A DNA stretch of 64,000 bases from Acidobacteriaceae bacterium (GTDB taxonomy: Bacteria > Acidobacteriota > Terriglobia > Terriglobales > Acidobacteriaceae), in NCBI GenBank assembly GCA_003134855.1, contig PLCS01000009.1, forward strand, positions 18,327 to 82,326, read 5' to 3'. Below, in pieces: positions 1 through 64,000 of this stretch (positions within the stretch are counted from its first letter, which is position 1; each line of letters opens with the position of its first letter). A program made the position numbers and the translations under genes. The notes beneath the pieces are model-generated. The model was given only the letters and a program-made list of their open reading frames with translations, made no database searches and was not told the origin of the DNA.

Positions 1-50
1 AAGAGAATCAGGCCGGGTTTCAGCTCCTCTTTCTCGGTAAGAAACGCCAT
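1..50 (-). CDS. Start of an unidentified gene leaving the window on the left
   Basis: The first 16 codons read MAFLTEKEELKPGLIL from an ATG at 50, preceded by a perfect AGGAGG ribosome binding site four bases upstream, so the start is convincing. Too little protein is visible to assign a function. Some tyrosine-type site-specific integrases begin in a similar way, but that is only a resemblance of a few residues. Confidence 0.6.
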   Translation of the reverse strand, partial: MAFLTEKEELKPGLIL

Positions 51-196
51 GTTGCCTCCTGCTGTTTATTCCGTTCTGTGCAGTTTCCGTGCAGATTGTC
101 CGTGCAAGTCATTGATTCTTCGTGGCTGTGCAGGCTTTGTATAGAACATCATAACACAATATGTTCTTTATTTATAATTATTTATGATATAGTTCT

Positions 197-212
197 CATC
201 CTGAGCGGAGCG
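197..212. repeat. Short dispersed repeat CATCCTGAGCGGAGCG
   Basis: The 16-mer CATCCTGAGCGGAGCG occurs here and again at 895-910, in the same orientation, each in an intergenic stretch. The second copy continues into a GTCGAAAGCCTGCCCTGAGC-type string. The rest of 51-278 is AT-rich and shows no gene. Confidence 0.6.
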
Positions 213-278
213 CAGCCAGGGCGGTGAGCGCGGATGCGCCGGCCGGCAGTTCGAGAATGCCACGCCTGGAAATTGTTA

Positions 279-680
279 TCACTTGCCTGCCGGGGCCGCC
301 TTCTTGTGCTCCACGAAGATGTGTGCTTGATGACAGCTCACACACGTCTTGCCTTTCATGAATGGATCAGACTTCAGTTGTGCCACCTGATCGCTGTGAC
401 AGGTGTCGCATGTGCTCAACCCCGGCCTGCCCGCGAAGTCCGGTGCTGTTGTCTCGCCATGGCACACGGTACATTCGACACCGTTGGCGGCATGCGGGCT
501 GGCTTTCCATTGGTCATAGATCGCCTTGTGGCAGCTGGCACAGGTATCCCCGGCTGGAAGCAGCCGATGGTGAATATGCGTGGCTTGATCCTGCTGAGCA
601 ATGGCAGGTTGGACGGCAACAGCCAAAGCGAGAAAAACGAACAGGGTAAGACCGAACATGCGCGCACAGAAACTATTCAC
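279..680 (-). CDS. Small periplasmic tetrahaem cytochrome c
   Basis: A 133-residue protein with a signal peptide (hydrophobic residues 10-27, cleavage likely after AIA at 28) and four CXXCH haem-attachment motifs at residues 47-51, 70-74, 91-95 and 113-117, plus additional histidines (35, 37, 38, 63) that can serve as distal ligands. It resembles small multihaem electron carriers of the cytochrome c3/c7/NapC-soluble type and should act in the periplasm. The GTG start at 680 has a perfect AGGAGG seven bases upstream. No reductase or quinol oxidase gene is next to it, so its electron donor and acceptor are unknown. Confidence 0.85.
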   Translation of the reverse strand: MNSFCARMFGLTLFVFLALAVAVQPAIAQQDQATHIHHRLLPAGDTCASCHKAIYDQWKASPHAANGVECTVCHGETTAPDFAGRPGLSTCDTCHSDQVAQLKSDPFMKGKTCVSCHQAHIFVEHKKAAPAGK

Positions 681-770
681 GGACAGACCTCCTGAGTACG
701 GTATTCAAGTATCGAACCGGCGATGGCGGCAATCTGTGATACACATCACATCTCACCGGGAATGCTATCT

Positions 771-875
771 GGCAGGTGGCCCGCTCATCGACCCCGATGA
801 ATTGCTATGAGGAGTGCAAAGCTGTGCCCCGTTCATCGCGGCCCTATCGCGATGAGCGGGCGGGTGACGCCGGGT
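771..875 (+). repeat. Dispersed ~105-base repeat, copy 1 (GCCCGCTCATCG family)
   Basis: This stretch matches the reverse complement of 9702-9805 over about 105 bases with only a few differences, including the segment GAAGCTGTGCCCCGTTCATC or its near variant. A third, more diverged copy lies at 49776-49905 in the orientation of the 9.7-kb copy. It contains nested palindromic parts (GCTCATCG ... CGATGAGC). No coding potential is apparent. Confidence 0.8.
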
Positions 876-894
876 GCTCCAGGTTCGTCGCTGT

Positions 895-930
895 CATCCT
901 GAGCGGAGCGTAGCGGAGTCGAAAGCCTGC
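895..930. repeat. Second copy of CATCCTGAGCGGAGCG repeat
   Basis: The shared 16-mer is at 895-910, followed by TAGCGGAGTCGAAAGCCTGC. A rearranged relative of the same words occurs at 25660-25705 (TTTTCGACTCCCTTCGCTGC). This is a common type of intergenic repeat; no function can be read from it. Confidence 0.5.
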
Positions 931-1044
931 CCTGAGCAACGTCGAAGGGGATCTGCTTCTTGAAACTTTTGCGCCTAACCTGGGAATCCACGAACCCTGA
1001 AAGACGCAGTGGATTGTATTGACACCTGCATACGGAATGTCCGC

Positions 1045-1155
1045 AAAAATGCGCCGGAGGCGCAAAGTTGGTTAGCCCCGCGCTTCAGCGTGGGGAAAAG
1101 GGATTCCACGAGTTCGTTCTGGAGTCCCGTAGGGACGGCGCAAGGACATAGTTTA
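1045..1155 (-). repeat. Three-palindrome intergenic repeat, copy 1
   Basis: Three imperfect palindromes in a row, TGCGCCGGAGGCGCA, CCCCGCGCTTCAGCGTGGGG and GTCCCGTAGGGACGGCG, are the reverse complement of the unit at 28972-29080 and 57733-57835. The order and spacing of the palindromes are kept in all three copies, which suggests that the unit moves or is maintained as a whole. The remainder of 930-1448 has further small hairpins (for example GCGCGACGAAGTCGCGC near 1250) but no gene. Confidence 0.75.
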
Positions 1156-1448
1156 TGCAGGAACCAACAGCCCCTGAGGGATGGTTCTCGGCATTTTCGA
1201 CTTTCACCACAGGCTGTAAAAGCCCATCCACCCACTCCCCAAAATCAACCAGCGCGACGAAGTCGCGCTCGTGGCCAGGATGAAGATGCAGGATTCAGTC
1301 CATGAGGCGATTCGCGTTAGCTGAGGCCACAATGGCGTTTGTCTGGACTGATCAGGCTTTTAGTGAGTAAACAGCGCTGAATGAGCGCATTGGGCTGTTG
1401 GCGTTGATCGAGACCCGCAGCTGGTAGCAGGGTCGAACGCATCTAGCT

Positions 1449-2600
1449 CTACCAATCGAAGGGGAACGACGTTTTCCCCAAGATCAAATCGAAAACGGGC
1501 TTGAAGATTCCATCGCCGTTGGAGCTGTTTGTCATGATGAGGAGACCGTCGCCATCGCTGAAGCATAGGCCCTGATGCCGCCATCCGTCATCATATCCGC
1601 CTTTGAAGAAGACATTTCCATAGGGAGAGGAGTATAGTCCCCAACCCAGACCGGCACTCAATTTAATCGCGTCGTGTGCGGTCGTGGTCTCAGGGGCGAG
1701 CGACGGAAACTGGTGCGTGGAGTGGATCTTCACCTGGGGCTTAAACATCTCTGCTGTAGTTTTTGGGTTCAGGACTTGGTTGCGCATGACCGCGCTCAAA
1801 AAGGTTGCGTAATCGTGCAGCGTTGTCTGCATGGAGCCGGCGGCGCCCGGCTTGGAACGCTTTTGCGGTCCGAGTGATTGCCCATGTTCGTTATATCCGT
1901 TGGCAAAGTCGCTCTCGAACCGTGGCTCCCAAACCATGCTGGTGCGCGTCATCCCCAAAGGACCGAATAGATCTTCTTGCATCAGAGCAGTCAGAGATTT
2001 TCCGGTCACAGTCTCGACGACGAGTTGCGCAAGCTGGAATCCCTCACCACTGTAAGCGTAGCGCGTGCCCGGTTCGAAGTGAATCTTGAGCTTATGGTCG
2101 TCCTCGAACCACCGCCAATTGGGAAAGCCGCTGGTATGGCTCAGCAGAGTTCGCAGGGTAAGTTTCTTGTACCGGTCGTCGCCACTGAGGTCCGTATATT
2201 TCTCATACTCGGGAAGGGGCTTTGGTAGGTATCGCTGGATGGGCAAATCGAGATCGAGGACGCCATTCTGCACCAGACGCATGACCACAGTCGCAAAGGC
2301 AGCCTTGCTCATCGAGGCAGCGGGCATTACTGAGTCCTGCGTAAGAGTCAAGCCTTTCTCGGTATCGCTCTGGCCATAGGCTTTGAGGTAGGAGATTTTG
2401 CCATTGTGAAAGACCGCGATGCCTACGCCGGTGACGTTGGCATCCTTCATGAGTCGTGCCACCGTCGCGTCGATTTCTGTGGAAGTCAGACTACTGCCGT
2501 CAGGGCGCAGAATGGCTGTCGGAGCCAAGGGTTGCTGCGCTGGCGCGGACGAGAATCCGAGCAAGAAGACTATTGCTGCCAGAGTGCTCGGTTGGATCAT
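1449..2600 (-). CDS. Secreted serine hydrolase of the beta-lactamase/penicillin-binding protein class C family
   Basis: 383 residues from an ATG at 2600 with GGAGG five bases upstream; a longer frame exists but this start gives a clear signal peptide (residues 1-21, ending PAQ). The class C serine hydrolase catalytic elements are visible: S96-M-S-K99 (nucleophile and general base), Y183-S-G in place of the usual Y-x-N, and H342-Q-G344 near the C-terminus. Members are esterases, DD-peptidases or beta-lactamase-like hydrolases, so the substrate cannot be named. It stands alone, between two dispersed repeats, and its HQG third motif is more typical of esterase-like members than of true AmpC (KTG). 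Confidence 0.88.
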   Translation of the reverse strand: MIQPSTLAAIVFLLGFSSAPAQQPLAPTAILRPDGSSLTSTEIDATVARLMKDANVTGVGIAVFHNGKISYLKAYGQSDTEKGLTLTQDSVMPAASMSKAAFATVVMRLVQNGVLDLDLPIQRYLPKPLPEYEKYTDLSGDDRYKKLTLRTLLSHTSGFPNWRWFEDDHKLKIHFEPGTRYAYSGEGFQLAQLVVETVTGKSLTALMQEDLFGPLGMTRTSMVWEPRFESDFANGYNEHGQSLGPQKRSKPGAAGSMQTTLHDYATFLSAVMRNQVLNPKTTAEMFKPQVKIHSTHQFPSLAPETTTAHDAIKLSAGLGWGLYSSPYGNVFFKGGYDDGWRHQGLCFSDGDGLLIMTNSSNGDGIFKPVFDLILGKTSFPFDW

Positions 2601-2775
2601 TGTTCCTCCATCCCGAACATACACACCCTGCCCGAGTCTAGAAGCTAATACGAGAGTAGTCGCGAAATCGTTCAATAATTGTTTGGGTTCGAAAACGGAC
2701 AACAAAATCAGATTGACCAACGATTTTAATGCCCGTGAACGCCCATGTCGCCAAGAGGGACCCTCACTTCGTGGT

Positions 2776-2975
2776 AAATCGCCAATGCACTCAAATGCAC
2801 TCATTGGTAGCAGATCGGTCCCGCAAAGTCGGCAAGCGTTCACCGATGTTTACAGCCGATTTGCAAATCTGAATGTCGGTTGGCCGGGCGCCCCAGGTCT
2901 CGATTGAAACCTGGAGCGTCCGGCCGTTCCATCCCGCGACCCGAAATAGCATCGCATCAAGCAACGTTTCTGTCC
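2776..2975 (+). repeat. ~180-base inverted repeat, left copy
   Basis: Matches the reverse complement of 9430-9603 almost base for base (shared words include GTTCACCGATGTTTACAGCC and GAATGTCGGTTGGCCGGGCG). The left copy differs by a 10-base internal duplication (AATGCACTCA at 2784-2803). It includes the palindrome CCCAGGTCTCGATTGAAACC (2901-2923) of the REP-like family described at 11056. The stretch 2601-2976 has no other content. Confidence 0.85.
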
Positions 2976-2976
2976 C

Positions 2977-3345
2977 CTATTCCCCGTTCTCTGTTTCCTC
3001 GTCTTCTTCTTTTCCCTGCCACTGCGGCTCCGCCGACAACCGCTCAGCCAGGCTCAGCCCGCGCCGCTTCTTCACCGGCTCCGGGATTGGCTTCTTGCGC
3101 TCCGCAAGCCCAAACAGCACCTTGGCGCTGTTCAGGTCTCCTTTGAGCGCCTTACCCTCCAGCATATCGGCAAGTTGCTCCGAAATCCGGCCCACCCGCC
3201 TGTCCGCCGCCTGTCGCAGTTGCTCCGCTCCGTCCTTGCGCGACTTGCTTCTCCGGCGCGCCCGTTGAACTACCTTGTCTTTGGTAGTCCTGCCTGTTGT
3301 TCTGCTCGCATTCTCTGTCCTCAACGTCTGCTGTGTTGCAGCCAT
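2977..3345 (-). CDS. Small, very charged hypothetical protein
   Basis: 122 residues from an ATG at 3345 preceded by GGCGGAAAG. The protein is rich in Lys, Arg, Glu and Gln; the first 50 residues are basic and low in complexity, the middle (about 55-95, with the string LEGKALKGDLNSAKVLFGL) is predicted helical, and the tail is acidic. The helical part looks like the short hypothetical proteins often seen near mobile DNA. No enzymatic motif is seen. It lies just inside the inverted repeat and upstream of the MmyA-like gene. Confidence 0.5.
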   Translation of the reverse strand: MAATQQTLRTENASRTTGRTTKDKVVQRARRRSKSRKDGAEQLRQAADRRVGRISEQLADMLEGKALKGDLNSAKVLFGLAERKKPIPEPVKKRRGLSLAERLSAEPQWQGKEEDEETENGE

Positions 3346-3618
3346 CTTTCCGCCATTCCCGGCCAACGCTCCACGGACCTTCATGTCCGCAGAAAAGGAG
3401 CATATGCGCCAACTCCGCTCCGGAATTGCCGCACAACGCATTGTCAGGATTTTGTCTTAGGCATTCTAAGAATCCGGTGCCCTCGTCTCCCCTGCGCACG
3501 CGCGCCGCGGAGATGGCCTAAACAAGATCAGGAAGGCCCTCTCCCGCCTTCCGCCCTCGTCTCATTTGTGTGTCTGCCATAAGCGTACCGGAAAACCAGG
3601 CAATTTTCTGCAAACTAT

Positions 3619-4017
3619 TCAAGTCCGTGACCCCTGATCCCTGATCCCTGACCCCTGATCCCTGATCTCTGATTTAACTCCCAGCAAGCTCGCCCAAAGC
3701 CGCTTTTCCGCCAGATCGTCCAGCGTCTTCCCCCCAATCGGGACAATCCCGTACAACACCTTGCAGTCCATCGCCTCCGCCATGCGCGACATCGACTTCA
3801 AGCTGATCGTATTCTTCGGCTCCCTTGCCTCAAGGTCAAAGATGATCGAACGGTTCACCCCCATCTTCTCCGCGATCTCCGCCACCGGAATATGCAGCGC
3901 ATGACGCACTGCCCGCAGCAGTCCATTGGTTGGATTCTTATCCCTCCCTGCCTGCCGGTAAGGCCGCATCTCCACATCCAGCCTCTTCCGCGCCAACTTC
4001 CGTTCCCTCTCCCGCAT
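3619..4017 (-). CDS. MmyA-like XRE-family helix-turn-helix protein
   Basis: 132 residues with one XRE-type helix-turn-helix at about 31-66 (GLLRAVRHALHIPVAEIAEK onward) followed by the conserved stretch SLKSMSRMAEAMDCKVLYGI (72-91). This order of HTH, then a helix ending in ALDC.LVY.LVP, is the hallmark of mobile mystery protein A, which normally sits beside a Fic-type partner (protein B). No partner is present here. The last ~17 residues (SEIRDQGSGIRDQGSRT) are translated from an invading heptamer repeat. The 201-residue protein at 25909 is a second member. Confidence 0.7.
   Translation of the reverse strand: MRERERKLARKRLDVEMRPYRQAGRDKNPTNGLLRAVRHALHIPVAEIAEKMGVNRSIIFDLEAREPKNTISLKSMSRMAEAMDCKVLYGIVPIGGKTLDDLAEKRLWASLLGVKSEIRDQGSGIRDQGSRT
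3622..3673. repeat. Heptameric tandem repeat TGAYCCC (about 7 copies)
   Basis: The units read TGACCCC, TGATCCC, TGATCCC, TGACCCC, TGATCCC, TGATCTC, TGATTTA. The array overlaps the 3-prime end of the MmyA-like gene, so it is translated as alternating RDQGSGI-type residues. The same heptamer, on the opposite strand, is found just after the stop codons at 10993, 26519 and 56268. Confidence 0.9.
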
Positions 4018-4042
4018 CGCCCACCCCCGGATCGATCCCCCA

Positions 4043-4178
4043 ACTCACTGACCACTGACCCCTGACAACTGACAACTGAGAACTGACAACTGAGAACTGA
4101 CAACTGACAACTGAGAACTGAGAACTGAGAACTGACAACTGAGAACTGACAACTGAGAACTGAGAACTGTCTTCAAGG
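4043..4178. repeat. Long heptameric tandem repeat CTGACAA/CTGAGAA (about 17 copies)
   Basis: An uninterrupted array of 7-base units in two main versions, CTGACAA and CTGAGAA, in irregular order, starting with CTGACCA and CTGACCC, which link it to the TGAYCCC family at 3622. There are no spacers, so it is not a CRISPR. A shorter array of the same family is at 25489-25531. It resembles the short tandemly repeated repetitive sequences known from cyanobacteria. Confidence 0.92.
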
Positions 4179-4462
4179 TAGCCAAAACGACACAAATTAT
4201 GCGCAAAAACAGCCAAAAATGCGCCAAAAAACGACCAAAAACAGCCATTTTTCAATGTTTTTGTCGGGTTATAAACGGACATTCCTGCAAAATCGCTACT
4301 GTTCTATGCGGACATTCTTGCCAGGCGGACGTGCCTTCTTCAATTCGTAGCCTTATAACCGGACAAAACGCCGTTTTTTGTCGGCCTGTAGGCCCACACA
4401 GAAACACAGTGCGGCGCAATTCGCACAAGGGATTGCCGGGGCTCGGAAGACTTCCCTCCAGC
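4179..4462. other. AT-rich intergenic stretch with a repeated GGACATTC word
   Basis: Contains three related words on the plus strand, ACGGACATTCCTGC (4273), GCGGACATTCTTGCC (4309) and ACCGGACAAAACGCC (4355), separated by about 35-45 bases. These may be operator-like or remnants of a repeat; no gene is seen on either strand. Confidence 0.35.
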
Positions 4463-6277
4463 CTATCGCGAAACGGCAGATTTCTGTGCAACGATCCACG
4501 CATCGATCCGTTCGCTCAGCACATCCAGCGGCAGGGCGCCTGTGTCCAGCACCTGATCGTGGAAGGCGCGCAGGTCGAAGTTATTGCCCAGAGCGGACTT
4601 GGCCCGTTCGCGCAGTTCCAGGATTTTGAGCTGCCCGATCTTGTAAGCCAGCGCCTGGCTGGGCCACGCGATATAGCGGTCCACCTCGGCCTGGATGCTG
4701 GTCTCGTCGATATTCGAGTGCTCGTGGAAGTAATCGACCATTTGCTGGCGGCTCCAGTGCTGCGAGTGGACGCCGGTATCGACCACCAGCCGGATCGCCC
4801 GCCAGATGTCGGCCTCCAGGCGGCCATAATCCGAGTAGGGGTCCTGGTAAAAGCCCACATCCTTGCCCAGCCGCTCGGAGTACAGCCCCCATCCCTCGAT
4901 GTAAGCCGTATAGTGCTGATGCTTGCGGAAGGTGGGCACGCCGGTAAGTTCCTGAGCAATGGAGATTTGCAGATGATGGCCGGGAAGTCCCTCGTGATAG
5001 GCGATGGCCTCGACCGCGTAGAGATTGCGGCTGGCGGCGTTGTAGGTATCGATGCGCAGACGGCCGGGGCGGCTGCCGTCGGGCGTGCCGGCCTCGTAGT
5101 AGGCGGGCGCGGAGGTCTTTTCCAGGTACTCGGGGACCGCGTCCACCTCAAAGGGCGCCTTGGGCAGCCGGCCAAAGTACTTGGGCAACTGCGCCTGCAT
5201 GGGGCCAAGATAGCCGCGATAGGCGGCCAGCAGCGCCTCGGGCGAAGCCGGATGCACCTTGGGATTGGTCTTGAGGCTGGCGCGGAAGCTGGGCAGATCG
5301 GCAAAGCCGAGCTTCTGCGCGATGGCCAGCATCTGGGCCTCGTCGCGCTTGACTTCGTCGAGGCCGATCTGGTGAATCTGGGCGGCGGTCAGATCGGTGG
5401 TGGTGGTGCGGCGAATGCTGAAAGCATAGTACTTAGCGCCATCGGGCAGCGCGGAGATGCCCGGCTCGGCGCGTCCGGCGGGAATGTAGCTGACCTCGAG
5501 GAAGCGGGCGAAGCGCTTGTAGGCGGGCAGCACTTCCTTGCCGATGGCGTCGAGCATTTCGGCCTTGATGCGCTCCCGCTCGGCGGGCTTGACGCTGGCC
5601 GGAAAGCTCTTCAGCGGCAGCGCCAGCGGCGAGTCTTCGGGTTTTTCGTTGGCCAGCTCCTTGACCTGATCGAGCGCCTTTTCAAGCAGATAGCGCGGCG
5701 GCACGCGACCAGCCTCCATGCCGATGGACAGATTCGTCGTCACCTGCTCAAAGGCTTTGGGAAGTGCGTGCAGGCGGGCGATCCAGTCGTCGTAGTCCTT
5801 CGAGGTGGCAAAGCTAAGTTGAGCCACCAGTTGAGGATAAGTGGTGTGGATGCCGCTCATCTGGTTCAGCGGCATCTCCCACTCCTTGAAGGCCGCCGCC
5901 TCGGAATCGTCGGCAAATTGGCGCAGCAGCAGATCGCGGCTGATCTTCTCCTGGTCCGTAAAGCCTGTAGGATCAATGGCGGCCAGCTTCATGAGGAACT
6001 CCTCCTCACGCGCCAGCCAGGCGTTCTCCGCCTTGACCGAGTAGTCGCTGATGCGGTCGTTGTAGCGCGTATCGCCCAGCACGGAGGCATACTCCGGCGA
6101 GCGCTCCATCGTGGCCTGCCAGTACTCCTCGAAGAGCGCGTTGAGGGCCTTGCGGCGGTCTTCCAGCGGAGCGGCAGTAAGTGCCAGGCCTGACAGGGTT
6201 TGCGCGCGCATTTTCGGGAGATACGCAAGCAGAAGAAAGGCGGCGACGGCGACAACGGGCAACAGGAATCTTCTCAA
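4463..6277 (-). CDS. Secreted DUF885-family protein (probable metallopeptidase-like enzyme)
   Basis: About 604 residues. The frame extends further upstream, but a TTG at 6277 with GAGGA eight bases before it gives a normal start directly before a signal sequence (hydrophobic run LLPVVAVAAFLLLAYL, then AQ). The family motif is YHEGLPGHHLQ near residue 425, followed by the conserved tyrosine- and glycine-rich string YIEGWGLYSERLGKD. DUF885 proteins are full-length secreted proteins of this size and are thought to be zinc hydrolases from their HE-x-x-P-GH pattern; the substrate is unknown. No partner gene is adjacent. Confidence 0.85.
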   Translation of the reverse strand: MRRFLLPVVAVAAFLLLAYLPKMRAQTLSGLALTAAPLEDRRKALNALFEEYWQATMERSPEYASVLGDTRYNDRISDYSVKAENAWLAREEEFLMKLAAIDPTGFTDQEKISRDLLLRQFADDSEAAAFKEWEMPLNQMSGIHTTYPQLVAQLSFATSKDYDDWIARLHALPKAFEQVTTNLSIGMEAGRVPPRYLLEKALDQVKELANEKPEDSPLALPLKSFPASVKPAERERIKAEMLDAIGKEVLPAYKRFARFLEVSYIPAGRAEPGISALPDGAKYYAFSIRRTTTTDLTAAQIHQIGLDEVKRDEAQMLAIAQKLGFADLPSFRASLKTNPKVHPASPEALLAAYRGYLGPMQAQLPKYFGRLPKAPFEVDAVPEYLEKTSAPAYYEAGTPDGSRPGRLRIDTYNAASRNLYAVEAIAYHEGLPGHHLQISIAQELTGVPTFRKHQHYTAYIEGWGLYSERLGKDVGFYQDPYSDYGRLEADIWRAIRLVVDTGVHSQHWSRQQMVDYFHEHSNIDETSIQAEVDRYIAWPSQALAYKIGQLKILELRERAKSALGNNFDLRAFHDQVLDTGALPLDVLSERIDAWIVAQKSAVSR

Positions 6278-6690
6278 GGGAGGGGTCCTCAGTTTGAAAT
6301 AAAGGGGCAAAAACACCTTCAATTTGAGTGTAGAAGATTGCGCCCATCCATCTGAATCGTTGACCGGCCCAAACCCGGGGGTTGCCGCATTCCACTTCAT
6401 AAGCCGCCGCAGAATTTCATCAGGACATCCGGAAAGCGCTGATGATAGCTTTTATACGAATGCTTGTATTCTGTCTCGGCCTCAAGTCCTGCGTATGCTC
6501 ATCTTTATAAGTTTTGGGAAAATAATACATCTATAGAGACATTCGCGCATCCTAGATTAGCGTAAGTTAGGAGCAGTTTGCCTACCTTCTGGTATCCGAG
6601 TTCCTCGATTGTTGATTTACGCCATTATGTATGGGCTTTATGGTTGCCGCTCGCTTCGCGCCTGAAGCAATCTCGAAAGGAGAAGCAAGC
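6278..6690. other. AT-rich intergenic region between divergent genes
   Basis: Separates the DUF885 gene (minus) from the large secreted protein (plus). The DNA from 6430 to 6560 is clearly AT-richer than its surroundings and probably holds promoters for both, but no confident -35/-10 pair can be picked. No gene is seen. Confidence 0.4.
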
Positions 6691-9150
6691 ATGAGAATCC
6701 TCAATTCAAAATGTTGTTTGGCCGCGCACTCTGTGCTGTTTCTTGCGGTTATTGCCGCATCAGGACAGGCGATTGCGCAAAACCGAGCCGCGCAACCCCG
6801 TTTCATGGAGCGGCAAAGCCTGCCGAATTCCGTCATTCTGCGTGGTGAAGATCACGCCACAACCATGCAGCGACTGCACGTTGTGCGGCAATACAAGATC
6901 GAGGATATCCGCTCCAGGCCGCAGATCATGCTGGGCAATGTTCCGCTGGACTTCACTCCGGTGCTTAACAATCCAAAATCCGTGTCTAACATCGCGCGGC
7001 GCCTGCGCGCGATGCCGAAAAATGTCGAGGTAAAGGAAGATACGAGCGAGATCAGCGAAGTGGATCAGGGTCTCGTGCTTCATCATGTGCTGAGCTACCG
7101 GATTTTGCCGGGCAAATGCGCCGAGCTTGGCGTGCAGGCCCAGCTTGCGCAGGCGGGCGTCGCTTGTTTCACAAAGGAATCGACCAGCCAGCGCCTGGCG
7201 GAGTTCGCCACCCCCGGCCACGCGCGTTATGTTACCGATCCAGTTAAGCGCCAAGCCGCAATCGCCGCCTATCAGCAGAGGTCGGCGCAGGCTGACGCCG
7301 AGGCAAATCAGCACATCGCCGACTTGCGCAAGACCTTCGCCGACCCCAAGCAGCGAGCAACCCTGACTACTCAGCTTGGCGCGGCCGAAATCGCGCGCAT
7401 CAGCAATCTGAATGACGATCAGCTCAAGGCAGAGATCATCAACTCCTCGGTGCAGCACGTGGAGCAGACGGCCTTTGTATCCAAGCTGGACTCATCGCAA
7501 TACGCGCATGCCCCCAATGTGTTGCGCATCTCGCCGAACACGCAGGAGATGGCCGAAGGAAAGCGATTATTGCACATGACAATCCCCGAAGGCGGAGCTG
7601 CGAATGCACAATTCCCGAAGATGCTGGTGGCGGAACCGTCCGCAAATTATCACGTGCAAGCCGCTCCCGCTTCCCCCAGAAATACAACCGATCAGACAAC
7701 CGATGTTGATTTGGGAAGCTATATCTACCTGACCGGCTTTACGCTGGGCCATGATTACGAGTGGAGCCTGGAGGTCGATACAACTGTCAATTGGTGCCTG
7801 ATCGGCTGCTCCTCCACCTATAGCGTCAGGCTTTTCGCGGGCTTCAATTATGGCTTCGGCCTGCGATTCCCCATCCAGACGCATCTGAAGTACCATAACG
7901 TGGTTCATCCCAACCAAACCGCTGATGCCAGTCTCACCGCAGATTTCGAGCCCGCCGAGTTTAAGTCTGTTGCAGACTCCATCGCGCAGTTTCAATCCAC
8001 GGGCCTGGAACACGACCAGATCTTTGACGGCAAGGAGTTGGTTGCCCAGGTGGGCGCCGATGCCGGCGTAGATTTCAACCTGCCGGTCATCGGCAGCAAA
8101 GAAATAAAATTCTCTCCTACCCTGGATTTCACGGATTTGCTGCCGCCGCCCTATAAAGGCGGCCACTTCAACCCCCCGGCACCGGGCACGCATGGCATCG
8201 ATACCGTCTATAAGTTCGATCAGTTTGATCTGCTCGGCGGCCTGCTGGACTTCGGGGTTGTGAGCGGAAAGGTCTTCCCCGCCGTAGACATCAATCTCCA
8301 CTCGAACAAGTTGCAGTTCACGTTGAATGATGAAGTCTGGAATAAGCAGACTAACCTCTTTGCTCCTGGGCAGACTATTTCCCTGGGCACCGACAAAAGC
8401 AAAAAGTTTGACAGCCATTTCAGCTTCGGCAACCCCGTCTATAATCTTGGTTTCACGCTTACGCCCGGAATTGACGCGCAGCTGGCTGTCGATTTGGCCG
8501 TATGGTCGCAGACCTGGGATTGGATTGTATGGTTTCCGCAGTTGGCCGTTGACCTGCCGCCCGGCGGAATCGATTTTGGATGCCATGCCGGAACCACCTG
8601 TGTTCGCGACTTCCAGCCTGAAGCAGGCATTGAAAAAGGAGCCCAGGGCGGCGTAAAGCAGCAATTGTTGAGCGAGGGCTGCACGGTCAACGGAAACACC
8701 ATGATCTGCGGGAAGATCCAGACGTACCAGGCGTGTCAGAATGCAATGAACGTCAATGCGTTGCCAGGGATTAAGACCTGCGATCCGGGTATGCTTCCCA
8801 AGGAAGAGGAATCCGCCGACCGCACATTGACAGGTGGAGGGTGTCAGCGAAATTCAGGGTCGGCAGGGTTTTTGGGGTTACTCATCAACCACGATTATCT
8901 CTGCCCCGTGGGGATGTTGGGCTTGTGCAATGACATCTTGAAGAATGGTGTGATCACAAGCTGCACCCCGCTGGTGCCGCCGGCCATCGACAAGGAGCTG
9001 AATAAAGCCGGATGCTATTGCGGCGGCGTCTCCAGCAAGGTCATTCTCGCTTGCCTGCCGGGCAATTATTATTGTTCCCCCGGCGGCATGGCCAAGTGCA
9101 ATCAGGAGGTGAAAGAACAGCACATTCTCTCCTGCAAGCCGAACAAATGA
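6691..9150 (+). CDS. Large secreted protein of unknown family with a Cys-rich tail
   Basis: 819 residues from ATG 6691, preceded by AAAGGAGAAGC; a longer frame from 6631 would spoil the signal peptide (hydrophobic SVLFLAVIAASGQAIA). The middle (about 340-640) is rich in aromatic residues and beta-prone, with alternating patterns such as YIYLTGFTLGHDYEWSLEVD. The last ~170 residues hold many cysteines (for example GCYCGGVSSK and YYCSPGGMAKC), suggesting disulfide-bonded extracellular modules. Base composition is less GC-rich than the flanking genes. I do not recognise a family. It lies inside the nested inverted repeats and may be accessory. Confidence 0.75.
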   Translation: MRILNSKCCLAAHSVLFLAVIAASGQAIAQNRAAQPRFMERQSLPNSVILRGEDHATTMQRLHVVRQYKIEDIRSRPQIMLGNVPLDFTPVLNNPKSVSNIARRLRAMPKNVEVKEDTSEISEVDQGLVLHHVLSYRILPGKCAELGVQAQLAQAGVACFTKESTSQRLAEFATPGHARYVTDPVKRQAAIAAYQQRSAQADAEANQHIADLRKTFADPKQRATLTTQLGAAEIARISNLNDDQLKAEIINSSVQHVEQTAFVSKLDSSQYAHAPNVLRISPNTQEMAEGKRLLHMTIPEGGAANAQFPKMLVAEPSANYHVQAAPASPRNTTDQTTDVDLGSYIYLTGFTLGHDYEWSLEVDTTVNWCLIGCSSTYSVRLFAGFNYGFGLRFPIQTHLKYHNVVHPNQTADASLTADFEPAEFKSVADSIAQFQSTGLEHDQIFDGKELVAQVGADAGVDFNLPVIGSKEIKFSPTLDFTDLLPPPYKGGHFNPPAPGTHGIDTVYKFDQFDLLGGLLDFGVVSGKVFPAVDINLHSNKLQFTLNDEVWNKQTNLFAPGQTISLGTDKSKKFDSHFSFGNPVYNLGFTLTPGIDAQLAVDLAVWSQTWDWIVWFPQLAVDLPPGGIDFGCHAGTTCVRDFQPEAGIEKGAQGGVKQQLLSEGCTVNGNTMICGKIQTYQACQNAMNVNALPGIKTCDPGMLPKEEESADRTLTGGGCQRNSGSAGFLGLLINHDYLCPVGMLGLCNDILKNGVITSCTPLVPPAIDKELNKAGCYCGGVSSKVILACLPGNYYCSPGGMAKCNQEVKEQHILSCKPNK

Positions 9151-9429
9151 GGATGGGCCGGCCTTTTGTCCCGCCTAAGGTCTTCGGCTGGACAAACCGC
9201 ACTGAGTGAATCCGGAGCCTCCAGCGAGTTGGGGGCCCCGGCGAGGTGGGCTGTGAAATCTGGACCGGGATTGATCGCCTTAGGCAATCCAGATGCAGTA
9301 ATCTACACATATGGCAAGCGCTAGTAAGGGTTCGATCCATCTCTTTCGCCTCGCGGAAGTTGATCAATATCTGTAATTGGTCGTTTTTTGGTTGTTTTTA
9401 GCGCGTAATCGGGGCTGTTTTGGCGGCGT

Positions 9430-9603
9430 TTCGATCTGGGAACAGGGGACGTTGCTCGGATGGCCGGTTACCCTGGTCTCTCAATCGAGACCCAGGACGC
9501 CCGGCCAACCGACATTCCGATTTGCAAATCGGCTGTAAACATCGGTGAACGCTGGGCGACTTCGCGGGACCGATCTGCTACCAATGAGTGCATTGGCGAT
9601 TTT
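9430..9603 (-). repeat. ~180-base inverted repeat, right copy
   Basis: Reverse complement of 2776-2975. It includes the palindrome CCCTGGTCTCTCAATCGAGA plus CCCAGG (9470-9495). Together with the left copy it brackets four genes, from the small charged protein to the secreted protein. Confidence 0.85.
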
Positions 9604-10137
9604 GTGATAATCTAAATTTCCTCCGGTAACATCGACATAGTTTGATGACCTCCCAAATCAGAAAATCCGGACCTGGAACACCCTCATTTTTTATCCCCCG
9701 GACCTGCGTCACCCGCCCGCTCACCATAGGGCCGCGATGAACGGGGCACAGCTTCTCACTCCTCATAGCGATTCATCGGGGTCGATGAGCGGGCCACCTG
9801 CCAGATTATTTCCAACATCCTGCTACCCTGAAATCGGATAAACCCTGCCCAAGGGTCGGTCCGGAAGGCAATTTTCGGGCACCCCCACCCCCCCTACCCC
9901 TTCCGAGCCCCTTTTACACTTCTGAAAATCCAGTAAATCATCTAAAATGAACAAGTTAATTATTCAAACTATTCACCTATCAACAAAAAAACCGCCCGAT
10001 TTTTACGCTTTTTGAGCCCTTTTTGAGCCAAAAAAAACCTAAATTCGCGCAAAATCCCTCAAAATCCAGCCGTTGGCCGATGCGAGTATTCTTGTAGGGA
10101 GCACCATCACACTCCTACGAGACAAGGAAACAGGAAC
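9604..10137. other. Intergenic region before proC with a second dispersed repeat
   Basis: Contains two partial REP-like palindromes (around 9665 and 9695), the repeat copy at 9702-9805, and then a low-complexity C-rich run (9880-9900) followed by a very A-rich stretch (9930-10045). No gene is seen. The proC promoter may lie in the A-rich part, but no clear hexamers stand out. Confidence 0.4.
9702..9805 (-). repeat. Dispersed ~105-base repeat, copy 2
   Basis: Reverse complement of 771-875, lying just outside the right copy of the 180-base inverted repeat. On the left side the corresponding two repeats are about 1.9 kb apart with the serine hydrolase between them; here they are only about 100 bases apart. 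Confidence 0.8.
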
Positions 10138-10992
10138 ATGGCGGAGAGAACCGTTGAGGGCACCGAAGTCGCTGCGCAACTGCCCCATGTGCGCGTGGCC
10201 GTTCTGGGCGCGGGCAAGATGGGCGGCATTCTGTTGCATGCCTTTCTCAAGCAGAACCTTTTTGCTCCGGAGCAGATTCACGCCACCGTGGGCCACACCG
10301 AGCGGGCGCTGGCGCTGAGCACGCAGTGGGGCGTGGACGTGACCACCAACAACCTGGAGGCGGCGCGGCAGTCGGATCTGATTCTGCTGGGCGTGAAACC
10401 GATGCAGGTGCCGGGGCTGATCGAGGAGATCCGCCCGGCGCTGACGACGGCCAAGACGCTGATCTCGTTTGCGGCGTCGGTGAAGACGCGGGCGATTGAA
10501 GAAGCGGCGGGGATGGAGATTGCGGTGATTCGCGCCATGCCCAATACGCCCTCGGCGCTGGGGGCGGGCGCGGCGGCGCTGTGCCGCGGACGCTTTGTGA
10601 GCGCCGCGCAGATGGAGCTGGCCGAGCGCATCTTCGAAACCGTGGGCCGCGCCGTGGTGGTGGACGAAAAGCATATGGACGCGGTGACCGGCCTTAGCGG
10701 CTCCGGGCCGGCCTACATCTACATCATCATTGAGGCGCTGGCCGAGGCGGGCGTCAAGGTGGGCCTGCCGCGCGACATTGCCACGGAACTGGCCGCGCAG
10801 ACGACCTTCGGCGCCGCCAAGATGGTGCTGGAGACCGGCTACCATCCGGCGATGCTGAAGGACGCGGTGACCACGCCGGCGGGCAGCACCATCGACGGCA
10901 TCATGGCCCTGGAAGAGGGCGGGCTGCGGGTTACGCTGATCAAGGCGGTGATGCGCGCTACGGAGCGGGCCAAGCAGTTGGCTACGGGATAG
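10138..10992 (+). CDS. proC: Pyrroline-5-carboxylate reductase
   Basis: 284 residues. Catalyses the last step of proline synthesis, NAD(P)H-dependent reduction of pyrroline-5-carboxylate, in the cytoplasm. The N-terminal Rossmann motif VAVLGAGKMGG (20-30) and the family signature GLSGSGPAYIYIIIEALAEA are both present, followed by the C-terminal GAAKMVLETG and VTTPAGSTIDGIMALEEGGL stretches that define ProC. The extra ~18 residues before the Rossmann fold are not typical, so the true start could be slightly downstream. A heptamer repeat follows the stop codon immediately. Confidence 0.95.
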   Translation: MAERTVEGTEVAAQLPHVRVAVLGAGKMGGILLHAFLKQNLFAPEQIHATVGHTERALALSTQWGVDVTTNNLEAARQSDLILLGVKPMQVPGLIEEIRPALTTAKTLISFAASVKTRAIEEAAGMEIAVIRAMPNTPSALGAGAAALCRGRFVSAAQMELAERIFETVGRAVVVDEKHMDAVTGLSGSGPAYIYIIIEALAEAGVKVGLPRDIATELAAQTTFGAAKMVLETGYHPAMLKDAVTTPAGSTIDGIMALEEGGLRVTLIKAVMRATERAKQLATG

Positions 10993-11027
10993 GACAGGGA
11001 TCAGGGGTCAGGGATCAGGGATCAGTT
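10993..11027. repeat. Heptameric tandem repeat AGGGATC/AGGGGTC (4 copies)
   Basis: Begins within two bases of the proC stop codon and reads AGGGATC, AGGGGTC, AGGGATC, AGGGATC, then AG and a T-run. It is the reverse complement of the 3622 family. Confidence 0.85.
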
Positions 11028-11055
11028 TTTACTGACCTGTTGCTATCGTTTCCCA

Positions 11056-11126
11056 GGTCCGAAAATCCGGACCTGGGGCACCCGCTAACAACGCTAACTC
11101 TGCTAACTCCGCTGACTCGCTGACAG
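11056..11126. repeat. REP-like palindrome followed by a 9-mer tandem array
   Basis: CCCAGGTCC-GAAAATCC-GGACCTGGG at 11055-11078 is a near-perfect palindrome followed by GCACCC. Relatives are at 2901, 9470, 32222, 32310 and 49744, each followed by a CACCC-type word. Then 11082-11126 holds 9-base units (CGCTAACAA, CGCTAACTC, TGCTAACTC, CGCTGACTC). A weaker 9-mer array is at 16506-16550, upstream of ackA. Confidence 0.75.
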
Positions 11127-11132
11127 GCTATC

Positions 11133-12194
11133 TTGCCCATACAACGCCCAACCTGGCTGCCCACTTATCTGCCGGAACTCGACGGCCTGCGCGGCCTGGC
11201 GATTCTGGCGGTAGTGCTGTATCACTGCGACTACAAGCAACTGGAGCGGACCCGCCTGCACGGCGCGGTGGAGTGGGGATGGGCGGGGGTCATTCTCTTC
11301 TTTGTGCTCTCCGGCTTCCTGATTACTTCGATCCTGCTGGGGGCGCGCGACAAGCCGCATTACTTCCACAACTTCCATGGGCGCCGGGCGCTGCGCATCT
11401 GGCCGGTCTACCTGCTGGTGCTGGTGGTGGTCTATGCGCAGTCGGATTGGTTTATCGGCCCAATGCCGTTGGATGCCATCAAGGCCGCGCCGTGGTGGGC
11501 TTACCTCTTCTGTGTGCAGAATCTCTTTCATCTGACGCTGCCGCCGGCGCTGGGGCCGACGTGGGCGCTGGCTCTGGAAGAGCAGTATTACTTTTTCTGG
11601 GCGCCGGTGGTTCGCTGGCTGCGGCGGCCGTGGATGCTGGCGGGGGTTCTCACTGCCGCGCTGGTCTGCTCGCCGCTGCTGCGCCACTTGAACCCCGTCT
11701 GGCTGTGGGGGTTGCCTTCGCACACGCTCATCAAGCTGGACGGCATCGCGATCGGCAGCCTGCTGGCGCTGGGGCTTTACACGCTACCGCTGGCGCGGCG
11801 GGTTTGGCTGGGGATGGGCCTGGGCGCGTTTGTACTGGGCTTTGCGGCTGCCGCTACGGTAGCCGGCGGAACGTCGCTGCTGGATACGGCGCTGGCGCTG
11901 GGCTTTGGCGGAGCGGTGCTGGCATTGATAACCTCGACCGGCGCGCGCAATCCGCTCAGCGCTTTGCTGCGCAGCGGGCCGCTGGCCTTCTATGGGCGCA
12001 TCAGCTATGGCCTCTACATGACGCACATCATGGTCTTCGTGTATTTCGGCTTGTTTGATGCGCACATGTATCAGTATGGCGCGGCGGGCATTCTGGCGGT
12101 GGTGGCTTTGCGGCTGGTTGCGACTACAGTTGTGGCCACCGCGTTGTGGTACGGCTTTGAATCGCAAATTCTCAAATTGAAATGCTACTTCTAG
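11133..12194 (+). CDS. Membrane acyltransferase (acyltransferase 3 family)
   Basis: 353 residues from a TTG at 11133. The family signature ELDGLRGLAILAVVLYHCD sits at about residues 11-29, followed by around ten hydrophobic segments. Members transfer acyl groups (often acetyl) to sugars of exopolysaccharide, O-antigen, peptidoglycan or macrolides at the cytoplasmic membrane. Motifs RRALRIWPVYLLVL and LEEQYYFFWAP are also typical. No glycosyltransferase is next to it, so the acceptor cannot be guessed. The start lacks a good ribosome binding site. Confidence 0.88.
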   Translation: MPIQRPTWLPTYLPELDGLRGLAILAVVLYHCDYKQLERTRLHGAVEWGWAGVILFFVLSGFLITSILLGARDKPHYFHNFHGRRALRIWPVYLLVLVVVYAQSDWFIGPMPLDAIKAAPWWAYLFCVQNLFHLTLPPALGPTWALALEEQYYFFWAPVVRWLRRPWMLAGVLTAALVCSPLLRHLNPVWLWGLPSHTLIKLDGIAIGSLLALGLYTLPLARRVWLGMGLGAFVLGFAAAATVAGGTSLLDTALALGFGGAVLALITSTGARNPLSALLRSGPLAFYGRISYGLYMTHIMVFVYFGLFDAHMYQYGAAGILAVVALRLVATTVVATALWYGFESQILKLKCYF

Positions 12195-12216
12195 AATGAA
12201 TAGCCGACTCGCCCGC

Positions 12217-12246
12217 TTGTGACTCGAATCACCCCGGCTGTAACAT
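12217..12246 (+). promoter_or_regulatory. Possible sigma70-type promoter of phosphoketolase gene
   Basis: TTGTGA (12217-12222) and TAACAT (12241-12246) are 18 bases apart, about 50 bases before the xfp start codon. This is a moderate match to consensus in the only gap upstream of xfp. Confidence 0.4.
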
Positions 12247-12296
12247 TTGGCTGTTAGGCTGGAGTATCACGCAGTCTTCCCCTTGCGAGGTGAAAA

Positions 12297-14708
12297 ATGA
12301 GCGAAGCAACGAGCAACGGCCCCCTGAGCCCGGAACTCCTGGCCAAGATGAACGCCTACTGGCGCGCCGCCAACTATCTCTCCGTGGGCCAGATCTATCT
12401 GAAGGACAACCCGCTGCTGGAGCACCCGCTGACGCTGGACGACGTGAAGCCGCGCCTGCTGGGCCACTGGGGCACCACGCCGGGGCTGAACTTTCTTTAT
12501 GTGCACTGGAACCGGCTGATCCGCGAGCGCGACCTGAACATGATGTACATCATCGGCCCAGGGCACGGCGGGCCCGCCCTGGTGGCCAACACCTACCTGG
12601 AAGGCTCCTACACCGAGCTTTATCCGCACATTGAGCAGAACAAGGACGGCATCAAGCGGCTATTTCGACAATTCAGCTGGCCGTATGGAATTCCCAGCCA
12701 CGTGGCGCCGGAGACGCCGGGCTCGATTCACGAGGGCGGCGAGCTGGGCTACTCGCTGGTGCACGCGTATGGCGCGGCCTTCGACAATCCGAATTTGATT
12801 GTGGCTTGCGTTGTCGGCGATGGCGAGGCCGAGACCGGCCCCCTGGCGACTAGCTGGCATGGAAACAAGTTTCTCAATCCGGCGACCGACGGCGCGGTGC
12901 TGCCGATTCTGCACCTGAACGGCTACAAGATCGCCAACCCCACGGTGCTGGCGCGGATTCCCCATGCCGAGTTGGAGAGCCTGATGCGCGGCTACGGCTA
13001 TGAGCCGTTCACGCTGGAAGGCGACGATCCGCTGACGATGCATCAGCAGGCCGCGGCGGTCTTCGACATCATCTTCGACCGCATCGCCGAAATCCAAAAG
13101 TCCGCACGCGATGCAGCGGCCAAGGGCGAAACCCTGGAGCGGCCGGCGTGGCCGATGCTGATTATGCGCACGCCCAAGGGCTGGACCGGACCGAAGTTTG
13201 TGGACGGCAAGCCGGTGGAGGGCACCTGGCGCGCGCATCAGGTCCCCTTCGCTGAATTGCGCGAGAAGCCGGAGCACATGCGCCTGCTGGAAGATTGGAT
13301 GCGCAGCTACAAGCCCGAGGAACTCTTCGACGAGAAGGGTGCGTTCCGCGCGGAGCTGGCGGAGATTGCGCCCAAGGGACGGCGGCGCATGGGCATGAAT
13401 GCGCATGCCAACGGCGGCCTGCTGCTGGAAGCCTTGAAGATTCCCAGCTTCCGCGAGTTTGCGGTGAAGATTGAAGGGCGCGGAGCGAAGGACGTGGAAT
13501 CGACGCGCATTCTGGGTCAACTGCTGCATGGCGTGATGGAGGCCAACAAGGAGCAGAAGAACTTTCGCGTCTTCGGGCCGGATGAGACAGCCTCCAACCG
13601 CCTTCAGGACGTGATTACCGGAACCGGCAAGGAGTGGATGGAGGAGACGCTGCCGGTGGACGAGAATTTGTCGCAGACCGGGCGCGTGGTCGAGGTGCTC
13701 AGCGAGCATATGTGCCAGGGCTGGCTGGAAGGCTATCTGCTGACCGGACGGCACGGCCTCTTCAACTGTTACGAAGCCTTCATCCACATCGTCGATTCGA
13801 TGGTGAATCAGCACGCCAAGTGGCTGAAGGTGACGCGAGAGATTCCATGGCGCAAACCCATCGCCTCGCTGAATTATCTGCTGAGTTCTCTCGTGTGGCG
13901 GCAGGACCACAACGGCTTCAGCCACCAGGATCCCGGCTTCATCGATCACCTGATGAACAAGAAGGCCGAGGTGGTGCGCGTCTATCTGCCGCCGGACGCG
14001 AACACGCTGCTCTCGGTGGCCGATCACTGCCTGCGCAGCAAGAATTACATCAATTTGATTGTGGCGGGCAAGCAGCCGGCTCCGCAGTGGCTGACGATTG
14101 ACGAGGCAGTGGCGCATTGCACGACTGGAATGGGCGTGTGGCCGTGGGCGTCGAACGATGAGGGCGCGCCCGATGTGGTGATGGCCTGCTCGGGCGACGT
14201 GCCCACGCTGGAGACGCTGGCCGCCGTGGTTATGCTGCGCACGCTGGCCCCGGACCTGAAAATTCGAGTGGTCAACGTGGTGGACCTGATGGCGCTGCAA
14301 CCGCCGTCCGAGCATCCGCATGGGCTGCCCGACGAGGACTACGACCAGATCTTCCCGCCAAAGACGCCGACGGTCTTCGCCTTCCACGGCTATCCGTGGC
14401 TGATTCACCGGCTCACCTACCGGCGGCACAACCACGATAATCTTCACGTGCGCGGCTACAAGGAAGAGGGCACCACGACCACGCCCTTCGACATGTGCGT
14501 GCTCAACAACATCGACCGCTTCCAATTGTCGCTGGACGCCGTCCGGCGCGTGCCGCGGCTGGCCGCGCAGGCCGACGCGGCCGAGCAGTGGTACTCCGAG
14601 GCGATTCAGCGGCACAAGCTCTACGTGGCGGAAAACGGCGACGATTTGCCGGAGATTCGCGACTGGCGCTGGACACCTGCGGTGGGGCCAAACGCCTTCG
14701 GCACGTAG
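12297..14708 (+). CDS. xfp: Xylulose-5-phosphate/fructose-6-phosphate phosphoketolase
   Basis: 803 residues, normal for the family. Thiamine-diphosphate enzyme that splits xylulose 5-phosphate (and usually fructose 6-phosphate) with phosphate into acetyl phosphate plus glyceraldehyde 3-phosphate or erythrose 4-phosphate. Family motifs are [19 protein letters not shown] (87-105), the thiamine-diphosphate-binding [19 protein letters not shown] (174 onward), and the glutamine/histidine-rich SHQDPGF in the second half. ATG 12297 is preceded by GAGGTGAAAA. Acetate kinase, the natural next enzyme, lies 1.9 kb downstream beyond the two Nmad genes. Confidence 0.96.
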
Positions 14709-14830
14709 GGCTGACAGTTGCAGAACTCATCCTTTTCACAAGGAAAGAGGAAAGGATGGGCACCCCCGATCCGTGGGAGGTCAAGGGTGCGCCAATCGCG
14801 AGATTGCTGAATGCGTGGAAGGAAAGAAAG

Positions 14831-15451
14831 ATGAAGCTCTATTCGTACATCGTCGCACACGACACTGGCTTCTCGCCGAATCCATTCTTCGGTTACTGTA
14901 CGCTTGCTTGCTGTAAGCCTATTATCCGACGCATGGCAAATCCGGGAGATTGGATTGTCGGTTTGTCGCCGAAGGCAGATCAAAACCGAATTGTGTACTT
15001 TATGCAAGTGGATGAAGCCATTGGATTCGGCGAATATTGGGAGGATGAACGGTTCGCACAGAAGAAGCCGAAGAAAGGTACTCGTGCGCTTGAGAGCGGA
15101 GACAATGCGTACGAACCAGGACCATGTAAGTCCTTTCGACAAATTCGTTCTATGCACTCGGATGGCGAGAATGAAAACGCCAAGAAGAAAGCGCGTGACT
15201 TATCAATCAAAAGAGTCTTGATTTCTGAAAGATTTGCTTATTTTGGTTCAGCAAGAATGGATTTACCTGTTGAATTGCAACCCTTGATTGTAGCAAGAGG
15301 GTACCGTTGCAATTTTTCAAACGAGGTATTGACTGCGTTTCGCAGCTTTACATCAACAATTCCATTTGGTGTCTACGCGAAACCAAAGCAATGGAAAGAT
15401 AACGATGACTCGTGGAGGGATGCTGCAGGGGAAAGGCTGATTGCAAATTGA
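14831..15451 (+). CDS. Nmad2-family protein (nucleotide modification associated domain 2)
   Basis: 206 residues from ATG 14831 (GGAAAGAAAG just before it; the frame opens further upstream but inside xfp). The N-terminus MKLYSYIVAHDTGFSPNPF followed by GYCTLACCKPIIRR (21-34) and GDWIVGLSP (39-47) is the Nmad2 pattern. Nmad proteins were proposed from genome context to take part in making or reading modified DNA bases; no biochemical activity is established to my knowledge. It is less GC-rich than xfp and ackA on either side. Its stop codon overlaps the start of the next gene by four bases, so the two are translationally coupled. Confidence 0.75.
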   Translation: MKLYSYIVAHDTGFSPNPFFGYCTLACCKPIIRRMANPGDWIVGLSPKADQNRIVYFMQVDEAIGFGEYWEDERFAQKKPKKGTRALESGDNAYEPGPCKSFRQIRSMHSDGENENAKKKARDLSIKRVLISERFAYFGSARMDLPVELQPLIVARGYRCNFSNEVLTAFRSFTSTIPFGVYAKPKQWKDNDDSWRDAAGERLIAN

Positions 15452-16314
15452 AGATCATACTCAGCCGTAAAGGATTCGATTCATCCTCGGGGAAGAAGCC
15501 CAGCCCGATCTTTCCAGACGGTACTATGCTGTCACTGCCGATTCCCAACAAAGCGTCTAGGATTACCTACAAGGAAATTGCCGGGAATCACTGGGCAAGC
15601 ATTGGGGAGTTAGTAGAACAACTAGCGGGAATTCCGCAAACACACCGAGCGCACCTGGACCCCGACATTAATTTTCACAGCCTGCCAAGAATGGAAAATT
15701 GGCAGCCTATCTTTGGGCAAGCGGATCAAGCAGAAAGTCATCTGAAAAACATGGGAGTCGGTCCTGGCGATGTTTTCTTGTTCTTCGGCTTGTTCCGCCC
15801 AGTAGAACATAAAGGATCACAGTGGCAGTACGTTCGTTCTAGCAAACCCAAACACGTAATTTTTGGATGGATGCAAATCGCGCAATGTGTTGCTGTTGCA
15901 GAATGGCCGGAGAATCAGCAGTGGGCGAAGTATCATCCACATTTCCAGAAAGCTGAAAAAGTACTGTCTAACAATGTTCTCTACGTTGCCGAGCGTAATC
16001 TGACTTTACCAGGTGTGGATTCTTTTGGAGTAAACGGAGGTGGTGTATTTCGCCACTTTTGCTCGAAGTTACAATTGACCGCGCAAGATTCGCAACTACC
16101 GAGCCATTGGTTGCTCCCAGAATGGTTCGATCCAACTGGTCGCGCTTCAATACTGAGCTACCATGACAAGACATTCCGGTGGCATCGAGATGAAACTGGG
16201 ACACATCTTATTTCAGCAGGTCGAGGGCAAGAGTTTGTTCTGGATTGCAACCACTATCCAGAGGCGATCCATTGGCTTGTGGACCTAATGAATTGTTTAA
16301 CGAAAAGTGAATGA
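15448..16314 (+). CDS. Nmad3-family protein (nucleotide modification associated domain 3)
   Basis: 288 residues from a TTG at 15448 that overlaps the preceding stop (TTGA). The choice of this start rests on the overlap and on the family N-terminus, which reads MKIILSRKGFDSSSG, then PSPIFPDGTMLSLPIP. Conserved features further on include FGLFRP, a tryptophan-rich middle and the end QEFVLDCNHYPEAIHWL. Its function is unknown; together with Nmad2 it forms a compact two-gene cassette. Codon use and base composition differ from the neighbours, which suggests acquisition by transfer. Confidence 0.75.
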   Translation: MKIILSRKGFDSSSGKKPSPIFPDGTMLSLPIPNKASRITYKEIAGNHWASIGELVEQLAGIPQTHRAHLDPDINFHSLPRMENWQPIFGQADQAESHLKNMGVGPGDVFLFFGLFRPVEHKGSQWQYVRSSKPKHVIFGWMQIAQCVAVAEWPENQQWAKYHPHFQKAEKVLSNNVLYVAERNLTLPGVDSFGVNGGGVFRHFCSKLQLTAQDSQLPSHWLLPEWFDPTGRASILSYHDKTFRWHRDETGTHLISAGRGQEFVLDCNHYPEAIHWLVDLMNCLTKSE

Positions 16315-16505
16315 CTGGACAGTGCTGAGTTCGAGGCTCGTTCATGCCGGGTGACCAGGTCCCGAATTTCAGAACTGGGATTCCACAAATCTTGGGGGTT
16401 GCTTTCCTGAACGGGCGGTTGCCGTTCTATACTTGTATCATGCGGAATGAATTCACAGCGCTCTTTGAGCGCGACGGCGGTTTCCTGTCTAGCTCCGCTC
16501 ACACG

Positions 16506-16550
16506 CGCGCAGCGTGGCGAACAACGCTAACTCCGCTGACCCGTTCAGCC
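16506..16550. repeat. Short 9-mer array upstream of ackA
   Basis: The string GCGAACAACGCTAACTCCGC and following TGACCCG repeats the words of the 9-mer array at 11082-11126. The rest of 16315-16571 has a degenerate REP-like palindrome (16352-16380, CCAGGTCCC ... GAACTGGGA) and no gene. Confidence 0.5.
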
Positions 16551-16571
16551 CCAACCTCAGAGGATTAACGA

Positions 16572-17768
16572 ATGTCTTCTTTGCCCGTACTGGTTTTGAA
16601 CAGCGGTTCTTCTTCCATCAAGTTTTCCGTTTATGAAGCCGGCGACGGCCAGCGCGCCAAGCTCCACGAGGGCGCGGTGGACGGCATCGGCACCGATCTG
16701 GGCAAGTTCTGGATCAAGGACGCCGAAGGCAACAAGCTGGTGGATCAAACTCCGGCTCTGCCCACGCGCGCGATTGCCTTTAAGCTGGTGGCCGACGCGC
16801 TCCACTCCGGCGACTTTCCCGCGCCTGTGGCCATCGGCCATCGCATGGTCTGCGGCGGCCCAACAGTGCAGGAGAACCAGCTCATTACTCCTGAATTGAT
16901 TGACGAGATGGAGCTGTACACAGCCTTCGCGCCGCTGCACACGCCCATTGCATGTTACATCATGCGCGAGTCTCTGCGCCTCTTTCCCGATGTGCCCAAC
17001 TTCGTCTGCCTGGACTCGTACTTCCATCGCACCATGCCCGAGGTGGTCTCGCATATGCCCATCCCGGAGGAGTATTCGGCAATGGGCGTGCGCCGCTACG
17101 GCGCGCATGGAATCTCCTACGAATCCATCGTCTATCAGTTGCAGCCCAACGTGCCGAAGAAGCTGATCGTCGCGCACCTGGGCAACGGCGCCTCGATCAC
17201 TGCTATCCGCAACGGCGAGTGCCTGGACACATCGATGGGCCTCACGCCCACCGGCGGCATCATCAGCGGCACGCGAACAGGGGACATCGATCCCGGCGTG
17301 CTGCTATTCATTCTGCGCAAGATCGCCGAGACAGGCGTCACTGCCGCCGAGGCAGCCGACAAACTGGAGGCCGTGGCCAGCAAGAAGGCGGGCCTGCTGG
17401 GCGTGAGCGAGCTCTCGAACGATATGCGCGACCTGCGCGATGCCATCAAGGAAGGCAACGCCAAGGCGCGGTTGGCCGTGGACAAATTCACCTGGACCAT
17501 CGCCAAGTGGATTGGCAGCTATGTGGCGGAGCTGGACGGGCTGGATATGCTGGTCTTCACCGGCGGCATCGGCGAAAACGACATCAATGCCCGCGCCGAA
17601 ATCTGCGCGGGGCTGAGCGCCCTGGGCATCGTGCTTGATCCTCAGCGCAACAACGTTCGCGGCGAAGCCGTCATCTCCAGCGAGCACTCGCCTGTCACCG
17701 TGCGCGTGATTCCGCCGGCCGAGGATCTGATTATTGTGAACCACGTGGTAAGGCTGCTGGGGAAGTAA
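16572..17768 (+). CDS. ackA: Acetate kinase
   Basis: 398 residues, the usual length. Converts acetyl phosphate and ADP into acetate and ATP in the cytoplasm; with xfp it completes an ATP-yielding phosphoketolase route. The ASKHA-family motifs are LNSGSSSIKFSVY (9-21), AIGHRMVCGG around 88, HLGNGASI, SMGLTPTGGIISGTRTGDID and VFTGGIGEND near the C-terminus. ATG 16572 is preceded by GAGGATTAACG. No phosphotransacetylase gene is seen nearby. Confidence 0.96.
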   Translation: MSSLPVLVLNSGSSSIKFSVYEAGDGQRAKLHEGAVDGIGTDLGKFWIKDAEGNKLVDQTPALPTRAIAFKLVADALHSGDFPAPVAIGHRMVCGGPTVQENQLITPELIDEMELYTAFAPLHTPIACYIMRESLRLFPDVPNFVCLDSYFHRTMPEVVSHMPIPEEYSAMGVRRYGAHGISYESIVYQLQPNVPKKLIVAHLGNGASITAIRNGECLDTSMGLTPTGGIISGTRTGDIDPGVLLFILRKIAETGVTAAEAADKLEAVASKKAGLLGVSELSNDMRDLRDAIKEGNAKARLAVDKFTWTIAKWIGSYVAELDGLDMLVFTGGIGENDINARAEICAGLSALGIVLDPQRNNVRGEAVISSEHSPVTVRVIPPAEDLIIVNHVVRLLGK

Positions 17769-17854
17769 GTGCTCGCGCATAAAAAGCTGTACAAGCGGGC
17801 GGGCAGGCGTCGAAAGAAACGCTCTTCCTGAATCCAAAATGAGACATTATCAGC

Positions 17855-18130
17855 ATGGCGGTGAAGATGCCTCAATCTGAAGCGAATATATACTGCTTTC
17901 GCATCGGCGTTACCGGCCATCGCAGGTTGGACGATCCGGCGGCGGTGGAGGCGCTGGTGAAGAGGGCCATCGACGCCGAGGCCGGGAAGCTGTTCCCAGC
18001 GAAGTTGCAAAAGAACATCGAAGACGGCCGGCCGGCAGGGACGGCGCCGATCTCGTATTGCGTGGTGAGTCCGCTGGCGGAAGGAGCGGATCGCCCTGAT
18101 CCCTGGTCCCTGAAACTTGACCAACCATAG
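17855..18130 (+). pseudogene. Truncated SLOG-like domain gene
   Basis: 91 codons. The first ~80 read like the N-terminal half of a nucleotide-binding SLOG/Rossmann-like domain (RIGVTGHRRLDDPAAVEALV and later SPLAEGADR, a known motif pair). Immediately after GADR the frame runs into a TGATCCC/TGGTCCC heptamer repeat (18096-18112) and stops soon after. The rest of the domain is missing, so this looks like a gene cut by repeat insertion or deletion. Confidence 0.55.
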
Positions 18131-18892
18131 TCAGAAAAAAACGCCAAATCTTCGCCCTCAAACACCCCGGAGTCCCGCCATCCGGGAAGGTTTCAAATTT
18201 TTTGATGACGTCCTTGCAGCCATTCCAATAAAAGTGGACAGCTACAGCGCACCAGTGCAGGCAAAACCGGACAGCTACAGAGCACCACTTTCTCTGAAAC
18301 CGGTGACGTGTAGCTGTTCATTTCGGGGATAAACCGGCTGCATTTAGCTTCACACTTTTGAAAAATCGGTATCCTTGAGCGCACGGTTTCACGTTGATGA
18401 AGTGCGCGCGCCCGCTACGCGAGAGGGATCGGAGAGGAGGCAAGATCGTAGAGCGCAGCGTCCAGCTTCCGCGCGCCCCATCCATTCACGTTTTGCATCC
18501 AGAGATGAGCCATCAGATTTCCCCTCGTCTTGAATTGAATTGTGTGTTATTGAATGCGCGTGGGGAATAATCACTGGATCCCGCTGAATCCGCCGGCATT
18601 TTCTGTCTATCTAAAAAGCTGAAACCAGAAAAGTTAAGAACAGATGGATGAAATTGAATCATCTATCGCGAACACTTCCGGTCACCGGATCGGGATGCGG
18701 TGCGGAGAGGCCGTCGGCATTCCCTCGGGCGGTGAAGGCCCGCATGGAGGATGCTGCATTTACGGCGTCCTTCGGCTGCGCTCGGGGCCTGAAAAAGCGC
18801 GCCCATACAGCACGCAGGCTCCATCAGAGATTCCCTGGATGTGCTTTGAGGAGCATTCCGGGATCGGGTTTCGATCTATAATAAGGCATCAC
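18131..18892. other. Non-coding stretch with repeated GGACAGCTAC words
   Basis: At 18227-18322 the words GTGGACAGCTACAGCGCACC and CCGGACAGCTACAGAGCACC stand 35 bases apart in direct orientation, followed by an inverted GTAGCTGTTC. Multiple short terminal repeats of this kind occur at the ends of some insertion sequences (for example the IS21 family), so this may be an IS end remnant. The remainder holds only short frames without coding character. Confidence 0.4.
18877..18882 (+). promoter_or_regulatory. TATAAT -10 element just before the reductase gene
   Basis: A perfect TATAAT ends 10 bases before the ATG at 18893, which would give an mRNA with almost no 5-prime leader. No good -35 is found at 16-18 bases. 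Similar near-start -10 hexamers precede the genes at 32508, 54739 and 55752. Confidence 0.4.
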
Positions 18893-19996
18893 ATGAACAG
18901 CGAAGAGCTTATCCTTGTCACGGGCGCGACCGGCTTTCTTGGAGTGCAACTGGTCCGCGAGCTTTTGGCTCGCCAGCCGCAGGCCCGGCTGGCGCTGCTC
19001 ATCCGTGACAGAGCCGGGCAGCCGGGCCAGCAGCGGGCGGATCTGATCGTTCCACCAGCCGAGCGATCGCGGGTTCAGGTATACAGCGGCGATGTCGGCC
19101 AGCCCAACTGCGGCCTGGACGCCGCGGCTTACCAGCGCCTCAGCGCGGAGACGACCCGCGTGATTCACTCCGCCGCCACGGTGCGCTTCGATCACACTCT
19201 GGAGGAGGCTCGGCGCATCAACGTCGAGGGCACGCGCCGCATGATGGATTTCGCCGCAAAGATGCGCCAGCTACGTAGCCTTGCCTATGTCGGCACGGCA
19301 TATGTGGCCGGCGAGCGCGCGGAACTGGTGCGTGAAAGCGAACTCGACGTGGGGCAGAGCTATCGCAACACCTACGAACAGACCAAGGCCGAAGCGGAGG
19401 CGCTGGTGCGCTCGCGCCTGGGTTCGCTGCCCGGCGTGATCCTGCGCCCCAGCATCATTGTGGGCGATTCCCGCACCGGCGCGACCTCCAGCTTCAAGAT
19501 GATGTATTGGCCGCTGAAGATCTACGCGCGCCGGTTGTGGCGCACAGTTCCCGGCTATCCCGACGCCGTGCTGGACATTGTGCCGGTGGATTTCGTCGCT
19601 GCCTCGGTGGCGTGCCTACTCTTTGACGAGGCCGCTTTGGGCAGCACGGTCCACCTCTGCGCCGGACCGCGCGGCAGCGCAACCATCGAGCAGATTGCGC
19701 GGCGCGCGATGGAGTACTTCCACGCGCCGCAGCCGCGCTACGTCGATCCGAAGTTTTTCTTTGCCGCGATCAGGCCGCTGCTGTTTCTCGCCTTGTGGGG
19801 ACGCAAGCGCCGCGTGCTGCGCGATGGCCGCGCCTACCGCGACTACTTCACCATGCGCATGCAGTTTGACACCAGCAACGCCGAGCGGCTGCTCGGGCCG
19901 GCCGGAATCAGCCCGCCGCCGGTGCTGGATTACCTCGACCGCCTCTTTCATTATTGCGTGGCCAGCGACTGGGGCCGCAAGCCGGTTGTTGCCTAA
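18893..19996 (+). CDS. NAD(P)-dependent reductase of the SDR / thioester-reductase type
   Basis: 367 residues from ATG 18893; the frame opens earlier but only this start puts the dinucleotide-binding motif LVTGATGFLGVQLVREL at residues 8-24. The active-site pair Y-x-x-x-K is in TYEQTKAEAEALV, and GVILRPSIIVGDSRTG follows as in extended SDRs of the NAD_binding_4 (fatty acyl-CoA reductase, thioester reductase) group. Such enzymes reduce acyl thioesters to aldehydes or alcohols. It is followed by an acyl-CoA ligase on the same strand, which would supply the thioester. There is no carrier-protein gene nearby. Confidence 0.8.
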   Translation: MNSEELILVTGATGFLGVQLVRELLARQPQARLALLIRDRAGQPGQQRADLIVPPAERSRVQVYSGDVGQPNCGLDAAAYQRLSAETTRVIHSAATVRFDHTLEEARRINVEGTRRMMDFAAKMRQLRSLAYVGTAYVAGERAELVRESELDVGQSYRNTYEQTKAEAEALVRSRLGSLPGVILRPSIIVGDSRTGATSSFKMMYWPLKIYARRLWRTVPGYPDAVLDIVPVDFVAASVACLLFDEAALGSTVHLCAGPRGSATIEQIARRAMEYFHAPQPRYVDPKFFFAAIRPLLFLALWGRKRRVLRDGRAYRDYFTMRMQFDTSNAERLLGPAGISPPPVLDYLDRLFHYCVASDWGRKPVVA

Positions 19997-20029
19997 GGAA
20001 GCTCTGAACAGTTAATTCGCGAACAGGCA

Positions 20030-20110
20030 AACCCTCAGGGGCTAAAGCCCGAGTTCTTTTGCAGCACTTACGGCACGGCTGAAGCCGTGCCCTTTCAAAA
20101 CATCGACTCA
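20030..20110. repeat. Intergenic palindromic repeat before the acyl-CoA ligase
   Basis: Contains GGGGCTAAAGC and the palindrome GGCACGGCTGAAGCCGTGCC (20071-20090), the same combination found at 34373-34430 (GGGGCTAAAGCACAACG, then GGCACGACTGAAGTCGTGCC). A tandem copy of CATCGACTCAGTC follows at 20103-20134. Confidence 0.65.
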
Positions 20111-20143
20111 GTCTGAATACATCGACTCAGTCAAAGGTTGCCG

Positions 20144-21757
20144 ATGAACATCTTCCGCCGCTATCAATTCGCGCGAGACCGCAGCGTCACGGTGGCTAAT
20201 CTTGTCGATGAGCTGCTGCGGCGAAAAGGGGATTGCGAAGTCTCGATAGGAGATGAGGGAGCCTTTCATCTGGCCGAGCTGCACGCCGACATTTGCCGCC
20301 TTGATGCCTTTCTCCGCCGATCAATTGCTCTGAATCCCGGCCAGCCCGTCGCCGTCTATTGCACCAACAATCGGCGCTGCTTTCATTGGTTTCTCGGGAT
20401 CATCCGCGCGGGCGGAATCGCGGTTCCGCTGAACCCTCAGCTCTCTCTGAGCGAAGTGCGGCGCATCCTGGCCGAGAGCGGCACCGAGATCCTGGTGACC
20501 GACAAAGCGGTTTTTGAACGCAGCATCGGCAGCCTCTCCGCGCTCGATGTGCGTACCTGGATCCAAGCCGATGAGGAGGCGGAGACGCTGGAGGGATTTG
20601 CGCGCGTCCCCAGCAGTGATGCCGAGAGCGGGGCAGCGTTTCCGCCGGCCGCAATCGATCCCGCCGCCACCATTGCGGTCTTCCATACCTCCGGCACCAG
20701 CGGCTTTCCCAAAGGGGCGGCGCTGTCGAGCAATGCGCTGCTCGGAGCGCGCTCCTCTTCGGTGCTGGCGGGGGTGATTCTGGGGCCGCACGACCTGGCG
20801 CTGATCGCGCTGCCATGGTCCCATATCATGGCCGTCAGCATCGCGCTCTATGGCTTGATGGCGGGCATTCGCGGCTGCTTCCTGGATCGCTTCGACGTTG
20901 CGGGCGCGTTGGAACTGGTCGAGCGCCACGGCATCACCACCATCGTTGGCGTGCCCGCAATGTTCGCTCGGCTGGTGAATAGCAATCCTGAGCCCGCCCG
21001 GCTGAGGAGCGTGCGCGTGTGGCTCTCGGCCAGCGATCTCCTACCCATTGAAGTGCGGCAGCAACTGCGCAACTTCGGCGCACTGCTCCGGCTGCCGGGC
21101 GGCCGGCGCATTCCGCCTGTGCTGCTGAACGGCTACGGCATGGTGGAGCTGGGAGGCCTGGCGATGATGGGCATCGAGCTATCGTTCCTGCCGGGCAGCG
21201 GCGACCTGTGCTTTCCCTTGCCGCCGTTTCGCATCCGCGTAGCCGATGAAGACGGACGGCTGGTGCGCGCCGGAGTGACGGGCGAGTGCCAGATCCGCCG
21301 CCGCGGCCTCGCTCCACATTATTGGAAAGACAAAGGCAACGGCCAGGGCTTGCTGACCAGCGACGGCTGGCTGCGCACCGGCGACCTGGCTACGCGCAAC
21401 CGCCTCGGCCTGATCCGGCTGGCGGGGCGCATGAAGGATGTGATCAAATCCGGCGGCTACTCGGTTTATCTGCGCGAGCTGGACGAGGCTCTCCAGGCTC
21501 ATCCGGCGGTGGAACGCGCCGTCGCATTCGGCCTGCCGCACAAGGAGAAGGGCGAGATTCCCGCAGCCGCGGTCGAGCTGCGCGCAGACTCCAAAGTGAG
21601 CGAAAGCGAGTTGCTGGAATGGTGCCGCGGGAATCTTGCGGGCTACAAAGCGCCGCGCCTCATCTGGATTCTCGAATCCGGCGGCTTGCCGCGAAATGAC
21701 AACGGCAAGCTGCTGCGGCGGGCTCTGCGGGAGCGGTATTCGCAAGAGATGGATTGA
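20144..21757 (+). CDS. AMP-forming acyl-CoA synthetase / ligase
   Basis: 537 residues from ATG 20144 (a TTG two codons earlier is the alternative; AAAGG lies six bases before the ATG). Activates a carboxylic acid as acyl-adenylate and then thioester. ANL-family core motifs: FHTSGTSGFPKGAAL near residue 180, NGYGMVELGG near 330, WLRTGDL near 408, GRMKDVIKSGGYSVYLRELD near 428, and the C-terminal catalytic lysine in NDNGK near 520. The substrate is not evident. It forms a likely pair with the upstream reductase. Confidence 0.9.
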   Translation: MNIFRRYQFARDRSVTVANLVDELLRRKGDCEVSIGDEGAFHLAELHADICRLDAFLRRSIALNPGQPVAVYCTNNRRCFHWFLGIIRAGGIAVPLNPQLSLSEVRRILAESGTEILVTDKAVFERSIGSLSALDVRTWIQADEEAETLEGFARVPSSDAESGAAFPPAAIDPAATIAVFHTSGTSGFPKGAALSSNALLGARSSSVLAGVILGPHDLALIALPWSHIMAVSIALYGLMAGIRGCFLDRFDVAGALELVERHGITTIVGVPAMFARLVNSNPEPARLRSVRVWLSASDLLPIEVRQQLRNFGALLRLPGGRRIPPVLLNGYGMVELGGLAMMGIELSFLPGSGDLCFPLPPFRIRVADEDGRLVRAGVTGECQIRRRGLAPHYWKDKGNGQGLLTSDGWLRTGDLATRNRLGLIRLAGRMKDVIKSGGYSVYLRELDEALQAHPAVERAVAFGLPHKEKGEIPAAAVELRADSKVSESELLEWCRGNLAGYKAPRLIWILESGGLPRNDNGKLLRRALRERYSQEMD

Positions 21758-21773
21758 TGCGCCACGCAACGCC

Positions 21774-22802
21774 TCAATCGGCTGCCGCCATTGACTGCGC
21801 GGCGGCGGCCATCACCATCTCGCGGATGGAATCGATCACCAGGTCGGGCTGGTCGAGATGAATCCAATGCGCGCTGGCCGTTGCAATCACCTGTTGCACG
21901 CGGTTGCCGATGCGGCCAATTTGATCCTCAGTCAGCGGCGTTGATTTTCCCGGTGTCAGCACCCGCACGGGGATATTCTGGATCGGCTCCGCGTTGTGCA
22001 TCTCGCGGACGGTGTCGGGCACGGCCTCGACGTGGCGGCGCATTCCGGCGTAGTTGCCGGGCCGCGACCAATGGGCGGCAACGATGGGCCAGACCTCGCG
22101 CGGCATCTTGCCCACCTCGTCCTTGATGCGGTCGAGAACGTGCCGGCCGCCCTTGCCGGCGGTACTGGCCAACTGCTGAGCCGCGCGGCCAGAGCGCAGG
22201 AAGAGCGAAGTGACAGCCAGCCGGGCAAGTCCGACGCGCGCCGCCGGGATGGCGATACGGAAGAGCTTCCTGCCGCGGTCGATCTCGGATTGTTTGCCCG
22301 GGTCCAGCGGCGGCCACTCTTCGATTCTCATGGGGTCCACCAGCACAATGCTGCTCACTTCCTCCGGATAGTTGAGCGCAAAGCGGCGCATCACCAGCCC
22401 GCCAAAGGAATGCCCCACCAGAATGTAGGGCGGCTTGATGCCGGCTCCCTCCAACAATTGATGCAATTCGACGGCGATGTTGGCGGGCGTGCGCGCCGTG
22501 CGCGCCGGGCTGCTCCAGCCCAGTCCGCCGCGATCATAGGAGGCCGTCGATGCAAAGCGCGAGACCGCCTCCTGAATGTGAAACCAGTTCAGATTGGTGG
22601 CGGCAATCCCCGCTTCAAAGATCACGGTGGGTCCGCTCGATCCTTTTTCCACGAGGTAGAGCCTGCGCTTGCCTCCAATGTCGATCCAGCGGCCATCGCT
22701 GGTGTAGCGCCTGCGGTCGCTGCGCTCACCTTGCCACTGATACACAACTCCCGTTGTAACCAGAGCCGCAATCAACGCGAGAATGGAAAGAAGCAGGAAC
22801 AT
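21774..22802 (-). CDS. Membrane-anchored alpha/beta hydrolase
   Basis: 342 residues with an N-terminal hydrophobic anchor (2-20) and an alpha/beta-hydrolase fold: oxyanion region IFEAGIAATNLNW, nucleophile elbow GHSFGG with S132, and a late histidine in AHWIHLDQPDLVID. Members act on esters, amides or haloalkanes; the substrate is unknown. It is the last gene of a minus-strand operon, seven bases after the LolA-like gene, so it may act on the lipid or lipoprotein handled by the ABC system. Confidence 0.88.
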   Translation of the reverse strand: MFLLLSILALIAALVTTGVVYQWQGERSDRRRYTSDGRWIDIGGKRRLYLVEKGSSGPTVIFEAGIAATNLNWFHIQEAVSRFASTASYDRGGLGWSSPARTARTPANIAVELHQLLEGAGIKPPYILVGHSFGGLVMRRFALNYPEEVSSIVLVDPMRIEEWPPLDPGKQSEIDRGRKLFRIAIPAARVGLARLAVTSLFLRSGRAAQQLASTAGKGGRHVLDRIKDEVGKMPREVWPIVAAHWSRPGNYAGMRRHVEAVPDTVREMHNAEPIQNIPVRVLTPGKSTPLTEDQIGRIGNRVQQVIATASAHWIHLDQPDLVIDSIREMVMAAAAQSMAAAD

Positions 22803-22809
22803 AAAAAAC

Positions 22810-23601
22810 CTAGAAGTGCGTGAGCTGCGCGGGGCTGAAGTCCTTCAGGCCAAGGTTAGCGTGGGGCGCGCCGCGGTCGATAATCAGCAGCGTGGAACCG
22901 GCGTGGCCGCGCAGCTTCACCTCAACCTGGCTGGCCGACCATACGCCGCCGTTCTGGCGCAGTCCGAAGTAAGTAAACTCCTTCACCTCGCCGTCTTTCA
23001 GCGTCTTCTCCACATACACCGGAAATCCGATGGCGTGATCAAGCCAGCTTTTTACTTCGGCGTAGTGGCTCTTGTCGGCTGCTCCCGGCGAGCTCTTCAA
23101 CTGATCGCAATCGCGCGCGCCAAACTTCGCTGCACCGAGCGCGGTCTGGCCCGCCCAGAAGTACTGCGCTTCCAGAAAATCCTCGTAACTGAATTCGTTG
23201 CCGAACGGACCCTCGCTCCACTTGTCGAAGGGCAAAACTACGGCCGCCTTGTCGCCCGGATGCGCTACCAGAATCGTACTCCGCCCGCCGGGCCGCATCT
23301 CCAGCAGGATGTGGGCGGGGATGTGGCCGCTCAACAATGAATCAGAGCCCGTCTTTGAGGCTGTGCCAAGCTCCACATCCACTCGCAGCACGCCGGGAAA
23401 CCAGTGCGCCTTGATCTCGATGGGAAAGCTGATGCGCGCGCCGTTCACTTGCACTCGAACCATATGACCGCTGGCGCGATAATCCGCGGATTCGATCCGT
23501 GCGCGCGCCATGGTGAGCGCCATGGGCGCGGCTGCATCGGCGGCCATAGCCGCCATCGGCAGTAGCATCGTCGCGGCCAGCGCAGCCCATGCAACTCTCA
23601 T
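22810..23601 (-). CDS. LolA-like outer-membrane lipoprotein-sorting protein
   Basis: 263 residues with a signal peptide (cleavage near MAAMAAD). The core SYEDFLEAQYFWAGQT and the later FPVYVEKTLKDGEVKEFTYFG strings fit the LolA-like family (PF17131 type), periplasmic proteins with an incomplete beta barrel that binds acyl chains. The gene overlaps the end of the ATPase gene by four bases (ATGA), so it is translationally coupled to the ABC transporter, which is the common genomic setting of this family. Confidence 0.75.
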   Translation of the reverse strand: MRVAWAALAATMLLPMAAMAADAAAPMALTMARARIESADYRASGHMVRVQVNGARISFPIEIKAHWFPGVLRVDVELGTASKTGSDSLLSGHIPAHILLEMRPGGRSTILVAHPGDKAAVVLPFDKWSEGPFGNEFSYEDFLEAQYFWAGQTALGAAKFGARDCDQLKSSPGAADKSHYAEVKSWLDHAIGFPVYVEKTLKDGEVKEFTYFGLRQNGGVWSASQVEVKLRGHAGSTLLIIDRGAPHANLGLKDFSPAQLTHF

Positions 23602-24278
23602 GGCTCGATCCTTCCGTCGCGGATGCGAATCTGGCGCGCCGCCGAGTGCGCAATCGCGTTCTCGTGCGTCACCACAATCAGCGTCATCCCCCGCACCTTC
23701 TGAATCCCGGTCAGGATTTCCATGATGCGCGCCGAGTTGACGCTGTCCAGGTTTCCGGTCGGCTCATCGGCCAACAACAACTCCGGCTCGTTGGCCAGCG
23801 CGCGGGCAATCGCCACCCGCTGCCGCTCGCCCGCGGATAATTCATTGGGATATTGACGCAAGCGATGCTCCAGACCCATCTCGCGCAGCAGAGCCTCCGC
23901 GCGCTCGGCGCGATTGTGCGGCGTGGGGCTCAGGGCCAGCATCGGAACTTGAACATTTTCGAGAACGCGCAACGTGGGCAGCAGATGAAATGCCTGGAAG
24001 ATGAAGCCGACGCTTCTCGACCGATAGGTATCCAGATCAATCGCCGAGCCGAGTTTTTCATTTTTGAAAAGTACCTCGCCAGTGGTGGGCGTGTCGAGTC
24101 CGCCCAGCAGTTGCAGCAAGGTGGATTTGCCGCTGCCGCTGGCTCCGCTGATGGAAACGAAATCCCCCGCTGCGATGGCGAGATCGACGCCGCGCAGGGC
24201 TTCGATGCGTCCCTCGTCGTAGCTCTTGCGCAGGCCGCGCGCTTCCAGAATCGGCGCAGTCAGCATCGGCTCAGTCAT
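23598..24278 (-). CDS. ABC transporter ATP-binding protein (LolD/MacB type)
   Basis: 226 residues from ATG 24278, which overlaps the permease stop by eight bases; a longer frame is possible but less likely. Walker A GASGSGKST (45-53), Q-loop in FIFQAFHLLP, signature LSAGERQRVAIARAL (147 onward) and Walker B LLLADEP (167-173) are intact. This is the class that powers lipoprotein release or MacB-type efflux with FtsX-like permeases. Confidence 0.93.
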   Translation of the reverse strand: MTEPMLTAPILEARGLRKSYDEGRIEALRGVDLAIAAGDFVSISGASGSGKSTLLQLLGGLDTPTTGEVLFKNEKLGSAIDLDTYRSRSVGFIFQAFHLLPTLRVLENVQVPMLALSPTPHNRAERAEALLREMGLEHRLRQYPNELSAGERQRVAIARALANEPELLLADEPTGNLDSVNSARIMEILTGIQKVRGMTLIVVTHENAIAHSAARQIRIRDGRIEP

Positions 24279-25404
24279 GGCGGAGGGCCTCCACTGGGGA
24301 AAGATGGGCGGCGCGCCAGGCGGGGTAGGCTCCGGCGGCAAGCCCGGAGAGCACGGCTACGCCCAGCGCCTGGACCAGATAGAGCGGAGTCAGCGATGCG
24401 CTGACGATGCTGGCGGTTTGGGGCAGGCCCTCCAGCAGGCGCAGGATGCCCCATCCAAAGCCGATTCCGATGAATCCGCCGCCAACGCCGAGCGCCATCG
24501 CTTCGGTTTGAATGAGTAGTAGGATGCGCCAGCTCTTCCAGCCCAGCGCGCGCAGAATGCCGATCTCGCGCGTGCGCTCGAAGACCGACATGGCCATGGT
24601 GTTGGCGATGCCCAGAATGCCCATCAGCAGCGCAATGGACGAGGTGCCCCAGGCGATGGCCTGCGCCAGCGTCACGAACTGGTTATTGGCGGCGCGCTCG
24701 GCGGCCGGGGCGGCGTTCAGGCCGGGCAGGGCGGCTTCAATCAGCGCCTGGGCGCGCTTCAGATAATGCTCGCGCGATTCGCCGGCCGGAGTGGGACGCA
24801 GGCGCACATGAAAGCCGGAGACCTTCCCTTGCAGGCTGGAGATCTGCTGCAACTGATCGAGCGGCATGATCACCGCGGCGGCCTCCAGGCCGGTTCCGCC
24901 ATGATAGATTCCCGTGACGAGAAAGCCGGAGCCTTGCATCTCGACGGTTTCGCCCACCTTTTTGTTCAAGTTGCGCGCCAGCAGTTCGCCCAGGATGATC
25001 TCCGGCTTGCCATCATGAAAGCGCCCTCCCGAGGTGAAGGTAAGCGAATCGAATTCGTAGGAATCCGCCGGCCAGCCGAAGACGATGGCATTGATCTCAG
25101 GCGTGAGGTCCATGATGTTGTACATCATCGGCTCCGCCCTGTCGACGACGGGCACGGCGCGCAACCGGGGAGCGAGGCCCTCATCGACCGAGGTGTTGAG
25201 GAAGGTCTTCTCGACGACGTCGATGTCGGTGCCGCTACTGGTGTAAAGGCGCAGCCACTCCTGCTCAAAGGCGCGCGAGAAGCCGACCAGCGCGACAAAA
25301 GCGCCGATGGCCATGCCAATTCCGCACAGGGTGAGCGAGGTTCTCAGACGCCTGCGCCAGAGATTCTTCCAGGCAAATCCGATAAACGAGAGTTGAGCGG
25401 CCAT
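24271..25404 (-). CDS. ABC transporter permease of the FtsX/MacB type
   Basis: 377 residues: one N-terminal transmembrane helix (about 20-38), a large periplasmic domain, and three C-terminal helices, the standard MacB/LolC-E layout. The conserved FERTREIGILRALGWKSWRI motif precedes the third helix. It is the first gene of the operon permease - ATPase - LolA-like - hydrolase. A single permease gene implies a homodimer. The cargo is probably a lipid-linked molecule, by analogy. Confidence 0.9.
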   Translation of the reverse strand: MAAQLSFIGFAWKNLWRRRLRTSLTLCGIGMAIGAFVALVGFSRAFEQEWLRLYTSSGTDIDVVEKTFLNTSVDEGLAPRLRAVPVVDRAEPMMYNIMDLTPEINAIVFGWPADSYEFDSLTFTSGGRFHDGKPEIILGELLARNLNKKVGETVEMQGSGFLVTGIYHGGTGLEAAAVIMPLDQLQQISSLQGKVSGFHVRLRPTPAGESREHYLKRAQALIEAALPGLNAAPAAERAANNQFVTLAQAIAWGTSSIALLMGILGIANTMAMSVFERTREIGILRALGWKSWRILLLIQTEAMALGVGGGFIGIGFGWGILRLLEGLPQTASIVSASLTPLYLVQALGVAVLSGLAAGAYPAWRAAHLSPVEALRHD

Positions 25405-25488
25405 GAAGTTGGGTGAATCCTCTCATCTTCGGATTTGCGGCAGGCTGAATGCTAGTTTAATTAGCCGCAACCGCCGTGTCTATCGGTG

Positions 25489-25531
25489 GGGTCAGTTGTC
25501 AGTTCTCAGTTCTCAGTTGTCAGTTTTCAGT
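25489..25531. repeat. Heptameric tandem repeat CAGTTGT/CAGTTCT (about 6 copies)
   Basis: Units CAGTTGT, CAGTTCT, CAGTTCT, CAGTTGT, CAGTTTT; the reverse complement of the long array at 4043-4178. Confidence 0.88.
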
Positions 25532-25654
25532 GGATAAAACGCGCAAAAAAGGCTTTGCATATAAATAGAGATACTTTTGCGAAAATTTGGCCAGTAGTGG
25601 TGGTTGACGCGGGCGGTTTGTGGGGCCGGGAAGAGAAAAGCAGGTCCACTTCGG

Positions 25655-25830
25655 CTTCGCTCAGTGCAGGTTTTCGACTCCCTTCGCTGCGCTTCGGTCG
25701 CTCCCTATGAACAAAAGCATTTCGCAGCGCCCCTACGGGGCGCAATCCTTTGATGGGTGGGCATTCCCCGGGTTGCGCTGCGCTTTACCCGGGGCTATTT
25801 TCAATCACCCCTTCGGGGTGAATTTTGACG
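25655..25830. repeat. Cluster of palindromic repeats
   Basis: In order: TTCGACTCCCTTCGCTGCGC (25676), GCGCCCCTACGGGGCGC (25727-25743), CCCCGGGTTGCG ... TTACCCGGGG (25769-25796) and CACCCCTTCGGGGTG (25806-25820). Such multi-hairpin blocks are probably REP-like. The stretch 25405-25908 has no gene otherwise. Confidence 0.65.
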
Positions 25831-25908
25831 CGGATCGTTCATTCCTGGCGAAACGTGCAAACGCAAGGCAAACTGCTCAGGATGACAGGTATAAGGAAGG
25901 GGGATGGG

Positions 25909-26514
25909 ATGCGGAAGATGGGATGGGAAGTACGGCTGCGGGCGCTGGATGAGATGGCGATGGCGTTCCATGTGGCGCGGGGCGTGGCCACGAACTTTCA
26001 GGGGAACGGGGAGGGGTGGCTGCGGACGGTGCGGCGCGCGGTGGGGATTCCGGTGGCGGAGGCGGCAGGGCGAATCGGGGTAAAAGAGGACGAGGTCTTC
26101 CGGATGGAACACGCGGAGAGGCGTGGAGTGATCGAGTTGCAGACGCTGCGGCGGGCGGCCGAGGCGCTGGGGTGCGTACTGGTTTACGGACTTGCACCCA
26201 AGGAAGGGACGCTAAAAGCGATGGCCGCGGCGATTGAGGCGGGGCGTGCGCAGAGGCGGGCCGAGGCGTGGGCGCGAAAGCTGGAGAAGGCCAAGGAGCA
26301 GCGGCTGGCGGCGGCGAGGAAACGCTGGGGGACGCAGGAGCGGGAACGGCAGGCGGCAGAGTGGCGGGAGTATTGGCAACTGTGGTCGTCGGGGCTACCC
26401 CTCAGCGTAGTCCGGCAGATGCCGAAGCCGAAGGCGCCGCTGCCGTTCTGGCGGGAGCGGATGCGAAAGGCGCTGAAGACGGTGATGCGGAAGGAGGGGA
26501 TTCGGAAGGCGTGA
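25909..26514 (+). CDS. MmyA-like XRE-family HTH protein with a long basic tail
   Basis: 201 residues from ATG 25909 with AAGGAAGGGGG upstream. The core WLRTVRRAVGIPVAEAAGRI then LQTLRRAAEALGCVLVYGLAP is the mobile mystery protein A pattern and aligns with the 132-residue protein at 3619. Unlike that protein, it continues for ~95 residues of Arg/Lys/Ala/Glu-rich helix (RRAEAWARKLEKAKEQRLAA). No Fic-type partner is adjacent. The coding strand is unusually purine-rich and GC-rich. A heptamer repeat starts a few bases after the stop. Confidence 0.65.
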   Translation: MRKMGWEVRLRALDEMAMAFHVARGVATNFQGNGEGWLRTVRRAVGIPVAEAAGRIGVKEDEVFRMEHAERRGVIELQTLRRAAEALGCVLVYGLAPKEGTLKAMAAAIEAGRAQRRAEAWARKLEKAKEQRLAAARKRWGTQERERQAAEWREYWQLWSSGLPLSVVRQMPKPKAPLPFWRERMRKALKTVMRKEGIRKA

Positions 26515-26518
26515 CGGC

Positions 26519-26561
26519 AGGGGTCAGGGGTCAGGGGTCAGAGAGTAGGGAATAGGGAATA
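26519..26561. repeat. Heptameric tandem repeat AGGGGTC/AGGGAAT
   Basis: AGGGGTC three times, AGAGAGT, then AGGGAAT twice, directly after the MmyA-like stop codon. Beyond it, 26562-26997 holds a dispersed word GCTGAGCGCTATGGGCTGTT (related to 1378-1402) but no gene. Confidence 0.8.
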
Positions 26562-26997
26562 GAGGCGCGGCGGGTCTTGGGCGGGAAGTCTGGGATGTGG
26601 CCGCTTGGCTGGCAGGCTGGGGGTTCAAGCCCTTGATCAAAAGCTGCATTTTGTTTTTGAAAATCGATCAGCGCGGCGCAACCGCGCTGAAAGCCTCGCC
26701 CGGTTGCCCCCGAAGAACCACCCAAACCTGTCAAGAAAGGCCGATGGATCGCTCGCTGAGCGCTATGGGCTGTTGGCACCAACTGAGTTCTTCACCGACC
26801 TTGTCGACCCACGGGGATGGAACGGGTGAAGTTTACGCTTCTGGAGGCGTAACTGTGGACTTGCTTCTTCTATGAAGCAATTGATTTTACGTATAGTTTT
26901 GAGCAGCCTAATTTGGTTGGGGAGATATACGATACCGGCATTCAGAACGCAATGCAGTTGGTGCGTGATAATTCAGAACCGAAAATGGAGGAGAGCG

Positions 26998-28419
26998 ATG
27001 AGCGATTTCAAGCGCTTGGGAGTAGTTACTGGAGTGTTGAGCTTCGGTATCGTCGGCCTATGCCTCTTCGGCAACTGCGTATTCTCGGCTGCCGGCCAGG
27101 AAGCGCAATCAGTCAAGAACAGCTATATGCCTGTAGATGACAAGGAGAGCTTTGCTGCGGTGCATGACCGAATGGCCGCAGCGAAAGCAGGGATCATGAA
27201 GCGGCAGATGGATCTGCTACAGGAACGCTACGATCTGAGAGACCACCCGTCGAAGGATGCGGTCATGGATCGTACCAAGCCCATTCAGGAAGGCGTACGA
27301 GTGATACTGCCGGCCGGTGTGACGTGGGACGCGCTTGCCAGGATGACATCCGATGAGATTCGCGACAAGGACCTATTCCCGAAGGGCTTTCTGCCTCTGC
27401 CCCATGCCAATCATCCCGAGGGCGGCATGGTATTACCCGCAGTGGAAATTCAGGAACTGCTGAAACAGGAGAACCGCGACCTGACGCGCTTCGATCTTGA
27501 CTTCGACATTCCGGAGCGCTTTCTGCCGGAATTTCCTCCGGCAATGTACCTGACGACGCGGCCGGATCTTGGCGACGTGTCTCAGGGGCAGTTGGTCACC
27601 ATAAGCAATTACTACGAATTGTTCAGCGGCATTCTGAACCCGAAGCAGCTTGAAGGCTTGCGGCTATTGCTGACTCCGTTTGCGCAGCAGCAGTTCAATG
27701 AGACGGTCGACCGGCGCTCGGAGAAGCCGAGCCGCGGGGTTGCGTGCCTGGACTGCCATGCGAATGGCGGCACCAATGGCGCCTTCCACCTGGTCGGAGA
27801 TATACGGCCACAAGAGTTTCGACATCGCATCGAGACGTCGGCCCTGCGCGGCGTGAACATTCAGCGCCTCTTCGGTTCGCAGAGGGCCTTGAAGTCGATT
27901 GAGGACTTTACGGAGTTCGAACAGAGAGCCGCCTACTTTGACGGCGACCAGGTGATCGCGGCGAAGAAGGGTGTAAATCCTCTTGAGCGTGGAAGCCAGG
28001 TGCATTCCATGGCGGAATTTGAGGATATTCTCGACTTTCCTCCGGCACCCAAGTTTGGATGGAACGGCAAACTCGATCCCACCAAGGCGACCGCAGCCGA
28101 ATTGCGTGGGCAAGATGTCTTTTTCGGCAAGGGACAGTGCGCAAGCTGCCATTCAACCCCGTACTATACCGACAACACGATGCACGATCTCCATGCGGAA
28201 CGTTTCTACAAACAGCACATGGAGAACGGCATGATGATGGCCCACGACGGCGCGATCAAGACCTTCCCGCTGCGTGGCATCAAGGACACGCCGCCCTACA
28301 TGCACGATGGACGGTTGCTGACCCTGGATGACACGGTGGAGTACTTCAATCTGGTTTTGGGCACCAAGTTGACCGACCAGGAGAAGAAGGATCTTGTGGC
28401 CTTTATGCGCGCTCTGTAA
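26998..28419 (+). CDS. Secreted di-haem cytochrome c, peroxidase-like
   Basis: 473 residues from ATG 26998 behind GGAGGAGAGCG; an upstream extension of the frame is not needed. An N-terminal hydrophobic segment (8-25) serves for export. Two CXXCH haem sites, CLDCH at 250-254 and CASCH at 381-385, with the closing motif FPLRGIKDTPPYMHDGRLLTLDDTV (split here: TPPYMHDGRLLTL) place it with the bacterial cytochrome c peroxidase / MauG superfamily. The long N-terminal part (~200 residues) is extra compared with classic peroxidases. Whether it reduces peroxide or passes electrons elsewhere is unknown. Confidence 0.82.
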   Translation: MSDFKRLGVVTGVLSFGIVGLCLFGNCVFSAAGQEAQSVKNSYMPVDDKESFAAVHDRMAAAKAGIMKRQMDLLQERYDLRDHPSKDAVMDRTKPIQEGVRVILPAGVTWDALARMTSDEIRDKDLFPKGFLPLPHANHPEGGMVLPAVEIQELLKQENRDLTRFDLDFDIPERFLPEFPPAMYLTTRPDLGDVSQGQLVTISNYYELFSGILNPKQLEGLRLLLTPFAQQQFNETVDRRSEKPSRGVACLDCHANGGTNGAFHLVGDIRPQEFRHRIETSALRGVNIQRLFGSQRALKSIEDFTEFEQRAAYFDGDQVIAAKKGVNPLERGSQVHSMAEFEDILDFPPAPKFGWNGKLDPTKATAAELRGQDVFFGKGQCASCHSTPYYTDNTMHDLHAERFYKQHMENGMMMAHDGAIKTFPLRGIKDTPPYMHDGRLLTLDDTVEYFNLVLGTKLTDQEKKDLVAFMRAL

Positions 28420-28446
28420 AAAACTGTCTGCAAACTCACCTTCAAG

Positions 28447-28478
28447 GCTGATGCCGGGGCTTCGGTCCCGGCATCAGC
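28447..28478 (+). terminator. Strong hairpin after the di-haem cytochrome gene
   Basis: A perfect 12-base-pair stem GCTGATGCCGGG / CCCGGCATCAGC with loop GCTTCGGT, 28 bases after the stop codon. There is no T-run behind it, so it may protect the 3-prime end or be a REP element rather than a classical terminator. Confidence 0.5.
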
Positions 28479-28808
28479 CAGGCGGAATCAGCGGGGCATG
28501 GCTGCTGCGAGAAAACTCGCTTCAAGGTCATCGCGCGGCCCCATATCTCGAAAAGTCATTGAATCGGAGTACCCAAGAGCATTATTTCTTCACATGTAGC
28601 CATTGCATCGACATACATGGTGGCTTTTTCTTGGGGAAAAAGCACTCAGCAGCATGGTTTCTGTAATGAGCAAAAGTGAAAATGCTGTAGGTCTCGCTTT
28701 GTTCAATTCCATCACATGCTTTATACATTGTTTTCCAAGAAACTCCCCGCTACGAGTTCGTCTCCGCTTTGCCCCGGCCGCCGGCCGGTACTAAGGCTCA
28801 ATAGACGC

Positions 28809-28950
28809 GAAATCGCCAATGGACGCAATGACGAACGAAGCAGGCCCAACCATCCGGGTTCCGGGCCAGGGAGGCTGCGGAAAAAGCCCTGTTTTCAAAC
28901 GAATTCGGCAAAAAGCATATCGCAGAGGCTAAAACCCAACGTTTGTTTTG
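28809..28950 (+). repeat. ~140-base direct repeat, copy 1
   Basis: Shares roughly nine of ten bases with 34259-34397, in the same orientation, including AAAAAGCCCTGTTTTCAAAC and GCAGGCCCAACCATCCGG. Both copies lie in long intergenic gaps, and the interval between them carries the GH3 glucosidase and amidase genes. Confidence 0.85.
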
Positions 28951-28971
28951 AAGATTTTGAGGCGGATTTCA

Positions 28972-29080
28972 CGCCGTCCCTACGGGACTCCGGATGTGTT
29001 GTTGGTTGCGCCATCCCCACGCTGAAGCGCGGGGCTAACAACCATTGCGCCTACGGCGCAGGCGATGGGCTGCTGCCGGC
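28972..29080 (+). repeat. Three-palindrome intergenic repeat, copy 2
   Basis: CGTCCCTACGGGACTCC, CCCACGCTGAAGCGCGGGG and TGCGCCTACGGCGCA in order, then GATGGGCTGCTG. It matches 57733-57835 in the same orientation and 1045-1155 inverted. A separate hairpin CCTCCGGCTTTGCCGGAGG follows at 29128-29146. Confidence 0.8.
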
Positions 29081-29161
29081 ATGGATCGCTTTTATACAGG
29101 CTCCTTTGAGGGGCCGCCAACCATAAAGCCTCCGGCTTTGCCGGAGGATACTTACTGCTCG

Positions 29162-29347
29162 TCAGGACTGTGCAAACCAGGAACCCTTGCCGGTTCCATG
29201 CCGGGTGAGTTGCCTCTTTTCCACCAGGCTGCGGAAATAGTCCTTCAGAATGTTGCAGCTGACGCCGGTGGCGCGGAACATCCCGGCCATGGTGACGCGG
29301 CACTTTGAACTCATCGGCCCAAAGCTGAGAGTGTTTGAGTTGGTCAT
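29162..29347 (-). pseudogene. Possible winged-helix remnant
   Basis: 61 codons whose last 40 (VSCNILKDYFRSLVEKRQL, then TRHGTGKGSWF) look like the recognition helix and wing of a winged-helix domain of the type found at the C-terminus of AlbA_2/Fic-type proteins. The rest of any parent protein is missing and there is no good ribosome binding site. It may be a fragment or chance. Confidence 0.3.
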
Positions 29348-29480
29348 TGTTCCTGAACGATGGCCGCGCGCGAGGGGGTTATCGCCGGATAGGACGCGCT
29401 GGTTATAATGACATGGTTCGCACCTTTCTTTGGCACAACAACAGAATGTGCAACAATCTATCAGTCAGGCAGGCCTTCTC

Positions 29481-32147
29481 ATGGACTTGTTCCAGATCCG
29501 GGGTTCTTTCGCCCTCTCTGTCGTACTGGCAGCCTCGCTGCGGATCGCGGCCCAGCAGCCTTTGCCTTTTATGGACACGGCAGTTCCGGTTGACCGGCGC
29601 GTCGACGATCTGATTGGGCGGTTGACGCTCGAAGAGAAGGTGCAGCAGATGCGCGACCATGCGCCGGCCATCCCGCGACTGGGCGTTCCCAAGTACGATT
29701 GGTGGAACGAAGGCCTGCATGGCGTCGCCTTTGCCGGCTACGCAACGGAGTTTCCACAGGTGATCGGCATGGCGGCCACCTGGGATGCGCCGCTGGTGCA
29801 TCGCATGGGCGAGGTGATCTCAACCGAAGCCCGCGCCAAATATAACGAGGCGATTCGCCAGAACCAGCACGAGGCGTTCTTCGGCCTGACATTCTGGGCG
29901 CCGAACATCAATATCTTTCGCGATCCGCGCTGGGGACGCGGCCAGGAGACCTACGGGGAAGACCCGTTTCTGACGGGCCGGATGGGCGTCGCCTTCGTTA
30001 CGGGAATGCAGGGCGACGATCCCAGCCATCCGCGCGTGGTGTCCACGGCGAAGCACTTTGCCGTTCATAGCGGCCCGGAATCGACGCGACATCAGGCTGA
30101 CGTCGATGTTTCCGCGCACGACCTTGAGGATACGTATCTGCCCGCGTTTCGCGCGGTGGTTACCGAGGCGCACGTGCAATCGGCGATGTGCGCGTACAAC
30201 AGCATCGACGGCGCGCCGGCGTGCGCCAGTATCATGCTGCTGCGCGATCACCTGCGGGAGGCCTGGCACTTCGACGGCTACGTGGTCAGCGACTGCGGCG
30301 CGGTGGCCGATGTCGGCATGGGTCACCATTATGCGACGGATATGCCGCACGCCGCGGCTGTCTCGCTCAAGGCCGGCACCGATCTGGAGTGCGTCTATGG
30401 CCAGGGGATGGCCTTTCCACAGCTTGGCGATGCGGTACACCAGCAACTGGTGACCGAGGCCGATCTCGACCAGGCCCTGCGACGCCTCTTCCGCGCACGC
30501 TTTGATCTTGGCATCTTCGATCCACCGGCCAGCTATGCTTTTGGACGGATTCCGCTGGCCGAGAACAACTCGCCGGAACACCGCGCGCTCGCATTGCAGG
30601 CGGCTCGCGAGTCCATGGTGCTGCTGAAAAACAAAGACGGGGCTCTGCCACTGAAGGCTGGCGTAAGGCGCATCGCGGTTGTTGGCCCCACGGCAGAACT
30701 GGTGCAGTCGCTGCAAGGCAACTACAACGCGCCGCCGCCGGAGCCGGTCTACCCGCTCACCGGAATCGAGAAGCGCTTCGCAACGGCCACGGTGAGCTAT
30801 GCGCAGGGATCGACGCTGGCCGCGGGCTTTGCAATGCCGATCGAACACACCGCTCTAAGCCCGGCGAGCGGCGCAGGCCATGGACTATCGGCCGAGTACT
30901 TCGCGTCAGCAGACCTCAGCGGAGAGCCGGTGCTGACGCGGACCGACTTGAACGTCAACTTCAATTGGGACAAGGTTGCGCCGGTGGCAGGAGTTGGCCG
31001 CAACAACTACTCGGTGCGCTGGAGCGGCAACTTTACTCCGCCCGCGCCCGGCGACTACAAGCTCGGCGTCCGGATGAATTACTGCTATGCGTGCGAAAAC
31101 ACAGAAGGATTCCGGCTGTTTCTCGATGGCAAGCTCGTGGCGGGCAGTGAACACGCGTCCACCGGGGAACGCGGCGGTGTGATCGAAGCCCCCGTGCACT
31201 TTGCCGATGCCAGACCCCACGCGATTCGGCTCGAATACCTGCACGGGACGGGGAGCGCGGGCATCGATCTTACGTGGCAGGCTCCGGCCGCGGTGTTGCG
31301 CGACGAGGCGGTGAATGCGGCGAAGAATGCCGACGTCACCATTGCGTTTGCCGGCCTTTCGCCTTCGCTTGAAGGAGAAGAAATGCCGGTGAAGCTGGAG
31401 GGTTTCAGCGGAGGCGACCGCACCGCGATCGATCTGCCGGCCGATCAGGAAGAGCTGCTGAAGGCGCTGGCGGGCACGGGCAAGCCGTTGATCGTCGTGC
31501 TCGAAAACGGCAGCGCGCTGGCGGTGAACTGGGCAAGCGAACATGCCGGCGCAGTGCTGGAGGCATGGTATCCCGGCGAAGAGGGCGGGACGGCGATTGC
31601 CGAGACGCTTGCAGGCGACAACAATCCGGCCGGCCGCCTTCCTCTTACGTTCTATCGCTCGCTGGATCAGCTTCCAGCGTTTGACGACTACGCCATGCAG
31701 GGCCGCACATATCGCTATTTCGCAGGCAAGCCGCTTTATAGCTTCGGTTACGGCTTGAGCTATACCACGTTCGCTTACCGCAACCTGAAGCTCGCCTCTT
31801 CAAGCCTTGCCGCCGGAGATTCCCCGCGGGTTGAGGCCGATGTCGAAAACACAGGAGCGGTGGCTGGGGATGAAGTCGTCGAACTATACGTGACGCAGCC
31901 CAAGGGCTTCGAAACTCCGCGCCGCGTGCTTGCCGGATTCACCCGCGTGCATCTTGCGCCCCATGCGACGACCCATGTGAGCCTCACGGTCGATCCGCGC
32001 TCGCTGGGCCAGGTTGATGCCAAAGGGAACCGCGTGATTGTTCCCGGCGAGTACAGCATCAGCGTCGGCAGCACGCAGCCAGAGGACTCCGCGCAGGCGC
32101 TGACCGCCAATTTCCGGGTAGCCGGCACAAAGCAACTCGACAAGTAG
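29481..32147 (+). CDS. Exported GH3-family beta-glucosidase with PA14 domain
   Basis: 888 residues from ATG 29481 (frame opens 51 bases earlier), with a signal peptide ending near LRIAAQQ. Hydrolyses terminal beta-linked glucose or xylose from oligosaccharides in the periplasm or outside. The GH3 nucleophile is D271 in GYVVSDCGAV; the (alpha/beta)6 sandwich follows. A PA14 carbohydrate-binding insert spans about 467-603 (begins GLSAEYFASADLSG), and a fibronectin-III-like domain ends the protein (about 770-885). PA14 inserts of this kind steer substrate length preference. The gene stands alone. Confidence 0.93.
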   Translation: MDLFQIRGSFALSVVLAASLRIAAQQPLPFMDTAVPVDRRVDDLIGRLTLEEKVQQMRDHAPAIPRLGVPKYDWWNEGLHGVAFAGYATEFPQVIGMAATWDAPLVHRMGEVISTEARAKYNEAIRQNQHEAFFGLTFWAPNINIFRDPRWGRGQETYGEDPFLTGRMGVAFVTGMQGDDPSHPRVVSTAKHFAVHSGPESTRHQADVDVSAHDLEDTYLPAFRAVVTEAHVQSAMCAYNSIDGAPACASIMLLRDHLREAWHFDGYVVSDCGAVADVGMGHHYATDMPHAAAVSLKAGTDLECVYGQGMAFPQLGDAVHQQLVTEADLDQALRRLFRARFDLGIFDPPASYAFGRIPLAENNSPEHRALALQAARESMVLLKNKDGALPLKAGVRRIAVVGPTAELVQSLQGNYNAPPPEPVYPLTGIEKRFATATVSYAQGSTLAAGFAMPIEHTALSPASGAGHGLSAEYFASADLSGEPVLTRTDLNVNFNWDKVAPVAGVGRNNYSVRWSGNFTPPAPGDYKLGVRMNYCYACENTEGFRLFLDGKLVAGSEHASTGERGGVIEAPVHFADARPHAIRLEYLHGTGSAGIDLTWQAPAAVLRDEAVNAAKNADVTIAFAGLSPSLEGEEMPVKLEGFSGGDRTAIDLPADQEELLKALAGTGKPLIVVLENGSALAVNWASEHAGAVLEAWYPGEEGGTAIAETLAGDNNPAGRLPLTFYRSLDQLPAFDDYAMQGRTYRYFAGKPLYSFGYGLSYTTFAYRNLKLASSSLAAGDSPRVEADVENTGAVAGDEVVELYVTQPKGFETPRRVLAGFTRVHLAPHATTHVSLTVDPRSLGQVDAKGNRVIVPGEYSISVGSTQPEDSAQALTANFRVAGTKQLDK

Positions 32148-32217
32148 AGGCATTGCTTTGTACCTCTGTGAGGCTGATTACACGCGGTGATCATAAACGG
32201 GATGGTTGAGGTTCATG

Positions 32218-32342
32218 GTCTCCCAGGTCTCAAAAACGAGACCTGGACCACCCTGAATAATGGTTGGTCAGACTTGGGCCACCCGCCAGCGTGGCGCTTC
32301 CATCCCCGGTCCCCAAAGGCGAGGGACCGGGGCCACCCGCCG
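32218..32342. repeat. Two REP-like palindromes
   Basis: CCCAGGTCTC-AAAAAC-GAGACCTGG (32222-32247, followed by ACCACCC) and CCCCGGTCCC-CAAAGGC-GAGGGACCGGGG (32309-32336, followed by CCACCCG). Both belong to the family seen at 11056. Otherwise 32148-32495 holds no gene. Confidence 0.75.
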
Positions 32343-32495
32343 CAGAGCAACTTGATGATCACGCGTCATTCGCGACCCTAATCCCAGGCAGGTGTCATGG
32401 AAGTCCGAGACGGGTGAGGCGAGCGAAAGCCTGCCCAATCCTGATCCATGGTTCGACTTAATGACTGGCCTGTCGCTTGAGGTGGAAGAGCCCGA

Positions 32496-32501
32496 TACAA
32501 T
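32496..32501 (+). promoter_or_regulatory. TACAAT -10 element seven bases before the amidase start
   Basis: TACAAT ends seven bases before ATG 32508, the position expected if transcription starts at the A of the start codon. A TTGAGG lies upstream but at too short a spacing (13). A leaderless transcript is the simplest reading. Confidence 0.4.
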
Positions 32502-32507
32502 GTGAGG

Positions 32508-34052
32508 ATGGACAAAAAGCATAGAGTGCTCATCGCTGCTTTGACCTTGCCTTTGGCGGTTGTTTCCATCGCGAGTTCGAGCGTTGCCCAGACGGCTGAG
32601 GCCACAACCAAAGCGGCAATTGCACGAGTGCGAGCGACGGATCCCAAGATCCACGCGGTAATCGCTCTCGACCCCACGGCGCTGGATCAGGCCCGCGCTA
32701 TCGACGGGCGCAAGGGGGCGCACGGCCTTCTCTACGGATACGCGATCCTGATCAAAGACAACATTGAGTCTGACGGGCCGCTTCCCACGACCGCCGGCAG
32801 TATGGCTTTGCTTGCCAACGTAACCCATCGCGACGCGCCGCTGGTTGCGCGGTTGCGTGCTGCCGGCGCTGTAATTTTGGGCAAGACCAACCTTTCGGAA
32901 TGGGCCAACATCCGCTCGAACGCCTCGATCTCAGGCTGGAGTGCGGTGGGCGGCCAGACGCGCAATCCGTTCGCGCTTGATCGCGATCCATGCGGCTCCT
33001 CGTCGGGCAGCGGCGCGGCGGTGGCGGCAGGCGAGGTGGAGGCCGCGATCGGCACCGAGACTGACGGATCGATCACCTGCCCGGCGGCAATCAACGGCGT
33101 TGTGGGGCTCAAGCCCACGGTCGGCCTAGTCAGCCGCAGCCGCATCGTGCCGATCAGCCACAGTCAGGACACCGCCGGCCCCATCACCGCCGATGTGTCC
33201 ACTGCGGCTCGTCTCTTGGCTGCCATCGCAGGTTCCGACACCGCCGATCCAGCCACCAAGGACGCTGACGCACATATCTCCGACTATCTAGCCGTGCTCA
33301 AACCCGGCTCGCTGAGCGGCGTCAGGATCGGCGTGCTGCGCTTTGCAACCGGCTGGTCTGCTGAGACAGACAAGGTCTTCGAGAAGGCGCTGGCCGTACT
33401 CAGGGCGCAGGGCGCTGTCCTTGTTGATATCACCGAGTTGAAGGACCGCGAGAAACTCGGCGACGCGGAGACACTGGTGCTGAATACCGAGCTGAAAGCG
33501 GATCTGAACGCCTATCTCGCCACCACCCCCGCGGCGGTACAATCGCGCACGCTCACCGATCTGATCGCCTTTAACACAGCACATGCCGACCGGGAACTCA
33601 CGCTCTTCGGCCAGGAGACCTTCATCAAGGCCGAGGCCACCAAGGGGCTCGATGATCCAGCCTACAAGGCTGCGCGGGCTCTGTCGTTGCGAATCGCGGG
33701 GGCAGATGGCATTGATGCCATGCTCGCCAAGGACCACCTCGATGCTCTGGTATCTCCGACGATGCCTCCAGCCTGGAAAATCGACGCGGCCAATGGAGAT
33801 CAGATAGGTGGAGCGGGTGCGGGTGGACTTGCGGCAATCGCGGGTTATCCGCACCTCACCGTACCCATGGGAGCGGTATTGGGGCTTCCCGTCGGGCTCT
33901 CCTTCATTGGCCCGGCCTGGAGTGAAGCGCGGCTGCTTAGCTACGGATATGGGTACGAGCAGGCATCCAGGGCAAAGATCACTCCGTACTTCCTGCCATC
34001 CGTGGAAGCCGAAGCTCCTGTTGCTCCGCTTCTCGAACCGCTGCAACGCTGA
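32508..34052 (+). CDS. Secreted amidase (amidase signature family)
   Basis: 514 residues from ATG 32508 (a GTG two codons earlier is possible). Signal peptide residues 1-28. The Ser-cisSer-Lys triad of the family is visible: K83 in YAILIKDNIE, the Gly/Ser loop CGSSSGSGAAVAAG (162-175), and S188 in GTETDGSITCPAA. Such enzymes hydrolyse amides; the substrate is unknown, and the signal peptide excludes GatA. The long family length and the exported location resemble secreted amidases of soil bacteria. Confidence 0.9.
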   Translation: MDKKHRVLIAALTLPLAVVSIASSSVAQTAEATTKAAIARVRATDPKIHAVIALDPTALDQARAIDGRKGAHGLLYGYAILIKDNIESDGPLPTTAGSMALLANVTHRDAPLVARLRAAGAVILGKTNLSEWANIRSNASISGWSAVGGQTRNPFALDRDPCGSSSGSGAAVAAGEVEAAIGTETDGSITCPAAINGVVGLKPTVGLVSRSRIVPISHSQDTAGPITADVSTAARLLAAIAGSDTADPATKDADAHISDYLAVLKPGSLSGVRIGVLRFATGWSAETDKVFEKALAVLRAQGAVLVDITELKDREKLGDAETLVLNTELKADLNAYLATTPAAVQSRTLTDLIAFNTAHADRELTLFGQETFIKAEATKGLDDPAYKAARALSLRIAGADGIDAMLAKDHLDALVSPTMPPAWKIDAANGDQIGGAGAGGLAAIAGYPHLTVPMGAVLGLPVGLSFIGPAWSEARLLSYGYGYEQASRAKITPYFLPSVEAEAPVAPLLEPLQR

Positions 34053-34258
34053 AGCAAGGTTCTCAACCTATCCATGGATGCTGCTGGTCTTGCTAGAGTC
34101 GGTCATTAAGCCTTCGGCATCTACTTCGCCTGACCGCGCACACATGGTTGTCGATGATGACTTCAGCCGAATGCACTCATTGACCCTGAGTTGGGCTGCG
34201 TTTCGAGGATAGGTCCCGATAAACGCCGTTGTGGCCAGAATGGGTTCTGGATTATGCG

Positions 34259-34440
34259 AATTCGCCAATGGACGCAATAACGAACGACGCAGGCCCAACC
34301 ATCCGGATTCCGGGACAGGGAGGATGCGGAAAAAGCCCTGTTTTCAAACGAATCAGACAAAAAGCATACCGCAGGGGCTAAAGCACAACGTTATTTTGTT
34401 GCATTGCGGCACGACTGAAGTCGTGCCCTGACGCTTCTTG
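34259..34440 (+). repeat. ~140-base direct repeat, copy 2, with an extra palindrome
   Basis: 34259-34397 repeats 28809-28950. It is followed by the palindrome GGCACGACTGAAGTCGTGCC (34409-34428), as in the element at 20030. The rest of the gap 34053-34623 shows no gene. Confidence 0.82.
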
Positions 34441-34623
34441 CAGCCAGGAATGTTTTTTCGCAGCCTGTAAGGCCCGTCGGGTGGGTGAAACCAGGTCTGG
34501 CTGCTCCGGAAGCGCTGCTCCATGGGATACTATTGGCCTTGGGTCTGGCGCGGAGGGATGGGCCTGATTCCGGCAGAGCCGCCGCGGCAACAACCGCATC
34601 CAACGATAAAGTGAGAGACGCAC

Positions 34624-36030
34624 ATGAACGCAGTCAAGTATGACCTGATCGTCATTGGTTCCGGACCCTCCGGGCAGCGGGCCGCTGTCGCCGCCTCCAA
34701 GATGAAGAAGCGCGTTTGCGTTGTCGAGGCGCGGTCCGTCGTTGGCGGCGTCTGCGTCAACACCGCAACCATCCCCTCGAAGACCATGCGCGAAGCCGTC
34801 CTGCATCTGTCCGGCTACAACTATCGCTCGATCTACGGGATGAACTATCGGGTCAAGGACAAGATCACGATGGCCGACCTGGCCTTCCGCGTGCAGGCTG
34901 TCATCCGCACCGAAGTGAACGTGACCGAGGCGCAACTCTCGCGCAACGGTATCGACGTGGTGCATGGCATTGCGCGCTTCGTCGATCCGCACCGGATGCG
35001 GGTTGAAGGCCCTCAGGCCGATATGACTCTGGAAGCTGAGCGCATCATTCTGGCCGTGGGCACCAGGCCGGCCACATCGGCGAAGGTGCCCGTCAACGGC
35101 CGCACCATCGTCAACAGCGACCAGATTCTTGACTTGCCGGAGCTGCCGCGCTCGCTGATCGTGGTGGGCGGCGGCGTGGTCGGCGTTGAATACACCTGCA
35201 TGTTCGCCGTGCTCGGCGTGCGCGTGACGCTCATCGAAAAGCGCGACCGGCTGCTGGAGTTCGCCGACCGGGAAATCATTGAGGCTCTCAGCTATCATCT
35301 GCGCGACAGCCGCGTCACGCTGCGCATGGGCGAAGAGGTGCAGAGCGTTGAAGAACTGCCCGGCGATACGGTGGTCGCCAATCTGGAAAGCAACAAGCGA
35401 GTCTCCGGCGATGCGCTGCTCTATGCGATTGGCCGCCAGGGCGCCGTCGACGATCTCAACCTTGCCGCCGCCGGACTGGAAGCCGACAGCCGCGGACGCA
35501 TTCCCGTTGATGAGCAGTACCAGACCAAGGTGGAGCACATCTACGCGGTAGGCGATGTGGTTGGCTTTCCCTCGCTGGCCTCGGTCTCGATGGAGCAGGG
35601 GCGCATCGCCGCCGCGCGCGCCTTCAATGATCGCGCCGCCACCACCAACCCCAGCTTTTATCCCTACGGCATTTACACCATTCCGGAGATCAGCTTTATC
35701 GGCAAGACCGAGGAACAATTGACCGCCGATGACGTGCCCTATGAAGTCGGCATGGCGTACTATCGCGAGACCGCGCGCGGGCAGATTCGCGGCGATACGA
35801 CCGGACGGCTGAAGCTGATCTTTCATCGCGAGACGCACGTGCTGCTGGGCGTGCACATTATCGGCGAGGAAGCCAGCGAACTGGTTCACATCGGCCAGGC
35901 GGTCATGGTTTTGGGAGGCACTGTGGATTATTTTATCGACAATGTATTCAACTATCCGACGCTCGCCGAGTGCTATAAGGTTGCCGCCTTCAACGGCCTG
36001 GGCAGGCTGCATCGCTACCAGGCGGAGTAA
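34624..36030 (+). CDS. sthA: Soluble pyridine nucleotide transhydrogenase
   Basis: 468 residues. A flavoprotein that passes hydride between NADPH and NAD in the cytoplasm. FAD motif VIGSGPSGQRAAVAAS (10-25), the region GGVCVNTATIPSKTMREA (42-59) with only one cysteine (C45), and a second dinucleotide motif VVGGGVVGVEYT. Loss of the second redox cysteine separates SthA from lipoamide dehydrogenase and mercuric or glutathione reductases. It faces cysG; the neighbouring sulfite reductase consumes reducing power, though the link is only positional. Confidence 0.9.
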   Translation: MNAVKYDLIVIGSGPSGQRAAVAASKMKKRVCVVEARSVVGGVCVNTATIPSKTMREAVLHLSGYNYRSIYGMNYRVKDKITMADLAFRVQAVIRTEVNVTEAQLSRNGIDVVHGIARFVDPHRMRVEGPQADMTLEAERIILAVGTRPATSAKVPVNGRTIVNSDQILDLPELPRSLIVVGGGVVGVEYTCMFAVLGVRVTLIEKRDRLLEFADREIIEALSYHLRDSRVTLRMGEEVQSVEELPGDTVVANLESNKRVSGDALLYAIGRQGAVDDLNLAAAGLEADSRGRIPVDEQYQTKVEHIYAVGDVVGFPSLASVSMEQGRIAAARAFNDRAATTNPSFYPYGIYTIPEISFIGKTEEQLTADDVPYEVGMAYYRETARGQIRGDTTGRLKLIFHRETHVLLGVHIIGEEASELVHIGQAVMVLGGTVDYFIDNVFNYPTLAECYKVAAFNGLGRLHRYQAE

Positions 36031-36045
36031 GGCTTCCCGCGCAAA

Positions 36046-37431
36046 TTATTCCTTTTCGACGAGTTGCTCTTGGATTTTGCCTGCGGCGAAGGATTCACGC
36101 AGCGCCCAGCCGGCGATCAGCAGACTGGGGGCAAGCGCGGGCGCCGCGTCGCCGAGAGCGGCGAGCGTGGTGGTGCAGATCTGCTGGCCGGGTTGCGCGG
36201 CGCGCGAGACGATGGCGCAGGGGAGCTCCAGAGGAAGGCCTTCGTCGAGCCACTGTTGCGCGAGCAAGCGCAGATCGCGACCCGGCATATAAACCACGCG
36301 GGTCGCATCTTCGAGTTGCGGCAGCGGCGCGTGCGTGGATCGGTTCTCCGCTTGCGATGGCGCGTGATGGCCAGTGGAGAAGATCACATTGGACGTACTG
36401 TTGCGGCTGGTGAGCGAGCAGCCGATGGCGGCGGCGGCGGCGAATGCGGCGGTGATGCCGGGGACGATTTCAAAGGCCACACCGGCTTCGGTGAGAGCGG
36501 CGATCTCCTCTGCGGCGCGGCTGAGGAGGAGCGGATCACCGCTCTTGAGGCGCACGACTGAGCGCCCCGACTGCGCCCGCTCGATCATCAGCGCGTTGAT
36601 CTCTTGCTGTGTGATGCTCTTCACGCCGCAGCGCTTGCCCACGTTGACGACTTCGGCGAGCGGTGAAGCCAGCGCGAGAATCGCTTGCGGAACAAGACCG
36701 TCGTGCAGAACGACATCGGCGGATTGAAGAAGGCGCAGAGCCTTGACGGTGAGCAGGTCGGGATCGCCGGGACCGGCTCCAATCAGATAGACCATCGCGC
36801 TTGAAGTGTCCGTCTGTTTGTCGAGCGGCGCGCGTGCCAACTGGCGCGAGGGGCAGACCTCAGAGTCGCAGAGCGGACGCTGCGCGAGTTGATGCAAGAG
36901 CAGCCTGCGCGCCTCGCCGCGCGGATGCGTTGCGAGAACTTCGCGGCGCAACCTTCCCACATCTTCAAGCCACGGGCCGAGGTCCTCGGGCAGTTGCTCG
37001 TCGATCTCGCGGCGCAACTGCTGCGCGACCGCTGGACTCTCGCCGGCGGTTGAAATAGCGATTTGCAGCGCGCCCCGGCTGACGACGGAACCAAAATAAA
37101 AATCGCAGTTGGGAGGGTCGTCCACGCTGTTGGCCAGAATCCTGCGCGCGACAGCTTCCTGATAAACTTGTGCGTTGGCTTCGGCGGAATCGGTGGCGGC
37201 GATGACTAAATCAATGCCATCGAGGTCGGCGATTGCAAAGGGCCGCTCGATCCATTCGAGACGGCCATCGATTGCGAGCTGCCGGATTTCCTGTCGTGCC
37301 ACCGGAGCGACCACGCGCAGCCGCAAGCCAGTCTTGAGCAGGCTATTGATCTTATCGAACGCAACCGTGCCCGCGCCGACTACGAGGCCGCGGCGACCGT
37401 CGAGTTTGAGAAAGATTGGCAACAGGCCCAT
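36046..37431 (-). CDS. cysG: Sirohaem synthase (fused dehydrogenase/ferrochelatase and methyltransferase)
   Basis: 461 residues. Makes sirohaem, the cofactor of sulfite reductase, from uroporphyrinogen III. The N-terminal ~205 residues are the precorrin-2 dehydrogenase/ferrochelatase part (NAD motif GLVVGAGTVAFDKI, then NSVDDPPNCDFYFGSVV), and the C-terminal ~250 are uroporphyrinogen-III C-methyltransferase (YLIGAGPGDPDLLTVKALR, VVRLKSGDPLL). The linker (180-210) is long and poorly conserved. It starts ten bases after the sulfite reductase stop with GAGG in front, so the two form an operon. Confidence 0.93.
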   Translation of the reverse strand: MGLLPIFLKLDGRRGLVVGAGTVAFDKINSLLKTGLRLRVVAPVARQEIRQLAIDGRLEWIERPFAIADLDGIDLVIAATDSAEANAQVYQEAVARRILANSVDDPPNCDFYFGSVVSRGALQIAISTAGESPAVAQQLRREIDEQLPEDLGPWLEDVGRLRREVLATHPRGEARRLLLHQLAQRPLCDSEVCPSRQLARAPLDKQTDTSSAMVYLIGAGPGDPDLLTVKALRLLQSADVVLHDGLVPQAILALASPLAEVVNVGKRCGVKSITQQEINALMIERAQSGRSVVRLKSGDPLLLSRAAEEIAALTEAGVAFEIVPGITAAFAAAAAIGCSLTSRNSTSNVIFSTGHHAPSQAENRSTHAPLPQLEDATRVVYMPGRDLRLLAQQWLDEGLPLELPCAIVSRAAQPGQQICTTTLAALGDAAPALAPSLLIAGWALRESFAAGKIQEQLVEKE

Positions 37432-37441
37432 GGTTTAAACC

Positions 37442-39139
37442 TCAATCGGCGACGCCGTGCGGCACATGGCCGGCGGGCAGATCGCGCTCCACCGGCGCCA
37501 AAACCTCACCCGCTAAATCGGCGCGCAGTTCATCATTGCTATGGCGCAGGAACCAGGCGCGCAGATTTTCTTCTGACTGGCGAGTCGCGAGGTAGTGGCG
37601 CAGCAGCCGCTCGATCGCTTCCGGCACCAGCGTCGCGGGGCAGCGAAAGCCCACCGTGCGAGCGATGGCTGCGTGCCGGCCCACCGCGCCGCCGAGGCAG
37701 AAATAATAAGCGTCGATGAGCTTGCCTTCGTGCTTGATCTTCTTGCCCTCGATGCCGATGTCGGCGATCCAATGCTGGCCGCATCCGTTGGGGCAGCCGG
37801 TGACGTTGAGCCTGAGCTGCTGATCGAATTCAGGCAGCCGCTCTTCGAGTTCATCGACCAGCCAGCGTGTAAAGCCCTTGGTCTCGGTAATGGCCAGCTT
37901 GCAGAACTCGGTGCCCGTGCAGGCGACCGCACCACGCCAGAAGTTCGAGCCATCGACTTGCAATCCGATCCGGTTCAGTTCCCTCGCCAGTTCCGCAGTT
38001 TTGTTGTTGGGAATGTCGATGAACAACAGATTCTGGCTAACGGTAGTGCGCAACGCGCCGCTGCCGAAGCGCTCGGCGAGCTCGGCGGCGGCGAGCAACT
38101 GATCCGCGCTGAGGCGGCCGCGCAGCACCGAAGCGCCAACGTAACTCAAGCCCGGCTGGCGTTGCGCGTGAATGCCGGCGTGATCGCGGAAGATGTCGTC
38201 GGGCACTTGCTCCGGCGCCGCGGGCAGAAGCTTGAAGTCGAGCCGCGACTGAAGCTCTGCAAGAAAACTATTAGCGGTCCAACCTTCTTTCATGAAGAGG
38301 TACTTCATGCGCGCCTGTGCGCGGTTCTCGCGCAGGCCCTGCTGCTCGCGAAAGATTTCGGCCACGGCGCGCGTCACGCGCACCGCCTGTTCGGGCAATA
38401 CGAATACATTGAGGCGAACAGCAAGGTGCGGCTCCCTGGAGAGGCCGCCGCCGACGCGCAGCGAGTAGCCGATCTGGCCGTTGAACTCGGTTGCGGTGAG
38501 GGCGATGTCGTTGATCTCCGGATGAGAGCACCAGGAGGGACAGCCGGTCACGCAGATTTTGAACTTGCGCGGCAGGTTATAGAACTCCGGGTTGCCCTTG
38601 AGCATGAGCGAAATCTCATCGGCGAGCGGCGAGGAATCGATCAACTCATCGGCAGCCACGCCAGCCAACGGGCAGCCGGTCACGTTGCGAACCACATCGC
38701 CGCAGGCGCTTATCGGCGAGAGCTCGATTGCGTTCAGTGCATCCACAACCTCAGGCAGCGATTCAATGGTGAGCCAGTGAAGCTGAATGCATTGGCGGAC
38801 GGTGATGTCGGCGAGGTTACGCGCATGCTTTTGCGCAAGGCCCGCGATGACGCGAAGCTGCGCGGCGCTGACGATGCCGTTGGGAATGCCGATGCGCATC
38901 ATGAAATAATCGGAGGCCAGGCCCTCGCCGCCTTTGCCGCCGGTGGCGCCCACGCCGTCGCCCTGGGTGTAAATGCCCCACCACTTGAAGTAAAACGCCG
39001 CCCACTCGGGCAGCACGCTCGAGCGCCCCTGGCGCGCGAACTCGCGCACCTCATCGAAGGCCTCCCACGGATTCTTTTCGCGCTTCAGGCGCTCCGCGCG
39101 CTGCGCATTGGTCTCTTTCACTGGAGTTTCTTGACTCAT
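37442..39139 (-). CDS. sir: Ferredoxin-type sulfite reductase (nitrite/sulfite reductase family)
   Basis: 565 residues. Six-electron reduction of sulfite to sulfide with sirohaem and a [4Fe-4S] cluster. Cluster/sirohaem cysteines are in ACTGTEFCK (about 405-413) and VTGCPNGCGQHW (about 445-455); the duplicated N-terminal half has VTGCPLAGV. The family also includes ferredoxin-nitrite reductase, but the operon with cysG, the adjacent cysDNH genes and the cysteine leader argue for sulfite. ATG 39139 has GAGGAT upstream and follows immediately on the stop of a short frame that crosses the attenuator. Confidence 0.88.
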   Translation of the reverse strand: MSQETPVKETNAQRAERLKREKNPWEAFDEVREFARQGRSSVLPEWAAFYFKWWGIYTQGDGVGATGGKGGEGLASDYFMMRIGIPNGIVSAAQLRVIAGLAQKHARNLADITVRQCIQLHWLTIESLPEVVDALNAIELSPISACGDVVRNVTGCPLAGVAADELIDSSPLADEISLMLKGNPEFYNLPRKFKICVTGCPSWCSHPEINDIALTATEFNGQIGYSLRVGGGLSREPHLAVRLNVFVLPEQAVRVTRAVAEIFREQQGLRENRAQARMKYLFMKEGWTANSFLAELQSRLDFKLLPAAPEQVPDDIFRDHAGIHAQRQPGLSYVGASVLRGRLSADQLLAAAELAERFGSGALRTTVSQNLLFIDIPNNKTAELARELNRIGLQVDGSNFWRGAVACTGTEFCKLAITETKGFTRWLVDELEERLPEFDQQLRLNVTGCPNGCGQHWIADIGIEGKKIKHEGKLIDAYYFCLGGAVGRHAAIARTVGFRCPATLVPEAIERLLRHYLATRQSEENLRAWFLRHSNDELRADLAGEVLAPVERDLPAGHVPHGVAD

Positions 39140-39154
39140 TTATCCTCTTCGCCG

Positions 39155-39193
39155 AAAACAGAAAACCCGCGGCAGTGTTGGCTGCGACGCGGG
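39155..39193 (-). terminator. Intrinsic terminator (attenuator) in the sulfite reductase leader
   Basis: On the transcript: CCCGCG-tc-GCAG-CCAACA-CTGC-CGCGGG, a ten-pair GC-rich stem (39166-39193), followed at once by TTTTCTGTTTT (39165-39155). It lies after the cysteine leader peptide and 16 bases before the sulfite reductase ATG, so it cannot be the end of another gene. A second short frame, MPASQPTLPRVFCFRRRG (39140-39196), runs through it and stops directly before the ATG of sir. Confidence 0.8.
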
Positions 39194-39234
39194 CATTGGG
39201 GAACCGTGGATTCGATCTGAACGTTAGACCCAGG

Positions 39235-39288
39235 TCACCTGCGCGCGCGAAGCAATGTACAGCGGCGACAACAGAGTTGACCTTGCAT
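39235..39288 (-). CDS. Cysteine leader peptide of the sir-cysG operon
   Basis: 17 codons reading MQGQLCCRRCTLLRARR, with tandem TGT TGT and a third TGT three codons later. Its ATG falls where transcription should start from the promoter at 39295-39323 (six bases after the -10), so the message would be leaderless. Downstream lies an intrinsic terminator and then the sulfite reductase gene. I infer that ribosome pausing at the cysteine codons, when Cys-tRNA is scarce, prevents the terminator from forming. Confidence 0.65.
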   Translation of the reverse strand: MQGQLCCRRCTLLRARR

Positions 39289-39294
39289 ATAGAA

Positions 39295-39323
39295 ATACTA
39301 TGGGCGGGTAGTGCGAAAGTCAA
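39295..39323 (-). promoter_or_regulatory. Sigma70-type promoter of sir-cysG
   Basis: On the minus strand TTGACT (39323-39318), 17-base spacer, TAGTAT (39300-39295). It is back to back with the porin promoter; the two -35 boxes form a perfect inverted repeat GTCAAG-N7-CTTGAC at 39319-39337. Confidence 0.65.
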
Positions 39324-39332
39324 GTTTCCCTC

Positions 39333-39361
39333 TTGACAAGGATTTGAATGTCGTTTAAGTT
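39333..39361 (+). promoter_or_regulatory. Sigma70-type promoter of the porin gene
   Basis: Perfect TTGACA (39333-39338), 17-base spacer, TAAGTT (39356-39361; weak -10). Predicted start near 39368, 17 bases before the CCCC leader peptide and about 325 bases before the porin start codon. Confidence 0.55.
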
Positions 39362-39384
39362 GAAAAAACAGAGTTGCTCACGAG

Positions 39385-39432
39385 ATGAAAACCTTCTTGA
39401 TCAAAATCGCGTGTTGTTGCTGTCTCCGCTAG
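39385..39432 (+). CDS. Four-cysteine leader peptide upstream of the porin gene
   Basis: 15 codons reading MKTFLIKIACCCCLR, with four consecutive cysteine codons (TGT TGT TGC TGT). It is the first ORF of the transcript expected from the promoter at 39333. The leader between it and the porin has a hairpin GGCCGCTCA/TGAGCGGGCC at 39549-39568 followed later by a T-rich run (39588-39600), but no ideal terminator. The chance of CCCC next to a sulfur gene set being accidental is low. Confidence 0.65.
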   Translation: MKTFLIKIACCCCLR

Positions 39433-39692
39433 CGCCCGCTGGCCCGTCCGCGATTTTATTTCTCCCAATCGAAGCACACCCATTGATTTTGCGAGTACCG
39501 GATGCCCGTCTCCGCAACCATCGCCGCGCACTTGTTTGAGGACTCTGGCCGCTCATTGAGCGGGCCGGAAACGGCGTATTGCTCGTGTTGTTGTTTTCTT
39601 CCCACCTATCGATAAAGGTCTGTCGCCCCATGCGGGCCAGGGCCTAAGGTTCTAACCAATCCCCAGCTTCCCAAATTCCAAGGAGAGTCCAA

Positions 39693-41198
39693 GTGCAAAT
39701 AGCTCTTTATAATTTCGTATCTGCTTCTCTGCGCCGGTTGCCGCTATCGATCTCTGCTGTGCTTTTTCTGTTTGCTATAGCGGCCGGCCTGCCCGTGGCC
39801 GCGCAGGACGACATCACCACGCAAAACGCGACGTCCGCGTTCAATGGCGCATACATCACCGGGCCGGAGGCGAACCCGTTGAGCTTCCTGAACGGCGCGG
39901 CCTGGCGGACTACCGGCAACCCGGCGCCCTATAACTTTCACGACTTTGCCCCGGCGACCTATGTTGACGCAAAACTGCCCAAGTGGATTGACTTGCAGGC
40001 CGAGGAGCGGTTCCGGTACGAGGGGTACAGCAATTCCAGCTTCAAGGCGAAGGTCGATGACTCCTACCTGTTGAACCGATTCCGGTTTCAGGTGGATCTG
40101 CGTACGCCCAGTTGGTTCCGGGTTACGGCGCAGGTGCAGGACGCTCGTGCGGGCTTCCAAAACCCGCCGATCGGCCCGCCAAACACGGTTCGCTGGGATT
40201 TGAAAAAGGCTTACGCCGAGATCGGCGCGCCCGACAAGCACTGGTTCAGCCTGCGCGTGGGCCGGCAGCTCATCAACTACAACAACACCATCATCGCCAA
40301 CTCCGAGTGGCGCAACCAGGCCCGTTCCTACGATGCGGCGGTGCTGAACCTGAATGCGAAGCGCGAGCATCTGGGCATCTTCGCCGCCTCGGCTATCGTG
40401 CCGCAGGCCTATGGCGTGAGCCCGCATCAGGAAGGCAACAACATCTACGGAGCCTACGGCCGCATCGATGATTTTCTTGTGCCGCACTCGAACCTTGAGC
40501 CGTTCTTCCTATGGCGCGTCCAGCCGGCAGAGGTGGTGGAAGCCGCCAAGGGCAAGACCACCGGCAAGGAAAACGAGAAGGCTTTTGGTGTGCGCTTCAA
40601 GGCGCAAGCACACAAGACGCTCGATTACGGGGGCGAGGTGATCTACGAAGGCGGCACGGTGGGACCGCAAAGCATCGGCGCCTGGGCGGGACAGGTAGGC
40701 GCGGCGTATCAGTTCCTCAATGCAGTTGCCAAGCCGCGCGTCTTTACCCAGTACGACTACGCATCGGGCAACAGCAATCCGGCAACGAACGCAAAGCACT
40801 CCACTTTCGACACGATCTACCCGACAGCCCACGACCGCCTTGGAATCGCCGACCTCTTCGGCTGGCAGAACATTGAGTCGGTGCGCGCGGGAGCCACCGT
40901 TGAGCCCCACCGGCGGCTCAGCTTCACGGTTCAGGGGCTGGACTTTTGGGTTGCCTCGGCTTTGGACTCGATCTACAACACTTCGGGCAGTTCGATCGTG
41001 TTTAACAAGACCGCCCACGGCCGCCATCTAGGCGCGGAAATCGATGGGTACTCCTGGTATGAACTCAATAAGCACTTCAACGTGGGCGGCGGCATTGGCT
41101 ACTTCGGCGCGGGTGAGTTCCTGACGAATGTGACAACCAGCCACTCGTACACGTACTACTACTTTGCGCTGAACTTCAAAGACAACGGAAAGAAGTAG
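39693..41198 (+). CDS. Outer-membrane porin of the alginate-export family
   Basis: 501 residues from a GTG at 39693 behind AAGGAGAGTCCAA. Signal peptide (hydrophobic to about 35, ending PVAAQ). The rest shows the alternating pattern of a beta barrel, with DLQAEERFRYEGYSN opening the first strands, WFSLRVGRQLINYNNTIIAN typical of the alginate-export (PF13372) family, and a final aromatic strand SYTYYYFALNFKDNGKK. Its position behind a four-cysteine leader and among sulfate genes suggests uptake of sulfate or an organosulfur compound, although the family name comes from alginate. Confidence 0.82.
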   Translation: MQIALYNFVSASLRRLPLSISAVLFLFAIAAGLPVAAQDDITTQNATSAFNGAYITGPEANPLSFLNGAAWRTTGNPAPYNFHDFAPATYVDAKLPKWIDLQAEERFRYEGYSNSSFKAKVDDSYLLNRFRFQVDLRTPSWFRVTAQVQDARAGFQNPPIGPPNTVRWDLKKAYAEIGAPDKHWFSLRVGRQLINYNNTIIANSEWRNQARSYDAAVLNLNAKREHLGIFAASAIVPQAYGVSPHQEGNNIYGAYGRIDDFLVPHSNLEPFFLWRVQPAEVVEAAKGKTTGKENEKAFGVRFKAQAHKTLDYGGEVIYEGGTVGPQSIGAWAGQVGAAYQFLNAVAKPRVFTQYDYASGNSNPATNAKHSTFDTIYPTAHDRLGIADLFGWQNIESVRAGATVEPHRRLSFTVQGLDFWVASALDSIYNTSGSSIVFNKTAHGRHLGAEIDGYSWYELNKHFNVGGGIGYFGAGEFLTNVTTSHSYTYYYFALNFKDNGKK

Positions 41199-41222
41199 GC
41201 AACTGGGCAATCAAATTCAAAA

Positions 41223-41298
41223 GCGCCGGTGGCGAAGCGGTTAACGCGCAGGTCTGCAAAACCTGTATACGCGGGTTCAACTCCCGCCCGGCGCTCCA
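41223..41298 (+). tRNA. tRNA-Cys (anticodon GCA)
   Basis: Acceptor stem GCGCCGG (41223-41229) pairs with CCGGCGC (41288-41294), discriminator T and encoded CCA (41296-41298). Anticodon stem CAGGT/ACCTG closes the loop CTGCAAA with anticodon GCA at 41256-41258. T arm GCGGG-TTCAACT-CCCGC. It lies between the porin gene and the cysD promoter, in the middle of the cysteine-synthesis locus. Confidence 0.95.
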
Positions 41299-41354
41299 AA
41301 TTTTTCGAATCGAATTCCGATTTAGGCACATCTTAGAAAGAAAATGTATTTGGA

Positions 41355-41383
41355 TTGCATTTGTCCGAAATCATTGGTACTAT
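41355..41383 (+). promoter_or_regulatory. Sigma70-type promoter of cysD-cysN-cysH
   Basis: TTGCAT (41355-41360), 17-base spacer, TACTAT (41378-41383). Transcription would begin near 41390, four bases before the leader peptide ATG. Confidence 0.6.
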
Positions 41384-41393
41384 GAGATTGCAC

Positions 41394-41462
41394 ATGAATC
41401 GCGCCTCTCAAAGCCGCTCTTGTTGTCGCCTGTCGATGATCTTCGACGGGTGCATGAATTAG
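41394..41462 (+). CDS. Cysteine leader peptide upstream of cysD
   Basis: 22 codons beginning MNRASQSRSCCRLS and ending DGCMN, with adjacent cysteine codons 10-11 and a third near the end. The ATG lies about four bases from the predicted transcription start. An eight-pair hairpin CCTGTCGA/TCGACGGG (41428-41450) overlaps the codons just after CC. Downstream, CGCTGAA (41509) can pair with TTCAGCG (41542), close to the cysD ribosome binding site. No T-run terminator is seen, so control could act on translation. Confidence 0.6.
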   Translation: MNRASQSRSCCRLSMIFDGCMN

Positions 41463-41573
41463 TCTCTGATTCCCCACTAGCAGTTCATCAGAAGACGCAC
41501 CCCTCGCTGAAAAGCCGGTGTGCGAACTCGCAGCATCGACCTTCAGCGATTCACTCACTGAAAGAGGTCATGC

Positions 41574-42527
41574 ATGCCGGTTGCCGAAGTCCTATCTCCT
41601 CCATCGCCGCCAGTGAACGCATCTGCTTCGCAGCGCCTGAGCCATCTGCGCCTGCTGGAAGCCGAGAGCATTCACATTCTGCGCGAAGTGGCTTCTGAAT
41701 TCGAGCGGCCCGTCATGCTCTACTCGATCGGCAAGGATTCGTCCGTCATGCTGCGGCTGGCGCAGAAGGCCTTCTATCCCGCGCCGATTCCATTTCCACT
41801 GCTGCACGTGGACACCGGCTTCAAGTTTGCCGAGATGATCAGCTTTCGCGATGCGATGGCTCGCTCGGTGGGCGCGGAGCTGCTGGTCTGGCGCAATGAA
41901 ACCGCGATTGCAGCGGGAACAAATCCTATAGCGCTCGACACCAAGCGCTGCTGCGGATTGCTGAAGACACAGGCGCTGCTCGATGCGCTGCGCCACTACA
42001 ACTTCGACGCGGCCTTCGGCGGCGCTCGCCGCGACGAAGAAAAATCGCGCGCCAAGGAGCGCATCTATTCCTTCCGCGACTCGGCCGGACAATGGGATCC
42101 GAAGAATCAGCGCCCCGAGCTGTGGAATCTCTACAACGCCCGCGTTCATCCCGGCGAAAGCATTCGCGTCTTTCCGCTCTCCAACTGGACGGAGATGGAC
42201 GTTTGGCAATACATCCACGAAGAAAAAATCCCAGTGGTCGATCTGTATTTTGCCAAGGAGCGGCCGATGTACGTGCGTGGCGATGCGCTGCTACCCATTG
42301 AACAGGCATTTGTCGCGCGGCTCGGAGAGCAGCCACAGATGATCAAGTCGCGGTTGCGCTCGCTGGGATGCAGCCCATGCACAGGCGCGATTCGCTCCGA
42401 CGCCGACACGCTGCCGAAGATTATTGCAGAGCTGCTGCAATTCCGCTCCTCGGAGCGCGCCAACCGCGTCATCGATCACGACCAGGAAGGGTCGATGGAG
42501 ATCAAGAAGCGGGAGGGCTACTTCTAA
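41574..42527 (+). CDS. cysD: Sulfate adenylyltransferase subunit 2
   Basis: 317 residues. With CysN it adenylates sulfate to APS. PP-loop [20 protein letters not shown] (split: SIGKDSS), HVDTGFKF, and [19 protein letters not shown] are all typical, as is the end [19 protein letters not shown]. Ribosome binding site AAAGAGG. The stop codon is followed directly by the cysN ATG. A first ~20-residue low-complexity extension (PPSPPVNAS) is unusual, and a later start is possible. Confidence 0.95.
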
Positions 42528-44234
42528 ATGGCGACGATTACGGCACAACCGTTTTCGGTAGGCGAGTTTCTCGCAGAAGAGCGCGAGAAAGATTTGCTGC
42601 GCTTCTCGACCGCGGGCAGCGTGGACGATGGAAAGTCCACGCTCATCGGCCGACTGCTCTACGACACGCAGTCGGTCTATGAAGATCAGGTGCGCTCCAT
42701 TGAAGGGAAGGGAACTACCGCTCCCGGACAAATTGATTTCGCATTGCTCACCGACGGCCTGCGCGCCGAGCGCGAGCAGGGCATCACCATCGATGTGGCC
42801 TATCGCTACTTCTCGACGCCGCGCCGCAAGTTTATCATCGCGGATACGCCGGGCCATGAGCAGTACACACGCAATATGGCCACTGGCGCATCGACGGCAG
42901 ATGCCGCGGTAGTGTTGATCGATGCCAGCAAAGGCGTGCTGATTCAGTCGCGCCGCCATGCATATATCGCATCGCTGCTGCGCGTGCGCCACGTTCTTGT
43001 TGCAGTGAACAAGATGGATTTGATCGGCTACGATGAAGCGGCCTTCCGCGCCATCGAACGGGACTTCACATCAGTCCTCAATCAAATTGCAGCCGATACC
43101 GGCAGTCCTGTTGAAGTTTGCTTCGTTCCGGTCAGCGCGCTTGCCGGAGACAACATCGTGCATCGTTCCGATGCAATGCCGTGGTACAAGGGACCATCGC
43201 TGTTGGAGCTTCTGGAGTCGCTGCCATCGGCGCTGGAAACGCGCGCCGCGCCCTTTCGCTTTCCCGTGCAGCGCGTTCTTCGTCCCGATCATACCTTTCG
43301 CGGATTTGCCGGCCAGGTTGCTTCTGGAACCGTGCGCGCCGGCGACAAAATCACCGTGCTTCCCTCGGGCAGAAACGCTCAGATCGCGCGCATTGTAACC
43401 TTTGATGGAGACCTCAGTGAGGCCATAGCGCCGCAATCGGTCACGCTGGTTTTGGATCGTGAGCTCGACGTCAGCCGCGGCGATCTGATCGTTTCCACGC
43501 AAGCGCAGGCAACGGTCGCCAAGCGCCTTCAGGCCGCGCTCGTCTGGATGGATGCTCGGCCGCTTCAGCGCAATCGCCGCTATCTGCTGAAGCACACCAG
43601 CCAGACCGTGCCCGCATTTGTTTCATCGCTGGAGCATCGCACCAACATCGGCACGCTGGCGCACGAAGCCGCTGAGACGCTGGAGATGAACGGCATCGGC
43701 GTGGTCAACATTGATTTGCTGCGTCCGATCGCTCTCGACCTTTACGGCGAGAATCGCTCGACCGGCGCATTCATTCTGATCGACGCCGAAACCAACAGTA
43801 CCGTCGCAGCCGGCATGATCACCGCGGCCTCCAACCCGGCAACTTCAACTTCAGGTCCGGTGACAGCGGAGGAGAGAGCCGCGCGCTGGGGTCATCGCGG
43901 CGGCGTTCTTGAATTGACGGGGCCGGTTGAGCTGATTGATCGAATCGAGCGCTCGCTCTTTTTTCGCGGCGCGATCACCGCGCGCATTGAATTGGATGCC
44001 GTAACTGGAATTGACTTTAGCATAGTGGATCACCTGATCCGATCGAAGGTTCTCGCGGGAATGATCGCGCTGATCGTCAATCTGGCCGCGGGCGAGACTC
44101 TCACCGCGCAAGCCGATGGCGAACAAATCACTCTCAACGCAAGTGATCCGGTTGCAGCGATTGTGGCCGTGAATGAGCTACTGGCGCGGAGCGGCATTCT
44201 TTTGTCGTCAGGAAACGCGGATTGGGAAATATAG
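42528..44234 (+). CDS. cysN: Sulfate adenylyltransferase GTPase subunit with a degenerate APS kinase-like tail
   Basis: 568 residues; the usual CysN is ~470 and the CysN-CysC fusion ~640. GTPase motifs: G1 GSVDDGKST (30-38), DTPGHEQYTRNM, NKMDL. It couples GTP hydrolysis to APS synthesis. From about residue 448 the sequence ARWGHRGGVLELTGPVELID runs like the start of APS kinase (which has GHR...LTGLSGAGKST), but the Walker A residues are absent. I therefore read residues 448-568 as a non-catalytic remnant of a CysC domain. The downstream CysH is of APS-reductase type, so kinase activity is not needed. Confidence 0.9.
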   Translation: MATITAQPFSVGEFLAEEREKDLLRFSTAGSVDDGKSTLIGRLLYDTQSVYEDQVRSIEGKGTTAPGQIDFALLTDGLRAEREQGITIDVAYRYFSTPRRKFIIADTPGHEQYTRNMATGASTADAAVVLIDASKGVLIQSRRHAYIASLLRVRHVLVAVNKMDLIGYDEAAFRAIERDFTSVLNQIAADTGSPVEVCFVPVSALAGDNIVHRSDAMPWYKGPSLLELLESLPSALETRAAPFRFPVQRVLRPDHTFRGFAGQVASGTVRAGDKITVLPSGRNAQIARIVTFDGDLSEAIAPQSVTLVLDRELDVSRGDLIVSTQAQATVAKRLQAALVWMDARPLQRNRRYLLKHTSQTVPAFVSSLEHRTNIGTLAHEAAETLEMNGIGVVNIDLLRPIALDLYGENRSTGAFILIDAETNSTVAAGMITAASNPATSTSGPVTAEERAARWGHRGGVLELTGPVELIDRIERSLFFRGAITARIELDAVTGIDFSIVDHLIRSKVLAGMIALIVNLAAGETLTAQADGEQITLNASDPVAAIVAVNELLARSGILLSSGNADWEI

Positions 44235-44273
44235 GAAACCGCTGATTCAGCAGAATCGGAAAGGAAGCAAGCC

Positions 44274-44972
44274 ATGAGCACAATAGAAATTCAAGCGCAG
44301 GTAAAGACCAAACTCGATGAAGTGCGCGCAGCTCTTGCGCGAGAAATCTCCGGCAAGCAGGATGCGTGCCTGACATGCAGCTTTCAGGCCGAAGATGTGT
44401 TGCTCGCGAAGCTGGCGCTGGAATTCGATGCGAACATTCCGATTCTATTTCTCGACACAGGCTATCACTTCGCCGAGACCTACGCCTATCGGGACCGCAT
44501 GGCAAGCGAGTGGCAATTGAATCTCATCAATCTGCTGCCGGTGCATACTGTTGCCGAACAGGAGGCGGAGCACGGACTCCTCTATCAATCGGCGCCGGAT
44601 CAGTGCTGCAAGCTGCGCAAGGTTGAGCCGCTCTTCAAGGCGGTTGCTGAATACCGCGTGTGGATTACCGGCTTGCGCAGGGAGCAGGCCAAGAGCCGGA
44701 CAAATCTTGAGGAGTCGGCGCTCTTCACGCTGCCCGGCGGCAAGCAGGTGCTCAAGCTGGCGCCCCTCGCTGCATGGACGACGCGCTACGTTTGGTACGC
44801 CTGCGAATTGCTGTCGATTCCGCTGCTACCGCTTTATGAGCGCGGCTACTCCTCCATCGGTTGCGAGCCATGTACATCGCTTCCGCTGGATCCAAACGAT
44901 GCGCGCTCCGGACGCTGGGCGGGCCGCAAGGTTGAATGCGGCATTCACATTGAGGCAGCGCCGAGGCAATAG
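44274..44972 (+). CDS. cysH: Adenylyl-sulfate (APS) reductase, assimilatory
   Basis: 232 residues. Reduces APS (or PAPS) to sulfite with thioredoxin or glutathione. The cysteine pairs C111-C112 (QCCKLRKVE) and C197-x-x-C200 (GCEPCTS) are the four ligands of the [4Fe-4S] cluster found in APS-type enzymes and absent in PAPS-only enzymes such as E. coli CysH. The catalytic cysteine is C222 in VECGIH. PP-loop region SFQAEDVLL replaces the classic SxG motif. ATG 44274 follows GGAAAGGAAGC, 39 bases after cysN, so it belongs to the operon. Confidence 0.93.
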   Translation: MSTIEIQAQVKTKLDEVRAALAREISGKQDACLTCSFQAEDVLLAKLALEFDANIPILFLDTGYHFAETYAYRDRMASEWQLNLINLLPVHTVAEQEAEHGLLYQSAPDQCCKLRKVEPLFKAVAEYRVWITGLRREQAKSRTNLEESALFTLPGGKQVLKLAPLAAWTTRYVWYACELLSIPLLPLYERGYSSIGCEPCTSLPLDPNDARSGRWAGRKVECGIHIEAAPRQ

Positions 44973-45001
44973 GGCGAGCCGGCAGTTGCGAAGGAGAGAG
45001 A

Positions 45002-45808
45002 ATGCAGTACCTTATTGGATTCGTTATCGCGTTGTTTATCGCGCTCACCGGAGTGGGCGCGGGCACTGTCACCGTGCCGGTTCTGGTCTTGTTTCTCGGA
45101 GTCCCCGCACCAATTGCCGTCGGCATCGGATTGATGTTCGCGACGGCAGTCAAATTGATTTTGGTTCCAGCGCAAATCATGCGCCGCAACGTTGCCTGGC
45201 GGACACTGGGATTCATGCTGATGGGCGGCATCCCCGGCGTGATCATCGGCTCGCTCTTCTTGAAACATCTGGTAAACGCTGGATCGCAGAACCTGATGAA
45301 CGCGCTGCTGGGCACGATACTGGTGACGACCGCTGCCTATCAGATCTTCGTATCCTTTCGTCCGCATAATTCCATGGCGCACAAGCGCGACCGTACTCCA
45401 CTGCTTTCGTGGCTGATGTTCCCGGTGGGAGCCGAGGTCGGCTTTTCTTCCGCCGGCGCGGGCGCGCTGGGATCGGCGGCGCTGCTCAGCCTGACGCCGC
45501 TGCTGCCCGCGCAAGTGGTGGGCACGGACATCGCCTTCGGCTTTGTCGTCTCGCTGATCGGCAGCGGCGCGCACTGGTTCTCGCACGCCTCGAACCCGGA
45601 GCTGCTGATTCACCTCATCACGGGTGGCGTCGCCGGATCCATTGTTGGAACGCTGGTCAGCACCCGCGTCCCGCGCCGGCCGCTGCGCTTTGCGCTGTGG
45701 GTTTGGCTGCTGATCCTGGGCGGGCAGTTTCTCTTCAATAGCTATACAGCATGGGCAATTCCGCACAAGCAGACGGTGAGCCTCTCCCAACCGGCTCATC
45801 GAAGCTAG
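45002..45808 (+). CDS. TauE/SafE-family sulfite or sulfonate exporter
   Basis: 268 residues with about eight hydrophobic segments. GAGAGTVTVPVLVLFLGVP near the N-terminus and GFSSAGAGALGSAALLSLTPL in the middle are the duplicated family motifs. Members move sulfite, sulfonates or sulfolactate across the inner membrane. ATG 45002 has AAGGAGAGA directly upstream, 29 bases after cysH, so it is probably co-transcribed, and may release excess sulfite or import a sulfur compound. It overlaps the end of the converging aminotransferase gene by four bases. Confidence 0.88.
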   Translation: MQYLIGFVIALFIALTGVGAGTVTVPVLVLFLGVPAPIAVGIGLMFATAVKLILVPAQIMRRNVAWRTLGFMLMGGIPGVIIGSLFLKHLVNAGSQNLMNALLGTILVTTAAYQIFVSFRPHNSMAHKRDRTPLLSWLMFPVGAEVGFSSAGAGALGSAALLSLTPLLPAQVVGTDIAFGFVVSLIGSGAHWFSHASNPELLIHLITGGVAGSIVGTLVSTRVPRRPLRFALWVWLLILGGQFLFNSYTAWAIPHKQTVSLSQPAHRS

Positions 45809-46968
45809 GAGAGAAATGCGCGCTCAAATCCGCTGATCGATTTCTCGATGCGCTCCAGCGGAATCGTCAGCGAGAGGCGAATGTAACCGGAGCGTCCAAA
45901 GCCAGTGCCTGGCACGGCCAGCACGCCCTGCTCGGCGAGCTGTTTGGTAAACGCAATGTCGTCGGGGATGGGAGTCTTGAGGAAGACGTAGAATGCACCT
46001 TCGGGCCGCGTGACATCGTAGCCGATGGCTTGCAGCGCGTCGCAAAGCACATTGCGCTTGTGCTCGTAGGGCGCGGCGTCGATGGTCTCATCGAGCGACT
46101 CCAGCATCACCCACTGCCAGATTGCCGGCGCGTTGATAAAGCCCAGAGTGCGATTGCTGAAGGCGCAGGCGCGGCGCAGATTTGCGACATCGTCGAGCTG
46201 CGGCGAGAGCGCCAGGTAGCCGATGCGCTCGCCGGGCAATCCCAGCGACTTGGACCACGAATTGCAGATCGCTGTTTGAGCGATGAACGAGGCCACTTCG
46301 GGCTGATGCTTTCCGTCAAAGACGTAATGCTTGTACGGCTCGTCACTGATGACGGTGATGGGCTGGGCGGCGCGCGAAAGCGTCGTTTGCAAATCGCGCA
46401 GCACGCTCTCCGGATAAACACGGCCGGTGGGATTATTGGGCGTGTTGAGAATCAGCGCGCGCGTGCGCGGAGTAATCGCCGCGGCGATGCGCTCCACATC
46501 GGGCAGGAAGGAAACATCGGTCTCGACGGGGACCATGCAGCCGCCGTGGTTGGTGATATAAAACGGATACTCGGAGAAGCAGGGCATCAGGACGATGATT
46601 TCGTCGCCCGGATCGAGAATCGATTTGAGAATCACGTTGCAAGCGCCCGCGGAGCCGACCGTCATAAAGACATCCTCGGACGTGAACTCCAGGCCGGTCT
46701 CTCTCTGGAGTTTTCGAGCGACGGCCTCGCGGAGTTGCGGATAGCCGGGATTGGGCATGTAACCATGCGAGCCGGGACGGTTGGCGGCCACAACGCGCCG
46801 CAGCGCATCCATCACCACGGGCGGTGGTTCGACGTCGGGATTGCCGAGCGAAAAATCGAAAACCGCATCGGCTCCGCGCTCGCGCTTCAGCCGCACGCCT
46901 TCCTCGAACATGCGGCGAATCCAGGAGGCGTTCTCGAGTTGTTGTGTGATGGTCTTTGATGCGGGCAT
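45805..46968 (-). CDS. PLP-dependent aminotransferase, class I/II
   Basis: 387 residues, fold type I. NSWSKSLGLPGERIGY carries the lysine that binds pyridoxal phosphate (about residue 238); upstream are NTPNNPTGRVY and SDEPYKHYVFDG, and the C-terminal arginine region SGYIRLSLT. Substrate class (aspartate, alanine, aromatic) cannot be decided. It is on the same strand as the ACT-protein and phenylacetate-CoA ligase genes downstream in coordinates (upstream in transcription) with a gap of ~140 bases, so a role in aromatic amino acid turnover is possible. Confidence 0.9.
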   Translation of the reverse strand: MPASKTITQQLENASWIRRMFEEGVRLKRERGADAVFDFSLGNPDVEPPPVVMDALRRVVAANRPGSHGYMPNPGYPQLREAVARKLQRETGLEFTSEDVFMTVGSAGACNVILKSILDPGDEIIVLMPCFSEYPFYITNHGGCMVPVETDVSFLPDVERIAAAITPRTRALILNTPNNPTGRVYPESVLRDLQTTLSRAAQPITVISDEPYKHYVFDGKHQPEVASFIAQTAICNSWSKSLGLPGERIGYLALSPQLDDVANLRRACAFSNRTLGFINAPAIWQWVMLESLDETIDAAPYEHKRNVLCDALQAIGYDVTRPEGAFYVFLKTPIPDDIAFTKQLAEQGVLAVPGTGFGRSGYIRLSLTIPLERIEKSISGFERAFLS

Positions 46969-47107
46969 GGTTGATGCGCCTTCCTGATGAGAATATGTCT
47001 CTGGTAAACCATTTAGCGAGTCAGCTTCCGCTTCGCGGAAATGGCAAGTTCGCGAGTTAGCGGAAACTCCTCATGAGTTGCTTGCTGACACAAAGCCGGC
47101 TGCTCAA

Positions 47108-47536
47108 TTACTTCAGCAGTTCGTCGCTGGCCAGCAGGTTGATGCCTGCCGTCTGCAACTGCGCAATCGCCGCGTCGGGATCAGCAAAGCGGAAGATGAG
47201 GATTGCCTGGTCTCCGCGAGGATACGGAAAGGCATACATATACTCGATGTTGATGCCGCTTCCGTCCAGCGCTCCCAGCACGTCCGCAAGGCCTCCCGGA
47301 TGGTCGGGCACTTCGACAGCGAGAACCTCCGTCACTTTCACGACGAATCCGTGGGCTTCAAAAACCGCGGCAGCCTTTTGCCAGTCGGAGACAATCATGC
47401 GCACAATGCCGAAGTGCTGGCTGTCGGCCAGGAACAAGGCGCGAATGTCGATGCCTTCCTGAGCCAGAAGGCGCGCGGGAGCACTGATGTGTCCCGGTTT
47501 GTTTTCCGCAAAGAGTGAAATCTGATTGATCTTCAT
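47108..47536 (-). CDS. Tandem ACT-domain protein
   Basis: 142 residues, two ACT domains in sequence (about 4-70, NQISLFAENKPGHISAPARL; and 72-140, EVLAVEVPDHPGGLADVLGA). ACT pairs bind amino acids as regulatory ligands. The start codon overlaps the paaK stop by four bases (ATGA). PaaK-ACT pairs are common, and the ACT protein probably senses an aromatic or branched-chain amino acid for the ligase. Confidence 0.88.
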   Translation of the reverse strand: MKINQISLFAENKPGHISAPARLLAQEGIDIRALFLADSQHFGIVRMIVSDWQKAAAVFEAHGFVVKVTEVLAVEVPDHPGGLADVLGALDGSGINIEYMYAFPYPRGDQAILIFRFADPDAAIAQLQTAGINLLASDELLK

Positions 47537-48870
47537 GATGTCCGCCTGTCGATGACACGTTTTGCTTTGCCCTGGCTGCGCTCCAGTGAATACGCCTCTA
47601 CGAGCGCAACCTGGACGCGGATGCCGAGCACATGATCGAGCGCGGACTGAATTCTGGCTTGCAACCCCTGCAACGCGCCGATCTGATCGTTGAACATATG
47701 CGGCGTGACTTCGACCCGCACTTCCATCTGATCCAATCCCTGCTCGCGCGTCAGCACGATCTGATAATTCGGCAGCGTGCCTTCGATCTGCAAGAGCGCG
47801 GACTCCACCTGCGATGGAAATACATTGACGCCGCGAATAATCAGCATGTCGTCGCTGCGCCGGCCGATGCGGCCCATGCGGCGCAGCGTGCGGCCACACT
47901 GGCAACGGTCCGGCAGCAGCATGGTGATGTCGCGCGTGCGGTAGCGGATCATCGGCATCGCATGTTTGCTCAGCGTGGTCAGCACCAGTTCGCCTTCCGT
48001 CCCTTCCGGCAGCGCCTCGCCCGTGTCGGGATCGATAATCTCCGGATAGAAGTGATCCTCGAAGATGTGCAGGCCTTGATGGCGGCGGCATTCGCAGGCC
48101 ACGCCCGGTCCGATGATCTCCGAGAGGCCGTAGATGTCGAAGGCTTCGATGCTGCTTTTGTTTTCGATGTGCCTGCGCATCGATTCGGTCCACGGCTCGG
48201 CGCCAAAGACACCCGCGCGCAGCGGCAGTTGCTTCAAGTCCACGCCGAGTTCCGCGGCGCGATCAATCAGGTGCAGAAAATACGTGGGCGTGCAGCAGAT
48301 CGCCGTCACGCCAAAATCCTTCAACAACATGATCTGGCGATCGGCGTTGCCGCCCGAGGTGGGGACGACCGTCGCGCCCAGCGCTTCAGCGCCGTAGTGC
48401 GCGCCCAGGCCGCCGGTGAAAAGGCCGTAGCCATAGGCGTTCTGAAGAATGTCTCCGCGATGCAACCCGCAGCCGGCCAGGCAGCGCACAATCACCGAAG
48501 TCCATACGCTTACATCGTCACTTGTGTAAGCGACGACGATGGGCTTGCCCGTGGTTCCGCTGGAGACGTGCAGACGAACCACGTCCTTCATGGGGCTGGC
48601 AAAAAGTCCAAAGGGATAGGTGTCGCGCAGATCGCTCTTCACGGTGAAAGGCAGCTTGGCTATGTCGTCGAGCGAATGAATGTCCTCGGGCACAAGGCCG
48701 CGCTCATCCATGCGGGAGCGGAAGAGTTCGACATGATCCCAGGCGCGCGCAACCACGGCCTGCACGCGCTGCAACTGCAACGCGCGCAGCTCGGGGAGCG
48801 GGGTGTAATCCCGCACGCTGGCAGGATGGCAGTCGGCAGCGCTGGTTTCAAGAATTGCATTCATCTTCAT
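47533..48870 (-). CDS. paaK: Phenylacetate-CoA ligase
   Basis: 445 residues from ATG 48870 (a longer frame upstream is spurious). AMP-forming ligase for phenylacetate or another aryl acid. Motifs: VSSGTTGKPIVVAYT (P-loop), YGLSEIIGPGVACECRRHQG, YRTRDIT, and a Cys-containing CQCGRTLRRMGRIGRRSDDM. No paa ring-hydroxylase genes are nearby, so use in aryl-acid recycling from amino acids rather than full phenylacetate catabolism is likely. Confidence 0.92.
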   Translation of the reverse strand: MKMNAILETSAADCHPASVRDYTPLPELRALQLQRVQAVVARAWDHVELFRSRMDERGLVPEDIHSLDDIAKLPFTVKSDLRDTYPFGLFASPMKDVVRLHVSSGTTGKPIVVAYTSDDVSVWTSVIVRCLAGCGLHRGDILQNAYGYGLFTGGLGAHYGAEALGATVVPTSGGNADRQIMLLKDFGVTAICCTPTYFLHLIDRAAELGVDLKQLPLRAGVFGAEPWTESMRRHIENKSSIEAFDIYGLSEIIGPGVACECRRHQGLHIFEDHFYPEIIDPDTGEALPEGTEGELVLTTLSKHAMPMIRYRTRDITMLLPDRCQCGRTLRRMGRIGRRSDDMLIIRGVNVFPSQVESALLQIEGTLPNYQIVLTREQGLDQMEVRVEVTPHMFNDQIGALQGLQARIQSALDHVLGIRVQVALVEAYSLERSQGKAKRVIDRRTS

Positions 48871-48920
48871 AGATTTCGCCCGAAGGAAAACGGCGGATGC
48901 CTTGTGGTTTTGAGTCTTGC

Positions 48921-48931
48921 GTACAGTGTAC
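48921..48931. promoter_or_regulatory. GTACAGTGTAC palindrome upstream of paaK
   Basis: Perfect 11-base palindrome about 50 bases before the paaK start. On the minus strand it contains TACACT, a possible -10 without a matching -35. Possible operator. Confidence 0.35.
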
Positions 48932-49093
48932 AGGATGAGCGGGACGGGAACCAGAGCGGCGCGCCGACGCGGGGTGGATGTGAACCGACGCCGGACGGGG
49001 AGGGAATTTTGGCTCGGTCCAACCCGTTCTTTGCGGTTTGGTTGAGGATTTATGGTAGAATGGTGGAAAGATATGGTGGAAAGGTGGAATTTG

Positions 49094-49351
49094 ATGGCTT
49101 TGAACATTAAAAACGAAGAAACCAACCGCATGGTCCGGGAATTGGCCGCACTCAAGGGGATCAGCCTGGTTGTTGCAGTGACCCAAGCCGTTCAGGAGAA
49201 GCTGGAAAGGGAGAAGGCATCCAAGAGCGAGAGTCGTTTAGAGTGGCTCGAACGAATCACCGCTATCACCGCGCCACTGATGAACGATGGCCGAACCTCC
49301 AAGGAACTGTTGGATGAGCTTTATGACGATGAAACGGGGTTGCCTAAATGA
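49094..49351 (+). CDS. vapB: VapB-type antitoxin (Rv0623-like)
   Basis: 85 residues from ATG 49094 (AAAGGTGG upstream). N-terminal MALNIKNEETNRMVRELAAL is the ribbon-helix-helix DNA-binding part of the PF07704-type antitoxin; the acidic C-terminus (SKELLDELYDDETGLPK) would bind the toxin. The stop overlaps the toxin start by four bases. TAGAAT lies ahead of an earlier in-frame ATG at 49052, which is less likely to be used. Confidence 0.85.
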   Translation: MALNIKNEETNRMVRELAALKGISLVVAVTQAVQEKLEREKASKSESRLEWLERITAITAPLMNDGRTSKELLDELYDDETGLPK

Positions 49352-49743
49352 TCGTGGACTCGTCAGCCATCATTGCAATACTCAAGCGGGAGCCGCATTG
49401 GCAAGCTTTTTCGAAAACACTTGATTCTGCGTCAAATTCTCGAATCTCGGCAGCAAACTATCTGGAAACCTCAATTGTGGTGGACGGGTGGAGAAACCCG
49501 ATTTTGAGCAGCGAGTTCGATGAGTTGATTGAGAGATTCAAGATCGTCATCGAACCGGTGACGGTCGCGCAGGCGAAGATTGCCCGGCAGGCCTACCGCG
49601 ACTTTGGCAAAGGCAGCGGCCACCCGGCCGGGCTGAACTTCGGCGACTGCTTCACCTACGCGCTGGCCCGCGAGAAGCGGGAGCCGGTGCTGTGGAAGGG
49701 CGATGATTTCGGGCATACGGATTTGCGGGCGGCGGTGACCTAG
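49348..49743 (+). CDS. vapC: VapC-type PIN-domain ribonuclease toxin
   Basis: 131 residues. PIN-domain acidic residues are D4 (MIVDSSA), E40 (NYLET), D100 (NFGDCF) and D119/D120 (KGDDF), which coordinate magnesium for RNA cleavage. Overlaps vapB by ATGA. The pair is bounded on the right by dispersed repeats. Confidence 0.92.
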   Translation: MIVDSSAIIAILKREPHWQAFSKTLDSASNSRISAANYLETSIVVDGWRNPILSSEFDELIERFKIVIEPVTVAQAKIARQAYRDFGKGSGHPAGLNFGDCFTYALAREKREPVLWKGDDFGHTDLRAAVT

Positions 49744-49905
49744 GCCCAAAAGCGAGACCTGGGCCACCCGTCCAGATTTATGAGCGGATATGGGCAATCC
49801 GCCCGCTCATCGCGATCGTGCCGCGATGAACGGGGCACAGCTTCCCATGGCTCATGGTGATTCTTCGGGCTGATGATCGGGCCACCTGCTTGATGATCGG
49901 GCCAC
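49744..49905 (-). repeat. REP-like half palindrome and third copy of the ~105-base repeat
   Basis: GCGAGACCTGGGCCACCCG follows the vapC stop directly. Then 49776-49905 carries CCGCGATGAACGGGGCACAG and ATGATCGGGCCACCT twice, matching the repeat at 9702-9805 with more divergence. The rest of the gap up to 50014 has no gene. Confidence 0.65.
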
Positions 49906-50014
49906 CTACCCTCTTCTTCCGAGGCGCCAAAGCTATGTTCCGTTTGGTTAGTTCATCAACCAGTTGGGCGCGGACCGATTCCACAAGATCGAAGCCTTAC
50001 CTCGCTTTGGTCTT

Positions 50015-51169
50015 TTATGGATTGGGCTTGGCGAAGTAAAAAGTGGTGGTCATCTGCACTTCAAACGGCTCGCCATTAATCTGTGCGGGGGCATAATGCC
50101 ACCGTTTTACCGCTTCTACGCACTCGGAACGCAGTAATTCGTGTCCAGAGAGGGCCTTCGCATTCTTCACGGTGCCATCCTTGGCGACTGTGAACTGCAC
50201 CACGACTTCGCCGCTCGCGCGCATTGTTCTGGCGGCGGGAGAATAGTAGGCGGCCACACGCTTGATCAGTACGGGAGGCTTCAGCGAAGAGTTCGCCGGG
50301 TTCATCGTGAAGACGTGCTCGGAGTCGAGAGGCTCAAATCGGGCGTCTTCGAAGGAGCCTGGCTCAGGTTGCCAAGGTTTGAGCTCAACGCCGGCGGACG
50401 GGGCGATCAATGACTCGTCAAAGGGCCCCAGGCGCTCTAATAAGTCGACGTGCACGGTAAAGAGACTCTTGCCTTTGCGAACGCCTTCAACGTCACGAGG
50501 TACGTAGTGACCCTGGAAGAGAAAAAGATTGTTGTAATAAAGCTGCACGCCACTAGATGAAGGACCGATAGCGCGCAAAGCGGGCGCGTTCTGGTCCAGA
50601 CAAACGGCCGCTTTGAGCTCGTAGTCGGTCTTCGAATCCTTCTTAGGCTGCTGGACATTTAAGCAGCGCATTTCGACCGCGCCCACATGCCGCTCGACCA
50701 GCTCCACCTTGTCCGTTTTCCACAACGCGAACAGCACAAAAGGAAAGGGATGCAGAAAGACCTGCGCGGCGCCGCCCGGGACAAACGGGCGCTGCGTTTG
50801 TTGGCCAACATTTAGGAAGCCCTTTTCGGACGAGTAATGCGTGTACGAAGAGGTGCCACCAGTGTAAGAGAATTTATTGCGTCTCTCGCCTGCCCAGTAT
50901 CTTTCATAGCTTTCAGATTCACTTTGCTTGCCGGAATCGTTGAAGTTCGCGATGGTGAGCTTCATATGCCAAGGCGCCACCTGCTCGCCGTCGAGTGTGT
51001 TCGCTTTGGCGGCAAACTTAAGAAGATCTTTGGGATCAGTGGGCTGCGAAGGTGCTTGCGGCAGAGAAGAAGATGGAGCGGCGGGCTCTTGCGTGATTGC
51101 TTCGGGGAGCAGCAGCAGGGCCGCGCTGGCTAAAGAAACCGTGGCGGCGATGAGGCATATCTTCTGCAT
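50015..51169 (-). CDS. Exported protein with a TonB C-terminal domain
   Basis: 384 residues. N-terminal signal or anchor (3-27), a Pro/Ser linker, a central domain of ~230 residues of unknown fold (KLTIANFNDSGKQSESESYE onward), and a TonB-C-like domain (about 300-380) with ASGEVVVQFTVAKDGTVKNA and VEAVKRWHYAPAQINGEPF. TonB-C domains bind outer-membrane receptors or otherwise serve as a stand-alone beta fold; the protein lacks the long Pro-Lys linker of true TonB. No ExbB/ExbD genes are close. The function of the central domain is unknown. Confidence 0.8.
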   Translation of the reverse strand: MQKICLIAATVSLASAALLLLPEAITQEPAAPSSSLPQAPSQPTDPKDLLKFAAKANTLDGEQVAPWHMKLTIANFNDSGKQSESESYERYWAGERRNKFSYTGGTSSYTHYSSEKGFLNVGQQTQRPFVPGGAAQVFLHPFPFVLFALWKTDKVELVERHVGAVEMRCLNVQQPKKDSKTDYELKAAVCLDQNAPALRAIGPSSSGVQLYYNNLFLFQGHYVPRDVEGVRKGKSLFTVHVDLLERLGPFDESLIAPSAGVELKPWQPEPGSFEDARFEPLDSEHVFTMNPANSSLKPPVLIKRVAAYYSPAARTMRASGEVVVQFTVAKDGTVKNAKALSGHELLRSECVEAVKRWHYAPAQINGEPFEVQMTTTFYFAKPNP

Positions 51170-51379
51170 ACCAAATGTTAGCGCACCAAGCCCCCAATTT
51201 TATGCCGCTTCAGGCTGACCAGCGGTCCACTGTTGCACGAATCGAGCGCCCGGTAGGAATTCATAAGGAATCTGGACGAACGACCGGCAATTCGGACACT
51301 ACTCAGCTTGGGTCCCGATGCTGCCATTCCTCCCCTGCATCCTTTACTCTAAGAACGTCAGAAATATGAGGGAGCCATC

Positions 51380-52906
51380 ATGACCATCATCCGGCAGGAA
51401 GATTTTGTTGCCAGCGTCGCCGCGGCGTTGCAGTACATCAGCTACTACCACCCGGTGGATTACATTACCAGCCTGGCCAAGGCCTACGAGCGCGAGGAGT
51501 CGCCGGCGGCGCGGGATGCGATTGCGCAGATACTCATCAATAGCCGGATGTGCGCCGAGGGGCACAGGCCCATCTGCCAGGATACGGGAATTGTGACGGC
51601 CTTCCTCAAGGTGGGGATGGATGTGCGCTTTGAGGCGGCTCCCGGCGAGGAGCGCAAGGACATTCAGACATTGGTGGACGAGGGCGTGCGGCGGGCTTAT
51701 CTCGATCCCGACAACAAGCTGCGGGCATCGATTCTGGCTGATCCGGCGGGCAAGCGGACGAACACCAAGGACAATACGCCGGCCTGCGTGCAGGTGGAGC
51801 TGGTGAAGGGCGCGGCTGTTGATGTTGTTGTAGCGGCCAAGGGCGGAGGGTCGGAGGCCAAGGCCAAGTTCATCATGCTGGACCCGTCGGATTCGGTTGT
51901 CGATTGGGTGCTGAAGACGGTGCCGACGATGGGCGCGGGATGGTGTCCCCCGGGGATGCTGGGGATCGGGATTGGCGGCACGGCGGAGAAGGCGATGCTG
52001 CTGGCCAAGCAGTCGCTGATGGACCCGATCGACATTCAGGAGCTGAAGGCGCGGGGAGCGGCGACGCGGGCCGAGGAGTTGCGGCTGGAGCTGTACGACA
52101 AGGTCAACCGGCTGGGGATTGGCGCGCAGGGGCTGGGCGGGCTGACCACCGTGCTGGACGTGAAGGTGCTGGATTATCCGACGCACGCGGCGAATTTGCC
52201 GGTGGCGATGATTCCCAACTGCGCGGCGACGCGGCATGCGCACTTTGTGCTGGACGGGAGCGGGCCGGTGTTTCTGGATCCGCCGAATCTGGATAGCTGG
52301 CCGAAGCTGGAACATGATGTGACAGCCGCGCGAAAGGTGAATCTGGACACGGTGACGCGCGCGGAGGCGGCGACGTGGAAGCCGGGCGAGGTGCTGCTGC
52401 TGACCGGCAAGCTGTTGACAGGCCGCGACGCCGCGCATATCCGCTTGACGGCCATGCTCGACCGGGGCGAGAAGCTGCCGGTGGACTTCCGCGGGCGCTT
52501 CATCTACTACGTGGGACCGGTGGACCCGGTGCGCGAGGAGGTGATGGGGCCGGCGGGACCGACGACGGCGACGCGCATGGACAAGTTCACGCGGCAGATG
52601 CTGGCCGAGACAGGCCTGCTGGGCATGGTGGGCAAGGCTGAGCGCGGGCCGGCGGCGATTGAGGCGATCAAGGAATTCGGCGCGGTCTATTTGATGGCGG
52701 TGGGCGGCGCGGCCTACCTGGTGTCGAAGGCCATTCACGGGGCGCGCGTACTGGCTTTTGCCGACCTGGGGATGGAGGCGATTTATGAGTTCGACGTGCG
52801 CGATATGCCGGTGACGGTCGCGGTGGACTCGCAAGGCACGAGCGTTCACCAGACCGGGCCGGCGGAGTGGCAGCGGCGGATCGCGGGAATTCCGATACTA
52901 CAGTGA
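51380..52906 (+). CDS. fumA: Class I (iron-sulfur) fumarate hydratase
   Basis: 508 residues. Interconverts fumarate and malate in the citric acid cycle. Both halves are fused, as in FumA/FumB. Likely [4Fe-4S] ligands are C66 (GHRPICQDTG), C189 (GAGWCPPGM) and C281 (IPNCAATRH). The C-terminal half has GRDAAHIRLTAML and GPTTATRMD. The oxygen sensitivity typical of this class is a property of the family. Start ATG 51380 behind GAGGGAGCCATC. It stands alone. Confidence 0.95.
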   Translation: MTIIRQEDFVASVAAALQYISYYHPVDYITSLAKAYEREESPAARDAIAQILINSRMCAEGHRPICQDTGIVTAFLKVGMDVRFEAAPGEERKDIQTLVDEGVRRAYLDPDNKLRASILADPAGKRTNTKDNTPACVQVELVKGAAVDVVVAAKGGGSEAKAKFIMLDPSDSVVDWVLKTVPTMGAGWCPPGMLGIGIGGTAEKAMLLAKQSLMDPIDIQELKARGAATRAEELRLELYDKVNRLGIGAQGLGGLTTVLDVKVLDYPTHAANLPVAMIPNCAATRHAHFVLDGSGPVFLDPPNLDSWPKLEHDVTAARKVNLDTVTRAEAATWKPGEVLLLTGKLLTGRDAAHIRLTAMLDRGEKLPVDFRGRFIYYVGPVDPVREEVMGPAGPTTATRMDKFTRQMLAETGLLGMVGKAERGPAAIEAIKEFGAVYLMAVGGAAYLVSKAIHGARVLAFADLGMEAIYEFDVRDMPVTVAVDSQGTSVHQTGPAEWQRRIAGIPILQ

Positions 52907-52953
52907 AGAAGTGAAGAAGTGAATGAGTGAAGAAGTGATCGAGTGGTCAGGGA

Positions 52954-53160
52954 TTAGCGGCTGGGTTGGTGGAGCGTTTCGTGGGCTGAGAGGGAACGCG
53001 CTTGCGGAGGAATGGCGGTGAGTCCTTCGTGCCTCGGAGGCATGGGACTCCAGGTAGCGTATCCGTACTCGTATGCGGTGTTGGAGGCGGCTTGGGAGCG
53101 CTCGGCGGCTTGACGCAGCGCGGAGCTCTGCTGGGCGTTGGATGTGTCGGGAAACATCAT
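52954..53160 (-). CDS. Small hypothetical protein
   Basis: 68 residues, beginning MMFPDTSNAQQSSALRQAAE, with GAGGGG seven bases before the ATG. Gln/Ser/Ala-rich first half, then proline-rich. No signal or known motif. It is the only reasonable frame between fumarase and aroK and may be real. Confidence 0.4.
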   Translation of the reverse strand: MMFPDTSNAQQSSALRQAAERSQAASNTAYEYGYATWSPMPPRHEGLTAIPPQARSLSAHETLHQPSR

Positions 53161-53214
53161 GGTGCACCCCTCGTTCGTAACCGATACTGAACCGGAGATG
53201 CACTCTGTGTCAGG

Positions 53215-53781
53215 TTAATCTTGCTCAGTCTTTCCTTTTATTCGTCCCGATGCGGACAAAACGCGATCCACGACCTCTTCCGGGACAAGCGCATCGACGG
53301 GGATGGATACGTGTGCCGTGCGATACAGCGGCAGGCGGCGCTGATAGCGGGCGGCGAGGTTGGCCTGGTCGGCGAGGATGGGGCGGGTCTGCTCGGTTCC
53401 CTGGCAGCGAGTGAGCGTCGTGGCTAACTCCACTTCGAGATGCACCAGCAGCGTGCCGGGGGTGGTGAGCAGCAGCGCGCGGGTAGCTTCGTGCTCGATT
53501 GCCCCGCCGCCGAGGGCCAGGACCAGAGAGTCGCCGGCGGCCAGGCGCGCGATGGTCTCCTGCTCCTGCTTGCGGAAGGCTGCCTCGCCGTGGCGGGCGA
53601 AGATTTCGGCGATGGTTGTTCCGGCCTCGGCCTCGATCACGTCGTCCACGTCGAGGAAGCTCCAGCCCAGGCGAGCGGCGATGAGCGGGCCGACGGTGGA
53701 CTTGCCCGAGCCCATGAAGCCGGTGAGGACAATGCGGCGGGGCGAGACGGTCTGGCCTTCGGTTTGGTTTTCAGTAGTCAT
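53215..53781 (-). CDS. aroK: Shikimate kinase
   Basis: 188 residues. Phosphorylates shikimate at O3 in chorismate synthesis. Walker A GFMGSGKST (21-29), shikimate-binding D in FLDVDDVIE, R in AAFRKQE, and GGGAIEHEATR; the lid region RPILAD is present. ATG 53781; no other aro gene adjoins. Confidence 0.94.
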   Translation of the reverse strand: MTTENQTEGQTVSPRRIVLTGFMGSGKSTVGPLIAARLGWSFLDVDDVIEAEAGTTIAEIFARHGEAAFRKQEQETIARLAAGDSLVLALGGGAIEHEATRALLLTTPGTLLVHLEVELATTLTRCQGTEQTRPILADQANLAARYQRRLPLYRTAHVSIPVDALVPEEVVDRVLSASGRIKGKTEQD

Positions 53782-53856
53782 AGGAGCTTCTTACTGCTTG
53801 TTAGACTGCATTCTCTCTTTTTAGTATAAGGAATCAAAGATCCGGAGCGCATTCGC

Positions 53857-54291
53857 TCAGCCCAGCGCGATCACCACGGCACCGGCAGTGATGAGGAGGC
53901 CGCCGATTAGGGTTGGGGCGGTGAGTTTTTCGCCGAGCAGCAGCCAGGCAAAGACGATGACCAGGGGGACGCTGAGCTTGTCCAGCGGGGCTACGCGCGA
54001 GGCTGGGCCGAGTTGCAGGGCGCGGAAATAACAGATCCAGGAGAGGCCGGTGGCCAGGCCGCTGAGCGCGAGAAAAAGGCAGGTGCGGCGGTCGAGCGCG
54101 TGGATTTCCGCCAAGCCGCCTCCGCCCGGCTTGGCGAGCACGAAGACGATGCCCCAGGCAAAGAGCAGCACCACGGTGGTGCGCAGCGCCATGGCCAGGT
54201 TCGAGTCCACATGCGCCACGCCCACCTTGGCCAGCAGGGCGGTGGCGGCGGCAAAGACGGCTGAGAGCAGTGCCCATCCAATCCAGCTCAT
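53857..54291 (-). CDS. Half-size EamA/DMT-family membrane protein
   Basis: 144 residues from ATG 54291, with five hydrophobic segments and a single EamA repeat (final motif VPLVIVFAWLLLGEKLTAPT). Full transporters have two repeats, so this one probably works as a dimer, as proposed for the short members. The substrate is unknown. The start has no clear ribosome binding site. Confidence 0.82.
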   Translation of the reverse strand: MSWIGWALLSAVFAAATALLAKVGVAHVDSNLAMALRTTVVLLFAWGIVFVLAKPGGGGLAEIHALDRRTCLFLALSGLATGLSWICYFRALQLGPASRVAPLDKLSVPLVIVFAWLLLGEKLTAPTLIGGLLITAGAVVIALG

Positions 54292-54360
54292 GAGGAATAT
54301 GGTACGCCGCACGGCCACCTGCGGTGGGGCAGACGCCTTCGGCAAGCGAGTTGAGGTTCA

Positions 54361-54500
54361 TGGTCACCCACGTTAGGCGCAAAAACAAAGACGTGCCGAA
54401 GGTGGGGGACTCATATTCCATGCAAAGGATAGGACACCCGGGCATCCTGGTTTCCCACCCATGCGCCAGAAAAACGGCGCATGGATGGGGCACGGAGCTT
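54361..54500. repeat. Palindromic repeats ending in GGGGCAC
   Basis: TCCCACCCATGCGCCAGAAA then ACGGCGCATGGATGGGGCAC (54452-54495) is a hairpin of the same family as 55615-55722. A looser relative (CACCCACGTTAGGCGC ... GTGGGGG) is at 54365-54408. Also 54657-54685 repeats AGTTAGCGAGTTAGCGG, related to the 9-mer arrays. No gene in 54292-54725. Confidence 0.65.
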
Positions 54501-54725
54501 TTTTGGCTTGTTAATTTCCGTCCGTAACATGCCGTCGCGGGTCGGGCTGCACCCGATGAAAAATACCGATTGAGAGTTAGGACTCTTCCATCCTTTCGGC
54601 AAATCCCGCGAGGACTGGTTTATCATTTCGCAGATTAGCCATCGCTTCGCGATGATAGCAAGTTAGCGAGTTAGCGGATTCATTGCTGGCGTAACTTGCA
54701 GCGGGCCGGAGACACCGGCAGGCTC

Positions 54726-54731
54726 TACACT
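54726..54731 (+). promoter_or_regulatory. TACACT -10 element seven bases before the methyltransferase start
   Basis: TACACT ends seven bases before ATG 54739, again compatible with a leaderless message. No -35 at proper spacing. Confidence 0.35.
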
Positions 54732-54738
54732 GAGATTC

Positions 54739-55578
54739 ATGGAGACAGGCATGGCCAGCAAGACCGCACTGGGCGTGGCGATACGGCGCGCGGCGCACCA
54801 GTTGGTGGATCGGCCGCCGGTGCTGGACGATCCGATTGCGGTGCGGCTGGTTGGATCGGGCTATCGAGGAAAGATGGGGCGCGCCTCGCACCAGGTTGGG
54901 CGGGACTTTCGAGCCTTCATGGCGGTGCGCAGCAGGTATGTGGAAGACCAACTGGCCGAGTTCGTGGCGCGGGGCGGCTCGCAGTACGTGGTTCTGGGCG
55001 CGGGGCTGGACACGTTTGCCTATCGCAATCCGTACCCTGGGCTGCGCGTCTTCGAGGTGGACTTTCCCGCCACACAGCAGGGCAAGCGAGCGATGCTGGC
55101 CGACGCCGCAATCGCCGTGCCCGGCAATCTGACCTTTGTGCCGCTGGACCTGGAGCATCACACGCTGGTGGAGGACCTGGCCGCGGCGGGCTTTGATGCT
55201 CAGCGGTCCGCGTTCTTCGGCTGGCTGGGGGTGATTCCCTACCTGCCGCTGGAGACCTTTCGCGCCACGCTGGGCACGATTGCCCGACTGCCTGCCGGCA
55301 GCGGCGTGGGCTTCGATTACGCGCTTGCGCCGGAGACGCTCAGCGCGGCGGGGCGCACGGCCTTCGACGCACTGGCAGGGCGCGTGGCCGCCGCCGGAGA
55401 GCCTTTCCAGCTCTTCTTCACGCCGGAGGAGCTGGAGCGGGAACTGCGCCGGGCGGGATTTCAGCGCTTCGAGCAGTTGGATTACCGGCAGCTCAACGAA
55501 CGCTACTTCAAGGATCGCGTTGACGGGTTGAAGCTGTCGGCTGTCGGGCTGGAGATGCTGGCGACCGCGTGGGTTTGA
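54739..55578 (+). CDS. SAM-dependent methyltransferase of the LCM/PPM (TIGR00027) family
   Basis: 279 residues. The SAM site is YVVLGAGLDTFAYRN (about 82-96); the acidic VFEVDFPATQQGKR and FGWLGVIPYLPLETF segments are typical of the leucine carboxyl methyltransferase-like group. Members in soil bacteria methylate small molecules or polyketide-type acids; the acceptor here is unknown. Confidence 0.88.
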   Translation: METGMASKTALGVAIRRAAHQLVDRPPVLDDPIAVRLVGSGYRGKMGRASHQVGRDFRAFMAVRSRYVEDQLAEFVARGGSQYVVLGAGLDTFAYRNPYPGLRVFEVDFPATQQGKRAMLADAAIAVPGNLTFVPLDLEHHTLVEDLAAAGFDAQRSAFFGWLGVIPYLPLETFRATLGTIARLPAGSGVGFDYALAPETLSAAGRTAFDALAGRVAAAGEPFQLFFTPEELERELRRAGFQRFEQLDYRQLNERYFKDRVDGLKLSAVGLEMLATAWV

Positions 55579-55611
55579 GTGGGGCCTTTGTTGAGAGCAG
55601 CAGGTTGAGGG

Positions 55612-55725
55612 TCGTGGTATCCCACCCATTCCGCAAAGTACGCGAAATGGATGGGGCACGGGGGATGTGTGGTATCCCACCCATTTCGCAAAGTACGCGA
55701 AATGGATGGGGCACCCAGCTGCATG
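55612..55725. repeat. Two tandem palindromes ending in GGGGCACC
   Basis: Two copies of TCCCACCCATTTCGC-AAAGTAC-GCGAAATGGATGGGGCAC (with one base change) start at 55619 and 55676, same orientation, 57 bases apart. The family also occurs at 54452. BIME-like arrangement. Confidence 0.85.
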
Positions 55726-55751
55726 GGTGTAGTGGCGCGATAAAATAAGTC

Positions 55752-56267
55752 ATGCGCCTGTTTGCCCTTGCCCTGATCACTCTTGCCTTGCTCGCGCTCT
55801 GCGGCTGCGGCTACCACGCGCTGGGCGCGGCCACCCATTTGCCGCCGGATGTGAAGACGCTGGCCGTGCCGGTCTTTGCCACCAAGACGGAGGCCTACCA
55901 CACCGAGACGGTGATGACACAGGCGGTGATCCGCGAGTTTGCCACGCGCACCCGGCTGCGGGTGACGCCAGATGAGGACGCCGACGCCGTGCTGCATGGA
56001 ACGATTCTCAAAGAGACGGTTGAGCCGCTCACCTACAACTCCCAGACGCAGCAGTCGTCCAGCTTTCTGATTACTGTCGTGGTCTCCGTCACGCTCAATG
56101 GCCGGGACGGCAAGGTGCTGTACGAGAACAAGAACTACGTCTACCGCCAGCAGTACCAGTCCACCACCAACCTGTCCAGTTTCTTCGAGGAGAGTCCGGC
56201 GGCGGTGGAGCGGCTCTCGCGGGAGCTGGCGCGGCAGCTTGTGGCCGATGTGCTGGAAGGGTTTTAA
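55752..56267 (+). CDS. lptE: LPS-assembly lipoprotein LptE
   Basis: 171 residues. With LptD it places lipopolysaccharide into the outer membrane. Lipoprotein signal with lipidated Cys probably at 19 (LLALCGCGYHALG). The family string VKTLAVPVFATKTEAYHTET and the beta-rich end YQSTTNLSSFFEESPAAVER match the LptE (RlpB) pattern. A TAAAAT hexamer ends five bases before the start. It precedes holA, as in many bacteria. It shows the organism has an LPS-type outer membrane. Confidence 0.9.
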   Translation: MRLFALALITLALLALCGCGYHALGAATHLPPDVKTLAVPVFATKTEAYHTETVMTQAVIREFATRTRLRVTPDEDADAVLHGTILKETVEPLTYNSQTQQSSSFLITVVVSVTLNGRDGKVLYENKNYVYRQQYQSTTNLSSFFEESPAAVERLSRELARQLVADVLEGF

Positions 56268-56306
56268 GGTCAGGGGTCAGGGATCAGGGGTCAGGGATCA
56301 GTGGCC
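56268..56306. repeat. Heptameric tandem repeat AGGGGTC/AGGGATC (4 copies)
   Basis: Alternating AGGGGTC and AGGGATC directly after the lptE stop codon, as after proC and the second MmyA-like gene. Confidence 0.88.
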
Positions 56307-56392
56307 GGGCGGATTAATGCTGGCATTAGTGCGGCGGGAAAGATATTCTGGAGGCGCATGATCGAGGCAAATCATTGCCGGAGATCGAAGCG

Positions 56393-57559
56393 ATGAGCGG
56401 GGCGCGCTGGGGCGCTGGATTTACCGCGACGGGCCGCTTTGTGGCGGAGATTGAGGCCGCGGCTGCCGGCAAGGGCGAGCTGAAGCCCGGCTACGTGCTG
56501 GCGGGCGATGAGAGCTTCCTACTGGATCGCTGCCGCGCCGCGGTGCTGAAGGCCTTTGTGCCGGAGGAGCTGCGGGATTTCTGCCTCTCCGATATGGACC
56601 TGAGCAGCGCTTCGATCTTCGAGGTGCTGGACCGCGCGCAAAGTCCCTCGCTGATGGCGCCCTTCCAGGCAGTTTTCGTGCGCAATGTGAAGCAGCTTTA
56701 TACGCGCGGGGCAAAGAAGGATGAGTTTGCCGCGCTGGAGCGCTACTTTCGCTCGCCGAATCCGCAGGCGCTCATTCTATTTGTCGCCGACTTCGTGCGC
56801 ATTCCCTGCGACCTGCGGCGCATGGAGATGGACGACAAGAACCGCTTCGAGCGGCTCACAGAAACGCTGGGCCAGCACTGCGGCATGGTGGAGCTGGCGC
56901 GCGTGAACGAGGACGACGCTATGCGCTGGGTTGCAGCCACCGCGCAGGAGGCCGGGACGCGCGTGGACGCCGACGCGGCGCGCGAACTGGTGGACGCGCT
57001 GGGCGCGGATATGATGATGATCTCCTCCGAGCTGGAAAAGCTGCTGCTCTATACGCTGGGGCGCGGGCGGATTACGCTGGGCGACGTTGAGACGATGGTG
57101 CTGTCTGCCAAGCAGCGCTCGCTGTATGAGCTGACCGACGCCATCAGCGCGCGCGACCGTGCGAAGGCGCTGGCGCTGCTGCAAGGACTGCTGAACAGCT
57201 CCGACGCCGGCGAGGACGCGGCCATCGGCCACCTGTATATGCTGGCCAAGACCTTCCGGCAGATGCTGGTGATTCTGGAAAAGAATGTACGCGACTCGCG
57301 CGCCATCTGGCAGGCTTTGTGGCAGGGCTTCAGAATGCCGCCCTTTGCCGCCGAAGATCTGATTCGCCAGGCGCGGCGCTTCAAGAGCCGCCGCGGGCTG
57401 ACGCGGGCGCTGCGGCTGATTGCCCGCGCGGATCTGGAGCTGCGCTCCTCGCCGCCTGACAAGCGGCTGGTGCTGGAGCGGCTGGTCTACGAACTGGCCT
57501 CGGAGCCGAAGCCGGCTTCGGGGATCTTCGCATCCGATCAGCTTTCCTTCGAGGGGTAA
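56393..57559 (+). CDS. holA: DNA polymerase III delta subunit
   Basis: 388 residues from ATG 56393 (GGAGATCG upstream; a TTG at 56375 is the alternative). Clamp-loader subunit that opens the sliding clamp. YVLAGDESFLLDRCRAAVL near the N-terminus, ELEKLLLYTLGRGRITLGDV and SLYELTDAISARDRAKALAL in the middle and FKSRRGLTRALRLIARADLE near the end follow the HolA pattern. Confidence 0.92.
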   Translation: MSGARWGAGFTATGRFVAEIEAAAAGKGELKPGYVLAGDESFLLDRCRAAVLKAFVPEELRDFCLSDMDLSSASIFEVLDRAQSPSLMAPFQAVFVRNVKQLYTRGAKKDEFAALERYFRSPNPQALILFVADFVRIPCDLRRMEMDDKNRFERLTETLGQHCGMVELARVNEDDAMRWVAATAQEAGTRVDADAARELVDALGADMMMISSELEKLLLYTLGRGRITLGDVETMVLSAKQRSLYELTDAISARDRAKALALLQGLLNSSDAGEDAAIGHLYMLAKTFRQMLVILEKNVRDSRAIWQALWQGFRMPPFAAEDLIRQARRFKSRRGLTRALRLIARADLELRSSPPDKRLVLERLVYELASEPKPASGIFASDQLSFEG

Positions 57560-57604
57560 TCCGGCGGACAGTTCGGGGTGCGTCCGGTGCATCGCCTGGA
57601 ATGC

Positions 57605-57835
57605 CGATCTATTGATCCGGGAGAACCCCCGGCTTTGCCGGGGAGGCAGTAGAAGTTTGACATTTGCAGGTTTCGTTCCCGGATTGTGTTTTTACCTTCT
57701 TCTCGTAAAAATGTTAGAAAGGCGCGAAGCATGAGCGCCGTCCCTATGGGACTCCGGATGAATTATTGGTTTCGCCAACCCCACGCTGAAGCGCGGGGCT
57801 AACAACCATTGCGCCTTCGGCGCAGACGATGGGCT
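57605..57835 (+). repeat. Hairpin CCCCCGGCTTTGCCGGGG and three-palindrome repeat, copy 3
   Basis: CCCCCGGCTTTGCCGGGG at 57626-57643 is followed by a T-rich tract. Then 57733-57835 repeats the three-palindrome unit at 28972-29080 (CGTCCCTATGGGACTCCGG, CCCACGCTGAAGCGCGGGG, TGCGCCTTCGGCGCA). The gap 57560-57884 has no gene. Confidence 0.82.
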
Positions 57836-57884
57836 GCTGCTGGCATGGATAGCTCTAACAATACTCGAGACGAATTCCCGGCCT

Positions 57885-58862
57885 TTATTCCAGCAGGATG
57901 GCAGGTTCAGGCTCGTGGCCGCGGGTGGTCAGGGTCACGGCCGCCGCCAGGATGAGGCCTCCACCGACCCAGGCGAAGACGCCCAGGTGCTCGCCGAGCA
58001 GTTGCACGCCCAGCCAGGAGCCGAGGGCCGGCTCGATGTTCAGAAAGACTCCGGCGCGCGAGGCGGGCACGTGATGGATGCCCCAGTTCCACAGGAGCGT
58101 GGTAACGGCCGTGCAGAGCAGGCCGCTGAAGGCCAGCGCGCCCCAGGCCGTCAAGCTGATGGCGGCGAAGGGCGGCGGCGCAACCCGTGCGTGGGTCAGT
58201 GGACTCAACAGCCAGGGGCCAAGCACCCAGGGAAGCAGCATGGCGGCGCCGACGAGGATAGTGTAGGCCGATACGACCGAGGGACTGTGCGTGAGCATCA
58301 GCTTCTTGCTGAGCAGAATCCAGGCCAGCGCGGCCAGCAGCGAGACCAGCACCAGCAGGTCGCCCGCCAGAGAGGGCTGGCCGCGGGTGTGCGCGCCGTG
58401 GCTGCCGCCCATGGTCAGCAGCGCCGCGCCGATCGTCGAGCCGCAGAGAGCCATCCAGCCGATGCGGTCCAGCCGTTCCTCTTTGGACCCCTTGGGGGCA
58501 AAGAGCGTGGCGGCAACGCCCAGCATCACCGGCATGGCGCCCACCATCAGCGAGGCGTGACTCACCGTGGTGCGCGCCAGTCCGCTGAACTGGATGAGGC
58601 ACGAGATGGGAATCCCGAAGGCGGCGGAGAGCAGCAGCGTGCGCAGTTCCGCGCCGGAAAAGCGCCAGCGGCAGACCAGCGCCACCGGCAGCACGCCCAG
58701 GCAGGCAAAGAGGATGCGATAGAGCACCATGTACTCGACGCTCATCTCGTTGAGCGCCAGGCGGCTGAAGTAGAAGCCCGTGCCCCACAGGCAGCCGGCG
58801 ACGAAGCAAGCGCCGTAGCCCAGAAAAGCGAGGCGCGGAGAGGTTTTCAGATTCGTTTCCAT
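57885..58862 (-). CDS. EamA/DMT-family transporter
   Basis: 325 residues with ten hydrophobic helices and two EamA repeats (ACFVAGCLWGTGFYFSRLAL and AISLTAWGALAFSGLLCTAV). Probably exports a metabolite such as an amino acid; no substrate can be named. The stretch 58863-59070 upstream is non-coding. Confidence 0.9.
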   Translation of the reverse strand: METNLKTSPRLAFLGYGACFVAGCLWGTGFYFSRLALNEMSVEYMVLYRILFACLGVLPVALVCRWRFSGAELRTLLLSAAFGIPISCLIQFSGLARTTVSHASLMVGAMPVMLGVAATLFAPKGSKEERLDRIGWMALCGSTIGAALLTMGGSHGAHTRGQPSLAGDLLVLVSLLAALAWILLSKKLMLTHSPSVVSAYTILVGAAMLLPWVLGPWLLSPLTHARVAPPPFAAISLTAWGALAFSGLLCTAVTTLLWNWGIHHVPASRAGVFLNIEPALGSWLGVQLLGEHLGVFAWVGGGLILAAAVTLTTRGHEPEPAILLE

Positions 58863-58894
58863 TCCTCTTTAACTGTCGCACACGGGCGGACATT

Positions 58895-58917
58895 GCCGTA
58901 TCACTGCCCAAAACCGG
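58895..58917 (+). repeat. 23-base direct repeat left of the Crp/Fnr pair
   Basis: GCCGTATCACTGCCCAAAACCGG, 21 of 23 bases identical to 60693-60715. Together they flank a ~1.8-kb block holding two Crp/Fnr genes. Confidence 0.75.
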
Positions 58918-59070
58918 GAGTGGCGCAGTCTCCGAGCAGCCGGCCAACGGGCCGGAATTCGCAAAGAAGAAGCGCGAGAACTCCTCATTGAGCGCATCGG
59001 GATGTTTGCGTCAAGTGTGTCCTCCGGCGTTGCTTGCCCACGTGGAGGAACCGGCAGCGCCGAAGCCGCC

Positions 59071-59787
59071 TTAGTCGCGAGTGTCCGGCTTTGATCGAAT
59101 ACGCGGGGTGGTCGAACCAGCAGGCCTCTCGGGATTCCGCTCGGTGAATTGATCGTGCAGAACCACATTGAGCAGCGACTTGTGGACCCGGATGCGGCCG
59201 TTGTATTCGATGAGGCCGAGTCTGCGAAAGCGATTCATGAAGAAGCTGACGCGGGAGCGGGTGGTGCCGATCATCTCGGCCAGGGTTTCCTGCGTGATGG
59301 GGGGAAGAAAGTGTTCCGATTCGCCCGGTTCACCGAATTCTGCCATCAACAGTAGAATCCTCGCTAAACGCCTTTCGCTGGAGTTGAAAAGTTGATCGAC
59401 AAGATCGGCCTGGGCTCGCATACTGCGGACCAGCAGGAATTTCAAGTACATTTCGGAGAGAGAGTGCTCCTGGTGCATCATGCGGATCATCTCTTCTCTC
59501 TCTATCTTGAGCGCTGTACAGGCGGTAATGGCGCTGGCCGTGGCCATGTGCAGCGCGCCCACGCTGGCCAGCGATTCCTCGCCAACGAATTCCCCGGCGG
59601 GGATAAGCGCGATGGTGGCCTCCTTGCCTTCATGCGAAACGACGGTAAGTTTTGCGCGGCCTGTCTGAAGATAGAAGATGGAGTCAGCCACGCCGCCCTG
59701 CGAAAAGAAAGCTTGCTTGGGCTTCAATTGGACGATTCGTCGTCCTATTCCTGCCGTTGCCAGAAAGGCGGCGAGGTCAAAGGTCAT
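59071..59787 (-). CDS. Crp/Fnr-family transcription regulator (first)
   Basis: 238 residues from ATG 59787 (GAGGTGAG upstream; a GTG three codons earlier is possible). N-terminal cyclic-nucleotide-like domain with PAGEFVGEESLAS, long dimer helix, and a C-terminal winged helix with TQETLAEMIGTTRSRVSFFM as recognition helix (about 170-190). No Fe-S cysteines of Fnr type are present. It is divergent from the second Crp/Fnr gene, with a palindromic operator between them. Confidence 0.88.
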   Translation of the reverse strand: MTFDLAAFLATAGIGRRIVQLKPKQAFFSQGGVADSIFYLQTGRAKLTVVSHEGKEATIALIPAGEFVGEESLASVGALHMATASAITACTALKIEREEMIRMMHQEHSLSEMYLKFLLVRSMRAQADLVDQLFNSSERRLARILLLMAEFGEPGESEHFLPPITQETLAEMIGTTRSRVSFFMNRFRRLGLIEYNGRIRVHKSLLNVVLHDQFTERNPERPAGSTTPRIRSKPDTRD

Positions 59788-59871
59788 GCTTCTCACCTCG
59801 GAAGTAAATCTAACTGTCCCATATAAATTTTACTCGCTTCGCGTTGCAAACTCTGTACTGTTTCTTACGTA

Positions 59872-59889
59872 TACAAAACAATCTTTGTA
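59872..59889. promoter_or_regulatory. Palindrome TACAAA-N6-TTTGTA between divergent Crp/Fnr genes
   Basis: A perfect six-base inverted repeat with six-base spacer, the geometry of a Crp/Fnr-type operator, in the AT-rich gap between the two genes. It lies about 90 bases from each start codon and could serve either protein. Confidence 0.5.
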
Positions 59890-59979
59890 CGGTACCTGAC
59901 ATAACTCGAACTTTTTCAGGCATCATGAGCTTTGCGCATACTGATTTATGATAGGGTTTTCTTTGAAAGTGAGGATTCC

Positions 59980-60693
59980 TTGCGCACGAGCGGCTTTAAG
60001 AACACTCTTTTGAAGGCTTTGGACGGGGACGTAATTGAGCGGCTTCGTTTGCAGCCGGTGAAATTCGAGCTAAAACATGAAATCGAAAACCCCGGCAACC
60101 CGATCGACCGCCTCTACTTTCTCGAAGAGGGGATGGCGTCGATGACGACAACATTCAAGGATGGGTCCCAGGTCGAAGTAGGGATGTTCGGTTATGAGTC
60201 GGTCATCGGCGTCTCAGCTCTCATGGGAACAAAAAAGAGCCTGAATCGCGTCTACACCCAGATTGCCGGTCATGGCTATAGCTGCCAGGTGGAGGACGCG
60301 AAAAGAGAGTTCCGCCTTGGAGGCGCCTTTCAGTTTCTAGCTCTGCGCTATGTTCAGGCGCAACTCGTTCAGGCAATGCAATCCGCTGGATGCAATGCGA
60401 AGCACAGCTTTGAACAGCGGCTCGCCCGCTGGCTGCTCCTCTGCGCGGACCGCGCGCACGTCGACACGTTCAAGATTTCACATGAGTTTCTCGCGGATAT
60501 GCTGGGGGGGCGCCGTCCCACGATTTCCACGACAGCCGGTATTCTGAAGCGAAAAGGACTTATCGAATACACCCGCGGAGAAATCCATATTCTCGATGTC
60601 CCTGGGCTCACGAAGGCCTCTTGCGAGTGCTATCTGATTATCAAGGATTACCTTGACAATTACACAAAGTTCGATTCCACAATTACTTCCTAG
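59980..60693 (+). CDS. Crp/Fnr-family transcription regulator (second)
   Basis: 237 residues from TTG 59980 with GAGGA four bases upstream (the frame continues to a TTG at 59932). Sensor domain with YFLEEGMASMTTTFKDGSQV, then QSAGCNAKHSFEQRLARWLL typical of a subgroup common in soil bacteria, and HTH SHEFLADMLGGRRPTISTTA. It differs from its divergent neighbour and is AT-richer than the genes to either side. Confidence 0.85.
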   Translation: MRTSGFKNTLLKALDGDVIERLRLQPVKFELKHEIENPGNPIDRLYFLEEGMASMTTTFKDGSQVEVGMFGYESVIGVSALMGTKKSLNRVYTQIAGHGYSCQVEDAKREFRLGGAFQFLALRYVQAQLVQAMQSAGCNAKHSFEQRLARWLLLCADRAHVDTFKISHEFLADMLGGRRPTISTTAGILKRKGLIEYTRGEIHILDVPGLTKASCECYLIIKDYLDNYTKFDSTITS

Positions 60694-60715
60694 CCGCATC
60701 ACTGCCCACAACCGG
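60693..60715 (+). repeat. 23-base direct repeat right of the Crp/Fnr pair
   Basis: GCCGCATCACTGCCCACAACCGG, copy of 58895-58917. It begins at the last base of the stop codon of the second Crp/Fnr gene. Confidence 0.75.
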
Positions 60716-60729
60716 CCGCATCGGCGAGA

Positions 60730-62121
60730 ATGATACTCGTGGCGAAGCGGCTCTTCAGGGCGGGAATTGTGTTGGGTCTGGCGGCGACGCTGGGCGCGCC
60801 TTGGCCGGCACTGGCGCAGGAGAGCCTGGCGAACGCGCCGGAGCCGACCCGTGCGGTCAAGGCTCCCGTGCTGCCCGGCGGGCTTCCCGAGAAGCCCTCG
60901 CAGCCGCCCGCCTTCACAGTAGCCGTCGAGGCGCTGGGCTTTTCCGCGCCGGGGCCTCTCTACCTGGGCCAGCGCGCGAGCTTTGTTTCGCTCGACTTCC
61001 TCGATGAAAACCGGCTGCTTTTCACCTTCCGCGTGCCGGGACTGATCCGCCGCGAGGCGGGGGAGAATGACGCGAGAGAGATTCGCGCCGTGGTGCTGAC
61101 TCTGCCGGTCGGTACGGTCGAGGCCGAGGCTCTGTGGACCGTGCATGACCGGGCGCGCTACCTGTGGATGCTCAGCGACGGCCACTTCCTGCTGCGCGAC
61201 CGGGAGAATCTTGAACTGGGCGATGCCACGCTGGTGCTGAAGCCCTACCTGCACTTTCCGGGACCGCTGCTCTGGCTGGAGATGGACCCGGCGCAGAAGT
61301 TTTTGGTGACCGACTCGCGCGAGCCGGCGGCAGCGGCCGGCAAGCCCGGCGAAGTGCCCACACCGGAGACCGCCAAAGCCATCATCGACGTCGATGGGCA
61401 GAAGCCGGACGGCCACCCCAGCGACCTAGGCCTGTCGCAGGGGATCCCGGTGCGCGACGCCGATCTGGCGGTGCGCATCCTGCGACGCGACTCCGGCCAG
61501 GTGATGCTGGTCAGCCGCAGTTCCTCCACCGTGCATCTGCCCATCAACTCCGACGGCTACCTGGAGAGCCAGCGCGCGCGCGGCGACGCGTGGCTGCTGA
61601 ATCTGAACTTCTTCAGCGGCGGCAGCAGGATTCTGGGCCAGGTGGATTCGACCTGCTCGCCGCTCTTTGATTTTCTTTCGCAGCGGGAGGTGCTGGTGAC
61701 CACCTGCTCCCCCACCGGCGCGGGCAAAATGTTGGCGATGGGGACCGATGGCCGTCGCCTGTGGGAGGCGCTGACGCCGGATGCGACCATCTGGCCGCTG
61801 GTGGTCAGAGCGCCAGACGGCTCGCGGCTGGCGCGGGAGGTTCTGGCGGTCAGCCACCCGGTCATCGCCGGCGCGTCCCTCAGTCCAGAGGAGATCAAAG
61901 GGCAACGTGTCGAGGTTCTGGACGCGGCGGACGGCAAGGTGGCGCTGGAGACGGCGGCCAGCCCGGTTCTGGATGGAGGCGGGAATGTGGCCATCTCACC
62001 CTCCGGCCGGCGCGTGGCCGTGCTTGTAGGCGGCGGCCTTCAGGTCTTCGAACTGCCCCCGCCTCCGCCGCTTCCCGCTCCGGCGATCCTCGCCCCCACC
62101 GCTCGCCAGCCGGGCCGCTGA
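60730..62121 (+). CDS. Secreted hypothetical protein, probably beta-propeller-like
   Basis: 463 residues with a signal peptide (RAGIVLGLAATLGAPWPALA). Repeated short strands such as SLDFLDENRLLFTFRVPGL, WMLSDGHFLLRDRENLEL and GNVAISPSGRRVAVLVGGGL resemble WD40/PQQ-type blades, and the C-terminus is Pro-rich. No catalytic residues are recognised. It precedes a PP2C phosphatase gene by 59 bases on the same strand. Confidence 0.7.
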   Translation: MILVAKRLFRAGIVLGLAATLGAPWPALAQESLANAPEPTRAVKAPVLPGGLPEKPSQPPAFTVAVEALGFSAPGPLYLGQRASFVSLDFLDENRLLFTFRVPGLIRREAGENDAREIRAVVLTLPVGTVEAEALWTVHDRARYLWMLSDGHFLLRDRENLELGDATLVLKPYLHFPGPLLWLEMDPAQKFLVTDSREPAAAAGKPGEVPTPETAKAIIDVDGQKPDGHPSDLGLSQGIPVRDADLAVRILRRDSGQVMLVSRSSSTVHLPINSDGYLESQRARGDAWLLNLNFFSGGSRILGQVDSTCSPLFDFLSQREVLVTTCSPTGAGKMLAMGTDGRRLWEALTPDATIWPLVVRAPDGSRLAREVLAVSHPVIAGASLSPEEIKGQRVEVLDAADGKVALETAASPVLDGGGNVAISPSGRRVAVLVGGGLQVFELPPPPPLPAPAILAPTARQPGR

Positions 62122-62180
62122 GCGGGATTAAGTCTGCGTCCGGCTGCAAACCGTGTAAACTGAACTGCGGGAGAGTATTC

Positions 62181-62990
62181 TTGTCCACCGATCTTGTACG
62201 CTACGCGGCTGCCGCGGTTTCCGATGTCGGCAGCAAACGCGCCTCCAATGAAGATGCATTCGGGCTTTCCGCCGAGTACGGAGTCTATGTTGTCTGTGAC
62301 GGCATGGGCGGCGCCGCGGCTGGCGAGATCGCCAGCTCCATGGCTGTTGACGAAGTGCTGCGCCGGCTCAGTGCCCGCGCCGAGCCGGGGGCCGAGGCCG
62401 TACCGCTCGAAGATGTGATCGACGATGCCATCCGCGCCGCCAACGAGTCCATCCATTCCCGCGCCATGAAAGACCTCCAGCTCAGCGGCATGGGAACCAC
62501 GCTGGTGGGCCTGGTGACCGAAGGGCGGCGCGTGCTGGTCTTCAACGTCGGCGACAGCCGCTGTTACCTGATGCGCACTCTGAGCCCGGAGCCGAGCAGC
62601 CCGGAGCAAAGTGGACAAGAGCCGAGCACTCCCGGTCAGAGAACATTGGTACAGATCAGCCTCGATCACTCGCTGGTGGAGGAGCAGGTGCGGATGGGCC
62701 GCATGACCCACGAGGAGGCGCTGCACTCCAACTACCGCAACGTGATCACCCGCGCGCTGGGCACCCAGCCGTCGGTCGAGCCGGATATCTTCGAGTTGGA
62801 AGCCGCGCCCGGCGACATCTTCCTGCTCTGCTCGGACGGGTTGACGGGCGAAGTCAGCGACGAGCAGATTGAATCCATGCTCGTGGCCGATCTGCCTCTC
62901 GAAGAACACTGCGTCCGCCTGGTGGACGCCGCCAACCAGGCCGGCGGCCACGACAACATCACCTGCCTGCTGGTGCGCGTCGAGGGCTAG
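62181..62990 (+). CDS. PP2C-family protein serine/threonine phosphatase
   Basis: 269 residues from TTG 62181 (GGGAGAG seven bases upstream). Metal-dependent phosphatase, cytoplasmic. Conserved residues: E24-D25 in SNEDAFG, D40-G41 in VCDGMGGAAAGE, SGMGTTL, NVGDSRCYLMR, LLCSDGLTGEV and GGHDNITCLLV. Between NVGDSRCYL and ISLDHS lies a ~25-residue Ser/Pro/Gln-rich insert (EPSSPEQSGQEPSTPGQ). The family controls Hanks-type kinases, but none is in the window. Confidence 0.92.
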   Translation: MSTDLVRYAAAAVSDVGSKRASNEDAFGLSAEYGVYVVCDGMGGAAAGEIASSMAVDEVLRRLSARAEPGAEAVPLEDVIDDAIRAANESIHSRAMKDLQLSGMGTTLVGLVTEGRRVLVFNVGDSRCYLMRTLSPEPSSPEQSGQEPSTPGQRTLVQISLDHSLVEEQVRMGRMTHEEALHSNYRNVITRALGTQPSVEPDIFELEAAPGDIFLLCSDGLTGEVSDEQIESMLVADLPLEEHCVRLVDAANQAGGHDNITCLLVRVEG

Positions 62991-63055
62991 CGGCGGGCGC
63001 TGGCGGATTCCTCTCTGGCAACGGAAGGAAGACGCAAATTCTGTGCGCCCAGAGA

Positions 63056-63084
63056 ACAGAAAGGATTCTATGCATCCTTTCTGT
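63056..63084. promoter_or_regulatory. 11-base inverted repeat before the HTH gene
   Basis: ACAGAAAGGAT-TCTATGC-ATCCTTTCTGT is perfect over 11 bases per arm, ending 17 bases before the next start codon. Either an operator for the HTH protein (autoregulation) or an RNA hairpin near the ribosome binding site. Confidence 0.55.
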
Positions 63085-63101
63085 GATTTAGAGGGTCGAA
63101 G

Positions 63102-63479
63102 ATGAACACGAGTAAAGTCAGAATCGCGACGGGCTCTGCCGAGGAGTTTTTCGACCGTGTGCGAAGCCACGCCGCAAAGCTCGATCGCGGCCAAGCCATC
63201 GCGCCGACGATCTCCATCACATTTGAAGATCCATTGGAACTGCTGAATGTGCTTACCGCCGAACGGGTTCGCCTGTTGCGGCGGGCCAAGTCCGGTTCGC
63301 AGCCCATTACTGAGTTGGCTACAGGACTCAAACGGGATCTGCGGGCAGTCAGCCGCGATGTGGTGCGCCTGGAGAAGGCCGGACTGCTGCGTACCAGCTA
63401 TCGCGTCAATCCAGGGCACGGCAGATACAAAGTCGTTGAGCCGGTCGCAAGGGAGTACAACCTTACAGCCAATTTGTAA
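63102..63479 (+). CDS. Winged-helix DNA-binding protein of the HVO_A0114 type
   Basis: 125 residues. The string LLNVLTAERVRLLRRAKSGS, then ITELATGLKRDLRAVSRDVVR and LEKAGLLRTS, is the MarR-like winged helix of this small regulator family, which often acts as an antitoxin or autorepressor. No toxin gene is upstream. AGAGGGTCGAAG is the ribosome binding region. It is followed 52 bases later by an AlbA_2 gene. Confidence 0.75.
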   Translation: MNTSKVRIATGSAEEFFDRVRSHAAKLDRGQAIAPTISITFEDPLELLNVLTAERVRLLRRAKSGSQPITELATGLKRDLRAVSRDVVRLEKAGLLRTSYRVNPGHGRYKVVEPVAREYNLTANL

Positions 63480-63531
63480 GCGCACAAGATAGGCCCATAA
63501 CCGCCAAGCCTTTGTCGATCTTGGAGACTCT

Positions 63532-64000
63532 ATGCACAGCTTTAGTCCCTTTCAAAAGCCATTTGATGAAATCGCTACCGCCGACCTTGGAGTACTGAAA
63601 ATAACCGTCGAAGGGTGGTACATGGAGTACAAACAATCTCAGTCGGGTACGTCTACAATCGCGAAATCCATCAGCGCTTTTGCAAATACGTACGGAGGAT
63701 GGCTCTTTTATGGTATTGAAGAAGACAAGGAAGGTAAGCGCACAGCCGGTGCCTTTCCTGGCATTCCAATCTCAGAGGTTCCACAATACGAAGAATGGAT
63801 AACGCAAGCTGATGCCTTACATGTGAGTCCACCCGCTTTTTTCGAACATCGTGTCCTAAACGGTCCGGAACCTGCAATTGGTCTCCCCGTGAACCGTGCA
63901 GTGATTATGATTCATGTCCCTGTTGGAAATGATGCTCCGTACATCCATTCAACCGGGAGAATCTATCGTCGTATTGCAGATTCCTCCGATCCTACACATG
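63532..64000 (+). CDS. AlbA_2/Schlafen-type putative DNA-binding protein, cut by the window end
   Basis: Open frame from ATG 63532 to the end of the window (156 codons). EYKQSQSGTSTIAKSISAFA followed by NTYGGWLFYGIEEDKEGKR and GRIYRRIADSS is the AlbA_2 (Schlafen AAA_4) domain, thought to bind nucleic acid and linked to regulation and defence. The C-terminal part is outside. Less GC-rich than the phosphatase gene. Confidence 0.85.
   Translation, partial: MHSFSPFQKPFDEIATADLGVLKITVEGWYMEYKQSQSGTSTIAKSISAFANTYGGWLFYGIEEDKEGKRTAGAFPGIPISEVPQYEEWITQADALHVSPPAFFEHRVLNGPEPAIGLPVNRAVIMIHVPVGNDAPYIHSTGRIYRRIADSSDPTH

Follow-up and report, generated by a model that had tools for sequence, protein, structure and literature searches.

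What do three short open reading frames (ORFs) with runs of cysteine codons do at a single sulfate-assimilation locus of an Acidobacteriaceae bacterium? A preliminary description of the window (the whole 64,000-nucleotide stretch of DNA analysed here) had placed such mini-ORFs before sir, a porin gene and cysD, and all three are indeed present there. We consider it very probable, judging from sequence comparison, that these leaders act as ribosome-mediated attenuators reading the supply of cysteinyl-tRNA; the best reading of the data is of a sulfur regulon under cysteine attenuation that would itself include a tRNA-Cys gene.

Three leaders and their transcription units

The sir leader ORF (MQGQLCCRRCTLLRARR; 39288-39235, reverse strand) is leaderless by prediction, with 6 nt between its ATG and the -10 box of the predicted promoter (TTGACT-N17-TAGTAT, 39295..39323, reverse strand; 9/12 matches and kept in relatives). 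An intrinsic terminator (39165..39194; -17.3 kcal/mol, then TTTCTGTTTT) occupies the interval between leader and sir, and is followed on the same strand by a sir-type gene (NIR_SIR; 37442..39139) and a cysG-type gene (tetrapyrrole methylase, NAD-binding; 36046..37431). The whole sir leader of this genome folds no better than shuffled sequences (z -0.02). Scanning 39100-41640 with a simple promoter/terminator search, whose loops are limited to 8 bases, recovered the sir promoter and no terminator at the putative attenuators.

The porin unit lies on the forward strand, behind a promoter (TTGACA-N17-TAAGTT, 39333..39361) whose TTGACA box and spacing are the same in two relatives. Its first leader (MKTFLIKIACCCCLR; 39385-39432) begins 23 nt past the -10 box and hence is not leaderless; the preliminary description proposed leaderless starts for two of the three leaders, and by prediction sir has one and cysD very nearly so. 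A terminator-like hairpin (AAAATCGCG...CGCGATTTT; 39403..39457, -16.3 kcal/mol) carries the cysteine codons in its loop. Compared with shuffled sequences, the porin leader, like that of sir, shows no better folding (z 0.52). The preliminary description also had too few leaders at this gene, where a second Cys-run leader (39502-39615, C-terminal end ...YCSCCCFLPTYR) precedes the GTG-started outer-membrane porin gene (Alginate_exp; 39693..41198).

The cysD leader ORF, also on the forward strand, had been correctly traced to its end at 41462, but the ATG assigned to it (41382) falls partly within the -10 box TACTAT (41378-41383), and relatives conserve a later start, at 41394 (MNRASQSRSCCRLSMIFDGCMN; 41394..41462). 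With a gap of 10 nt behind the promoter (TTGCAT-N17-TACTAT, its -10 box preceded by TGG, 41355..41383; TG and TAnnnT conserved), it is nearly leaderless. Helix 1:2 (41427..41453) stands immediately behind the cysteine codons, and its 3' part can alternatively pair with 41497-41502 (helix 2:3), whilst helix 3:4 (41497..41524) sets GCACCCC against GGTGTGC, with no U-run behind it. A further hairpin (GACCTTCAG / CTGAAAGAGGTC; 41538..41569) lies over the Shine-Dalgarno sequence of cysD (41574-42527), after which come cysN (42528-44234), a cysH-type gene (44274-44972) and a TauE gene (45002-45808).

Conservation and enrichment across the family

The window contains 46 rows of ATG mini-ORFs of <=45 codons with CC, nested starts and gene overlaps included; as CC mini-ORFs are so common here, three of them alone prove little, and the earlier argument that chance was unlikely could not rest on them. 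It does stand on conservation across the family when set against shuffled sequences. A Cys mini-ORF leader is found upstream of sir in 63/89 family loci (shuffles 2.1) and of cysD in 56/70 (shuffles 2.65), with reverse-strand controls of 0 and 2, respectively; by the same criterion, 26/89 sir and 14/70 cysD regions are without one. These figures come from 90 of 136 sir places (60 of them retrieved manually, with most of the least similar ones omitted, and one locus, L157, excluded for having no upstream DNA) and from 70 of 94 cysD places, and the permutation and shuffle tests ignore relatedness. The alignment of relatives proposed in the preliminary description came out in its favour: relatives preserve the ATG, the run of Cys codons and the stop whilst the remainder of the leaders drifts, and the leader is retained in all same-genus genomes examined (8/8 for sir, 7/7 for cysD). 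Among cultured relatives, Terriglobus albidus (L064) and Edaphobacter, now Tunturiibacter, lichenicola (L038) have cysD leaders. Anatomy, conservation and enrichment over controls are, in this sense, direct observations, and chance Cys runs in GC-rich DNA are a practically negligible explanation, contradicted by shuffles, reverse strands and conservation alike, the 46 rows in the window notwithstanding.

Outside the family, eight sir homologues were matched, and none of the seven with loci has a leader. A leaderless-promoter pattern, searched across this genome, picks out 16 places; as the sir leader is the sole short Cys-run leader among them, such a pattern cannot serve to locate the regulon. 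One other place (L257) has CC within a 57-codon frame.

The two relatives possessing this porin both retain its two leaders (2/2), and the pair is limited to close orthologues of the porin: among porin homologues of <=36% identity, 18 of the 19 with loci have nothing fitting. Two such loci bear frames that were not counted as leaders, namely, at L279, an ATG frame of 8 codons that contains CCC and lies 854 nt upstream, and, at L262, a GTG frame. Tandem Cys leaders stand at 10/12 outer-membrane barrel genes (14 items entered the scoring; L333 was dropped for want of a defined first leader containing CC), and no terminator was scored for 4/12 outer-membrane leaders. UGA read-through of the second leaders was considered and rejected, the distance to the gene not being a multiple of three in several.

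Could the conserved element instead be a protein- or ligand-binding RNA, such as a riboswitch, with the reading frame incidental? Parts of the cysD leader (helix 1:2, for example) are strongly conserved as RNA, as is the porin hairpin. Against this, peptides and RNAs differ across the family whilst in-frame Cys runs, mostly TGT, recur, and the second porin leader keeps its cysteines through synonymous TGT/TGC changes in relatives. No curated leader RNA of Rfam, be it a riboswitch, a T-box or another kind, reaches the gathering score anywhere in the window, where the only Rfam matches are tRNA and Acido-Lenti-1. On all these grounds, we judge an RNA-only element very improbable. That the leaders encode real thiol peptides, small proteins active with metals or in redox chemistry, and do not regulate in cis, appears extremely improbable: Cys-rich peptides can bind metals, and a 1-Cys peroxiredoxin gene lies behind some of the leaders, but neither leader length nor the non-Cys residues are conserved, and terminators stand directly behind the leaders.

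Promoters, terminators and modelled stalling

Sigma70-like promoters sit where the preliminary description predicted them, with a -10 box 6-14 nt before the ATG in 96/119 leaders, as against 1.9% of 778 other ATGs. A Shine-Dalgarno-like sequence stands before 7% of leaders, as compared with 74% for the main genes; most leaders are thus predicted to be leaderless, with the ATG at the transcription start and no Shine-Dalgarno sequence, porin leader 1 excepted. TGT makes up 471/657 of the cysteine codons in the leaders and 17/329 in the genes behind them.

An intrinsic terminator is found behind all 67 scored sir leaders (67/67; shuffles 13%) and behind 38/59 cysD leaders (shuffles 16%). In the stalling model, which excludes two of the 67 sir leaders (L167 and L181) whose terminator begins within the ribosome's reach, the terminator's 5' arm is paired upstream at 0.68 with the ribosome stalled, 0.36 with it at the stop and 0.52 with the intervening RNA shuffled (sir, n=65); the corresponding values for cysD (n=38) are 0.73, 0.32 and 0.54. 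Modelled pairing in the stalled state exceeds that at the stop in 63/65 sir and 37/38 cysD leaders, and that with shuffled RNA in 56/65 and 37/38. The equilibrium probability of the terminator falls by >0.2 on stalling in only 13/65 sir and 12/38 cysD leaders, and never does the reverse. For the sir leader of this genome, the folding model gives equal 5'-arm pairing in the untranslated and stalled states (0.83, 0.85). The last two results count against the attenuator reading, as do the sir and cysD regions without a leader, the folding of the sir and porin leaders, the unchanged access to the cysD Shine-Dalgarno sequence under stalling and the outer-membrane leaders without a scored terminator.

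We regard as unlikely the proposal, made for mycobacteria, that the leaders sense cysteine but work through translation or Rho, with hairpins mattering little. Terminators far above shuffles at sir and cysD argue against it, as does access to the cysD Shine-Dalgarno sequence, which is unchanged by stalling in the model; the idea that stalling frees this site was tested and not supported. On the other hand, a terminator was not scored in 21/59 cysD leaders, including that of this genome (L001), where, as in its near group, helix 3:4 is without a U-run, and the arms of the Shine-Dalgarno hairpin match better within each sequence than between sequences (p 0.0045). In the folding model, helix 3:4 is weaker in the stalled state than at the stop in 14/14 near cysD leaders. 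RNAalifold predicts helix 1:2 alone in the cysD group, without two-sided change, and the remaining cysD helices rest on duplex tests; the alignment comprises 14 sequences, which may include duplicate genomes, and leaves out L013, whose Cys codons are lost.

An accessory tRNA-Cys gene

The preliminary description had treated the system as a single locus; the locus is real, but the regulon appears to be family-wide, and an accessory tRNA-Cys gene had been overlooked. This gene (GCA anticodon; 41223-41298, forward strand), found by both ARAGORN and Rfam, begins 24 nt past the porin stop. It has the features of a functional tRNA-Cys (cloverleaf, GCA anticodon, U73, CCA and compensated stems in an alignment of 17), GCA and U73 being identity elements for cysteine in the available part of the source (PMC7609411). 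It is not the only tRNA-Cys gene of the genome: a canonical gene, seen as a partial match, is also present. The family set comprises 27 new loci from 70 places; accessory tRNA-Cys genes lie behind Cys leaders in 44/50 informative loci and in 0/53 of the scored control. The 50 omit L357 and L364, with <100 nt upstream, whilst three loci whose leaders precede the porin, outside the search range of 1.5 kb (L143, that of the window, with L345 and L346), were counted separately.

As the tRNA-Cys gene lies behind attenuators that would read Cys-tRNA, the sensor molecule would be a product of its own switch. We lean towards a 'closed loop', in which the accessory tRNA-Cys, sharing operons with genes for sulfur uptake and peroxiredoxin, is probably transcribed behind attenuators measuring how far Cys-tRNA is charged. 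If this is true, freshly transcribed tRNA that is still uncharged could strengthen the response or set its timing; alternatively, the accessory gene could furnish a Cys-tRNA reserved for sulfur or oxidative stress. To our knowledge, a tRNA gene behind attenuators reading the charging of the same tRNA species is undescribed.

A proposed mechanism

Synthesising these results, we infer that the leaders are translated, and that stalling, antitermination and a cysteine response follow under the control of Cys-tRNA level. The transcript would begin with the leader ATG or a few bases ahead of it, such that a ribosome could load immediately on a TGT-rich mini-ORF, TGT being the rare codon for cysteine. 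Given ample Cys-tRNA, the ribosome would reach the stop, the terminator hairpin would form and transcription would end ahead of the gene; with Cys-tRNA scarce, it would stall on the Cys run, and the free downstream RNA would pair with the terminator's 5' arm, allowing polymerase to read on.

We suggest that sir represents the plain terminator form of this attenuator. At the porin, the stalled ribosome itself would cover the terminator's 5' arm, and the second Cys leader downstream would provide two checks in series. At cysD of this genome, the 1:2, 2:3, 3:4 alternation would operate without a U-run, and its output may be Rho, pausing or translation. The regulon would extend to outer-membrane transporters, peroxiredoxin and the accessory tRNA-Cys gene. 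A leader of this kind serves as a free functional label, and so marks the porin, the large outer-membrane barrels and the peroxiredoxin as putative parts of a cysteine response.

Comparison with known systems

Leaderless polycysteine attenuators of the actinobacterial type were reportedly described by Canestrari in 2020. The trp-type leader-peptide attenuators of Proteobacteria combine control codons, alternative helices and a terminator; the present leaders share all three, but the codons are for cysteine, and the leader ATG lies at the transcription start without a Shine-Dalgarno sequence. Two short ORFs in one leader are also known from mgtC and ermA; a difference is that, here, the runs in both ORFs code for a single shared amino acid.

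The nearest relatives in kind are actinobacterial. From the parts of these accounts available to us, Cys leader peptides precede cys operons of Mycobacterium and Propionibacterium acnes and cbs of Bifidobacterium longum (PMC1262725), and mycobacterial Cys uORFs carry ribosome footprints (PMC4633059). Shared with our leaders are a short Cys-run ORF before cysteine or sulfur genes, a leaderless start and, as proposed for the present leaders, the sensing of Cys supply by translation. The actinobacterial leaders are, in the same partial accounts, without conserved terminator hairpins (PMC1262725), and in M. smegmatis act by translation attenuation (PMC13236596), whereas most leaders here have intrinsic terminators; tandem leaders and accessory tRNA-Cys genes behind leaders, both seen here, do not appear in the portions available (PMC1262725, PMC4633059, PMC13236596). 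Convergence and common descent are about equally likely, the peptides being too short and variable to favour either.

The uORFC-8-2 motif before cysS in Rhodobacterales, as far as the accessible text goes, likewise has two adjacent Cys codons in a stem and then an intrinsic terminator, with read-through on stalling proposed; it differs in phylum and gene, in the dominance of UGC rather than TGT, and in serving one gene rather than a regulon (PMC8632094). An extra GCA tRNA-Cys beside the canonical one, cysU, is expressed in rapidly growing mycobacteria; the available parts of those reports connect it neither with Cys leaders nor with sulfur genes (PMC4524478, PMC6582537), whilst here the tRNA-Cys lies behind Cys leaders. 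A 2010 survey, in its accessible portion, assigned a known function to almost no predicted attenuator of Acidobacteria (PMC2965389). Reports of Cys-codon attenuation have so far come from mycobacteria, with a prediction for a single order of Alphaproteobacteria; much of the sulfur economy in one family of soil-dwelling Acidobacteria now appears to be governed by Cys leaders.

Conservation and architecture of the Cys leaders

In the sulfate-assimilation locus of the window, the minus strand carries sir and cysG, and the plus strand a porin, tRNA-Cys, cysD, cysN, a cysH-type gene and tauE; the three Cys-containing mini-ORFs that the preliminary description had placed at this locus were all found, as it stated. 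The host genome is 3.94 Mb in size and its family is Acidobacteriaceae-like, the most similar cysD genes lying on contigs of Acidobacteriaceae, Silvibacterium, Edaphobacter and Granulicella. Elsewhere in the window (57779-57824, plus strand) sits an Acido-Lenti-1 RNA, whose score is exactly the gathering score.

It had also been argued that such Cys runs are unlikely to arise by chance, which stands for their recurrence but not for the doublet itself: mini-ORFs containing CC fill 46 rows in the window, so a Cys doublet is not rare there, and conservation was therefore tested. We compared upstream DNA from family genomes (200 searched for each gene; 89 usable sir and 70 cysD loci), scoring a leader wherever an ATG-initiated mini-ORF within 280 nt was 8-45 codons long and had three or more Cys, CC included. 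Leaders recur in these related genomes before 63/89 sir and 56/70 cysD genes, as against 2.1 and 2.65 expected from dinucleotide shuffles of the same regions, and 0 and 2, respectively, on the reverse strand. The peptides (for example, MFELTCCRCQMPLRAHG, MIHSSIPVICCGCCPAFAGL and MQTAKNTCCCSAACCCV) have little in common except the Cys run, which is the usual mark of control codons. In one near relative (locus L013, genome G197), the Cys doublet has been lost from the cysD leader, with parts of the region still alignable.

The suggestion of a sigma70-like promoter at the leader start is borne out family-wide, with a good-scoring match ending 6-14 nt before the ATG of 96/119 leaders (6-7 nt in 58 of these), and the predicted transcription start is therefore the ATG itself or a few bases upstream, making these leaders leaderless by prediction. 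An equally good score was found for 1.9% of 778 other ATGs in the leader regions, a comparison somewhat favourable to the leaders, as the score is the best over alternative ATGs and distances. Shine-Dalgarno-like sequences precede 7% of leaders versus 74% of main genes, and TGT makes up 471/657 Cys codons in leaders versus 17/329 in the genes behind them (2/44 in ten of the window's main genes).

Terminators and the modelled switch

We took as a terminator any hairpin of -9 kcal/mol or below followed by seven bases of which four or more are T, and allowed GTG starts. By this definition, each of the 67 sir leaders scored has a terminator behind it (13% in shuffles), as do 38/59 cysD leaders (64% versus 16%); at a cut-off of -14 kcal/mol, the values are 82% versus 2% for sir and 53% versus 2% for cysD.

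We next modelled only the RNA beyond the ribosome's front edge, computing pairing of the terminator's 5′ arm with upstream RNA before the 3′ arm exists. For sir (n=65), the mean probability is 0.68 with the ribosome stalled at Cys, 0.36 with it at the stop codon, 0.56 untranslated and 0.52 when stalled with the intervening RNA shuffled; for cysD (n=38), the values are 0.73, 0.32, 0.55 and 0.54. Stalled exceeds stop in 63/65 sir and 37/38 cysD leaders, a gap that partly reflects the additional RNA present; the untranslated and shuffled controls address this length effect, and are exceeded by the stalled state in 50/65 and 56/65 sir, and in 31/38 and 37/38 cysD leaders, respectively. The shift in equilibrium terminator probability is smaller (stalled 0.78, stop 0.92 and untranslated 0.87 for sir; 0.69, 0.91 and 0.82 for cysD), with a drop of more than 0.2 in 13/65 sir and 12/38 cysD leaders and a rise in none. 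For sir of this genome (L112), modelled 5′-arm pairing is 0.85 stalled, 0.42 at stop, 0.83 untranslated and 0.65 shuffled, such that stalled differs from stop but not from untranslated.

In the cysD leader of this genome, helix 1:2 (directly behind the Cys codons) and several alternative helices are common to 14 near relatives. Arms from one sequence pair better with each other than with those of another sequence for helices 3:4 (p 0.001), 5:Shine-Dalgarno (p 0.0045), 1:2 (p 0.028) and 4′:5 (p 0.05), helix 2:3 being uninformative in this test because it is invariant. In the model, stalling gives helix 2:3 a mean of 0.69 versus 0.19 untranslated (about zero in 5/14), and helix 3:4 is weaker stalled than at stop in all 14 near leaders. 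The sensing half of this genome's cysD switch is well supported. Access to the cysD Shine-Dalgarno sequence, modelled for the same 14, is unchanged by stalling (0.24, 0.21; p 0.81), and helix 3:4 of this genome has no U-run behind it.

Tandem leaders of outer-membrane genes

The order porin, tRNA-Cys, cysD is shared by two genus members, G525 and G532 (porin identity 92% and 87%). The proposed Cys leader before the porin (39385-39432, plus strand) is conserved in both as MKNFLIKFACCCCCR and MQIILTKIACCCCLR, and so is its hairpin, at -16.8 and -16.3 kcal/mol; both genomes also keep a second Cys leader (MPQTTPIFTVRLEDSARAVNRSETALCSCCCCLPTY, MTLHTPISALTLERSAFVAGRPGTAHCCCCRCRALLFHD), all amid diverging flanks. 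Tandem Cys leaders also precede large outer-membrane barrel genes divergent from cysD (OMP_b-brl_4 and CarboxypepD_reg in those tested), the layout being a first leader, then a terminator in 8/12, then a second mini-ORF with CC or CCC at or near its stop (as in MIRVWHIANCCCASNCCAGMCMHVN followed by MRPIFLQPGPTLQPAMLPLRCC). Of 13 regions, 11 have a second CC mini-ORF (the porin of the window and 10/12 barrel genes), against 0.23 expected, and in 10 the CC lies no more than three residues from the stop (0.05 expected); these 13 regions were assembled after tandem cases had been seen, and so not blind, and include the two without a second leader. Of the second leaders (window 39502-39615, plus strand; L291, L293, L327-L332, L334, L335), most end in TGTTGTTGA, that is, Cys-Cys-UGA stop.

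An accessory tRNA-Cys behind Cys leaders

The tRNA-Cys of the window (41223-41298) is an accessory isoacceptor, the canonical gene adjoining tRNA-Gly (L144). The accessory kind occurs in 23/40 genus genomes, 68/250 family genomes and 17/79 genera; in the alignment, acceptor-stem changes are compensated, and U73 and CCA are intact. Within the genus set of 26 tRNA-Cys loci (25 accessory and one canonical, the latter without a leader), a Cys leader with terminator lies upstream, in the same orientation and within 1.5 kb, in 15, against 0/26 in downstream DNA on the other strand; beyond these 15, three porin loci have leaders farther off and two have less than 100 nt upstream. Further family loci give 26/27 (control 0/27), and 44/50 informative accessory genes in total (window; L345-L368, L373-L399). 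In 17 loci, no more than 330 nt separate the leader stop from the tRNA; the rest have an intervening gene, namely a porin, a rhodanese or, often, a peroxiredoxin (of the 1-Cys type in the two tested). Among the products encoded behind the tRNA are a solute-binding protein, a Cons_hypoth698 protein and an SrpI-like type 2A encapsulin shell.

At score 8 (background 3.5%), 0/52 accessory genes have their own promoter, but 21/52 have one at score 7 (background 27%), and the canonical gene itself reaches only 7.0; we therefore consider it likely that the accessory tRNA-Cys is co-transcribed with the Cys leader.

Several arrangements may be added. At L136 (233-1090) and G097 (contig C58, 111609-111684), a Cys leader with terminator is followed by a 1-Cys peroxiredoxin gene and the accessory tRNA-Cys, and these by the sir leader and sir, paralleling the leader, porin, tRNA-Cys, cysD leader and cysD of the window. 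At L371 (6245-7943; G525, contig C124), a Cys leader and its terminator are followed in turn by rhodanese, tRNA-Cys and an SrpI-like type 2A encapsulin shell gene; a second Cys leader, with tRNA-Cys, precedes a solute-binding protein there (2003-3332). At L353, L386, L390 and L394, a putative phage-type integrase gene appears to start close to the accessory tRNA-Cys, a possible attachment site.

Relation to known systems

Among the matches listed (titles and abstract openings, with few subscription papers covered), we found no description of Cys leaders, or of an extra tRNA-Cys, in Acidobacteria, in line with the preliminary description, which had named actinobacteria as the known case. Cys leaders are indeed published for actinobacteria (PMC1262725, PMC4633059), one is predicted before cysS in Rhodobacterales (PMC8632094), and leaderless polycysteine ORFs of mycobacteria are the subject of a 2020 paper cited in PMC13236596.
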